From the NCBI GenBank assembly GCA_002699025.1, contig PABA01000044.1, positions 1 through 41,339 on the forward strand: a DNA stretch of 41,339 nucleotides, written 5' to 3'. Under the pieces are notes generated by a model that saw nothing but the letters and a program-made list of their open reading frames with translations, was not told where the DNA came from and ran no database searches. The position numbers and the translations under genes were made by a program. Below are positions 1 through 41,339 of the stretch, in pieces. Every line of letters begins with the position of its first letter. The first letter of the stretch is position 1. The stretch is from Sandaracinus sp. GTDB taxonomy: Bacteria > Myxococcota_A > Polyangia > Polyangiales > Houyiibacteriaceae.

Positions 1-240
1 CCTTCCACTCGAAGAACCGACCCGTGTGACGCCGCGGCCACGCGGCGCCGAGGGCCCCACGGGCCCGCTGGTAAGCCAAAATTAGCGAGCGCAGCGAGCG
101 GAAGACGCCCGGCCCCACGGAGCCGCGTTCGCGTCGCGTCGAAGAACCGACCCATGTGACGCCGCGGCCACGCGGCGCCGAGGGCCCCCCGGGCCCGCTG
201 GTAAGCCAGAATTAGCGAGCGTCAGCGAGCGGAAGCCGCT
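1..240 (-). repeat. 130-bp tandem repeat, left array (two near-complete copies)
   Basis: Two copies begin near positions 9 and 139, exactly 130 bases apart, and differ at only a few bases. Bases 1-8 match the end of a preceding unit, so the array probably continues to the left. Each unit contains a GCCGCG-TGGC-CGCGGC hairpin (read on the minus strand) and a GGGCCC-GTG-GGGCCC dyad. The same unit occurs twice near 5868-6100 in the opposite orientation. The second copy holds the stop codon and last six codons of argA. Confidence 0.9.
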
Positions 241-1546
241 TGACGAGGACCTTCGACTTGCGGCGGCGGTCGTAGCGCTTGCGGCCCGCCGGGAGGTCCT
301 TCGGCCTGGCCGGCGCGAAGCCGCGCTCGATGAACCAGTGCGAGCCCTGGGTCGTGAGCACGAAGAGGTGCGTGAGCCCCTCGTCCCGCGCGCGGCGCTC
401 GATGGCGTGGAGCAGGCGCTCGCCCCGGCCAGCCTCGCGGAAGCGGTCCGAGACGGCGAGGCAGGCGAGCTCGCCCATGGCCTCCCCCTCGAAGGTGTAG
501 AGCGCCGCGCAGCCGAGCACGAGGCCGTCGCGCTCGGCCACCACGAAGCGATCGACGTCCTCCTCGAGCACCTGCTGGGGCCGGTGCACGAGCACGCCCG
601 CGCGCTCGAGGGGCTCGAGGATCGCCATCAGCGAAGGCACGTCCCGGAGGCGCGCCGGCCGCACGCCCTCGTAGAGCTCGCTGGTGATCAGCGTGCCGAT
701 CCCGTCGCGCGTATAGAGCTCGCGGAGGAGCGCGCCCTCTTCCCGGCGGCCGACGAGGTGCGCCCGCCGCACGCCGCCCCGCACGGCGCGGGTGGCGGCT
801 TCCAGGTGCTGGCGCACGTCCTGGGCGAAGCGCCGCTTCGAGGCGACGAGCGCCTCGGCCTCCGGGAGGCTGAGCTCCGTGTGGATGCCGCCCTTGCCGT
901 CGAGGACGCCCTTGCCCTCGACGAGCGCGACCAGCTTGTCGGCGCCGAGGGCGACGGCGGTCTCGGCGGCGAGCTCGGGCGTGCCCAGGTTGAAGGCCTC
1001 GCCGGTGACCGAGTAGCCGAGCGGGGTGAGGATGACGATGGCCCCCTCGTCGAGGCGCTGGCCGATGGCCTCCGCGTCGACCCGGCGCACGCGGCCCGTG
1101 TGCGCGTAGTCCACGCCGTCGACGACCCCGTAGGGCCGCGCGGTGACGAAGTTCCCGGCGGCGACCCGCACCCGCGCGCCGGCCATGGGCGAGTTCGGCA
1201 GGCCCATGCTGAGCAGGCGCTCGAGCTCGACCCGGTTGGTGCCGGCCGCTTCCTTGGCGGCGGCGAGCGCGTCCCGGTCGGTGATGCGCACGCCCCGCTC
1301 CACGCGCGAGGCGCCGCCCCGCTCGCGGATGCGCTTCTCGATCTGCGGCCGCGACCCAGCGACCAGCACCACGCGCACGCCGAGCCCGTGCAGCAGGGCC
1401 ACGTCGTAGACCAGGTCGCGGAGCCCGTTCGACTGGAACACCTCCCCGCCGAAGACGATCACGAAGGTGCGATCCCGGTGCGCGCGGATGTAGGGCGCCG
1501 AGAGGCGGAACCAGTCGACGAAGCGCGTGGGGCTCTCCGCGCTCAC
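212..1546 (-). CDS. argA: Amino-acid N-acetyltransferase (N-acetylglutamate synthase)
   Basis: Catalyses the first step of arginine synthesis, acetyl-CoA plus glutamate to N-acetylglutamate, in the cytoplasm. The 444-residue protein has the classical ArgA layout: an N-terminal amino-acid-kinase-like domain (roughly residues 10-290, with FGGEVFQSNGL near the start) and a C-terminal GNAT acetyltransferase domain (roughly 300-440, ending in HWFIERGF). The length is close to that of E. coli ArgA. The start is taken as GTG at 1546 because it forms a GTGA overlap with the argE stop, a junction used repeatedly in this window; upstream in the same frame lies only a shadow of argE. The last codons (PLADAR and stop) lie inside the 130-bp repeat. 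The function is a confident family assignment; feedback by arginine is known for the family but cannot be seen here. Confidence 0.93.
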   Translation of the reverse strand: MSAESPTRFVDWFRLSAPYIRAHRDRTFVIVFGGEVFQSNGLRDLVYDVALLHGLGVRVVLVAGSRPQIEKRIRERGGASRVERGVRITDRDALAAAKEAAGTNRVELERLLSMGLPNSPMAGARVRVAAGNFVTARPYGVVDGVDYAHTGRVRRVDAEAIGQRLDEGAIVILTPLGYSVTGEAFNLGTPELAAETAVALGADKLVALVEGKGVLDGKGGIHTELSLPEAEALVASKRRFAQDVRQHLEAATRAVRGGVRRAHLVGRREEGALLRELYTRDGIGTLITSELYEGVRPARLRDVPSLMAILEPLERAGVLVHRPQQVLEEDVDRFVVAERDGLVLGCAALYTFEGEAMGELACLAVSDRFREAGRGERLLHAIERRARDEGLTHLFVLTTQGSHWFIERGFAPARPKDLPAGRKRYDRRRKSKVLVKRLPLADAR

Positions 1547-2706
1547 GCTGCGCCCTCGACGCAGAAGCGCTGGATGAGCTGCGCGTAGAGCTCGGCGGCG
1601 CGCTCGAGGTCGCCGCGGCTCGTGTGCTCGTTCGGCTGATGGGCGACGTCGATGCTCCCCCCGCCGAGCACGATGGTCTCCATGCCCATGGCGCGGAAGA
1701 AGGGGCTCTCGGTGCAGAACATCACGGCCCGCGAGGGCTGGCCGCTGAGCTCCTCGGCGGCGCGGACGAGCGGCGCGTCGGCGGGCGTCTCGAAGGGCGG
1801 CACGTCGGTCAGGCTCTCGAGCGCGACCTCGAGCGCCTCGCCCTCGAAGAGCTGGTCGAGGCGCTCGGCGAGGGCGGCGCGGATGGCGGGCGGGTCCATG
1901 CTCGGGAGCAGGCGGAGGTCGAAGGTGAGGTGGCAGCTCCCGCAGATGCGGTTCGGGCTGTCGCCCCCCTCGATGCGGCCCAGGTTGAGCGTCGGGATCG
2001 GCACGCGGAAGGCCTCGTCCCGGTGCGCGGCCTGGAGCTCGGCGCGGAGCGCGAGGAGCTCGCCGAGGACCCGGTGCATGCCCTCGAGCGCGCTGGCGCC
2101 GTTGGCCGGATCGGAGGAGTGACCGGAGCGGCCCTGGATGCGCACGGCCTGCATGAGGATGCCCTTGTGCATGCGCACGGGCGTGAGCGAGGTGGGCTCG
2201 CCGACGACGGCGCGGGTGGCCGTCGGGCGGCCGGCCTCGAGGAGGGCCCGGGCGCCGTTCATCGTGCTCTCCTCGTCGGCCGTGGCGAGGAGCACGAGGG
2301 GCTCCTTCAGCTGACCGGCGCGGAAGCGCGAGGCGGCGTGGAGCGCGGCCGCGAAGAAGCCCTTCATGTCGGCCGAGCCGAGGCCGAAGAGGCGGCCGCG
2401 CTCGTCCTCGACCAGCTCGAGCGGATCGGTGGCCCAGCGCTCCGCGTCGAAGGGGACCGTGTCCGAGTGGCCCGTGAGCACGAGCCCGCCGGGGCCGTCG
2501 CCGAGCGTCGCGAGGAGGTTGGCCTTCGAGGGGTCCTGCGGGAGGGGCATGACCTCGACGCGGAAGCCGAGGTGCTCGCACCACTCGGCGAGCCGGTCGA
2601 TGACCGTGCGGTTCGGCTGGTCGTGGCGCGGGTCCGGCGAGCTGACGGAGGGCTGGGCCACGAGCGCGCGCGTGAGCGCGACGGCGTCGGGGAGCGGGGC
2701 GACCAT
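1543..2706 (-). CDS. argE: Acetylornithine deacetylase (M20 metallopeptidase family)
   Basis: A 387-residue M20-family zinc hydrolase expected to remove the acetyl group from N-acetylornithine, giving ornithine and acetate. Metal-binding and catalytic motifs are visible: HSDTVPF, GSADMKG, ADEEST and, in the dimerisation domain, GRSGHSSDP. It lies directly upstream of argA with a 4-base overlap, so the two are almost certainly co-translated. An argE product beside ArgA supports the linear arginine pathway rather than the ArgJ acetyl-recycling route. Other M20 substrates (succinyl-diaminopimelate, for example) cannot be ruled out by motif alone, but the argA coupling favours acetylornithine. 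No strong Shine-Dalgarno sequence precedes the ATG. Confidence 0.88.
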   Translation of the reverse strand: MVAPLPDAVALTRALVAQPSVSSPDPRHDQPNRTVIDRLAEWCEHLGFRVEVMPLPQDPSKANLLATLGDGPGGLVLTGHSDTVPFDAERWATDPLELVEDERGRLFGLGSADMKGFFAAALHAASRFRAGQLKEPLVLLATADEESTMNGARALLEAGRPTATRAVVGEPTSLTPVRMHKGILMQAVRIQGRSGHSSDPANGASALEGMHRVLGELLALRAELQAAHRDEAFRVPIPTLNLGRIEGGDSPNRICGSCHLTFDLRLLPSMDPPAIRAALAERLDQLFEGEALEVALESLTDVPPFETPADAPLVRAAEELSGQPSRAVMFCTESPFFRAMGMETIVLGGGSIDVAHQPNEHTSRGDLERAAELYAQLIQRFCVEGAA

Positions 2707-2810
2707 GGTCGGGGGAGCTTACTCCGGCGGCTCGGTCCGTCGATCGGAGAGGAGTCGACGGGCCCGGGCGGCGAGTCCCCGGGGTCCCGCGCCGCATCCG
2801 CTCGGCTTCC

Positions 2811-3587
2811 TCAGCGGCGCCAGCGGACGTTGCGGGCGAGCTGGGCGTCGAGGGGGGCGGCGACCGGGCAGCCCCGCTCCATGACCACCGAGGTCGCGCG
2901 GCCGAAGAGGAAGAGCGTGAAGCGGCCGTCGTCCACGCGTCGGCGGAGGGCGCCGCGGGGGACGCGCCCCACCTGGCCGCCCTGGAAGCGCGCGTAGAGG
3001 TGGTCCGCCGTGAGCACGAGCTGCTCGGGGGCGGCCTCGCGCGGGCGCCGGTTCCACGCGAGGACCCGGCGCCAGCCGAGGACGCCGGGGGCGCGCGCGA
3101 TCACCGGCTCACCCAGGCGGCGGTAGCCGGCGCCCGACGCGGGGAGGTCGGCGGCGCGCTCCCACGGCACGTCGGGCACGTTCCACCAGCCGTCGACGCG
3201 GCGGCCCGGCCAGCGGTGGCGCTCGGCGAAGCGGAGCAGCTCGAGCACGGCCCGCTCGGCGGCGCGCTCCTCGGGCGCCGGGCTCCAGCTCGCGCGGGGC
3301 GACCAGGAGAGGCCGAAGACGCGCCGGTCCTCGCGGCCCCGCTCCCGCCAGCGCACCTCGAGCACGGGCCAGGGGCCTCCCACGAGGGCGCGGAGGCGCT
3401 GGATGGGGAAGCGGATCTGAAAGCGGCGGCGCACCAGCTCGTGGGCGTCGTGCACGCCGAGGCCGAGGCCATAGAGGTGCAGGCGAAGCACGTGGGGATC
3501 CGGGCAGAAGCCCGAGAGGCGCGCGCCGCCCCCGAAGAGGCGACCGTCATCGAAAGCGACGTGATCCCCGTCGACGCAGGCCAGCAC
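2811..3587 (-). CDS. Hypothetical protein, 258 residues
   Basis: I do not recognise a family. The protein is soluble-looking, rich in Arg and Trp, with no signal peptide or membrane segment. It starts LACVDGDHVAFDDGRLFGGG and its C-terminal third contains a patch that alternates hydrophobic and polar residues (LVLTADHLYARFQGG), suggesting beta structure. The start must be the GTG at 3587, because an in-frame TGA lies just upstream. It sits between argE and a small membrane protein on the same strand, with a gap of about 100 bases before argE. The codon pattern (GC-rich third positions) supports a real gene. Confidence 0.62.
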   Translation of the reverse strand: MLACVDGDHVAFDDGRLFGGGARLSGFCPDPHVLRLHLYGLGLGVHDAHELVRRRFQIRFPIQRLRALVGGPWPVLEVRWRERGREDRRVFGLSWSPRASWSPAPEERAAERAVLELLRFAERHRWPGRRVDGWWNVPDVPWERAADLPASGAGYRRLGEPVIARAPGVLGWRRVLAWNRRPREAAPEQLVLTADHLYARFQGGQVGRVPRGALRRRVDDGRFTLFLFGRATSVVMERGCPVAAPLDAQLARNVRWRR

Positions 3588-3716
3588 GGGGGCAGTCTGC
3601 CAGAGCGCGCGTGCGCACGCTCACGGGGGGCGCACCTCGCGTCACCTCCGTCTCGTCGGAGCGGCGGCCGGTGACGAACCCGCGCCGACCGCGCGCTCAT
3701 CGGTCGCCCGCGCGCT

Positions 3717-4118
3717 TCATCGGTCCCGCGTGAGCAGCCAGGCGAGCCAGGCGATGCCGAGGAGCTGGCCCAGGTTGCGGTCCCGGCGCTCGGCGGGGGC
3801 CGCCTCGAGCCCGGCGACGCGCCCCCAACGGCTGGCGCCGAAGGTGTTTCGGAGGCGCTGGGCGGTGAAGTCGTCGGCGCCGGAGACGAGCAGGCGCGGC
3901 CGGCCGCCCTCCCGGACGCCGCGGATCGTCGCGCGGGGCAGGCCGGCGCGGGCGACGACGTCGCGGAAGTCCTGGAGGAGCGCCGTCGGGATCTGCCCCC
4001 GGACGACCAGGCAACGGCCGTCGCGGACGGAGACGCAGAAGAGCTCGTTGGCCCGGGAGAGGGCCACCGCGATCAGCGCCACGAGGGCGAGCACGACGAG
4101 CAGGGCGAGCAGGGGCAT
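3717..4118 (-). CDS. DUF3634-like small membrane protein
   Basis: A 133-residue protein with one strong N-terminal membrane segment (LLALLVVLALVALIAVAL), then a soluble domain containing VRDGRCLVVRGQIP and RLRNTFG. That spacing and those motifs resemble the DUF3634 family of uncharacterised small bacterial membrane proteins, in which a short stretch after the membrane helix reads RDGK..KGHLP and the end reads RIRNVF. The assignment is from memory of the family pattern, not a search. A second hydrophobic stretch (LGQLLGIAWLAWLL) closes the protein. The start is the ATG at 4118. The gene is divergent from the VWA lipoprotein, so 4119-4334 should hold both promoters. Confidence 0.65.
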   Translation of the reverse strand: MPLLALLVVLALVALIAVALSRANELFCVSVRDGRCLVVRGQIPTALLQDFRDVVARAGLPRATIRGVREGGRPRLLVSGADDFTAQRLRNTFGASRWGRVAGLEAAPAERRDRNLGQLLGIAWLAWLLTRDR

Positions 4119-4334
4119 CGGGCGTCCAGGCGGGTTCGCGCGGCTTCTCCGCGGCTCCTCCGGAGCTTCTACGTACGGGGTGCCCGACGCCTTCCTGGGC
4201 CGCAAGGGGAGCCGCGGGGGCCGCGCGGGAGCGGACCGGTCGCCGAGAAAAATCCGCCGCCGCGCAGATCGAATCGCGCCCTCGCCCGTCGACACCTCCC
4301 ACGGGCCCGCGGAGAGCCCGGAGGAGACCCCACC

Positions 4335-5750
4335 ATGCGACGACCCCCGATCCATCGAGCCCTGCCCGCCCTGCTCGGCGCCCTCGCCCTCTTCGGCTGC
4401 GCCTCGACCACGCCCGTCGAGGCCCAGACCACCCGCGTCACCATCCAGTCGAGCGGCGGCTCCAGCGGCGCCACCCAGTGGGTCGACGGCGCCCCCGTCC
4501 GCACGCGCGTCTTCGTCGGCGCCGACGGCGAGACCTACGTCGGCGTCTGGGTCGACGCCCCGGAGACCGTCCCGGGCCAGGCCGTCCGCTCGCGTCCGCC
4601 CATGGCGCTCTCGCTGGTCGTCGACGTGAGCGGCTCCATGAGCGGCGCGAAGATCCAGAACGCCCGCGTCGCCGCCTCGAGCCTCCTCGAGAGCCTCACG
4701 GACGGCGACATCGTCAGCATCTACGCCTTCAACAACGGGGTCACGGAGATCGCCCCGCCCACGCAGGTCAACCAGGCCACGCGCCCGAGCCTCATGCAGC
4801 GCGTGCAGTACCTCCACGCCGGCGGCGGCACGAACATGTTCGGCGGCGTCTCGACCGGCATCAGCCGCGTCTCGCAGGCGCCCCAGAGCCACTCCGTGCG
4901 CCGCGTCGTGCTCATCAGCGACGGCCACGCCAACGTCGGCCCCTCGGACCCGGGCTCGCTCGGCACGCTCGCCGGCAACGGCACCGAGTACGGCGTGCAG
5001 GTGAGCGCCATCGGCGTCGGCCTCGACTACGACGAGTCGACGCTCGGCGCCCTCGCGGTCCAGAGCTCGGGCCGGCTCTACCACCTCGAGCAGCCGTACC
5101 AGATGGCGCAGATCCTCGAGCAGGAGATCCAGCTGCTCGCGAGCACCATCGCGACCGACGCCTACATCGAGGTCGTGCCGGCGCCGGGCGTGCGCATCCT
5201 CGAGGGCGTCTCGACGGGCGCCCAGGTGCTGCCGAACGGCCGGCTCCGCGTGCCGCTCGGGAGCGTCTACGCCGGGCAGCGGCGCGACGTGCTCTTCCGC
5301 GCGCAGGTGCAGACGAACCGGCCCGGGGAGCGGCAGCTCGCGACGGCGCAGCTCGTCTACCGCGCGCCGGACGCCGCCGAGGAGCAGGTGCAGCGGACGA
5401 CGCTCCGCTACGAGGTCACGCGCAACCGGGGCGCCGTGCAGCAGAGCGCCACGCCGCGCGTGCAGGCGATGGTCGCGAACTTCGAGGCCGCGCGGGCGCA
5501 GCGGGCCGCCGCCGAGGCGCTGAACCGCGGCGACCGGGCCGAGGCCGAGCGCCAGTACGAGTTCGCGGACGACGCCATCCAGGGCGCGCTCGCGGCGCCC
5601 ATGCCCGCCGCCGAGCGGCAGCGCCTCGAGGAGACGCGCACGCGGGTGAACCGGGTGCGGAGCCGGGCGCGGCGCGCGACGACGGCCCGCGAGGCCCGCG
5701 GCGCGGCGCTCGAGAGCTTCGACGCCGCCATGGAGGCCGAGGGCTACTGA
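4335..5750 (+). CDS. VWA-domain lipoprotein
   Basis: A 471-residue exported protein. The N-terminus is a lipoprotein signal (ALLGALALFGC), so it should be anchored to a cell-envelope membrane. A von Willebrand factor type A domain spans about residues 90-270 with a complete MIDAS start, DVSGSMS (D97, S99, S101), and a later ISDGHAN segment. The C-terminal 130 residues are Ala/Glu/Arg-rich and probably helical (AARAQRAAAEALNRGDRAEAE). A GGAGGAG sequence lies 9-16 bases before the ATG. VWA domains usually mediate metal-dependent protein binding; the partner is unknown. A strong terminator follows at 5826. Confidence 0.88.
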   Translation: MRRPPIHRALPALLGALALFGCASTTPVEAQTTRVTIQSSGGSSGATQWVDGAPVRTRVFVGADGETYVGVWVDAPETVPGQAVRSRPPMALSLVVDVSGSMSGAKIQNARVAASSLLESLTDGDIVSIYAFNNGVTEIAPPTQVNQATRPSLMQRVQYLHAGGGTNMFGGVSTGISRVSQAPQSHSVRRVVLISDGHANVGPSDPGSLGTLAGNGTEYGVQVSAIGVGLDYDESTLGALAVQSSGRLYHLEQPYQMAQILEQEIQLLASTIATDAYIEVVPAPGVRILEGVSTGAQVLPNGRLRVPLGSVYAGQRRDVLFRAQVQTNRPGERQLATAQLVYRAPDAAEEQVQRTTLRYEVTRNRGAVQQSATPRVQAMVANFEAARAQRAAAEALNRGDRAEAERQYEFADDAIQGALAAPMPAAERQRLEETRTRVNRVRSRARRATTAREARGAALESFDAAMEAEGY

Positions 5751-5825
5751 CCCACTGCACCTCGACATCGATTCGGGAGGTCGAAGGGGAACCCCGACGA
5801 CACACCTGACGTCCTCCTCTCCGCA

Positions 5826-5869
5826 GCGGGCCCGCTTCCTTCAGGGAGCGGGCCTGCACTTTTTCTTTT
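5826..5869 (+). terminator. Rho-independent terminator of the VWA gene
   Basis: The stem GGCCCGCTTCC / GGGAGCGGGCC (one G-T pair) with a TTCA loop at 5829-5854 is followed by a T-rich run at 5860-5869. It starts about 75 bases after the VWA stop codon and abuts the 130-bp repeats. Confidence 0.85.
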
Positions 5870-6100
5870 GGCTTACCAGCGGGCCCGTGGGGCCCTCGGC
5901 GCCGCGTGGCCGCGGCGTCACAGGGGTCGGTTCTTCGAGTGGAAGGCGGTGCGGCTCCGTGGGGCCGGGCGTCTTCCGCTCGCTGCGCTCGCTATCTTTG
6001 GCTTACCAGCGGGCCCGTGGGGCCCTCGGCGCCGCGTGGCCGCGGCGTCACATGGGTCGGTTCTTCGTCGGTAGGCGAACGCGGCTCCGTGGGGCCGGGC
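5868..6100 (+). repeat. 130-bp tandem repeat, right array (inverted relative to the left array)
   Basis: Two copies start at about 5868 and 5998, again with a period of exactly 130 bases. They are the reverse complement of the copies at 9 and 139. The shared core runs from TTGGCTTACCAGC to GGTCGGTTCTTCG, and the linker between cores is also conserved. The pairs face each other across argA, argE, two hypothetical genes and the VWA gene. Confidence 0.9.
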
Positions 6101-6560
6101 TACGGGGCAGAGGTGGGGGCGCTCCCCCGACCGAGCCGGGGTGGCGACGGGGGGACGGTTGCGCTGCGCTGCGGAAGGGGGGTCGCTCGGCAACCTCGTT
6201 CGGCGGCGCTTCGGGGTGAGGCGGCGGCGGCTTCACGGGCCCGTGGGGCCGGGCTACGGGGCAGATGTTGGGGGGCGCTCCCCTTTGCAGACGGGTGGCT
6301 TCGCCGCTGTCGTGGCCGGAGCGCTCCTCGGCGGCGACGCGACTTCGCCGCTCTCGCGGGCGGTGCGCTCCCGTTCGCAGTCGGGTGGCTTCGCCGCTGT
6401 AGCGGCCGGTGCGCTCCTCGGCAGCGACGCGACTTCGCGGCTGTCGCGGCCCGTGCGCTCCTCGGTAGCGATCGCGGTTCGGGGCGTCTCGGCGCTTGCT
6501 CGACGCGACGCGAGCGCGGCTCCGGGGGGAGCGTCCCGATGGCGTGCGCCGCGGGTGGGC
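6101..6560. repeat. Gene-free spacer with a 90-bp imperfect tandem repeat
   Basis: No convincing gene. The phrase CCGTGGGGCCGGGCTACGGG occurs twice (about 6091 and 6242). From 6291 to about 6470 two 90-base units, each starting CGGGTGGCTTCGCCGCTGT, follow one another; inside each unit the words GTGCGCTCC and GCGACGCGACTTCGC recur, suggesting nested duplication. The open frames here are GC-rich shadows. Confidence 0.7.
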
Positions 6561-6893
6561 TCAGCTGCCGCGGTAGGTGCTGTAGCCGAAGGGGCTGAGC
6601 AGGAGGGGGATGTGGTAGTGGGCGGCGGCGTCTTTCACGCGGAAGACCACGGCGGCCTCGGGGTAGAAGGCGTCGGGGCCGAGGTAGGCCTCGGTGGCGA
6701 AGGTGAGCCGGTGGACGTCGGCGGCGAGCGCTTCGCCCGCCGGCAGCAGATCCTTCACGCGGCCGTCGGCGTCGGTCACGGCCTCCTCGAGGAGGCGCCA
6801 GCCGCCGCCCTGCTCGCGGCGCTCGAGCTTCACCGGGATGCCCTCGGCCGGGGTGCCGCGGGAGAGGTCGAGGACGTGCGTGCTGATGCCCAT
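6561..6893 (-). CDS. hiuH: 5-hydroxyisourate hydrolase (transthyretin-related)
   Basis: Hydrolyses 5-hydroxyisourate, the unstable product of urate oxidation, to OHCU. The 110-residue protein has the standard family length and both hallmark ends: the N-terminal HVLDLSRGTPA and the C-terminal tetrapeptide YRGS. Catalytic His residues are expected in HVLD and in HYHIPLLLSPFGYSTYRGS; the conserved Arg may be R49 or R62. It is the last gene of the minus-strand purine operon, separated from uraD by 185 bases of repeats, so it may need its own promoter or be read through. PucM is the Bacillus name for this family. Confidence 0.95.
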   Translation of the reverse strand: MGISTHVLDLSRGTPAEGIPVKLERREQGGGWRLLEEAVTDADGRVKDLLPAGEALAADVHRLTFATEAYLGPDAFYPEAAVVFRVKDAAAHYHIPLLLSPFGYSTYRGS

Positions 6894-6918
6894 GGCGGGA
6901 CTCTACCCGGACTCCACC

Positions 6919-6985
6919 CGATGCGTCCGCCCGATGCATCCGCCCGATGCATCCGCCCGATGCATCCGCCCGATGCATCCGCGCC
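6919..6985. repeat. 13-bp minisatellite, five copies
   Basis: Five tandem copies of CGATGCATCCGCC (the first has one mismatch, GCGTCC) with an exact 13-base period. Each contains the palindrome ATGCAT. It lies in the hiuH-uraD gap, just upstream of the hiuH start on the minus strand, where a ribosome-binding or promoter region would be expected. Confidence 0.92.
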
Positions 6986-7004
6986 CACGCGCGAGGTCGG
7001 CTCG

Positions 7005-7060
7005 GGCGCCGAGCTTGCGGAGGCGGAGGCGCGTGATCGGCCTATGCGCCTCGGCGGCTG
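7005..7060 (-). pseudogene. Duplicated 3' end of uraD
   Basis: A 34-base stretch (7005-7038) is identical to 7082-7115, which encodes the last residues of the real uraD (ITRLRLRKLGA). Similarity continues more weakly to about 7060. It is a remnant of a local duplication offset by 77 bases, not a functional gene. Confidence 0.85.
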
Positions 7061-7078
7061 CGGGGAGGGGCCGCGCGC

Positions 7079-7588
7079 TCAGGCGCCGAGCTTGCGGAGG
7101 CGGAGGCGCGTGATCTTCATCTGCTCCTCGGCGGCCACGCGGAGCTCCCGCGAGGGGCGGTTGTCGATGCGCTCGCGCAGGATCGCGAGCATCTCGTCGG
7201 CGCTCTTGCCGGTCGCGCACACGAGGAAGACGTGGTCGAAGCGCGCCTCGTAGGCCTCGTTCTCGTCGGCGAGGGCCTGCAGCGTCGCCTCCGACGCGCC
7301 GCTCACGCCCGCCTGCTCCGTCTCCGACATGGACGCGCTCCGGCCGTGCTTCGCGCGCAGCGCCTCCACGTCGCCGCCGATGCGCGGGTGGGCCGCGAAG
7401 GCCGCCAGCCAGTCGTCCCGGCCGAGGCTCCACCAGATCCGCTCGGCCATGGCCAGCACCGAGGCCTCGTCCGGGAAGGGGCGGGCGGCGACCATGCGCG
7501 TCACCCAGCGCGGGGCCGCGCAGCAGCTCCGGAGCGCCTCGGCGGCCTCGGCCTCCTCCAGCGCGTTCAGGTGCTCGGCCAGGCTCAC
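7079..7588 (-). CDS. uraD: 2-oxo-4-hydroxy-4-carboxy-5-ureidoimidazoline (OHCU) decarboxylase
   Basis: Converts OHCU to (S)-allantoin, the step after hydroxyisourate hydrolase. The 169-residue protein has the family signature AAHPRIGG (His is catalytic in the family), followed by a Glu-Gln in SETEQAG and the long conserved stretch beginning ENEAYEARFDHVFLVCATG with downstream RIDNRPSRE. The start is GTG at 7588, overlapping the allantoinase stop as GTGA, so translation is coupled. The 3' end is duplicated immediately downstream (7005-7060). Confidence 0.95.
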   Translation of the reverse strand: MSLAEHLNALEEAEAAEALRSCCAAPRWVTRMVAARPFPDEASVLAMAERIWWSLGRDDWLAAFAAHPRIGGDVEALRAKHGRSASMSETEQAGVSGASEATLQALADENEAYEARFDHVFLVCATGKSADEMLAILRERIDNRPSRELRVAAEEQMKITRLRLRKLGA

Positions 7589-8925
7589 GTCGCGCCCCCT
7601 TCGAGCATCGCGCCGCGTCGCCGCGGGGCGAGCCCGCTCCGCCGATCGTAGACGCGCTCGCCGCGCAGCCAGGTCGCCTCCACCCGGCCGCGCAGGCGCT
7701 GGCCGGCGTAGGGCGTGACGTCGTGGCGATGCTTCAGCTCGCGCGCGTCCACCTCGATCTCCGCGTCCGGATCGAACACGACCAGGTCCGCGTCGAAGCC
7801 CGGCGCGATGGCGCCCTTGTGCTTCAGCCCGGCGAAGGCGGCGGGGGCGCTGCTCGTCCAGCGCACGACCTCCTCGAAGGGCACGCGCCGCCGCAGCGCG
7901 CCGGTCCACGTCGCCGAGAGGCTGAGCTGCAGCCCCGCGATGCCGCCCCAGGCCTGGGCCACGTCGCCCTCCTCGAGGTGCTTGAGCGCCGGCGCGCAGG
8001 GCGAGTGGTCCGACACCACGAAGTCGATGCGCCCGTCGCGGAGCCCCTCCCAGAGCCCCTCGCGCTGGTCGCGCTCGCGGATGGGCGGCGCGCACTTGAA
8101 GCGCGGGTCTCCGTCGGGGATCTCCTCGGCGGCGAAGGAGAGGTAGTGGGGGCAGGTCTCCACGCTGAGCGGCGCGCCACGGAGCTTGGCGTCGCCGATC
8201 GCGTCGAGCGCGTCCGCGCAGGCGAGGTGCACGACGTGCGTGCGGCACCCGGCCTCCTCGCCGAGGGCGATGAGCAGCTCGATGGCCTCCTGCTCCCAGG
8301 CGCGCGGCCGCGAATCGAGCCAGGCCCGGTAGCTGCGCGGGTCCGGGCTCGTCGGCGGCTCGGAGACGGGGAGCTCGCAGTGGGCCAAGAGGGGCAGGCC
8401 GCGGCGCGCGAGGTGGGGGAGGGCGGCGCGGAGGTCGCCCGCGTCGACGTGGGGGAACTCCTCGACGCCCGAGTCGATCAGGAAGCACTTGAAGCCGAGC
8501 ACGCCCGCGTCGGCGAGGGGCTCGAGGGCCTCGGCGTTGCCGGGGACGACGCCGCCGTAGAAGCCCACGTCGACCTGGAGCTGGCCCGCGGCGGCGGCCC
8601 GCTTGGCCTCGAGGGCGGCCACGTCGGTGGTCGCCGGGATGCAGTTCAGGGGCATGTCCACGAGCGTCGTGATGCCCCCGGCGGCGGCGGCGGCGGTGGC
8701 CGTCGCGAAGCCCTCCCATTCGGTGCGCCCGGGCTCGTTCAGGTGCACGTGCGTGTCCACGGCGCCCGGCACGAGCCAGGCGTCGCCCACGTCCACGAGC
8801 TCCACGCGCTCGATCGGGAGCGCGTGGGGCTCGAGGGCGGTGATGCGGCCGTCCTTCGTGAGGACCGTGGCCGCGCGCGTGCCGTCGGGGGTGACGACGC
8901 GGCGGCTGCGGAAAGCGCGCTCCAC
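7585..8925 (-). CDS. allB: Allantoinase (amidohydrolase superfamily)
   Basis: Hydrolyses allantoin to allantoate. The 446-residue protein shows the amidohydrolase metal motif DTHVHLNEPG (H59, H61), a GFKCFL stretch whose Lys is the expected carboxylated bridge, HCELPV and HLAC histidines, and VSDHSPCAP carrying the catalytic Asp. The WEGF sequence after the first motif is typical of allantoinases as opposed to dihydroorotases. It begins at ATG 8925, seven bases after the flavoprotein gene stops, and overlaps uraD by 4 bases. Confidence 0.94.
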   Translation of the reverse strand: MERAFRSRRVVTPDGTRAATVLTKDGRITALEPHALPIERVELVDVGDAWLVPGAVDTHVHLNEPGRTEWEGFATATAAAAAGGITTLVDMPLNCIPATTDVAALEAKRAAAAGQLQVDVGFYGGVVPGNAEALEPLADAGVLGFKCFLIDSGVEEFPHVDAGDLRAALPHLARRGLPLLAHCELPVSEPPTSPDPRSYRAWLDSRPRAWEQEAIELLIALGEEAGCRTHVVHLACADALDAIGDAKLRGAPLSVETCPHYLSFAAEEIPDGDPRFKCAPPIRERDQREGLWEGLRDGRIDFVVSDHSPCAPALKHLEEGDVAQAWGGIAGLQLSLSATWTGALRRRVPFEEVVRWTSSAPAAFAGLKHKGAIAPGFDADLVVFDPDAEIEVDARELKHRHDVTPYAGQRLRGRVEATWLRGERVYDRRSGLAPRRRGAMLEGGAT

Positions 8926-8932
8926 GGGAGCC

Positions 8933-10423
8933 CTAGAAGTCCTTCTCGTCGTAGGCGGCCAGCGTCTCGAGGTGCGTCGCCGCGTCCTCCAGATAGAGCT
9001 GCTTCGTGATGCCCCCGACGATGCGCCGCACGCTGTACTTCATCCCCGAGATGCTCGCGCCGCCGAGGCCGAGGCTGAGCAGGCAGCCGAAGTTGTAGTT
9101 GAAGAGCCCCTTCAGCCAGGGCGCCGCCTCGGGGTCGCGCGCCGTCATCTCGAAGCTCGGGCCGAGGTAGGGGTGACGGAGCAGCTCGGCGATGGCCTCG
9201 CCCTCGGGCGGCGTGAAGCGGTCGGCCCAGCGCGCGATGTGCTGCTCCACCTCGCTCAGCTCCGGGCGGCTCGCCAGATCCGTGCGGAAGCCCGTGCCGC
9301 AGATCACGTAGTCGTGCTCGAAGACGCCGTGCGGGGTCCGCACCTTCACGACCTCGTCCTCGACCCAGGTCTTCTCCCACGGCGAGCCCGGGTGCATCTG
9401 GAAGGTCTCGTGCTTGGTGGCGCGCTCGAAGGTCGGCGCGGGCGGGAGCTGGCCGGCCGTGAAGAAGCGATGGATGAAACGGTACTTCGTCGCGTCGTCG
9501 AGGTCCCCGTGGTGGTGCAGGAAGCCGACGAACTCGGCCCAGCGGTACACGTTGACGCGGACGAGCTCCTCGCGGCGGAAGTAGAGGTCGACGCTCGCCG
9601 CGCCGTTCTCGAGCGCGACCGAGGCGTTGTCGAAGGCGCTCGCGCCCGCGCCGAGGACGGCCACGCGCTTGCCCTTCAGGGCGTCGAAGTCGATGCGCTC
9701 GTGCGTGTGCGCCCAGCGCGTCTCGGGCAGGCTGCCCTTCACGACCTCGGGCACGAACCACTGCCCCGAGCCCTCGATGCCGGTCGCGAGCACGACCTTC
9801 CGCGCGTGGAGCGTCTCGGCCTTCGTGCCCTCGTCCGTGCGCGTCTCGACCGGCACGTCGAAGCACTGGTCGTCCTCGTTCCAGCGCATGGCGCCGACCC
9901 GCGTCTCGCTCCGCACGGGGATGCCGAGGAAGTCCCGGTACCAGCCGATGTAGCGCGCCCAGGTCTCGCGCGGGACGAAGCCGACCGCCTCCCAGCTCCC
10001 CGGCCCGTGCTGCGCCTCGTACCAGGCGCGGATCGAGAGATCGGGGATGCCCTGGTCGGGCCCGAGCACGTGCTTGGGCGTGCGCAGCGTCTTCATGCGC
10101 GCGAAGCGGAGCCAGGGCCCCTCGCGATCGCGCGGCTGCGCGTCGACCACGAGCACGCGATCGACCTTCTCGCGCATCAGCCCAAAGGCCACGGCCAGGC
10201 CGCCCTGCCCACCGCCGACGATCAGCGCGTTCAGGATCGGCTCCCCGCTCCGCGTCGTCCGCGGCGGCACCCAGGGGCGCGCCGGGTAGTCGAGGATGTC
10301 GAGGTCGCGGCGGAGCTTCGCCTCGAGGGCCCCGAGGCCTCGCGGGATCAGGTCGAGGCGCTTCGGAGGCGCGGCCTCGGTCTCGGTGTCCGCGGGGTCG
10401 AGCTGTACGGCGGCGTCAGCCAT
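8933..10423 (-). CDS. FAD/NAD(P)-binding monooxygenase-like protein in the purine operon
   Basis: A 496-residue flavoprotein. An FAD-binding Rossmann motif VGGGQGG is at residues 69-75, and a second dinucleotide motif LGAGASA lies near residue 265, preceded by a degenerate form of the flavin-monooxygenase fingerprint (PE..KG....WAHTHER). A third motif, YVICGTGFRTD, is the usual late FAD contact. This is a class B flavin monooxygenase/lysine-hydroxylase-like layout, not the class A fold of the urate hydroxylase HpxO. It overlaps the ureidoglycolate amidohydrolase gene by 8 bases and precedes allantoinase by 7, so it belongs to the operon. The substrate is unknown; urate or another purine is an inference from context. 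Confidence 0.85.
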   Translation of the reverse strand: MADAAVQLDPADTETEAAPPKRLDLIPRGLGALEAKLRRDLDILDYPARPWVPPRTTRSGEPILNALIVGGGQGGLAVAFGLMREKVDRVLVVDAQPRDREGPWLRFARMKTLRTPKHVLGPDQGIPDLSIRAWYEAQHGPGSWEAVGFVPRETWARYIGWYRDFLGIPVRSETRVGAMRWNEDDQCFDVPVETRTDEGTKAETLHARKVVLATGIEGSGQWFVPEVVKGSLPETRWAHTHERIDFDALKGKRVAVLGAGASAFDNASVALENGAASVDLYFRREELVRVNVYRWAEFVGFLHHHGDLDDATKYRFIHRFFTAGQLPPAPTFERATKHETFQMHPGSPWEKTWVEDEVVKVRTPHGVFEHDYVICGTGFRTDLASRPELSEVEQHIARWADRFTPPEGEAIAELLRHPYLGPSFEMTARDPEAAPWLKGLFNYNFGCLLSLGLGGASISGMKYSVRRIVGGITKQLYLEDAATHLETLAAYDEKDF

Positions 10424-11720
10424 CTCGGGTGTCTCCCTCCCGGGCGCTCGGCGGGTTCTCCGCGAGGGCCCACATGGTCTCGGCGAGCACGGCGGCGCCC
10501 TGGGCGATCTCCTCCGGGGCCGTGTACTCGTCGGGTCGGTGGCTCACGCCGTCCTTCGACGGGACGAAGATCATCCCGGTCGGGGCGACGCGCGCCATGA
10601 AGAGCGTGTCGTGGTAGGCGCGGCTCACGAGGCGCTGGCTGGCGAGCTCGTGGGCGGCGGCGGCGGCTTCGACCGCCTCGACGATCCGCGGCGCCGAGAC
10701 GGCGGGCGGGTCGGCGTTGATGGTGCGGACGTCCACGCGGACGCCGCGCTCCCGGCGCACCGCCTCGATGGCGGCCTCGATCTCGGCGAAGGCCCGCTCG
10801 CGGGAGGCGAGCTCCGTGTCGCGGAGATCGATCTCGAGGTGCACGCACGAGGGGATGCTGTTGATCGCGCCTGGGTGGACGCGGCAGACGCCGCAGGTGC
10901 CCACCGTGTCCGGGCTGCCGCTCTGCTTGGCGGCGCGCTCGACGGCGAGGGCGATCTCGCAGGCGGCGGCGAAGGCGTCCTTCCGGCGCGGCATCAGCAC
11001 GGCGCCCGCGTGGCCCCCCTCGCCCTCGAGCTCGAGCGCGTAGGAGGCGGGCGCGGCGATGGCGGTGACGGCGCCGATGGGGACGCCGGCGGCCTCGAGG
11101 CGCGGGCCCTGCTCCACGTGGAGCTCGACGAAGGCGGCGTAATGGCCGGGCGCGAGGCGCACCTCCTCGAGGGCCCCCGTGAAGCCCGCGGCCTGGCGCA
11201 CCTCCTCGAAGGAGCGGCCCGCGTCGTCCTCCAGGGCGCGCACGGCGTCGGGGGCGATCGCGCCGGCCATCAGGCGGCTGCCGACGCAGCCGAGGCCGAA
11301 GCGCGTCGGCTCCTCGGAGGTGAAGGCGACGACCTCGAGCGGGCGCGCGGGCACGCGGCCGGCCTCCTTGAGGGCGCGGAGCGCCGCGACGCCGCCGAGC
11401 ACGCCGACCGTTCCGTCGTACTTGCCGGCGTTGGGGATGGCGTCGATGTGCGAGCCCGTGCCGATGGGCGGGAGGCTCGGGTCGGCGCCCTCGAGCCGGT
11501 AGAAGGCGTTGCCGACCGGGTCGACGCGCACGGCGAGGCCGGCCTCCTCGGCGAGGCGGCGCACGTAGGCGCGGCCCGCGAGGTCCTCCTCCGTGTAGAG
11601 CACGCGGGTGACGGCCGGCGCGGGCAGGGCGCTGATGCGCGCGAGGCCCTCGAGCTCGTCCCAGAGGCGCGCGGCGTCGATGGCGATCGGATCGGCCGTG
11701 GCGGAGCGGGGCGCGCTCAT
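10416..11720 (-). CDS. Ureidoglycolate amidohydrolase, plant-type (M20 family)
   Basis: Expected to convert (S)-ureidoglycolate to glyoxylate, two ammonia and CO2, the last step of the ureide route. Of the two M20 hydrolases in the operon, this one matches the plant UAH pattern as I recall it: GSHIDAIPNAGKYDG, FTSEEPTRFG, ELHVEQGP, GGHAGAVLMP, HPGAINSIPS and SRAYHDTLFMAR. Allantoate amidohydrolases instead have GSHLDT, DEEGVRF and GRAGHAGTTPM, as the gene at 12480 does. Start: the ATG at 11720 is preferred because it forms an ATGA overlap with the upstream gene; the longer frame is a shadow. Length 434 residues. Specificity is inferred from motifs and order. Confidence 0.85.
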   Translation of the reverse strand: MSAPRSATADPIAIDAARLWDELEGLARISALPAPAVTRVLYTEEDLAGRAYVRRLAEEAGLAVRVDPVGNAFYRLEGADPSLPPIGTGSHIDAIPNAGKYDGTVGVLGGVAALRALKEAGRVPARPLEVVAFTSEEPTRFGLGCVGSRLMAGAIAPDAVRALEDDAGRSFEEVRQAAGFTGALEEVRLAPGHYAAFVELHVEQGPRLEAAGVPIGAVTAIAAPASYALELEGEGGHAGAVLMPRRKDAFAAACEIALAVERAAKQSGSPDTVGTCGVCRVHPGAINSIPSCVHLEIDLRDTELASRERAFAEIEAAIEAVRRERGVRVDVRTINADPPAVSAPRIVEAVEAAAAAHELASQRLVSRAYHDTLFMARVAPTGMIFVPSKDGVSHRPDEYTAPEEIAQGAAVLAETMWALAENPPSAREGDTRDG

Positions 11721-12466
11721 CGACGGGGCTCCGTCGCCGGGTCGCGCCAGACGTCCTTGTAGTAGAGGTACTTCGCCGGCGTCTTGCCGATGCAGCCGAA
11801 CCACTGGGGCAGGTAGGGCGCCATCCAGATCGCGTCGCCGGCCGTGACCGGGTACCAGCTCTCGCCGAGCCGGTAGACGCCGCCGCCCTCGAGGAAGATC
11901 AGCCCGTGCTCCATCACGTGGCTCTCGACCATCGGGAGCGAGGCGCCCGGCTGGAACGCGAAGCTGTTCATGGCGAGGTCGAAGCCGGGCTCGTCCGGGA
12001 GGAGCGGCCGCAGGATCGCGTCCGGGTCGCCGAGGAAGGGCTGGCCCTCGACGTCCTGCTCGCGGCCGATGACGACCTTCGGCGCGTGCCCGTCGAGGGG
12101 CCGATAGACCTTCTCGAGCAGGAAGAGGCGGGCCGGCGCGGCGGCGCGGAGCACGTGCTCGGCGCCGGGGGGGAAGAAGGCGTAGCCGCCGGGCGCGAGC
12201 GTCGTCGTGGCGTCGGCCTCGAGCGTCACCTCGCCCTCGAGCACGAAGAGGAAGCGCTCGACGCCCTCGCTCGGCGCGCCGCTCGCGGCGCCGGCCTCCA
12301 TGGTCACGAGATGCTGCGTGAAGCCCGCGCCCATGACCGGCGCGATGAGCGTGATGGCCTGGCTCTTCTCCCAGCCGACGAGCGGCGCGGGGACGTGGCT
12401 CTCGGGGGTGATCAGCGCGTGGTCGCGCGCGACGCGCGTGCGGGAGAGGGCGGTGTCGATCTTCAT
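11717..12466 (-). CDS. allE: (S)-ureidoglycine aminohydrolase (bicupin)
   Basis: Releases ammonia from ureidoglycine, the product of allantoate amidohydrolase, giving (S)-ureidoglycolate. A 249-residue two-cupin protein. The C-terminal cupin carries the metal site of the family: E.HVMEH (Glu and two His) followed by GGVYRL, GDAIWM and QWFG (Gln ligand). The N-terminal cupin (LEGEVTLEADATTTLAPGGY) lacks a metal site, as usual in this family. It lies 13 bases after allC and overlaps the next gene by ATGA. In plants and bacteria this enzyme works in series with the two M20 hydrolases found on either side of it here. Confidence 0.92.
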   Translation of the reverse strand: MKIDTALSRTRVARDHALITPESHVPAPLVGWEKSQAITLIAPVMGAGFTQHLVTMEAGAASGAPSEGVERFLFVLEGEVTLEADATTTLAPGGYAFFPPGAEHVLRAAAPARLFLLEKVYRPLDGHAPKVVIGREQDVEGQPFLGDPDAILRPLLPDEPGFDLAMNSFAFQPGASLPMVESHVMEHGLIFLEGGGVYRLGESWYPVTAGDAIWMAPYLPQWFGCIGKTPAKYLYYKDVWRDPATEPRR

Positions 12467-12479
12467 GCGGGCACCTGCA

Positions 12480-13844
12480 TCAGGAGGTGGCCTCGGCGCG
12501 GCCCTCGAAGCGGGCGGCGAGGCGCTGGAGAAAGGCGACGGAGACCTCGAGGGCGACGGCGACGTCGCCGGGGAGGACGCTCTCGTCGGGGTGATGGCTG
12601 AGCCCCTCGGGGCTGCGGAGGAAGAGCATCGCGCTCGGCACCAGCGGCGCGACGATGCGCGCGTCGTGGCCGGCGCCGGAGGGCATCTCGTGGACGGGCT
12701 GCTCGGCGTCGCGGACCGCCTCGACGAGGAGCCCGCGGAGCCCCGAGTCCATGCGCACGGGGGCCTGGTCGAAGTGGAGCTCGGGCTCGAGCTTCAGATC
12801 GCGGCGCCGGGCGATGCTCTCGGCGGCGGCGCGCAGATCGAGGAGCGCGCGCTCGAGCCGGCCGGCGTCGGGGCTGCGCACGTCGACCTCCACGGCCGCG
12901 TGGCCGGCGATCACGTTGTTGCCGCCCGGGCGCGCCTCGATGGCGCCGACCGTCGCGACGAGATCGGGCACGTCCCGGCCGAGGGCCTCGACGGCGAGGG
13001 CGAGCTCCGCGGCGCCTGCGAGCGCGTCCCGGCGGAGGTTCATGGGCGTCGTGCCCGCGTGGCCCGCGCGGCCGGTGAAGTGGAGCGTCTGCCAGCAGTG
13101 GCCGGCGATGGCGGTCACCACGCCGACGGGCAGGCCCTGGCTCTCGAGCACCGGGCCCTGCTCGATGTGCAGCTCCAGGTACCCGAGGGCGCGCTCGGGC
13201 TCGAAGCGCGCTTCGGCGAGGGCCCGGCGCGGCGCCCCGAGCTCCTCCCCCCGGGCGGCGGCGAAGCGCGCCATGGCCTCGTCGAGGCGGACGCCTTCGT
13301 CGTCCTCGAGGGCGAGGTCGGCGCCGGGGAAGGTGCCCGTGAGGGCGCGGCTGCCGAGGAAGGGGCGCGCGAAGCGGACGCCCTCCTCGTCGGCGAAGCC
13401 CACGACCTCGACCGCGTAGGGGAGGGCGAGGCCGAGCTCCTGGACGGCCTCGAGCATGCCGAGCCCGAGGACCACGCCGAGGGGGCCGTCGTACTTGCCG
13501 GCGTCGCGGATCGTGTCGAGGTGCGAGCCGATGTAGAGCGTCGGCGCGTCGGGGGAGGCGGGGGCGGGGAGGCGCCCGCGGAGGTTGCCGATGGCGTCGA
13601 CCCGGACCTCGAGCCCGGCGTCCTCCATCCACGCGCCGAGGCGCGTGTGCGCGTCGCCCATGGCCGGGGTGAGGCAGCGGCGGAGCAGCAGGCCGGGCGC
13701 CTCCGTGCAGGCCGCGAGGGCGTCGCAGCGCTCGAGGGCGCGGGCGGCGTGGTGCTCGGCGCGGGGGCGGGGCAGGGCGAGGGGCCGAGGCGTCGGGGCC
13801 GCGACGCGGGCCGTGGTCCGCTGGCGCATCGAAGGGTCACGCAT
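12480..13844 (-). CDS. allC: Allantoate amidohydrolase (M20 family)
   Basis: First gene of the purine operon; converts allantoate to (S)-ureidoglycine with release of ammonia and CO2. M20 zinc-hydrolase motifs: GSHLDTIRDAGKYDG, ADEEGVRF, ELHIEQGP, GRAGHAGTTPM, EARPGGNNVI, SGAGHDARIV and GLSHHPDE. These follow the allantoate amidohydrolase/carbamoylase pattern. The start is uncertain: ATG at 13844 (454 residues) or ATG at 13829; neither has a strong ribosome site. The frame continues open upstream, but that part does not look like protein. It is divergent from the phosphotransferase gene at 14110. Confidence 0.88.
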   Translation of the reverse strand: MRDPSMRQRTTARVAAPTPRPLALPRPRAEHHAARALERCDALAACTEAPGLLLRRCLTPAMGDAHTRLGAWMEDAGLEVRVDAIGNLRGRLPAPASPDAPTLYIGSHLDTIRDAGKYDGPLGVVLGLGMLEAVQELGLALPYAVEVVGFADEEGVRFARPFLGSRALTGTFPGADLALEDDEGVRLDEAMARFAAARGEELGAPRRALAEARFEPERALGYLELHIEQGPVLESQGLPVGVVTAIAGHCWQTLHFTGRAGHAGTTPMNLRRDALAGAAELALAVEALGRDVPDLVATVGAIEARPGGNNVIAGHAAVEVDVRSPDAGRLERALLDLRAAAESIARRRDLKLEPELHFDQAPVRMDSGLRGLLVEAVRDAEQPVHEMPSGAGHDARIVAPLVPSAMLFLRSPEGLSHHPDESVLPGDVAVALEVSVAFLQRLAARFEGRAEATS

Positions 13845-14109
13845 GGTGGGTCCCGGCGGATCCGGGTGCTGGAGGATAGCCGCGGGGCAGGGCGCGATCG
13901 GGCGAATGCGCTGGTTTTTACGGGGTAGAAATGCGTTCGAAACGTGCCCGTGGGGGTGCTCGAAACCTGGGCGGGCGGCGGCGTGGCGCGAAGGGGGCTT
14001 TGCGGTGGGGCTGCGCAACGCGCTTCGCGATCGAGCAGGGAGTCGCGCGAGGGTGACCGAAAGGTCACGGTTTCTTCCGGTGGCACGGGCGCTGCTTCGA
14101 GCGGAGGCC
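13845..14109. promoter_or_regulatory. Divergent intergenic region, purine operon / phosphotransferase
   Basis: A 265-base gap between two divergent genes, noticeably more AT-rich around 13910-13945 than its surroundings (GGTTTTTACGGGGTAGAAATG). An imperfect dyad CGTT-CGA-AACG sits at 13934-13944. The promoter of the purine operon is probably here, but I cannot assign -35/-10 boxes or a regulator with confidence. Confidence 0.4.
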
Positions 14110-15582
14110 ATGTCCCCTTCGCGACCCTCTTCGCGCCTCCTCTTCCGTCCGGCCTGCGTCGACGGGCTCGAGCGGCGGCTCGCCGAGCGCTCCCCGCTGG
14201 GGCCCGACGCGCTCTCGATCGCCAAGCTCGCGCTCGTGCTGCCCACGGCGACGGTCCTGGCCGCGCCCCGCGCCTGGGCGCTCCCGGCGGCGCTCGGGCT
14301 CTTCGCGCTCTTCGCCGTCCTCGACTACCTCGACGGCGTCGTCGCCCGCGGGCGCCGCGATCCGGCCGACGCGCGCGGCGCGCTCCTGGGCCGCGTGCTC
14401 GACCGCCTGACCGACAGCCCGATGCTCCTCGTCCTCGGCGCCCACGCCGCGCGGGTCGTGCCGCTCGAGGGGGTGCTCGCGCGCCTCGGGTTCGACCTCG
14501 TCCTCCTCGCGCTCTTCGTGGCCGGTCGGGGCAGCACGGAGAACCGGGTGCGGACGGCGCTGAGCTACGCGCTCCTGCTCGCGCTCCTCTTCGTCGGGCG
14601 CGGCTGGGCGCCGGCGTCGATCACGCCCGGGCGCGTCGTCGCCCTGCTCTGGGTGAGCGTCGCGTTCAACGCCCTCGTCGCGCTCCACAACCTCGGCGTG
14701 CTCCCGAAGCGGCGCTTCGCCGACGCGCTCTCGGCCGCCAACCTGGCCTGCGGCGGGGCGGCGATGGTCTTCGTCGCCGGCGGGCGCACGGGCGCGGCCA
14801 TCGCATGCCTGCTCGGGAGCGCCCTCTTCGATGGCCTCGACGGCGCGGCGGCGCGGCGCTGGGGAGGCTCGCGCTTCGGGGTCTGGGCCGACGACGTCGC
14901 CGACGCGCTGAGCTACGGCGTGGCGCCCGCCTTCGCGCTCGGCGCGCTGCTCGGCGGGGGCGTGGGCGTGGCGATCGGCGTGGCCTACGCGGCGAGCGTC
15001 TTCGGGCGCCTCGCCTACTTCACCTGGACCGGCGGCGTCGGCGCGGACGGGAGCTTCCGCGGCGCGCCGAGCACGGTCGGCGCCGTGCTCGTCTACACCT
15101 CGCTCCACCTCTTCGGGGACGCCCCGGCCCTCGTCGGGGCGTGCGTCGGCGGCGCGGTGGTCGCCATGAGCGCCTTCGACGTGCCCTATCGGCACCTCGG
15201 CCGCGTGGTGGAACGGGGAGCCGCTGCGCCGATGCTCTGGGCGGCCGTCCCCGCGGCGGTGGTGCTCGCGGCCGTCGCCGCCGCGCGCTTCGGGCCCGAT
15301 GGCCCGGTGGGCCTGCTCTTCGGGCTCGCCCTCGCCTACGCGCTCCGCCCCGCCGCGCGCCGCTTCGGCGAGGCCTGGCGGAACCGGAGCGTCGGCGGCG
15401 GTGTCGGAGGGGCATGCGAGATGACGCCGCGCCGCCCCCCTCCCAGCGCCCCGACCCCCGAGGAAGACGCCCCCGAGGAGGAGGTCCCCGAGGAGGAGGC
15501 CCCCCTGGAGAAGACGCTCGCCCCGGAGAACGCCGCCACCCCCGCAGAGGCGTCGAGCCCGACCGATCCGGCCTCCGGCTGA
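14110..15582 (+). CDS. Tandem-domain CDP-alcohol phosphotransferase-like membrane protein
   Basis: A 490-residue polytopic membrane protein carrying two copies of the CDP-alcohol phosphotransferase motif, D-x2-DG-x2-AR...G-x3-D-x3-D. The first copy is DYLDGVVAR, then GRVLDRLTD (with a longer spacer than usual); the second is DGLDGAAAR, then GVWADDVADALSYG, which resembles phosphatidylserine synthases. Family members normally have one domain of about 200 residues, so this is a fusion or internal duplication. The C-terminus (from about residue 440) is a Pro/Glu-rich tail. Start: ATG 14110 has GGAGG close upstream; an in-frame upstream ATG would add an unlikely Arg-rich leader. It joins the ExbD-like gene by a 4-base overlap. 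The exact head group is unknown. Confidence 0.82.
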   Translation: MSPSRPSSRLLFRPACVDGLERRLAERSPLGPDALSIAKLALVLPTATVLAAPRAWALPAALGLFALFAVLDYLDGVVARGRRDPADARGALLGRVLDRLTDSPMLLVLGAHAARVVPLEGVLARLGFDLVLLALFVAGRGSTENRVRTALSYALLLALLFVGRGWAPASITPGRVVALLWVSVAFNALVALHNLGVLPKRRFADALSAANLACGGAAMVFVAGGRTGAAIACLLGSALFDGLDGAAARRWGGSRFGVWADDVADALSYGVAPAFALGALLGGGVGVAIGVAYAASVFGRLAYFTWTGGVGADGSFRGAPSTVGAVLVYTSLHLFGDAPALVGACVGGAVVAMSAFDVPYRHLGRVVERGAAAPMLWAAVPAAVVLAAVAAARFGPDGPVGLLFGLALAYALRPAARRFGEAWRNRSVGGGVGGACEMTPRRPPPSAPTPEEDAPEEEVPEEEAPLEKTLAPENAATPAEASSPTDPASG

Positions 15583-16172
15583 GCGCCGCGCAGCGCGCCC
15601 TCGTCCGGCGCCGCGTCCGGCGCGCGCTCGAGGACGCCGACGCGCCCTCCCCCGAGCGCGACGAGCTGAGCATCGTCCCCTTCCTCGACGTCGTCGTGAA
15701 CCTGCTCGTGTTCCTCATGATGGCCATGGGCGCCGTCGGCGCCTTCAGCGAGGTCCACGCGCAGCTCCCGAGCCACGGCCCGCCCGGCGAGGAGGCGCGC
15801 TGGCGCCCGACCGTCGTGCTCACGGAGCGCGGCGCCTTCGTCTCGGACGGCGCGGGGACCTACGCGGCCGGCTGCGAGGCGCATGCGCCCGGGGAGGCGA
15901 CCGGGTCGAGCACCGTGTCCAGCTCCGTGCCCAGCTCCGTGTCCAGCTCCGTGCTCAGCACCGTACCGAACGTCGCCGGGGCCCTCGACGCCTCCGGCCT
16001 CCGCCTCTGCGCGTCGCGCCTCGCCGCCGCGCATCCGCACGCCGAGCGGGTGACGCTGACCGCCGATCCGGCCGTGCCCCTCGCGGACCTCGTCGCCGCC
16101 ATGGACGCGCTCCGCGGCACGACCACGCGCCCGCTCTTCCCCGAGATCCAGCTCGCCGCCGGCGTCCGCTGA
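15579..16172 (+). CDS. ExbD/TolR-like biopolymer transport protein, probable CTG start
   Basis: One membrane segment near the N-terminus, SIVPFLDVVVNLLVFLMMAMG, with the Asp in the position of the proton-carrying Asp of ExbD/TolR, then a periplasmic domain of about 140 residues ending EIQLAAGVR. ExbD-type proteins couple the proton gradient to outer-membrane work with an ExbB/MotA partner, not found in this window. Start: no ATG, GTG or TTG lies between the preceding stop and the membrane segment. Codon use becomes normal exactly at the CTGA overlap (CTG 15579-15581, preceding stop 15580-15582). The alternative is ATG 15414, overlapping the upstream gene by 169 bases in an atypical frame rich in CGA and GGA codons. 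Confidence 0.75.
   Translation: MSAAQRALVRRRVRRALEDADAPSPERDELSIVPFLDVVVNLLVFLMMAMGAVGAFSEVHAQLPSHGPPGEEARWRPTVVLTERGAFVSDGAGTYAAGCEAHAPGEATGSSTVSSSVPSSVSSSVLSTVPNVAGALDASGLRLCASRLAAAHPHAERVTLTADPAVPLADLVAAMDALRGTTTRPLFPEIQLAAGVR
15915..15962 (+). repeat. 12-bp in-frame repeat in the exbD-like gene
   Basis: Four tandem 12-base units of the form GTGTCCAGCTCC encode V-x-S-S repeats in the periplasmic part of the ExbD-like protein. The period is exact, and length changes would keep the reading frame. Confidence 0.85.
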
Positions 16173-16178
16173 GCGGCC

Positions 16179-17807
16179 CTAGGTGAGCAGCCAGACGAGC
16201 CCGACGATCGCCCCGGCGCAGATCAGGTTCAGCCCCGCGCCGGTCCGCATCATCGCCGGCAGGGGGACGCGCCCCGTGCCGTAGGCGATGGCGTTCGGGC
16301 CGGTCGCGATCGGCAGCATGAAGGCGCAGCTCGCGGCGAGCCCCACGGCGAGCGCTGGCGGCAGGGGGGAGACCCCCATCTCCTGCGCGACGGCGATCAC
16401 GATCGGCACGAGCATGTTCGCCGACGCCGTGTTCGAGCAGACCTCCGTGAAGAAGATCGTGAACACCGTCACCAGCGCGGTCAGCGCCCAGAGGCTCTCG
16501 AGCCCCGTCGCCGCGACGAAGCCCCGCGAGACCGCCTCGGCGAAGCCCGTCTCGACCATCTGCTTGCCGAGCGAGATGCCCCCGCCGAAGAGCATGATGA
16601 TCCCCCAGTCGATCTTCGCCGCGTCCTCCCACGGCAGCACCCGCTCGCCGCGCCGGTCGCGGAGCACGAAGAGCACGCTCGCGGCGATCAGCGCCACGCC
16701 CCCGCCCGGCAGCGCGGCGGCGAGCGCGCGCCCCTCCTCGAGGCCCGACGCCTTCAGCAGCCCGGGCACCATCCAGCCGCTGACGGCCATCGCGAAGGCG
16801 AGCGCCGCGACCCGCTCCCCGCGCGACCAGCGGCTCCCGGGCGCGGCGACGAAGAGCGCCGCCCAGATGACGAAGAGCGCCCCCGCGAAGCCGAGCCCGA
16901 CCTCCGGCGCCCAGGTGGGGAGGTCGAGCTCGATTACCTCCGCGAGCGCCGGCCCGAGCGCGAAGAGCGCCGCGAGCGGGAGCAGGGGCCGCGCCGCGCG
17001 CCGCGTGAGCGGAACCGGCATGGGCTGGGTCGACGCCGCGCTCGACTCGCTCGCCGCGGGCTCCCTCGTCGCCGCGCGCGCCCGGGGGGGCTCCAGCCGG
17101 CGGAGGAAGAGGTGCGCGAGGACGAGCAGCACGATCGCCGAGGGCAGGCCGATGGCCATCCAGTCCACGAAGCCGAAGGCGACGCCGCTCTCCTGCAGGA
17201 AGCGCGCGGTGATCAGATTCGGCGGCGAGCCGACGAGCGAGCCGAGGCCGCCGATGCTGCAGGCGTAGGCGACGGCGAGCACGCTCCCGGTCGCCTCCTC
17301 GCCCTCGTCGAAGGTCCCGAGGAGGATGGGCAGAAGGATCGCCGTGGTCGCCGTGTTGCTGATCCACATGGAGAGGGCGGCGCCGGCGACCATGAAGGCC
17401 AACCGCACCCGCTCCGCTCGCCCGGCCACGGCGCGGCTCGTCACCAGCGCCGTCGCGAGCCGCCGGTCGAGGCCGTGGCGCGACATGGCGCGGGCGATGA
17501 AGAAGCCGCCCACGAAGAGGAAGAGCAGCGGGTCGGCGTAGGGGGCGAAGGCGCTCTTCGCGTCGGTCACGCCCGTGGCCACGAGCGCCGGCGCGATCAG
17601 CAGCGCCGTGACCGCGATGGGGAGCGCCTCGGTGACCCAGAGCACGACGACGGCCGCGAAGACCGCCGCCAGCCGATGCGCCGGGGTCTCGAGGGGCAGG
17701 GGCGCCAGCCAGACGACGCCGAAGAGGAGCGGCGCGAGCGCGAGCCCGACCCGCGCGACCGGGCGGCTCTTGACGGCACCGGCCTCACCTGCCGGCTCGC
17801 TCCCCAT
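16179..17807 (-). CDS. DASS/SLC13-family anion transporter
   Basis: A 542-residue inner-membrane protein with about a dozen hydrophobic segments. It contains both SNT motifs that bind sodium and substrate in the divalent anion:sodium symporter family: ISNTATTAILLPI in the first half and CSNTASANMLVPI in the second. Substrates in this family are dicarboxylates, citrate or sulfate; which one cannot be told here. An Ala/Arg-rich loop near the middle (REPAASESSAASTQP) is probably cytoplasmic. The ATG at 17807 has GAGAGG about 5 bases upstream. It is convergent with the ExbD-like gene, with only 6 bases between the two stops and no visible terminator. Confidence 0.88.
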   Translation of the reverse strand: MGSEPAGEAGAVKSRPVARVGLALAPLLFGVVWLAPLPLETPAHRLAAVFAAVVVLWVTEALPIAVTALLIAPALVATGVTDAKSAFAPYADPLLFLFVGGFFIARAMSRHGLDRRLATALVTSRAVAGRAERVRLAFMVAGAALSMWISNTATTAILLPILLGTFDEGEEATGSVLAVAYACSIGGLGSLVGSPPNLITARFLQESGVAFGFVDWMAIGLPSAIVLLVLAHLFLRRLEPPRARAATREPAASESSAASTQPMPVPLTRRAARPLLPLAALFALGPALAEVIELDLPTWAPEVGLGFAGALFVIWAALFVAAPGSRWSRGERVAALAFAMAVSGWMVPGLLKASGLEEGRALAAALPGGGVALIAASVLFVLRDRRGERVLPWEDAAKIDWGIIMLFGGGISLGKQMVETGFAEAVSRGFVAATGLESLWALTALVTVFTIFFTEVCSNTASANMLVPIVIAVAQEMGVSPLPPALAVGLAASCAFMLPIATGPNAIAYGTGRVPLPAMMRTGAGLNLICAGAIVGLVWLLT

Positions 17808-18024
17808 CCGACCTCTCCCCCTGCTCCTGCATCACCGAGCCCGACGCCCCGGACGGGCCCACCCCGTCCCCATCGTCTCCGCGCGCCGCGATCCTTCCGA
17901 CCCGGTGCACGTCCCGAGAGGACACCATCGCGCGCTCGCTCGGTCCACCACCTCGCGCGTTCGAGGCTCCTTGCCCGCTCCGAGCTGGAGGCGCGACGAA
18001 GCGGGAGGGCGCCGAGCCGTCCGC

Positions 18025-18606
18025 TCAGACGACGAGGAAGGCGCCGTTCGGGTGTGCCGCGCGCCGCTCCCCGTGGCTCGCGAGCGCGTGCCCCGCGAGC
18101 ACCGACTCGTGCCGGGCGAGCCAGGCGGCGAGCGCCATCAGGCCGAGGCCGTGCGCTTCGTGGGTCCGCGTGCCGCCGTCGCCGCGGTTGGCGAGGAAGA
18201 GCGCGTACCCCGCGGTCTCGCGCACGCCCCGCGCCGGCTCCCCCTCCGCGCGGCGGAGCACGTCCACCTGGTAGGCGCTCCCGTCCGGGGCGCGCATGCG
18301 GACGGCCACGGCGCCGAGGTGAAGGCGCGCGTCGACGATCGTGTGGCCCCCGACCGACTCGGGCAGCCCGCGGACGAGGACGGCTTCGGGCGTGGTGCGG
18401 GAGCGCCGCGTGGGGGCCGCGTCCGTGGGGGCCGCGTCCGTGGGCGCGACGTCCGACGCCTCGGGCGCGTCGGCCTTCGTGCGGGCGGGCGGGAGGAGGG
18501 TGGCGCTCAGCGCGGCCGAGCCCAGCGCGGCCGTGCTCAGCCCCGCCGCGCCCGTCCCCACGAAGTCCCTGCGGGACAGCCCCTCGCCTCGTGAACGATC
18601 GCTCAT
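18025..18606 (-). CDS. Tat-exported hypothetical protein
   Basis: A 193-residue protein with a twin-arginine signal, LSRRDFVGTGAAGL followed by an Ala/Leu-rich hydrophobic stretch, so it is probably folded in the cytoplasm and exported. After a Thr/Asp/Ala linker with short APTDA repeats, the body contains VDARLHLGAVAVRM and ends HPNGAFLVV. I recognise no catalytic motif. The length and the lone Tat signal resemble small subunits or chaperones of exported redox enzymes, but no such enzyme is adjacent. Start: ATG 18606 has GAGG just upstream; ATG 18618 would add four residues. Confidence 0.7.
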   Translation of the reverse strand: MSDRSRGEGLSRRDFVGTGAAGLSTAALGSAALSATLLPPARTKADAPEASDVAPTDAAPTDAAPTRRSRTTPEAVLVRGLPESVGGHTIVDARLHLGAVAVRMRAPDGSAYQVDVLRRAEGEPARGVRETAGYALFLANRGDGGTRTHEAHGLGLMALAAWLARHESVLAGHALASHGERRAAHPNGAFLVV

Positions 18607-18908
18607 CGACCTCGGCATCCTATCACGGCTTCGTCCGAGGGGGTCACTCTCCGGGGACGCTCTCCTTGCGCCCCTTGCGCCCTTCCGCGAGCGGAGCGCG
18701 TGCCCGCGCGGGGACACAGGACGGATCGGGCGTGCTCCGTCCCCGGCGCCCCCGCCGCCGGTTCCAGAGCGGCGCCCCAGCCGCGCCGCCGTGTCCGGCT
18801 TGCCGCGACGAACGCCCATCCGCCCCGAAACGCCCGTGTTTTTGGGGCTCTTTCGCATGGATCGGCGGCTGCATGAACCCTCGTCGGGAACTTGCGCCGG
18901 AGCACCCG
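18607..18908. other. Divergent intergenic region without a recognised element
   Basis: About 300 bases between the Tat protein and the L,D-transpeptidase. A small T-rich patch (GTGTTTTTGGGGCTCTTTCG, 18837-18856) could be part of a promoter for the plus-strand gene. I see no clear -35/-10 pair, dyad or gene. Confidence 0.4.
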
Positions 18909-21110
18909 ATGGCCAACGTTAGAAGCACCGTGAACCCCCTCCGTCTCCTCTGCGGGACCCTCCTCCTCGCCCTCGCCCTGGGCTGCGAGGACGACCCCGC
19001 GCCGGCCACGCCGGATGTCCCCGAGGCCCCCGAGCCGACGCCCGCGCCCGCCGCGCCGGAGGCCCCGGAGCCCGAGCCGGAGCTGGAGAACCCGGTCCCC
19101 GTCTGGGAGAGCGGCGCCATCGCCCGCGAGGTCGAGGCCGCCCACGCCGACGACGAGGGGGTGCTGCTCCTCGAGCTCGGCGAGGACTGGACCCCCTACC
19201 TCTTCTCCGAGCGGGACCGCGCCACCGGCGAGCGCCTCCCGAACCCCTACCGCGCGACCTACCTCGCGCTGGCCCGCGGCGAGTTCCCGGAGGACCACCA
19301 CGGCGAGCGCGCCGAGCGCGACATGTACCTCGAGCTCTACGGCATCCCGCCGACGCTCGGGCTGCTCCGCACCCGCTTCGAGGCCGCGAGCGAGCTCGAG
19401 TGCCGCGAGGGGCTCGATCTCCAGCCGCTGATCGACTTCGACGGCTTCGTCGCCTACCGCAACAACGACCGGGCCCGCCGCGACGCCCGCCGCTTCGGTG
19501 TCCTCGAGCGCCAGGTCGAGCGCATGGTCGAGCGGCAGGGCGTGGAGTCCCACGAGGAGCTCGACACGGACGCCCTCGACGACCGCGCCCGGGCCCGGCT
19601 GCGGGCCTACCGGGACAAGCGGCCCGAGGTGGAGGCGATCCGCGCCGCCCAGGCGCGTCTGGAGTGCGAGGGCTACTTCGAGGGCAAGGGCCGCTACATC
19701 GAGGGCGCCATGGACTGGCCGACGCACGAAGCGCTGGCCGAGTTCGAGCGGCGCCACCGCGTCTACGGCTGGGGCTTTCTGGGCCGCGACACGCTCGAGA
19801 TGCTGCGCCTCTCCACGATGGAGATCGAGCGCGAGGCGGTGCTGCGCATCCTCACCGAGCGGGCCGTGCACTCGGCCGGCGTGATCGAGGACGGTAGCCG
19901 CTCGACGCTGCCGAGCGGCGAGCCGCGCACCTACCGGGGGGCCGACGGCGAGCGGCACCCGATCCCGAACCTGGAGGCGGAGCTCCGCCAGCGGGTGATC
20001 GACGCCTTCGGCCTGGACACGCCGGAGGGCACGCTCGAGTGGCTGCGGAGCCTCGGCGAGCTCGAGCCGGGTCAGCGCCACGTGGTGGCCATCGAGGCGC
20101 CCGAGCTGCCCGAGTACTACGCGGACGAGATGGATCTGCACGTCCAGATCGACCGCGGCGACGTCTGGTACGAGTTCCCCTACGACGCGGAGGGCAACGA
20201 GCGCGCCCAGCCCGTGCAGCGCCGCCCGCGCATCACGATCTTCGCGAAGTACCGCGGCCAGGACATCCCGCTCGCCCGCTTCGGCACCACCATCGGCGGC
20301 TGGCGCTCCGAGGTCGTCGACGGGACCGTGATGTGGAAGTACAAGATGTCGGAGATCGGCGAGCGCGTCTGGGCCCGCATCGTGGCCGCGCCGGTCTGGC
20401 TGCCGCCCGAGTCGACGCCGCCCCGCGAGCTCCTCGATCGCAACCCGCGCCGGGGCCGCCGCGGCGAGCCGAACTACGTGATCGACTATCACGAGACCGG
20501 GCCGAGCTACGCCTCCGCCTACGGCCTCGTCGCCGCCTACCATCAGCGCTTCCTCGAGACCTCCGACGGCATCCGCCTCGGCGGGGACGAGGGCATCCGC
20601 ACCCATGGCAGCGTCGACTACATGTCGATCATGCGGCGCCACTCGCACGGCTGTCACCGCATGCACAACCACCTCGCGGTGCGCCTCATGAGCTTCGTGC
20701 TCGCGCGGCGCCCCCACCGGCGCGCCGGCGTGCAGCAGCTCGCGTTCCGCCGCCCGCTCGTCATGAACGAGGGCGAGGAGAACGAGGAGACCTACAACAT
20801 GGAGATCGACCGGGGCGGCTACGTCTACGAGCTGGTCGAGCCGCTCCGCGTGAACGTGCTCGAGGGGCGCATCCGCGGGCGGCGGGAGACGCCGGTCGAG
20901 CATGCGATCCCGAAGTACGACGACGAGGTCGGCGCCTATGTGATGCCGGACGGGCAGTGGGTGACCGTCGACCGCATGGGGACGATCACGCCCATCGACA
21001 TGCCCGACGCCGGGGCCGACGCCGCCGTCGACCCGGACGCGGGCGTCCCCCAGACCGTCGAGAACCTCCTCGAGGCGCTGCCCATGCCCGCCTCGCCGGT
21101 CGACCTGTGA
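18909..21110 (+). CDS. Large L,D-transpeptidase-family (YkuD) lipoprotein
   Basis: A 733-residue envelope protein with a lipoprotein signal (LLCGTLLLALALGC) and a Pro/Glu/Ala linker (about residues 25-60). A long helical, charged domain follows (about 60-400), then a YkuD-type catalytic domain whose site is H566-G-S...SHGC582HR, the conserved His...SHGC pattern. The family forms 3-3 cross-links in peptidoglycan or attaches proteins to it. The catalytic motif has HR where many members have H(V/I)R or HN, but His and Cys are intact. It is much longer than typical members (about 300 residues); the N-terminal domain may place the enzyme. Start: ATG 18909 has GGAG 6 bases upstream; the upstream ATG at 18873 would spoil the signal peptide. 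Confidence 0.85.
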   Translation: MANVRSTVNPLRLLCGTLLLALALGCEDDPAPATPDVPEAPEPTPAPAAPEAPEPEPELENPVPVWESGAIAREVEAAHADDEGVLLLELGEDWTPYLFSERDRATGERLPNPYRATYLALARGEFPEDHHGERAERDMYLELYGIPPTLGLLRTRFEAASELECREGLDLQPLIDFDGFVAYRNNDRARRDARRFGVLERQVERMVERQGVESHEELDTDALDDRARARLRAYRDKRPEVEAIRAAQARLECEGYFEGKGRYIEGAMDWPTHEALAEFERRHRVYGWGFLGRDTLEMLRLSTMEIEREAVLRILTERAVHSAGVIEDGSRSTLPSGEPRTYRGADGERHPIPNLEAELRQRVIDAFGLDTPEGTLEWLRSLGELEPGQRHVVAIEAPELPEYYADEMDLHVQIDRGDVWYEFPYDAEGNERAQPVQRRPRITIFAKYRGQDIPLARFGTTIGGWRSEVVDGTVMWKYKMSEIGERVWARIVAAPVWLPPESTPPRELLDRNPRRGRRGEPNYVIDYHETGPSYASAYGLVAAYHQRFLETSDGIRLGGDEGIRTHGSVDYMSIMRRHSHGCHRMHNHLAVRLMSFVLARRPHRRAGVQQLAFRRPLVMNEGEENEETYNMEIDRGGYVYELVEPLRVNVLEGRIRGRRETPVEHAIPKYDDEVGAYVMPDGQWVTVDRMGTITPIDMPDAGADAAVDPDAGVPQTVENLLEALPMPASPVDL

Positions 21111-21121
21111 GCGCGCGCGCG

Positions 21122-21424
21122 ATGAGCGACGTCGATCCCTCCACGCTGCACCCGGAGCACGGGGGCCGGGTGCTGCTCGAGCTCGCGACGAAGGACGCCG
21201 AGGGGGCGCGCTACCGGGTGACCCTCTTCACGCCGGAGGCGCGCTTCGAGGGGGAGGCGCGCGTGGAGGCGGCGAGCGGGGCGGCCGAGGTGCCGCCGCT
21301 CGAGGGCGCGCCGAGCTGGCTCGTCGGCTACGTGCAGCCGCTCCTCCGCCAGCTCTGGGTCGGGCAGAAGAAGGCGCCGGGGCGCTGGCCGCGCCGCGTC
21401 ATGCGCTGGCGCGCGCCCAAGTAG
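21122..21424 (+). CDS. Small hypothetical protein, 100 residues
   Basis: Starts 11 bases after the L,D-transpeptidase stop and is probably co-transcribed. It begins MSDVDPSTLHPEHGGRVLL and ends in a basic tail, LRQLWVGQKKAPGRWPRRVMRWR. There is no signal peptide. The middle alternates like a small beta sheet (YRVTLFTPEARFEGEARVEAA). I do not recognise a family. Good codon bias and tight spacing support a real gene. Confidence 0.7.
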   Translation: MSDVDPSTLHPEHGGRVLLELATKDAEGARYRVTLFTPEARFEGEARVEAASGAAEVPPLEGAPSWLVGYVQPLLRQLWVGQKKAPGRWPRRVMRWRAPK

Positions 21425-21450
21425 AAGCGGCCCGGACCACCGGGGCTCGC

Positions 21451-21824
21451 GCGTCCTGTTGACGCGGCTGAGGCGTCCTGCGGACGGGGGCCGGGCGTCC
21501 TGCGGACACGGCAGGGGCATCCTGCGGACGCGGCATGGGCGTCCTGCGGACGGGGGAGGGGCGTCCTGCGGACGCGGGCATGGGCGTCCTGCGGACGCGA
21601 GCATGGGCGTCCTGCGGACGGGGGCAGGGGCGTCCTGCGGACGGGGGAGGGGCGTCCTGCGGACGCGGGCTGGGCGTCCTGCGGACACCGGGTCGGGCGT
21701 CCTGCGGACGCGGGCTGGGCGTCCTGCGGGCACCGGGTCGGGCGTCCTGCGGACGGGGGCAGGGGCGTCCTGCGGACACCGGGTCGGGCGTCCTGCGGAC
21801 ACCGGGTCGGGCGTCCTGCGGACA
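21451..21824. repeat. 22-23-bp minisatellite, about 16 copies, each a mini-hairpin
   Basis: Sixteen units share the core GCGTCCTGCGGAC (one has CATCC, one GGGC), and a degenerate unit (GTCCTGTTGAC) leads. Units are 22-23 bases apart with 7-9 variable bases such as ACCGGGTCG, GCGGGCTG or GGGGGCAG. The core GTCC-TGC-GGAC is a dyad with a 3-base loop. The spacers are too short and too similar for CRISPR. The array lies between the 100-residue gene and the lipid operon's operators. Confidence 0.9.
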
Positions 21825-22038
21825 CCTTCCAGGGATCCCCGGAGCACCCCTCGAGGGGGTCGTGCGTCCTCGGCGGGGGATCGCCGCGGCCGGCTCGCAG
21901 GCCTCCCGAGAAGGCCGCACCGGAGCCCCGGGAGTGGGCCGAACGGCGTTCAAGCCCCCGAAATCGCTCGAAAACGTGACGAGGCGTTCCCTCTTTGACG
22001 GTTCGGTGAGGAAAATCGCACGCGGAGGTCACAAAAAC

Positions 22039-22052
22039 ACTGACACGTCAGT
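22039..22052. promoter_or_regulatory. Operator-like dyad 1 upstream of the lipid operon
   Basis: ACTGAC-AC-GTCAGT, a perfect 6-base inverted repeat around a 2-base centre, typical in size for a TetR-family site. The same 17 bases (ACTGACACGTCAGTCTA) recur at 22093. The following TCTAGT could be part of a -10 element. The likely ligand is the TetR protein at 32724. Confidence 0.72.
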
Positions 22053-22092
22053 CTAGTTGAGCTACACCCTGGCTCTCCGGGTGCCGGAGAAA

Positions 22093-22106
22093 ACTGACAC
22101 GTCAGT
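22093..22106. promoter_or_regulatory. Operator-like dyad 2 upstream of the lipid operon
   Basis: An identical copy of the dyad at 22039, 54 bases downstream (about five helical turns), so two dimers would sit on the same face of the DNA. It overlaps TCTAAT (22106-22111), a near-consensus -10 hexamer, which fits repression. The first gene of the operon starts 80 bases further on. Confidence 0.72.
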
Positions 22107-22186
22107 CTAATTTGCTCCCCGAGCGGCCCTCCTCGCCGCCCCCGGGGACCCCCGGCAGACCCCCCCGCTCGACTCGAGACGCCGCC

Positions 22187-22846
22187 ATGCAGACCGCCGC
22201 CTTCTTCCGCATCGAAGGGACGCTCACCGAGCGCTCGGCCCTCGCCGCCGCCGCCTGGATCACCTCCAACGCCCAGGGCGTCGGAGAGCGCGTCGCCCGC
22301 CTCGGCAACGTCGCCCTCGCCGCGCCGCTCCGCTTCCTCGGCGAGATGCAGACCGGCGCCGCCGCCACCCGCGTCACCTGGATGGGCGTCCGCGGCATGA
22401 CCGAAGACCGCCTCATCCTCCTCGGCGAGGAGTACTACGAGAAGTACCTGAAGGACGACGTCCTCGACGTCGGCAAGGACCTCCTCAAGCAGGCCAAGAA
22501 GCAGGGCCGCCGCGTCGTCCTCATCAGCGACAACGTGGACTGGGTCGTCGCGCCCCTCGCCGAGCAGCTCGGCGCCGACGACCTGATCTGCAACCGCTTC
22601 GAGATCCGCAAGGGCAAGGCCACGGGCCGGCTCGAGGATCCGGTCATCGGCGGCAACGTCGCCGGCCAGTGGGCGCGCTCCTTCGCCTCGGAGCACGGCA
22701 TCGATCTCGACGCCTCCTGGGCTTACGGGGCGAGCGCCGCCGACAGCCTCCTCCTCTCCGCCATCGGCCAGCCCTGCGCGGTCAACCCGGACTGGCAGCT
22801 GCGCCGCCTGGCGAAGGACCACGACTGGCCGGTCGTCGAGAAGTGA
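22187..22846 (+). CDS. HAD-IB-like protein with lost catalytic residues
   Basis: A 219-residue protein clearly built on the HAD subfamily IB fold (SerB-like phosphatases): FFRIEGTLTE at the N-terminus, VVLISDN (S114) as motif II, and YGASAADSLLLSAIG...AVNPD at the end. The catalytic motif DxDGT has become R8-I-E10-G-T, so the nucleophile and general acid are gone. There is no Lys at the motif III position (155-170), and motif IV GDSxxD reads GASAAD, losing one Asp. It is probably not a phosphatase; a structural or regulatory role is inference. It is the first gene of the lipid operon, 80 bases after the operators. Confidence 0.85.
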   Translation: MQTAAFFRIEGTLTERSALAAAAWITSNAQGVGERVARLGNVALAAPLRFLGEMQTGAAATRVTWMGVRGMTEDRLILLGEEYYEKYLKDDVLDVGKDLLKQAKKQGRRVVLISDNVDWVVAPLAEQLGADDLICNRFEIRKGKATGRLEDPVIGGNVAGQWARSFASEHGIDLDASWAYGASAADSLLLSAIGQPCAVNPDWQLRRLAKDHDWPVVEK

Positions 22847-22901
22847 CGCCGCCCCCCTCGCACCTCGGCACCGCGAAGAACGCACGCACCGGAGCGACGC
22901 G

Positions 22902-24677
22902 ATGAAGACGAACGGACACGGCAAGAGCGGTCACGGGACCGGCCCGAACGGCCACGGGCCGAACGGGACGAACGGCTCGAACGGTCACGCCCGCCCCCGC
23001 ACCGGCACCCGCCTCCGCCCGGGCCTCGAGCTCACGGGCCGCGAGGGCAGCGTCCGCGAGGGCAGCGGCCGCGAGGGCAGCGTCCGCGAAGCCTTCGCCG
23101 GCAAGCACCTCGTCGTCACCGGCGTCACCGGCTTCCTCGGCAAGGTCTGGCTCGGCATGGTCCTCGACTTCCTCCCGGAGGTCGGCCGCCTCACGGTCAT
23201 CGCCCGCGGCAAGAAGGGCGAGGACGCCGCCGCTCGCTTCCAGCGCATCGTCGAGCGGAGCCCCGCCTTCCGCCCGCTCCGCGAGAAGCACGGCCCGGCC
23301 CTCCGCGACCTCGTCGCCGAGAAGGTCCGCGTCGTCGAGGCCCGCCTCACCGAGCCGCACCTCGGCCTCGGCGAGGAGGGCGCCCGCGCGCTCGCCGCCG
23401 ACGTCGACGCCGTCGTCCACTTCGCCGGCCTCACGGACTTCGAGCCCGAGCCGAAGATGGCCCTCGACGCGAACGTCCACGGCGCCCGCCACGTCGCCGA
23501 CCTGGCCGCCCTCACGCCGCACGGCCGCTACGTCCACGTCTCCACCTGCTTCGTCGCCGGCATCCGCCCGGACCCGGAGATCCCCGAGGAGATCACCCCC
23601 GGCCTCTCCCCGAACGGCACCCGCTTCGACCCGGCCGCCGAGATCGAGGCCCTCGAGGAGGGCCTCGCGAAGCTCGACACCAAGAAGGAGCGCGTCGACT
23701 TCGCGACCGCCCGCGCCAACGCCCTCGGCTGGCCCAACATCTACACCTACACGAAGGGCCTCTCCGAGCAGCTCCTCGAGACGCGCGACGACATCGCGTC
23801 GACGACCTTCCGCCCGGCCATCGTCGAGTGCGCCCGGAGCTACCCCTTCGCCGGCTGGAACGAGGGCATCAACACCTCGGGCCCGCTCGTCTGGCTCCTC
23901 TCCACCTCCTTCCGCCGCCTCCCGGCGAAGGCGAAGAACCACTTCGACGTCGTCCCCGTCGACACGGTCGCCCGCGGCATGGTGCTCGCCACCGCCGCCG
24001 CCCTCCGCGATCGCGCCCGCCCCGTCTACCAGTGCGGCTCGAGCCACGTGAACCCCTTCACCTTCGAGCGCGCCGTCGACCTCACGGGCTACGCCGTCCG
24101 CCGCCTCCACGAGCGCCGCGGCACGCGCTGGGAGCGCGAGGTCCTCGGCCGCCTCGAGCCCCACTGCGACGACCCGGATCGCGAGCAGCTCCTCGGCTAC
24201 AAGCGCATGCGCCAGGCCGCCAAGGCCATGCGCGGCTTCCTCCGCGACTTCGACCTCGAGCGCGTCGTCTCGCCGGCCCTCTACGAGCGCATCGACGGCG
24301 ACGCCCGGAAGGAGAGCCTCCGCTCCTTCTCCATGAAGTGCCGCACCACCGACCGGAAGCTCGGCCAGGTCGACGAGATGCTCCGCCAGTTCCGGCCCTT
24401 CATCCACGACCTCCACTACGCCTTCCGCGCCGACCACCTCGTCGAGGAGACGGCCGCGCTCTCCGACGAGGAGCGCGCCCTCTTCGGCTTCGACGCGCCC
24501 GAGCTCTGCTGGCGCCACTACTGGGTCCACGTCCAGGTCCCGGGCCTCGACACCTGGTGCATCCCGCTCCTCCGCGGCGAGAAGGTCCCCGAGGACGAGC
24601 CCCTCGCCCCCGCCGAGGACGGCGTCCGCGCCAAGCGCGGCGAGCGCAGCGCCGATCCGCTCCGGCACGCCGTCTGA
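22902..24677 (+). CDS. Fatty acyl-CoA/ACP reductase-like protein (FAR, NAD_binding_4)
   Basis: A 591-residue reductase expected to reduce a fatty acyl thioester to aldehyde or alcohol with NADPH. After a Gly/Asn/His-rich leader (1-35) and REGS repeats (47-60), the Rossmann motif GVTGFLGK is at residues 74-81 and the catalytic Y281-x3-K285 (YTYTK) follows. VDTVARGM and the C-terminal half with FRADHLVEET match the male-sterility/FAR pattern. Soluble; no membrane segment. It starts 55 bases after the HAD-like gene and is followed by another reductase-type SDR. Whether it stops at aldehyde or alcohol cannot be told. Confidence 0.83.
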   Translation: MKTNGHGKSGHGTGPNGHGPNGTNGSNGHARPRTGTRLRPGLELTGREGSVREGSGREGSVREAFAGKHLVVTGVTGFLGKVWLGMVLDFLPEVGRLTVIARGKKGEDAAARFQRIVERSPAFRPLREKHGPALRDLVAEKVRVVEARLTEPHLGLGEEGARALAADVDAVVHFAGLTDFEPEPKMALDANVHGARHVADLAALTPHGRYVHVSTCFVAGIRPDPEIPEEITPGLSPNGTRFDPAAEIEALEEGLAKLDTKKERVDFATARANALGWPNIYTYTKGLSEQLLETRDDIASTTFRPAIVECARSYPFAGWNEGINTSGPLVWLLSTSFRRLPAKAKNHFDVVPVDTVARGMVLATAAALRDRARPVYQCGSSHVNPFTFERAVDLTGYAVRRLHERRGTRWEREVLGRLEPHCDDPDREQLLGYKRMRQAAKAMRGFLRDFDLERVVSPALYERIDGDARKESLRSFSMKCRTTDRKLGQVDEMLRQFRPFIHDLHYAFRADHLVEETAALSDEERALFGFDAPELCWRHYWVHVQVPGLDTWCIPLLRGEKVPEDEPLAPAEDGVRAKRGERSADPLRHAV

Positions 24678-24738
24678 GCGCCCGCCCCATCCCCTCCACT
24701 GACCGCCGGCCCCGCGCCGGCATCGCGAGAACGAGATC

Positions 24739-25893
24739 ATGTCGACCGTCTTCATCACCGGAGCGACCGGCTACCTGGGCTCCTACGTCCTCGACCACTA
24801 CCTCCGCGAGACCGACGCGAAGCTCATGGTGCTCACCCGCGCCAAGAGCCGCGAGGAGGGCGTCGCCAAGCTCTGGAAGGCGCTCCAGCTCCACCAGGAC
24901 GGCGCGACCTTCTGGCGCCTCGTCGACCGCGTCGAGATCGTCCCCGGCGACCTCACCCAGCCCAAGCTCGGCATCGAGGACGCGACCTACGAGCGCGTCG
25001 TCCGCGAGGCCGAGTCGATCCTCCACATCGCCGCCTCGCTCAACCGCAAGAGCGAGAAGGCCTGCCTGAACCACAACCTCCGCGGCACGCTCTCGGTCAT
25101 CGAGCTCGCCCGCGCCGCCCAGGACCACCACGGCCTGCGCCGCTTCGGCTTCGTGAGCACGACCGCCGTCGCCGGCAAGCGCGATTCGGAGACGCTCGGC
25201 GAGGACGAGGCCCTCGACTTCGCCATCAGCGACTACGACCCCTACGCGCGCACGAAGAAGTTCTGCGAGCACATGGTCGGCGAGCTGCTGCACGACGTGC
25301 CGCGCACCATCTTCCGCCCCTCGACCGTCCTCGGCGACTCGCGCCACCCGCGCTCGACCCAGTTCGAGATGGTGCAGGCCTTCAACACGGTCTTTTCGAC
25401 GCCGGTCTTCCCCATCCGCCCGGAGGCGCGGCTCGACATCGTCAACGCCGACTGGGTCGGCAAGGCCATGTTCGAGATCTTCCGCAAGGACGACCCGGCG
25501 CACGGCATCTACCACCTCAGCGCCGGCCGGGTGAGCGCCCAGGCCCACGAGATCGGCGAGGCCATGCGCGCCGCCGGCCGCCGCCCGCCGATCATGGTGC
25601 CGCAGCTCCTCGGGCCGACGCAGCTCGCCTTCGATCTCATCGCCGGCCTGCCGCAGCGGAACGCGCTCACCTACATCGGCAGCCTCTTCAAGGTCTTCCT
25701 CCCCTACATCACCTTCGACACGATCTTCCTCAGCGAGCGCGCCGCCGCGGAGATCGGCGAGGCGCCGACGAGCTTCCTCGAGTACGGCCCGGCCTTCGCC
25801 GAGTGGTGCCGCGAGCAGGAGTACCGCTTCCCCTACGCGCCGCTTCCGCCGAAGCCGACGGCCGTGGCCGTCCCCGCGGAGGCCTCCCGGTGA
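24739..25893 (+). CDS. Extended SDR, thioester-reductase-like
   Basis: A 384-residue NAD(P)-dependent protein of the extended short-chain dehydrogenase type: G8-ATGYLGS near the start, HIAASLN in the middle and the catalytic Y169-ARTK173. FRPSTVLGDS and VNADWVGKAM are typical of the thioester-reductase/NAD_binding_4 group, the same broad family as the upstream FAR, so it may act on an acyl chain or on a ketone or aldehyde from it. A C-terminal hydrophobic patch (LFKVFLPYITFDTIFL) may associate with membrane or lipid. It overlaps the next gene by GTGA. Confidence 0.82.
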   Translation: MSTVFITGATGYLGSYVLDHYLRETDAKLMVLTRAKSREEGVAKLWKALQLHQDGATFWRLVDRVEIVPGDLTQPKLGIEDATYERVVREAESILHIAASLNRKSEKACLNHNLRGTLSVIELARAAQDHHGLRRFGFVSTTAVAGKRDSETLGEDEALDFAISDYDPYARTKKFCEHMVGELLHDVPRTIFRPSTVLGDSRHPRSTQFEMVQAFNTVFSTPVFPIRPEARLDIVNADWVGKAMFEIFRKDDPAHGIYHLSAGRVSAQAHEIGEAMRAAGRRPPIMVPQLLGPTQLAFDLIAGLPQRNALTYIGSLFKVFLPYITFDTIFLSERAAAEIGEAPTSFLEYGPAFAEWCREQEYRFPYAPLPPKPTAVAVPAEASR

Positions 25894-27731
25894 GCGAGGG
25901 GCCGACGAAGAAGCGCCGCGTGAACCTGTGGCGCCCGAAGAGCGACCCGACGAAGAAGCCGGCGGCCGCCCTCGCGCAGAAGGCCGCGCAGAAGGCCGCG
26001 CAGAAGGACGTCGAGGCCGGGGAGCGCGAGGCGAAGGAGCTCGCCGACGTCCTCCCGAAGAGCTGGGCGGAGATGCGGAGCTTCGTCGACGACCTCCGGG
26101 AGAAGGCCGAGAAGAAGGACGCCGACTCGCTCAAGGGCCTCTTCCGCGACGTCGCCGAGGCCGCCGCCGAGCGGCTGAAGGGCTGGGTCGACGCGGACCG
26201 CGCGCTGATGCTCGCGATGAGCGCGACCATCGAGGCCGCCGCCAGCCGCTACGCCCTCGACCCGGGTCAGCAGTGGGCGCCGGGCGAGCCGCTTCGCGTG
26301 CTCCTCGCCGGCTACAGCGGCACGCGCAACACCGGCGCCGACGTCCGCGTCGAGGAGATGATCCGCCAGTTCCGCCACCTCTTCGGCGACGAGGACGTCG
26401 AGCTCAGCATCTACACGATCGACCCGGAGCTCACCCGCGGCTACTTCCGCACGGTCCGCCAGATCCACCTGCCGAAGGTCTTCCCCAAGACCCTCTACGA
26501 CACGATCCACGAGCAGCACGCGGTCATCGCCTGCGAGGGATCGATGTTCAAGTCCAAGTTCGCGAACGCGCTGAGCACCATGATGGTCGGCGCGATCGGG
26601 CTGGCCGCCGTCGAGGGGAAGCTCGCCGTGGGCTACGGCGGCGAGGCGGGCACGATGGACGCGCCGCTGGCGAAGCTCGTCCGCCGCTACTGCCAGGACG
26701 CGCTGATCATCGCGCGCAACGAGAACTCGAAGGGCATCCTCGCGGACCTCGGCGTGGCCTCCCGGAGCGGCACGGACACGGCCTGGCCCTTCGAGCCGGC
26801 GCCGCCCGAGGTCGGCCGCTCGATCCTCGTGGACGCGGGCTGGGACGGCGAGACGCCGGTGCTCGCCCTCTGCCCCATCAACCCCTTCTGGTGGCCGGTG
26901 CGCCCGAACGTGAGCCGCGCCATCGTCCACTCCTTCAGCGATCTCTACGCCGAGAGCCACTACGGGAGCGTCTACTTCCACGCCGAGGGCACGGAGGTCG
27001 ACGATCGGCAGGACGCCTACCTCGAGGCCATCGCCAACGCGACCGTGCGCTTCATGGAGAAGCACGACGTCTTCCCCGTGCTCTACGGCTCCGAGCAGCT
27101 CGACCGGCTCGCCGACGAGGCGCTGAACGAGAAGCTCGTCGCGAAGCTCGGCGAGCGGGCCCCCACGCGGCCGGACGGCACGAAGGGATTCCCCGTGATC
27201 GTCAGCGACGAGCACGACATGTACGCCATGGTCTCGGCCATGCGGCAGGCGACCTACATGGTCTCGAGCCGCTACCACGCCATCGTCATGACCATGGCCG
27301 GCGGTGTCGTCAGCGCGGGCATCACCATGGACGAGCGCATCCGCAACCTGATGAAGGATCGCGGCACGCCCGAGCTCGCCCTGGAGGTCGACGATCCGGA
27401 GCTCGAGGAGCACCTCTACGCCACGCTCGAGGGCATGGTCGAGCGCGCCGAGAGCATCCGCGAGGGCATCGACGCCTGCGTCTACGCGAACCTCGAGCGC
27501 ATGGGGCAGATGGGGCAGATCCTCGTCGACTACGTGCGCCAGGCGCACCCGGAGTTCCCCTTCCGCCCCGAGCTCGGCGAGCAGGGCGACCCCTGGGATC
27601 ACCTCCCGCCGCTCCCGCCGAACGTGCAGGCCCTCGTCGAGCGCGTGCGCGCGCGCCAGGCGAACGCCGGGTCGACCGACGCGAGCGCCGGCTCGAGCTC
27701 CGAGCCGCCCACCGGGGAGGCGCGCCCGTGA
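25890..27731 (+). CDS. Polysaccharide pyruvyl transferase-family protein
   Basis: A 613-residue protein. The N-terminal 130 residues are Lys/Ala/Glu-rich and probably coiled coil (AQKAAQKAAQKDVEAGE). The body starts LLAGYSGTRNTGADVRVEEMI and ends with SSRYHAIVMTMAGGVVSAGI, the two ends of the polysaccharide pyruvyl transferase fold. Classical members transfer pyruvate from PEP to a sugar; others have different acceptors. Start: GTG 25890 overlaps the SDR stop and has GGAGG 7 bases upstream. There are no glycosyltransferases nearby, so the acceptor here may be a lipid head group; that is inference. Confidence 0.82.
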   Translation: MSEGPTKKRRVNLWRPKSDPTKKPAAALAQKAAQKAAQKDVEAGEREAKELADVLPKSWAEMRSFVDDLREKAEKKDADSLKGLFRDVAEAAAERLKGWVDADRALMLAMSATIEAAASRYALDPGQQWAPGEPLRVLLAGYSGTRNTGADVRVEEMIRQFRHLFGDEDVELSIYTIDPELTRGYFRTVRQIHLPKVFPKTLYDTIHEQHAVIACEGSMFKSKFANALSTMMVGAIGLAAVEGKLAVGYGGEAGTMDAPLAKLVRRYCQDALIIARNENSKGILADLGVASRSGTDTAWPFEPAPPEVGRSILVDAGWDGETPVLALCPINPFWWPVRPNVSRAIVHSFSDLYAESHYGSVYFHAEGTEVDDRQDAYLEAIANATVRFMEKHDVFPVLYGSEQLDRLADEALNEKLVAKLGERAPTRPDGTKGFPVIVSDEHDMYAMVSAMRQATYMVSSRYHAIVMTMAGGVVSAGITMDERIRNLMKDRGTPELALEVDDPELEEHLYATLEGMVERAESIREGIDACVYANLERMGQMGQILVDYVRQAHPEFPFRPELGEQGDPWDHLPPLPPNVQALVERVRARQANAGSTDASAGSSSEPPTGEARP

Positions 27732-28768
27732 CGCGGGAGCGCCCGAGCGAGAAGAGCCCGCCGAACGGTCCGCCGGCGAAGAACGTCGTGCCCCTCGGCA
27801 CGCGCGTCGGCGCCTGGCAGGCGCGGCTCGTCGCGCGGCGCCTCACGAAGGCCATGCTCGAGCGCCTCGGCGTGACGCTCCCGGATCCGAGCGCGCCGAA
27901 GCCCGCGCGCAGGGTCCCCGTGCCGCCGACGACCTTCGACGGCGCCGCCCTCCGCTGGCGCCTCGTCGACAACGCCGTCGCCACGCACCTCGAGGTCGAG
28001 CTCCACCGCGCGCCCTGCAACGAGATCGGCACGACGGCGCTCGGCGAGCTCGAGCAGCTCGCGACCCTCGTCCAGGCCGGCGCCGGCGGCGCCCGCGCGC
28101 TGATCTTCCACTCGAGCGTGCGCCGCGGCTTCTGCGCCGGCGCCGATCTCCGCGAGCTCCACGGCGCGCTCCTCGCCCGCTACGAGGAGAGCGGCCGCGG
28201 CCCGGCGGCGCGCCTCGCCGTCGCCCACGAGGTGCGCGGCTTCATCGACCGCATCCACGCCGTCTTCGACACGCTCGACACGGCGCCGCTCACGACCATC
28301 GCCGCCACCCACGGCTTCGTCTTCGGTGGCGGCTTCGAGCTCGCGCTCACGGCCGACGTGATCGTCGCCGAGAAGAGCACGCGCTTCGCCTTCCCCGAGC
28401 TCCGCCTCGGCCTCGTGCCCGGCTTCGGCGGCATCCCGCGGCTGAGGCGCGACGTCGGCAACGGCGTGGTCCGCGATCTCCTGCTCACGGGCCGGAGCGT
28501 CTCCGCCAAGCGCGGCCACGAGGTGGGCCTCGTCTCCCAGGTGGTCGCCCGCGGCCAGGGCCTCGAGGTGGCGCGCAAGGTCGCCGAGCAGGCCAGCCGC
28601 TTCGACCCGGAGACCACGGCCCTCGCCAAGCGCTTCTCCAAGCCCCTCCCGCGCGAGGAGCTCGCCCGCGAGAAGGACCTCTTCGTCGAGATGATCGGCT
28701 CGCCGGTCGTCGAGGCGGCCCTGCGGAAGTTCGTCGAGTCCGACGACGTCCGACCCTACCTGCCCTGA
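27728..28768 (+). CDS. Enoyl-CoA hydratase/isomerase (crotonase family)
   Basis: A 346-residue crotonase-fold protein. The oxyanion-hole segments CAGADLREL and HGFVFGGGFELAL are present. Both acids of true hydratases are kept, E204 (GGGFE) and E224 (FAFPE), with the same 20-residue spacing as in rat mitochondrial hydratase. It has about 80 extra N-terminal residues. The start GTG at 27728 overlaps the upstream stop (GTGA). In this operon it may hydrate an unsaturated acyl-ACP or acyl-CoA rather than serve beta-oxidation, because no thiolase or dehydrogenase of that pathway is nearby. Confidence 0.88.
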   Translation: MTRERPSEKSPPNGPPAKNVVPLGTRVGAWQARLVARRLTKAMLERLGVTLPDPSAPKPARRVPVPPTTFDGAALRWRLVDNAVATHLEVELHRAPCNEIGTTALGELEQLATLVQAGAGGARALIFHSSVRRGFCAGADLRELHGALLARYEESGRGPAARLAVAHEVRGFIDRIHAVFDTLDTAPLTTIAATHGFVFGGGFELALTADVIVAEKSTRFAFPELRLGLVPGFGGIPRLRRDVGNGVVRDLLLTGRSVSAKRGHEVGLVSQVVARGQGLEVARKVAEQASRFDPETTALAKRFSKPLPREELAREKDLFVEMIGSPVVEAALRKFVESDDVRPYLP

Positions 28769-28823
28769 GAACCCGAGAACCCAGAAACTCCCGACCGCCC
28801 TCGAGCGACGCGAACCCGAGACC

Positions 28824-29063
28824 ATGTCCCGCGACGACCTCATCCAGAAGCTCATCGAGCTCGCCTCCAAGCGCTTCGAGCGCCCGGCCGCCGAGCTCGC
28901 CCCCGACGCCGACTTCTTCGAGAAGCTGGGCATCGACTCCTTCCAGGCCATGGAGCTGATGACCGATCTCGAGGAGGAGTTCGACATCGAGATCCCGGAC
29001 TACGAGCTCCAGGGCGTGAACACCTTCACCAAGCTGGCCGAGGTCATCGAGCCGCGCCTCTGA
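28824..29063 (+). CDS. Acyl carrier protein
   Basis: A 79-residue acidic protein with the phosphopantetheine site at S39 in LGIDSFQAMEL. Helices before and after match the ACP fold (DLIQKLIELASKRF; EFDIEIPDYELQG). It stands between the crotonase and an AMP-ligase, a common pairing in which the ligase loads a fatty acid onto the carrier. It is separate from the housekeeping acpP context (no fabD/fabF nearby), so it is probably dedicated to this pathway. Confidence 0.93.
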   Translation: MSRDDLIQKLIELASKRFERPAAELAPDADFFEKLGIDSFQAMELMTDLEEEFDIEIPDYELQGVNTFTKLAEVIEPRL

Positions 29064-29093
29064 GCGCCGGCCGGCCCGACCCCGACGACGATC

Positions 29094-30842
29094 ATGATCC
29101 CCCCCGAGCGATACCAGAGCGTCGGCGAGCTCCTCCGCGACGCGCTCATCCAGTACAAGACGGAGACCGCGCTGGTCGAGCTCGACCGCAAGCGCGAGAA
29201 GCGCCGCTACACCTACCTCGAGGCGAAGCGCGAAGCGGAGCGGCTCGCGCGCCGGCTCCAGGACGCGGGCGTGGGCGCCGGGGATCGGGTCGCGATCATC
29301 ATGAGCAACCAGGCCCGCTGGCTGCTCTCGGCCTACGCGGCCCTCTACCGCGGCGCCGTGCTCGTGCCCCTCGACTACAAGCTCGAGGGCGCCGAGCAGG
29401 AGGCCCTGCTCCGCCACTGTCGGCCGAAGGTGCTGATCACCGAGTACCCGGAGTGGCGCGACCTCGAGGCGGTGAAGGGCGGCGAGCTCTCCATCGACCT
29501 GGTGCTCGTGAGCGAGCTGCCGCCGAAGCTCGCGCTCCCCGAGCTCCCGGCCACGCGCCACGAGCGCTGGGAGGACGCGGCCGCCGCCCCCGAGGACCCG
29601 CGCGCGGCGCCCCGGCCGGACTTCGTGCCGCGGACGCGCCAGGACCAGGCGACCCTCGTCTACAGCTCGGGCACGGGCGGGCGGCCGAAGGGCTGCATGC
29701 TCACGCACGACAACTACCTCGAGCAGTACCGCACGCTCCTCGAGCTCTTCCCCTTCGAGATCGGCGACCGCTACTTCTCGGTGCTCCCGACCAACCACGC
29801 CATCGACTTCATGGTGGGCTTCGTCGGCGCCTTCGCCTGCGGCGCGACGGTCGTGCACCAGCGCTCGCTCCGGCCCGAGTTCCTGCGCTGGGCGATGCAG
29901 GAGCACGGCATCACGCACATGGCCGTCGTGCCGCTCATCCTCGAGGCCTTCGAGCGGCGCATCCGCGAGCAGGTCGAGGAGAAGGGCGAGGTCGCCGAGC
30001 ACGTGGTCGAGGGGCTGAAGCAGCTCAACGCGGCGCTCACCCTCGACAAGCCCCGGCGCCTCCTCAGTCGCGCGCTCCTCAAGCCCATCCACGACGGCCT
30101 CGGCAAGGACCTGAAGCTCCTCTTCGTCGGCGGCGCCTTCGTCGACCGGGCCCGGGCGCAGACCTTCTACGACCTCGGCGTGCCGGTGGTGATCGGCTAC
30201 GGGCTCACGGAGGCCTGCACCGTGCTCACGGTGAACGACCTCAAGCCCTTCCGGCCGGACTCGGTGGGCAAGCCCCTCGAGGGCGTGGAGCTCGAGATCC
30301 GCGGCGCCGACGACCACGGCGTGGGCGAGGTCTGGGTGAAGAGCCGCACGGTCTTCGCCGGCTACCTCGACGACCCGGAACAGACCGCCGAGGTGCTCCG
30401 GGACGGCTGGTTGAAGACCGGCGACCTCGGCTGGCTCGACCCGGCCGGGCACCTGCATCTCGTCGGCCGCAGCAAGAACATGATCGTCACGGCCGGCGGC
30501 AAGAACATCTACCCGGAGGACATCGAGAACGCCTTCGAGGGCCTCGAGTGCGAGGAGCTCTGCGTCTTCGCCTCCGGCTACCTCTGGCCCGGCGGGAAGC
30601 TCACCGAGGAGAAGCTCGTCGCCGTCGTGCGCCCGAAGAAGGGCGACGCGCTCCCCGAGGACGTCGTGGCCGAGCTCCGGCGCCGCAACCACGCCCTGCC
30701 CGACTTCAAGCGCGTCCAGGGGCTCCTCACCTGGACCGACGAGTTCCCGCGCACGGCCTCCATGAAGGTCAAGCGCCCCATCCTCGCCGAGCAGGTGCGC
30801 GCGAGCGCCGACCGCGACGCCGTGAAGCGCCTCGCCCTCTGA
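29094..30842 (+). CDS. AMP-dependent fatty acid ligase (acyl-CoA/acyl-ACP synthetase)
   Basis: A 582-residue adenylate-forming enzyme. The P-loop YSSGTGGRPKG is at about residues 190-200, YGLTEACTV is in the middle, and the C-terminal hinge KTGDLGWLD and GRSKNMIVTAGGKNIYPEDIE are complete, so it should be active. It most likely activates a free fatty acid and passes it to the ACP encoded 30 bases upstream. No PCP or ketosynthase is attached. CoA as acceptor is equally possible. A 73-base gap follows, containing a short CACCTCGACA repeat (30852-30886). Confidence 0.9.
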   Translation: MIPPERYQSVGELLRDALIQYKTETALVELDRKREKRRYTYLEAKREAERLARRLQDAGVGAGDRVAIIMSNQARWLLSAYAALYRGAVLVPLDYKLEGAEQEALLRHCRPKVLITEYPEWRDLEAVKGGELSIDLVLVSELPPKLALPELPATRHERWEDAAAAPEDPRAAPRPDFVPRTRQDQATLVYSSGTGGRPKGCMLTHDNYLEQYRTLLELFPFEIGDRYFSVLPTNHAIDFMVGFVGAFACGATVVHQRSLRPEFLRWAMQEHGITHMAVVPLILEAFERRIREQVEEKGEVAEHVVEGLKQLNAALTLDKPRRLLSRALLKPIHDGLGKDLKLLFVGGAFVDRARAQTFYDLGVPVVIGYGLTEACTVLTVNDLKPFRPDSVGKPLEGVELEIRGADDHGVGEVWVKSRTVFAGYLDDPEQTAEVLRDGWLKTGDLGWLDPAGHLHLVGRSKNMIVTAGGKNIYPEDIENAFEGLECEELCVFASGYLWPGGKLTEEKLVAVVRPKKGDALPEDVVAELRRRNHALPDFKRVQGLLTWTDEFPRTASMKVKRPILAEQVRASADRDAVKRLAL

Positions 30843-30915
30843 CGCGACAGCCACCTCGACACCTCGACACCTCGACACCTCGACCCGCCGACCCTCCGCT
30901 CTCCTGCCCCGCCCC

Positions 30916-31821
30916 ATGTCCACCGAGCCCTACATCGCGATCGTGAACGGCGCCGCCGGCGGCGGGCGCTGCCGTGCGCGCTTCGACGCGGCGCTGAAGC
31001 GCATCGAGGGGCGCGGCGTCGAGGTGAAGACCTACCTCACGCATGCCGTGGGCCACGCGACGGAGCTGGCGCGCGAGCACTACGCGCGCGGCGCGCGGCG
31101 CTTCCTCTCCGTGGGCGGCGACGGGACGAGCTACGAGATCGTCAACGGCCTCTTCCCCGAGGCGCACGCGGGCGAGACGCCGACGCTCGCCATGCTCCCG
31201 CTCGGCACGGGGAACTCCTTCCTCCGCGACTTCGGCATCGAGCACGAGGACGCGGCCCTCGAGGCGCTCGCCCGGGGGACGACCCGCGGCGTCGACGTCG
31301 TGCGCGTGACGCATGCGGGCGGCCTGCTCCACTACATCAACCTCCTGACGGTGGGCTTCGTGACCCGCGCCGGGGACCTGACCAACCGGCGCTTCAAGGT
31401 GCTCGGGGATCGGGGCTACCTCGTCGCGGCGATGATCGAGATCGCCCGGCTGAAGCTGGCGAGCGATCCGATCCTCGTCGACGAGCAGCCCTACGGCGAC
31501 GCGCGCCCGGCGGCCTTCCTCACCTTCTCGAACAGCCAGTACACGGGCGGCGCCTTCCACATCGCCCCGCACGCGGACCCGACCGACGGCTTCGTCGACA
31601 TCGTCCGCGCGAACGCCATGCCCCGGCTGGCGTTCACCAAGAACCTCCTCGGCGCCTACGAGGGCAAGCACGTCGAGGACCCGCGCGTGGAGGAGTCGCG
31701 CGCGCGGAAGGTCGAGTTCCTCGAGCCGCGCGAGCAGCTGGTCATGCTCGACGGCGAGATCCTCCCCTTGACCCTCGAGTCCCTCGAGGTGCTCCCCGGG
31801 GCCCTGCAGGTGGTGGCATGA
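30916..31821 (+). CDS. Diacylglycerol/sphingosine kinase-family lipid kinase
   Basis: A 301-residue soluble lipid kinase of the DagK/YegS type. The nucleotide-binding motif GGDGT is at residues 67-71 and LPLGTGNSFLRDFG follows at the expected distance; the N-terminus INGAAGGGR is the first phosphate-binding loop. It would phosphorylate a hydroxyl on a diacylglycerol, ether glycerol, sphingoid base or long-chain alcohol with ATP. The gene overlaps the next by ATGA, coupling it to the acyltransferase, which suggests that its phosphorylated product is the acyl acceptor. Confidence 0.9.
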   Translation: MSTEPYIAIVNGAAGGGRCRARFDAALKRIEGRGVEVKTYLTHAVGHATELAREHYARGARRFLSVGGDGTSYEIVNGLFPEAHAGETPTLAMLPLGTGNSFLRDFGIEHEDAALEALARGTTRGVDVVRVTHAGGLLHYINLLTVGFVTRAGDLTNRRFKVLGDRGYLVAAMIEIARLKLASDPILVDEQPYGDARPAAFLTFSNSQYTGGAFHIAPHADPTDGFVDIVRANAMPRLAFTKNLLGAYEGKHVEDPRVEESRARKVEFLEPREQLVMLDGEILPLTLESLEVLPGALQVVA

Positions 31822-32702
31822 CGACGACGACGAAGACGGCGAACGGTGCGGCGGCGGCCGACGCGACGACGGACGGGGCGACGACGAAGAAGCGCGGCCC
31901 GGCGGCCTCGCTCCCGGCGCGCGAGGAGGGTCACGCCGGCGACTGGCGCGACTTCCGGCCGGCGCTGAAGGACAAGCTCGCCTCGGCGGCCTGCTGGGCC
32001 ACCGGGAGCTCCTGGCTGACGGCTTGCGTGAGCGCGATGATCCCCGCCCACAAGCTGGTCGGGGCGCCGAAGATCGACTGGTTCAGCCGCTTCTTCTGCC
32101 GCGGGCTGGTGAAGACCGCGACCTGGTCGAGCTGGCGCTCGGTCGTGCACCCGGCCGTGAGCGAGGACGAGCAGTACATCTTCGCGCAGAACCACATCAA
32201 CCACTTCGACTTCGTCTCGATGTACCCGGCCACGCGCCACTACAAGCAGGGCCTCGAGCTCGAGACGCACTTCCGCTACCCGGTCTACGGGCCCTTCATG
32301 GAGAGCCGGGGGACCATCCCCGTGCCCGCCGAGCGGAGCGAGCGGCTCCCGGCGATCAAGAAGCACATCGCGAGCGAGGTGGCGGCCGGGCGCTCCATCC
32401 TCGCCTTCCCCGAGGGCACGCGGACGCTGAACGGGCGCGTCGGCGACTTCCGGAAGGGGGTCTTCGTCATCGCGCGGGACCTCGGGCTGAAGGTCGCGCC
32501 GACGGCGGTGACGGGCATGTACTGCGCGATGCGGAAGGGCAGCCTGCTCATCCGCCCCGGGCAGGAGATCACGGTCTACATCGACGAGCCGGTGGACTTC
32601 GCCGGCGTGAGCGACGAGGAGCTCCCGGCGAAGGTCGAGGAGGTGCGGAGCGCCATCGCGCGCCGCGTCGATGCGTACTTCGAGTCGAAGTACGGGGCCT
32701 GA
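31818..32702 (+). CDS. 1-acyl-glycerol-3-phosphate acyltransferase-like (PlsC family)
   Basis: A 294-residue acyltransferase. The catalytic H126-x4-D131 is in NHINHFD and the acceptor motif FPEGTRT is at residues 197-203; ESRGTIPV is the intermediate motif. After a Thr/Ala/Lys-rich leader, one weak hydrophobic segment may touch the membrane. Translationally coupled to the lipid kinase, it should acylate a lysophosphatidic-acid-like acceptor using acyl-ACP or acyl-CoA made by this operon. The housekeeping plsC is expected elsewhere in the genome. Confidence 0.88.
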   Translation: MTTTTKTANGAAAADATTDGATTKKRGPAASLPAREEGHAGDWRDFRPALKDKLASAACWATGSSWLTACVSAMIPAHKLVGAPKIDWFSRFFCRGLVKTATWSSWRSVVHPAVSEDEQYIFAQNHINHFDFVSMYPATRHYKQGLELETHFRYPVYGPFMESRGTIPVPAERSERLPAIKKHIASEVAAGRSILAFPEGTRTLNGRVGDFRKGVFVIARDLGLKVAPTAVTGMYCAMRKGSLLIRPGQEITVYIDEPVDFAGVSDEELPAKVEEVRSAIARRVDAYFESKYGA

Positions 32703-32723
32703 GGCGAGGATGCGGGGGAAGCC

Positions 32724-33374
32724 ATGGCGACGAGGGCACGAGCGTTGAGCCCGAACGACGGCCGGAGCGTGCGCGCGAGCAAGAAGCGGGAGAGCCGCCG
32801 GAAGGCGATCCTGCAGGCGGCGCGGCGCGCGTTCGCGGAGAAGGGGTACCACCACACGCACGTGGCGGACATCATCGCGGGCGCGGGGATCGCGCGCGGG
32901 ACCTTCTACCTCTACTTCGAGTCGAAGAACGCGATCTTCCTCGAGCTGCTCGACCAGCTGCTGGACGAGCTGCAGGCGTCGATCGTCGGGGTCGACACGG
33001 AGGAGGGGGCGCCGCCCGTGGAGGCGCAGCTCGTGGATCGGGTGCAGCAGATCCTGGGGCTGGTGGTGCAGAACCGCGCGCTGACGCGGATCCTGGTGCG
33101 CGAGGCCGTGGGGCTGGACGCGGACGTGGACCGGCGGCTGCACGAGTTCTACGGGAGCCTGCTGGAGTACATCCGGGACGCGCTCGAGAACGGCAAGCGC
33201 ATGGGCTTTTTGCGCGAGCTGGACACGGAGGTCGCGGCCTTCTGCGTGCTCGGGACGATCAAGCAGTTCATGGAGCAGCTCGTGATGAGCGAGGACGACC
33301 ACCTCGCGGAGAACGTGGACCGGCTCGCGCTGCAGGTGCTGGACTTCAACCTGCGCGGCCTGCTGAAGAGCTGA
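32724..33374 (+). CDS. TetR-family transcriptional regulator
   Basis: A 216-residue repressor-type protein: basic N-terminus, then the TetR helix-turn-helix (ILQAARRAFAEKGYHHTHVADI, GIARGTFYLYF) at about residues 28-72, and an all-helical ligand domain. It closes the lipid operon, 21 bases after the acyltransferase. The two dyads upstream of the first gene are its likely operators, giving autoregulation; acyl-CoA or acyl-ACP effectors are common for TetR regulators of lipid genes, but here this is inference. Confidence 0.93.
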   Translation: MATRARALSPNDGRSVRASKKRESRRKAILQAARRAFAEKGYHHTHVADIIAGAGIARGTFYLYFESKNAIFLELLDQLLDELQASIVGVDTEEGAPPVEAQLVDRVQQILGLVVQNRALTRILVREAVGLDADVDRRLHEFYGSLLEYIRDALENGKRMGFLRELDTEVAAFCVLGTIKQFMEQLVMSEDDHLAENVDRLALQVLDFNLRGLLKS

Positions 33375-33389
33375 GGGCCGGGCGCGCGC

Positions 33390-33800
33390 TCAGTCGCTCG
33401 GCGGGATGCACTCGATGGTGCGGGGCGCGGGGAGCGTGACGCGGCGGCCGGGGCCGGGGCCGACGCGGCGGACGGTGGCGTGCATGTCGAGGCACTCGCC
33501 GCACTCGTAGCGGGTGCGGGAGAAGTCGCGGGGGTGTTCGCAGTGGCCGAGGCGGAAGGTCCACTCGCCGCCGCGGTCCGGGAGGTCGACGCGGAGGTCG
33601 GCGTCGCTCACGACCTGCCGGCTGCGCGTGTCGTCGCCGTCGATCTCGAGGCAGAGCGGGCGCGCGTAGTACTGGGCGGGCGGCGTGCAGCGGGGGAGGC
33701 CGTCGACCGCGACGGGGCGGAAGTGCGTGCTCTGGTCGCAGGCGAGGAGGCCGGCGAACGCGAGGGCGAGGAGCGTGAGAGCGGAGAGCGCGCGGGGCAT
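33390..33800 (-). CDS. Small cysteine-rich lipoprotein, hypothetical
   Basis: A 136-residue protein with a lipoprotein signal (ALTLLALAFAGLLAC). The mature part contains seven further Cys residues (for example LPRCTPP, RYECGECLDMH and IECIPPSD), suggesting disulfide bonds in an exported protein. No family recognised. It is convergent with the tetR gene, with 15 bases between stops. The start is ATG 33800. Confidence 0.68.
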   Translation of the reverse strand: MPRALSALTLLALAFAGLLACDQSTHFRPVAVDGLPRCTPPAQYYARPLCLEIDGDDTRSRQVVSDADLRVDLPDRGGEWTFRLGHCEHPRDFSRTRYECGECLDMHATVRRVGPGPGRRVTLPAPRTIECIPPSD

Positions 33801-33968
33801 CGCGAGGGAGCGTACGCGAGGGGCGGGGAGGGCTTCCTCGGGTCGGCCCGAGGGGCCTGGGCAGGGGCCGTGGGCGAGCCTCCGGGGGGCATCGGAAAGG
33901 GCTCGGGACGTCACACCCCCGTGGTACTCCAACGCATGGCTCGAGGGCGGGCAGCGGGCAGTGTGCGG

Positions 33969-34052
33969 CGGTCGAGGGCGGCGGAGCGGCGGTCGAGGGC
34001 GGCGGAGCGGCGGTCGAGGGCAGCGGAGCGGCGGTCGAGGGCGGCGGAGCGC
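33969..34052. repeat. 21-bp tandem repeat, four copies
   Basis: Four units of CGGTCGAGGGCGGCGGAGCGG with an exact 21-base period and one mismatch. It lies between two divergent lipoprotein genes. If the longer start of the lipase gene (ATG 33936) were used, it would encode RRSRAAE heptads; I think it is non-coding. Confidence 0.85.
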
Positions 34053-34073
34053 GGGAGTGGAGGCGGGCGGCCC

Positions 34074-35432
34074 GTGCCGCTTTGGTGGGCGCCTCGCGGA
34101 GCCCTCGTCGCGCTCGCGCTCCTCGCGCCTCTCGTGCTGGGGCTCCTCGCCGGCTGCCAGCGCTACGACACGCTCCGGCGTGACCTCGACACGCTCGAGC
34201 GCTGGGCGGAGGTGCGCGGCGAGGTGAGCGTGCCCGAGTGGGAGGGGGGGCCGCTGGTCGTGGCGGCCTTCCGGGCGCCCGAGCGCGAGGGCGCGCCCTT
34301 CACGCGGGCGGACGTCCAGGAGCTCGCGCGGCCGGGGGCGTTCCTCTTCCGCCTCGAGCCGGGGGCGTACAGCTTCTGCGTCTTCGAGGACCGGGACGGC
34401 GATCGCACCCACGGGCCCGACGAGCCCTACGGCGTCTGGGAGGGCTTCGAGCCGGTGGCGTTGGCGCCGGCGGAGCGGCTGGAGCGGCTGCGCCTGGTCG
34501 CCGGGAGCCGGGGCGCGGGGCCCCCGCGGCGGCCGGCGCCGGACTGCCGCTCCATGCGCGTGGGCGAGCTCGCGTCGCTGGACGAGCCGCGCTTCGACGC
34601 GGCGCATGGGCAGCTCGGCGTCTGGGAGCCGCTCGCCTTCCTCCGGGAGCGGGCCTACGGGCTCTTCGTGCTGCGCGAGGACGCGCCCGCGGAGCCGGGG
34701 TCGTCGGCGGTCCGCGTGCCGGTGGTCTTCGTCCACGGCATCACCGGCTACGCGCGCGAGTTCGAAGAGGCGGTGGCGGGGCTCGACCGGGCGCGCTTCG
34801 AGCCCTGGGTCTTCCAGTACGCCTCCGGGCTGCCCCTCGAGACGCACGCCGAGCGGCTCGCGCAGGCGCTCCGGGAGATGCGCGCGCGGCGTGGCGTGGG
34901 GCGGGTCTGCCTGGTCGCGCACAGCATGGGGGGGCTGGTGAGCCGGGCGGCCTTCGACCACCTCGGCGCCGGTTCGCCCGAGGTGCCGCTCTTCGTCACG
35001 CTCGCCTCCCCGCTGGCGGGTCACGAGGGCGCGGCGGCGGGCGTGGCCATGGCGCCGGTCGTGGTGCCCGCGTGGAACGACCTCGTGCGCGGCTCGCCCT
35101 TCCTCGAGGGGCTCTACGATCCGCCGCTGCCGGCGACGACGCACTACGGGCTCTTCTTCGCCTACGCCTCGAGCTCGCCCTGGTCGGGCGCGCCGGGCGA
35201 CGGCGTGGTCACCCTCGAGAGCCAGCTCCGCGCGGAGGCGCAGGCGGAGGCGTCCTGGATGCGCGGCTTCCAGGCGGGGCATGCGGACATCCTCCGCGAC
35301 GAGCAGACCCTCGCCGAGCTCCGTCTCCTGCTCGAGCAGCGCTGCGCTGCCGAGGCCGGGGCGGCCGAGGTGCCGATCGGCACGTCGGTCGACCTCGGAG
35401 CGCGGGCGCCGGGCGACGCGGCCGACCCCTGA
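34074..35432 (+). CDS. Alpha/beta-hydrolase lipoprotein (lipase/esterase-like)
   Basis: A 452-residue protein. With the GTG start at 34074 it has a clean lipoprotein signal, APRGALVALALLAPLVLGLLAGC; GGAGG lies about 10 bases upstream. The ATG at 33936 would put a repeat-encoded Arg-rich leader in front and is less likely. An N-terminal domain (about 30-190) with CVFEDRDGDRTHGPDEPYGVW looks beta-sandwich-like. The C-terminal alpha/beta-hydrolase domain begins VVFVHGITGYAREF and has the nucleophile S284 in AHSMGG. A late GDGVV and a His near GHADIL fit the rest of the triad. Substrates are unknown. Confidence 0.85.
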   Translation: MPLWWAPRGALVALALLAPLVLGLLAGCQRYDTLRRDLDTLERWAEVRGEVSVPEWEGGPLVVAAFRAPEREGAPFTRADVQELARPGAFLFRLEPGAYSFCVFEDRDGDRTHGPDEPYGVWEGFEPVALAPAERLERLRLVAGSRGAGPPRRPAPDCRSMRVGELASLDEPRFDAAHGQLGVWEPLAFLRERAYGLFVLREDAPAEPGSSAVRVPVVFVHGITGYAREFEEAVAGLDRARFEPWVFQYASGLPLETHAERLAQALREMRARRGVGRVCLVAHSMGGLVSRAAFDHLGAGSPEVPLFVTLASPLAGHEGAAAGVAMAPVVVPAWNDLVRGSPFLEGLYDPPLPATTHYGLFFAYASSSPWSGAPGDGVVTLESQLRAEAQAEASWMRGFQAGHADILRDEQTLAELRLLLEQRCAAEAGAAEVPIGTSVDLGARAPGDAADP

Positions 35433-35479
35433 GCGAGCCGGGTCGGCTCCCTGGGCCCGTCGGGGGTCGACGCGGGGGC

Positions 35480-35637
35480 GGCGCTCGGCTCGCTCCGCCT
35501 GCGTGCTGTCACGCGGGGGCGTCGCGGGTCGAGGGAGGCGCCCGGTTCGCTCCGCCCGCGTGCTGTCACGCGGGGGCGTCGCGGGCCGAGGGCGGCGCCC
35601 GGTTCGAGGGCGGCGCCCGGTTCGCTCGGCCCGGGCG
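35480..35637. repeat. 57-bp tandem repeat with internal hairpin
   Basis: Two full units and a partial third, each containing GCTCCGCCTGCGTGCTGTCACGC-like sequence; the word TGCTGTCACGCGGGGGCG recurs 57 bases apart (35504 and 35561). GCGTG-CTGT-CACGC is a dyad that could fold in RNA. It sits between the convergent lipase and lipoprotein genes. Confidence 0.8.
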
Positions 35638-35657
35638 CGCGTGGTCGGCTCGCCAGG

Positions 35658-36137
35658 CTACTCCTCGCAGGTGCCGAGGAGGGGGCTCTCCTGCGGGACG
35701 ACGATGCGCTCGTCGCTCCCGCGCCGGCCCTCGCTGTCGGTGAGCGTGACGCGGACGGAGAGGCGCTGGCCGACGAGGCAGGCGGGGTCGTCGAGCTGGG
35801 CCGGCCAGCCGATGTACTCCATGCGCCCGTCGGGCATGGGCTCCATGAAGATGCGCACCGGCGCCCGGGCCGGAGGGGGCTCGCCGTCCACGAGGGGGAT
35901 GGCGTCGATGACCATGAGCGCGCGCTCGCTCGCCAATCCCTCGGCCCGGAGGCTGAGCCACACGTGGTGGCCGCCCTGGGGCCCGGCGACGAGGGGGACC
36001 GGCTGCTCGTCGGCGAGCGGCTCGAAGCCGACCTCCCCGGTGCCGAGCTCGACCACCAGGTCGCCCGCCGCCGGGTCGCCCCCGCCGCAGCCGGCGAGGG
36101 CGAGCCCGAGGAGGCCCATGGCGAGCGCGCGGCTCAT
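35658..36137 (-). CDS. Hypothetical lipoprotein, 159 residues
   Basis: A lipoprotein signal (MSRALAMGLLGLALAGCGGG) is followed by a domain with beta-rich alternation, including GGHHVWLSLRAEGL, PVRIFMEP and LSVRVTLTDSEGRRGSDER, resembling an Ig-like or FN3-like sandwich. No family name is certain. Its start overlaps the stop of the DUF2330 gene (ATGA), so the two are translationally coupled and may act together in the envelope. Confidence 0.75.
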   Translation of the reverse strand: MSRALAMGLLGLALAGCGGGDPAAGDLVVELGTGEVGFEPLADEQPVPLVAGPQGGHHVWLSLRAEGLASERALMVIDAIPLVDGEPPPARAPVRIFMEPMPDGRMEYIGWPAQLDDPACLVGQRLSVRVTLTDSEGRRGSDERIVVPQESPLLGTCEE

Positions 36138-37810
36138 CCGCGCCGCCGCCGGATCAGGAGGCCGAGCCCGAGGCCGAGCCAGGCGAGGCCCGCCCCACCG
36201 GAGCCACCCGCGCTGCAGCCACCGCCGCCGCCGACCGTGACGGCCGGCTCCGGGACCTCGACGTCGCGGCCGGCCGGGAGCGCGGCGGGACGCTCGGGGA
36301 GGCGCTGGCCGTAGAAGGTCGCCGGGATGGGGGCGCGGGGCTCGACGCAGCGGGTCGAGCGCGTGCCCTCGTCGTCGATGGTGCCGATGGCGACCAGGCC
36401 CTGCTCGCAGACGCAGGTGGGGGTCATGTTCATGGCCACGCAGCTGCCCTCGCCGCAGTCGAAGCCGACGCAGGGGTCGGGGAGCGGCGTGGCGCCGGGC
36501 ACCTCGCGGTCGCCCGGGTTCAGGAAGCTCATGCGCATGTCCTGGCAGGCGATGGTCGGCTGCCCGTCGGGGCCGACGGTGGTGCGGGCGGTGGCGCCCG
36601 GGACGCAGGCGCAGCCGGCGACGACGTCGTCGCCCATCGCCACCTCGGCGCAGCGGCCACCGGCGCCGCAGGCCGTGAAGTCACAGGGGGAGGCCGCGTC
36701 GGCTTCGCTCGGGCCGCGCCAGCCGCACTCGTCGACGCCCTCGGGGAGGGGGATCGAGCGCCAGCGCTGCACGTCGCCGCCGGCGGAGCGGCGGAAGATC
36801 GGGTCGCTGGTCATCTCCTCGGCGCTGAGGCGCGTGTACATCCGGGACATGTAGGCCTGGCCCTCGAAGAGATCGAGGAGCGCGGCGACGGCCTCGGCCT
36901 GCTCCTCGTCGGCGGGCGTGGTGGCCTCGAGGCGCCGGACGTAGTCCTCGGTGGAGCCGGCCGACTCGGTGACCCAGCCCTGGCCGCCGGCCTCGTCGAC
37001 GACGCGGGCGACGGCCGTGGTCCAGTTGTGCTGCCCGGTCTCGAAGTCGTAGACGAGGTCCTCGTCGGGGACCTCGAGGTTCGGCCAGTTCGCGCCCTCG
37101 TAGCGCTGCTGACCGAGCACGAAGACCAGGATGCCCATCTCCGGCTCGGCGGCGAGGGCGGTCATCTTCAGGGGGACCACCGGCGAGGTGCCCGGGAGGG
37201 TCATCTCGAAGGGCTCGATGTCGCTGACCTTGCTCGCCGGCTGGAGCCGGAGCGCCAGGAACTTCATGCCCGAGGCCGCGTAGTCCGCGATGTAGGGCTC
37301 CATGGGGGCGGTGACGCGGAACTCGTTCGTGCGCAGCCACGTGATGAGCGCCTCCGGATCCTCGGACTCGATGACGGCCACGTCGTAGGGGCCGACCTCT
37401 TCGCGGACGTGCACCGTGACGTCGCCGTCGTCCTCGGGCCCCATGCCGCCGCGCGAGGGACCCTCGGCGGCCGCGTCGAAGCAGCCCCACTCCGGGTAGA
37501 TCTGCGGGGCGCTGTTGGCGTCGAGGGCGGTGAGGGCGGCCTGCGGGAAGGTGTCGAGGCTGCCTTCGACGGGCACGCTGCCGAGGGGGACGACCCAGGC
37601 GAAGTCGGGGGCGCGGCCCTGGAAGGCGATCTGGACGATCATCTTGGTCGTGCCCGCGTCCTCGTCGACGGCGAAGACGACGCGCTCGGCGGACTGATCG
37701 ACGGGCTGCTGCCCGCAGAAGAAGCCGCCGCAGGCCTCGGCCGGCGCCGGCGCGGCGAGCGTGGTGCCCAGGATGGCGGCCAGCGCCGCCAGGAAGATGC
37801 TCTGTCGCAT
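36134..37810 (-). CDS. DUF2330 protein with MYXO-CTERM-like anchor
   Basis: A 558-residue secreted protein. It has an N-terminal Sec signal (FLAALAAILGTTLAAPAPAEA), then CGGFFCGQQPVDQSAERVVF, which is the hallmark start of DUF2330, with the domain running to about residue 340. Two Cys-rich EGF-like stretches follow (ACGAGGRCAEV and GFDCGEGSCVAM...TCVCEQG). The end GCSAGGSGGAGLAWLGLGLGLL-RRRR is a Cys plus helix plus Arg cluster, the MYXO-CTERM sorting signal of myxobacteria. It should be displayed on the cell surface. The start ATG 37810 has GGAGAG a few bases upstream. Confidence 0.9.
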   Translation of the reverse strand: MRQSIFLAALAAILGTTLAAPAPAEACGGFFCGQQPVDQSAERVVFAVDEDAGTTKMIVQIAFQGRAPDFAWVVPLGSVPVEGSLDTFPQAALTALDANSAPQIYPEWGCFDAAAEGPSRGGMGPEDDGDVTVHVREEVGPYDVAVIESEDPEALITWLRTNEFRVTAPMEPYIADYAASGMKFLALRLQPASKVSDIEPFEMTLPGTSPVVPLKMTALAAEPEMGILVFVLGQQRYEGANWPNLEVPDEDLVYDFETGQHNWTTAVARVVDEAGGQGWVTESAGSTEDYVRRLEATTPADEEQAEAVAALLDLFEGQAYMSRMYTRLSAEEMTSDPIFRRSAGGDVQRWRSIPLPEGVDECGWRGPSEADAASPCDFTACGAGGRCAEVAMGDDVVAGCACVPGATARTTVGPDGQPTIACQDMRMSFLNPGDREVPGATPLPDPCVGFDCGEGSCVAMNMTPTCVCEQGLVAIGTIDDEGTRSTRCVEPRAPIPATFYGQRLPERPAALPAGRDVEVPEPAVTVGGGGGCSAGGSGGAGLAWLGLGLGLLIRRRRG

Positions 37811-38053
37811 GTGCTCTCCAACCCTCTCGCGGGCGGCCCATCCTCGGCGCACCGCGTGGGGGGCGATGCAGCAAGGTGCGTGCCTGGTCGAGAAGTGGAG
37901 CGATCTCGCGCGATCGGCGGCCCGGATGGGCGGATCCGCCCGCGGAGCGCAGGGGGTGCGCCGGGTGGGCGGCACGGCATGACACGGCATGCTCGCGCGC
38001 TGCGGGGTCGCGAGGCCCTCCTCCGCCGGGAGCCGGCGGCGCCTCGATCCGGC

Positions 38054-39277
38054 TCAGCTCCGGGGGAGGAAGTCGAGCTGGTGGAGGAACTTCGCGACCT
38101 CCTCCAGGTAGACGCCGCGATCGAGGTGGAGCAGGTGGCTCCCCGGGAACCAGTGCATGCGGCAGCGGCCCCAGTGCTCCCAGAGCAGGCGCGAGTGCTT
38201 GGGCGGGGCGAGCCGATCGCCGACGCCGCCGACGATGAAGAGCCCCTCGCGCTCGATGGCTGGCGCGTAGGTGAGCGGGTTGCTGACGGCGAGCAGGTGG
38301 CGCGCGTCGACGATGCGCTTCTTCACGAGGCGGAGCGCGGCCTTCACGGCGACGCCGATCGGCTGCCACTCGAGCACGAGGTCGGGCAGCGTGACGACGG
38401 GGACGTTGGGGATGGCGAAGCTCAGGCGCGGCTCGGCCACGGCGAGGACGGAGCTCGTGAAGCCGCCGAGGCTCACGCCGGTGACGCCGATCTTCGGGAC
38501 GCCGCGCTTCTTCATGAGCCAGTCGACGAGGATGCGGAAGTCCATCACGGACTGGGCGACGGCCTCGTTGATGTGCGAGGGCCCCCCGGCGAAGTAGCCG
38601 TGGCCGCTGAAGGGGCTGTACTTCGGCTGGCGCTCGCCGTGGAAGGGGAGCGTGTAGAGGAGCACGTCGCAGCCCATCCGGTAGAACCAGGGGAGGGCGA
38701 AGAACCACTCGTTGACGAGGTAGAGGTCGGCGCTGAAGCCGTGGATGGCGACGATGGTGGGGCGGGGGCCGTCGTCGTGGTGCCAGTAGCGCGCGTGGGC
38801 GATGCGGTTCTCGGCGTGGCGGAGGTAGCGCCGATGGAGCCGCGGGTTGACGGGCATGAAGGGGCTGTCGAAGCGCAGCACCTCGCAGTGGCCGTCGTCC
38901 GGGGAGAAGCGCGGGTACCAGTCGGCCTTCTCGGCGCGGACGCGCACGTCGGGCGGCGGTGAGCGGAAGAAGCGCGTCGGGTCGCCGCTCTCGGCCATGG
39001 CCGCGTAGAAGGCGAGGTCGTCCATCGCGCGCTTGAGCTCGAGGGGGTGGAAGCCGAGGGGGAGGGCGAGGGCGCCGACGAGGCTGGCGCCGGCCGTGCG
39101 GATGACGACGTCGGTGGCGGCGGTGGCGCCGACGCGGACCTTGTCCATGCCCTGAAGCGCGAAGGGCTCGGGCTGGTAGGCGAAGTCGGCGGGGAGCGTC
39201 TCCCACCAGGGGCCCGTGCGGGGCCGCGGGGGCTCCTCGGCGCCGCCGTGGCGAATCCGCGAGAGGACCGTGGTCAT
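38054..39277 (-). CDS. Alpha/beta hydrolase, 407 residues
   Basis: A cytoplasmic-looking hydrolase. The core is recognisable by TIVAIHGFSADLYLVNEWF (strand and oxyanion region) and the nucleophile elbow GVTGVSLGGF; a later GVGDRLAPP and H in GSHLLHLD fit the Asp and His of the triad. About 150 extra residues precede the core and resemble a substrate-shielding N-terminal domain. It belongs to a larger hydrolase group (PHB depolymerase/carboxylesterase-like) that I cannot name precisely. The start is ATG 39277, preceded at a distance of 13-18 bases by TATTTT. Confidence 0.82.
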   Translation of the reverse strand: MTTVLSRIRHGGAEEPPRPRTGPWWETLPADFAYQPEPFALQGMDKVRVGATAATDVVIRTAGASLVGALALPLGFHPLELKRAMDDLAFYAAMAESGDPTRFFRSPPPDVRVRAEKADWYPRFSPDDGHCEVLRFDSPFMPVNPRLHRRYLRHAENRIAHARYWHHDDGPRPTIVAIHGFSADLYLVNEWFFALPWFYRMGCDVLLYTLPFHGERQPKYSPFSGHGYFAGGPSHINEAVAQSVMDFRILVDWLMKKRGVPKIGVTGVSLGGFTSSVLAVAEPRLSFAIPNVPVVTLPDLVLEWQPIGVAVKAALRLVKKRIVDARHLLAVSNPLTYAPAIEREGLFIVGGVGDRLAPPKHSRLLWEHWGRCRMHWFPGSHLLHLDRGVYLEEVAKFLHQLDFLPRS

Positions 39278-39473
39278 GTCCCCAAAATAGTCGAGGTGAG
39301 GCGTGGACCGAAAATCCCCGTGAGGTTCGTTCGCGACGAGGGGGCGCGCGTGAGTGGGAGCGCTGCCACGACGGCGTCTCCGCGGGGACGCGCGCGGCGC
39401 GCGGGGGGCGCGCGTTTCGGCCTGGAAACGCGGGGGAGACGGGGTGGCACGGGCGCTGCGATGGCAGCGGGCC

Positions 39474-40505
39474 ATGCGAGGCGGACGACGGGAACGGGCG
39501 GTGTTCGGGGTGGTGTTGGCGATCGTGCTGGGCGTGGGCGCGGGGGCGCCGGCGGGGGCGCAGCGGGCGCTCCTCACGGCGATCGCGCGGCCGATGGGTG
39601 CGGCCGAGGCGGGCGCGTCGGACGCGTCGGACGCGGTCGAGGAGAGCGGGGGGAGCAGCGCCGAGGAGGAGGCGTCGGAGCGCGATCCCTTCGCGTCGTC
39701 GCTGGCGGGCGGGCGGCTGATGCGCGGGTTCGCGCGGCATCGCGTGCTCCACTTCACCTTCGACGACGGGCCGCGGCCGGACACGACGCCGCGGCTGCTC
39801 GCCCACCTCGACGAGCACGGCGTGAAGGCGACCTTCTTCGTCGTCGCGCGGGGCTTCGACGGGCGGCACCGGATGGACCGGCGGCGCGCGGCGATCCTCC
39901 GGGACATCGCGGCGCGGGGGCACACGATCGGGGCCCATACCTTCGATCACAGCCGGCTGACCGCGCTGGAGGACGACGCGGTGCGGGCGCAGCTCACGCG
40001 CTCGGAGGCGGCCTTCGAGGCGGTGCTCGGGGGGCGGCCGGTGCTCTTCCGGGCGCCCTATGGAGCGCGGGACGCGCGGGTGGACGCGCTGGTCGCGGAG
40101 CGGGGGTACACGCAGGTGCTCTGGAACACGACGGCGGGGGACGTGCGGGCGCGGAGCGCGGAGGAGGTGCTCGAGGCGTGGCGCGCGAGCCTGGACCGGC
40201 GGGAGCGGCACCCGCGCGGGCCGGGGGGCGTGGTGCTGCTGCACGACACGAAGCCGTGGGTGGTGAACGCCTTCCCGGCGATGATGAAGGAGCTGCGGAC
40301 GCGGAACTGCGCGCTGCTCGAGCAGGAGGGGGAGGAGCTCTGGGACGTGCTGGACGACCTCTCGGTGTTCCATCAGGCGCGCGGGGCGGACGTGTCGGCG
40401 CGGGCGCGGACGGTGGAGCTGGACGCGGAGTGGGTCGCGCGGCGGCAGGCGCGCCTGCGGCGGGAGGCGCGCGCGTACTGTGCGTCGTCGGTGCCCGCGG
40501 GCTGA
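39474..40505 (+). CDS. Secreted polysaccharide deacetylase (NodB homology domain)
   Basis: A 343-residue protein with an N-terminal signal (AVFGVVLAIVLGVGAGAPAGAQ), an acidic low-complexity linker (to about residue 75), and a NodB deacetylase domain. Motif 1 is T95-FDDGP with both Asp residues, motif 2 is H155-TFDH159 (metal-binding HxxxH), motif 3 is FRAPYG, and VVLLHDTK is motif 5. All catalytic residues are present, so it should deacetylate chitin-like or peptidoglycan sugars in the periplasm or outside. Starts upstream of 39474 in the open frame give a less convincing signal. Confidence 0.88.
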   Translation: MRGGRRERAVFGVVLAIVLGVGAGAPAGAQRALLTAIARPMGAAEAGASDASDAVEESGGSSAEEEASERDPFASSLAGGRLMRGFARHRVLHFTFDDGPRPDTTPRLLAHLDEHGVKATFFVVARGFDGRHRMDRRRAAILRDIAARGHTIGAHTFDHSRLTALEDDAVRAQLTRSEAAFEAVLGGRPVLFRAPYGARDARVDALVAERGYTQVLWNTTAGDVRARSAEEVLEAWRASLDRRERHPRGPGGVVLLHDTKPWVVNAFPAMMKELRTRNCALLEQEGEELWDVLDDLSVFHQARGADVSARARTVELDAEWVARRQARLRREARAYCASSVPAG

Positions 40506-40604
40506 GCTCTTCGGGCTCCGCTGCCATGTCCGCGACCCGTGCCCCTGCCCCTGCCCCTGCCCGTGTCCGCCGGTCTAGGTCCCCGAGCCGAGCACGTTCG
40601 GCAC

Positions 40605-40760
40605 GGGGGGAGGGGACGGGCCCCGCGGGACCTCGCTCCGGCTCGCGCCCCGCTGGCGCGGGACGCTCCGCCTGCGCTGACGAAGGCTCGTCCAGGACGT
40701 CGGCTGAAGCCGCCGCCCTGGACGGCTTCGACGGTCCCGCGGGGCCCGTCCCCTCCCCCC
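40605..40760. repeat. 156-bp element with perfect 28-bp terminal inverted repeats
   Basis: Bases 40605-40632 and 40733-40760 are perfect reverse complements over 28 bases, separated by 100 bases. Inside lie further dyads, GTCCAGG...CCTGGAC and CGGCT-GA-AGCCG, so the whole can fold into one long branched hairpin. It resembles a MITE or a strong RNA structure. No target-site duplication is obvious. It follows the deacetylase gene by about 100 bases. Confidence 0.85.
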
Positions 40761-41010
40761 TTCGTGGTCCAAGTGGTCGCCGCGGAAAGTGAGCAGCCTG
40801 GGGGCTCGCCGCCTCGTCCATAGCGGAAGAGGCGACGAGCCCTGGCCCCTCCGGCCCGTCTTCGTCTCGGCCCCGTCCGGCTGCGCCGTCCGCGGCCTTC
40901 GCGTGTCCATGGCGATCCCGATGCGGGGGGCGCGCGCCGCTTCGCGTCGCCCGCCTCCGCGACCGCCTCCGCCTCGCCGTCGACTTCGCGACGACGAGGC
41001 TGCGCAGCGC

Positions 41011-41181
41011 GTCCCGTCTCGGGGCGCGGGACGAGGTCGGCGTTCGCCTCTCTCGCCCGCTCTTCGGGGGCGATGAGCGAGGGTGCGTCCGACCTCCGTC
41101 GGGCGCGACGCCGCGTGCTTCTACGTGTCCCGTCTCGGGGCGCGGGACGAGGTCGGCTACGCCTCTCTCGCCCGCTCTTCC
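41011..41181. repeat. 55-bp direct repeats, offset 116 bases
   Basis: 41011-41065 and 41127-41180 share GTCCCGTCTCGGGGCGCGGG and then ACGAGGTCGG and CGCCTCTCTCGCCCGCTCTTC with three or four differences. Each copy includes the dyad GTCCCG...CGGGAC. They lie in the gene-poor right end, where I see no supported gene from 40506 to 41339. Confidence 0.8.
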
Positions 41182-41248
41182 ACCACTCGAGAGTCTCGCG
41201 TCGTCGTCGGCTCCGCGACGACGACCGCTCGCTCTGCGGCTCCTGCTG

Positions 41249-41339
41249 GCGCTGCTGCTCCCGCTCGCGCTGCTGCTCCCGCTCGCGCTGCTGCTCCCGC
41301 TCGCGCTGCTGCTCCCGCTCGCGCTGCTGCTCCCGCTCG
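41249..41339. repeat. 18-bp tandem repeat running off the window edge
   Basis: Five perfect units of GCGCTGCTGCTCCCGCTC, continuing past the end. On the minus strand one frame reads EREQQR repeatedly, so this could be the coiled-coil part of a gene entering from the right, but the frame downstream does not look like protein. Confidence 0.85.

What the first reader, a model, noticed from the sequence alone, without database searches (positions are those of the whole stretch)
8933..10423. Flavin monooxygenase-like gene embedded in the urate operon, where a uricase would be expected
No UOX, PuuD or HpxO-type gene is in the window, yet the operon begins its chemistry at hydroxyisourate. The FMO-like gene overlaps one pathway gene and lies 7 bases from another. 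It may be a new kind of urate-oxidising enzyme or act on a related purine.
Basis: inference. Interest (0 to 1): 0.68.

Follow-up and report, generated by a model that had tools for sequence, protein, structure and literature searches.

The report
HpyO-type urate hydroxylase in urate operon
The flavin enzyme sitting in this soil-bacterium operon is almost certainly the missing uric-acid-oxidising step, but it belongs to a family (HpyO) already shown to do this in Xanthomonas, so it extends a known solution to new bacteria and is not a new kind of enzyme.

Summary
Window 8933-10423 (-) encodes a 496-aa FAD/NAD(P)H monooxygenase. It overlaps the upstream pathway gene by 8 bases, lies 7 bases from allB, and sits inside a complete HIU-to-ureidoglycolate operon. 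The genome has no Uox, PuuD or over-cut-off HpxO.

The functional guess is well supported. Relatives adjoin hiuH/uraD in myxobacteria, Niveispirillum, sphingomonads, a Hyphomonadaceae MAG, a gammaproteobacterium and a Bacillota plasmid. Among 33 hiuH+ genomes searched for PuuD, all 9 without this gene have PuuD and none of the 24 with it do.

The novelty guess fails. I located Xanthomonas purine clusters; their only FAD enzyme, between uraD and hiuH, is a full-length homologue (44% identity, E about 1e-136). The predicted structure is class B (PvdA/SidA/FMO fold), unlike HpxO.

Verdict: a myxobacterial member of the HpyO family, carried under generic names (no NCBIfam model fires), alternating with PuuD. 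Caveats: no assay; the HpyO sequence itself was not in hand; the tree node joining myxobacterial and Xanthomonas forms is weak.

The parts
8933..10423 (-). HpyO-type FAD/NAD(P)H-dependent urate hydroxylase (496 aa); FAD Rossmann motif GGGQGG from about residue 70, NAD(P) Rossmann motif GAGASAFD from about residue 258
9776..9778 (-). codon of Ile216 in the G-I-[DEQ]-G motif, present in every hiuH/uraD-linked homologue examined and R, Q or A in most unlinked paralogues; candidate specificity marker (inference)
12480..13829 (-). allantoate amidohydrolase (M20 family), first gene of the operon
   Evidence: NF006775 499 bits, cut-off 479
11717..12466 (-). (S)-ureidoglycine aminohydrolase (cupin)
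   Evidence: TIGR03214 287 bits, cut-off 200
10416..11804 (-). second M20 hydantoinase/carbamoylase-family amidase, probably ureidoglycolate amidohydrolase (inferred); the likely start is the internal ATG near 11720
   Evidence: TIGR01879 386 bits, cut-off 204; start translation
7585..8925 (-). allantoinase AllB
   Evidence: TIGR03178 569 bits, cut-off 358
7079..7588 (-). OHCU decarboxylase UraD (GTG start overlaps the allB stop)
   Evidence: TIGR03180 and PF09349 over cut-off; start
6561..6893 (-). 5-hydroxyisourate hydrolase HiuH
   Evidence: TIGR02962 and PF00576 over cut-off

Best explanation
The gene encodes a class B-type flavoprotein monooxygenase of the HpyO family that oxidises urate to 5-hydroxyisourate, using FAD, NAD(P)H and O2 and releasing water rather than H2O2. 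HiuH and UraD turn the product into allantoin, AllB opens the ring, and the amidohydrolases and the ureidoglycine aminohydrolase finish nitrogen release. Shown here: the operon, the absence of other uricases, homology to the Xanthomonas purine-cluster flavoprotein, the PvdA/SidA/FMO fold, and mutual exclusion with PuuD. Inferred: the substrate, the chemistry, NADPH against NADH, and that the Xanthomonas cluster gene is the published HpyO.
For: Own genome: no PF01014, no PF06181, HpxO model never over cut-off. HiuH-positive genomes: PuuD in 9 of 9 without this gene and in 0 of 24 with it; Uox in 0 of 44 searched; both states occur inside families f1 and f3. Homologue adjoining hiuH and/or uraD in myxobacteria, Niveispirillum, Sphingomonas, Novosphingobium, a Hyphomonadaceae MAG, a Priestia plasmid and a gammaproteobacterium. 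Xanthomonas genomes (94-96% identical to the 1azw iminopeptidase) carry uraD-FMO-hiuH, the FMO being 44% identical to the window protein over 467 aa, E about 1e-136. HpyO: an isofunctional urate oxidase of Xanthomonas, not homologous to HpxO, using FAD and NAD(P)H and releasing water (PMC4562309). Fold: PvdA Z 30.3, 376 residues; Foldseek E 1e-19.
Against: No assay. The HpyO paper is not held, so HpyO's identity with the Xanthomonas cluster gene rests on its being the only FAD protein there. The node joining myxobacterial and Xanthomonas forms is weak (bootstrap 37, SH-aLRT 62), and some unlinked paralogues are as similar to the window protein (37-47%) as Xanthomonas is. Niveispirillum falls in another branch with unlinked members. 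The PuuD exclusion counts related genomes (10 are Corallococcus or close kin). The own genome is a 238-contig draft, 96% complete.
Confidence: 0.91

Rival explanations
1. The myxobacterial gene is a urate hydroxylase that arose separately within the same FMO superfamily, parallel to Xanthomonas HpyO, from a paralogue with another substrate.
For: The node joining the two groups is weak (37/62) and unlinked paralogue clades lie close by.
Against: In the best tree the two groups already form one side of a branch. They share the GI[DEQ]G motif that most unlinked paralogues lack, and they share operon position.
Confidence: 0.1
2. The flavoprotein acts on a related purine or pathway compound (for example 8-oxoguanine or a methylated urate) and urate oxidation is done by an unknown gene elsewhere.
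For: Unlinked paralogues sit in other catabolic clusters, for example next to a gene annotated 8-oxoguanine deaminase in Rhizobium sp. ACO-34A. No activity is known for the window protein itself.
Against: No Uox or PuuD in any of the 24 hiuH+ genomes that carry it; exact replacement of PuuD within families f1 and f3; the same slot in Xanthomonas, where HpyO oxidises urate.
Confidence: 0.06
3. The gene is a passenger with no role in purine catabolism.
For: None beyond the generic annotation of homologues.
Against: Overlapping and 7-base gene junctions; conserved linkage in several phyla.
Confidence: 0.01

Closest known systems
HpyO, flavoprotein urate hydroxylase of Xanthomonas (Michiel et al. 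2012, cited in PMC4562309)
   Same: Same operon slot (between or next to uraD and hiuH), full-length homology to the flavoprotein of Xanthomonas purine clusters (44% over 467 aa), predicted FAD/NAD(P) two-Rossmann monooxygenase, alternative to Uox/PuuD/HpxO.
   Different: Different phylum; downstream genes are AllB plus ureidoglycine aminohydrolase instead of the aminotransferase seen in the Xanthomonas cluster; about 56% of residues differ; not assayed.
HpxO (Klebsiella FAD-dependent urate hydroxylase, NF033623)
   Same: Same expected reaction and cofactors.
   Different: Reported to be non-homologous to HpyO (PMC4562309); the window protein does not match NF033623 and its model has a class B fold.
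PuuD (PF06181 membrane cytochrome c urate oxidase)
   Same: Fills the same slot in relatives of the same families.
   Different: Integral membrane protein with a different mechanism; never found together with the window-type gene in the genomes tested.
Class B N-hydroxylating monooxygenases PvdA/SidA/KtzI
   Same: Same overall fold (PvdA and KtzI Z 29-30 over about 380 residues).
   Different: Only 13-16% identity; different substrates.

Membership tests
HpyO family of urate hydroxylases | Full-length homology to the flavoprotein of the Xanthomonas purine cluster | tested here: met
   43-45% identity over 467-473 aa, best E about 1e-136; same Pfam pattern PF13738, PF13454, PF07992, PF13434
HpyO family of urate hydroxylases | Homology to the published X. 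campestris HpyO sequence itself | tested here: inconclusive
   Paper not held; equated with the only FAD enzyme in Xanthomonas uraD/hiuH clusters
HpyO family of urate hydroxylases | Genomic association with hiuH/uraD in genomes lacking other uricases | tested here: met
HpyO family of urate hydroxylases | FAD- and NAD(P)H-binding Rossmann folds of a monooxygenase | tested here: met
   GGGQGG and GAGASAFD motifs; model pLDDT 89.7; PvdA Z 30.3
HpyO family of urate hydroxylases | Single clade with Xanthomonas sequences in a tree | tested here: inconclusive
   One side of a branch in the best tree but support 37/62
HpyO family of urate hydroxylases | Urate to 5-hydroxyisourate activity with NAD(P)H | not testable with these tools
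   needs an enzyme assay
HpxO (NF033623) | NF033623 over its 500-bit cut-off | tested here: not met
   Window protein has no NF033623 match; own-genome hits are weak and elsewhere, best E 2.4e-20
Uox (PF01014) | PF01014 domain | tested here: not met
   None in the protein or genome
PuuD (PF06181) | PF06181 membrane domain | tested here: not met
   None in the protein or genome

The most novel reading that the evidence does not exclude
The myxobacterial enzyme evolved urate hydroxylation separately from Xanthomonas HpyO within this FMO superfamily, so that it would be a further independent urate-oxidising flavoenzyme lineage with its own active-site solution.
Probability: 0.1. Interest if true: 0.4.

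Novelty: new member of a known kind. Interest (0 to 1): 0.27.

Why it matters
It closes an apparent gap in a myxobacterial purine pathway and shows that HpyO, described as occurring in a limited number of bacteria, reaches Myxococcota, Alphaproteobacteria and a Bacillota plasmid and replaces PuuD within families. Homologues carry generic names ('NAD(P)/FAD-dependent oxidoreductase') and no NCBIfam model fires, so an HpyO model with the GI[DEQ]G motif as a filter could repair annotation. It also supplies urate-oxidising enzyme candidates that should release water rather than H2O2.

Tried and rejected
(1) Known uricase elsewhere in the genome: searched for Uox, PuuD and HpxO; none. (2) Annotation through NCBIfam: only distant hits (ArsO 39 bits against a 425 cut-off; MSMEG_0569), rejected. 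(3) Solved relatives by sequence: only weak hits, E 3e-5 at best. (4) First route to Xanthomonas: a proline iminopeptidase sequence recalled from memory proved to match the 1qtr entry (Serratia, from memory); I took the 1azw sequence (Xanthomonas, from memory) from the PDB alignment instead and used it only to recognise the genus. (5) A sample of 369 gammaproteobacteria by UraD gave mostly PuuD loci and one HpyO-type locus. (6) Opening the HpyO paper failed. (7) The idea that all homologues of this FMO are urate enzymes was rejected: many clades (Reyranella, Ramlibacter, Bosea and others) have no hiuH/uraD within up to 10 kb and carry R, Q or A at position 216.

Full report
OBSERVATION. The ORF at 8933-10423 (-) is intact, 496 aa. 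Upstream, the M20 amidohydrolase gene overlaps it by 8 bases; downstream, allB starts after 7 bases. The run of genes on the minus strand, from 13829 to 6561, is allantoate amidohydrolase, (S)-ureidoglycine aminohydrolase, a second M20 amidase (probably ureidoglycolate amidohydrolase, inferred), the flavoprotein, AllB, UraD and HiuH; the named ones are identified by curated models over their cut-offs. So every step after urate oxidation down to ureidoglycolate is present and the only redox enzyme in the operon is the flavoprotein.

IS A KNOWN URICASE ELSEWHERE? The window is contig 55 of a 9.24 Mb genome, 96% complete. Uox (PF01014) and PuuD (PF06181) are absent. HpxO (NF033623) gives only weak paralogue hits, none near the 500-bit cut-off.

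DISTRIBUTION. Of 57 genomes searched with the protein (the own one and its relatives), strong matches are in the own genome and three others (66-69% identity). A scan of GTDB genomes gave 80 loci. With tblastn and profiles, hiuH and/or uraD lie beside the homologue in nearly all the myxobacterial loci long enough to show it (Corallococcus and others), and in Niveispirillum, Sphingomonas, Novosphingobium, a Hyphomonadaceae MAG and a Priestia plasmid; one gammaproteobacterium was found separately. Of 44 genomes searched, none has Uox and 35 have HiuH. Among the hiuH+ genomes then searched for PuuD, all nine without this flavoprotein carry PuuD, and none of the 24 with it do (Fisher p about 3e-8; genomes are related, so the p value is indicative; one count per genus in the relatives set, 0 of 3 against 8 of 8, gives p = 0.006). 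Both states occur inside families f1 and f3, so replacement has happened more than once or has been followed by loss.

WHAT IT IS. PMC4562309 reviews four urate-oxidising genes: uox, hpxO, puuD and hpyO. HpyO, found in Xanthomonas, is described as isofunctional with but not homologous to HpxO, FAD- and NAD(P)H-dependent, from a family with many paralogues, and as releasing water. I located Xanthomonadaceae by a proline iminopeptidase probe, searched that family for UraD, fetched the neighbourhoods and confirmed genus Xanthomonas by 94-96% iminopeptidase identity in seven genomes (that 1azw is from Xanthomonas is from memory). Their purine clusters read allantoate amidohydrolase, aminotransferase-like gene, PuuE-like gene, uraD, flavoprotein, hiuH (the aminotransferase and PuuE labels are read from sequence, without a family scan). 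The flavoprotein is the only FAD enzyme in the cluster and is 44% identical to the window protein over 467 aa, with the same Pfam pattern. One of the seven (L177) has its homologue split across frames. It follows, with high but not complete certainty, that the window protein is in the HpyO family. From memory, InterPro names the PF13454 domain after HpyO and CreE; both proteins match PF13454 over its cut-off.

FOLD AND MECHANISM. The AlphaFold model (pLDDT 89.7) matches ornithine N-hydroxylase PvdA (Z 30.3 over 376 residues, rmsd 2.9) and bacterial FMOs (Z 28-29), a class B two-Rossmann fold, unlike the class A fold of HpxO (from knowledge). Expected mechanism (inferred): NAD(P)H reduces FAD, O2 forms C4a-(hydro)peroxyflavin, urate is hydroxylated at C5, and water is released.

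FAMILY STRUCTURE. The wider family has many unlinked clades (Reyranella, Ramlibacter, Bosea and others). In a 58-sequence tree the linked label is strongly clustered (4 changes against 18 for shuffles), but the node uniting myxobacterial and Xanthomonas groups is weak, 37/62. Residue 216 is Ile in every linked sequence examined, in a G-I-[DEQ]-G motif, and R, Q or A in most unlinked ones. The unlinked exceptions with Ile include L027 and L044, which sit in linked clades, and L028 and L029, whose genomes have hiuH and uraD together on other contigs and no PuuD or Uox; L009 and L042 are unexplained. The motif was chosen after seeing the data and needs an independent test.

CONCLUSION. An ordinary but correctly spotted case: the uricase slot is filled by an HpyO-type flavoprotein, unannotated as such. 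New lineage for a known enzyme family.

Noticed in passing
window 7000-7152: 77-bp tandem duplication (2.0 copies, 84%) that repeats the 3' end of uraD just after its stop codon; the extra copy lies between uraD and hiuH.
   Followed up: partly
window 6913-6982: 13-bp tandem repeat, 5.4 copies at 96%, directly upstream of the hiuH start; could affect hiuH expression or be slippage-prone.
   Followed up: partly
window 5867-6476: Non-coding stretch downstream of hiuH made of several overlapping GC-rich tandem repeats (periods 44, 90 and 130).
   Followed up: no
L177 (G863): In one Xanthomonas genome the HpyO-type ORF is split across frames while uraD and hiuH remain, suggesting a broken urate hydroxylase or an assembly error.
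   Followed up: no
L009:3900-14809: Rhizobium sp. ACO-34A plasmid: an unlinked paralogue (50% identity to the window protein, with the GIEG motif) in a cluster with a gene annotated 8-oxoguanine deaminase, a flavin reductase, an amidase and a polysaccharide-deacetylase family gene; perhaps a different purine-like catabolic route.
   Followed up: partly
L035, L037, L039-L041, L043, L046 and other Reyranella/Enhydrobacter loci: A conserved paralogue clade with GQDG instead of GI[DEQ]G and no hiuH/uraD nearby; substrate unknown.
   Followed up: no
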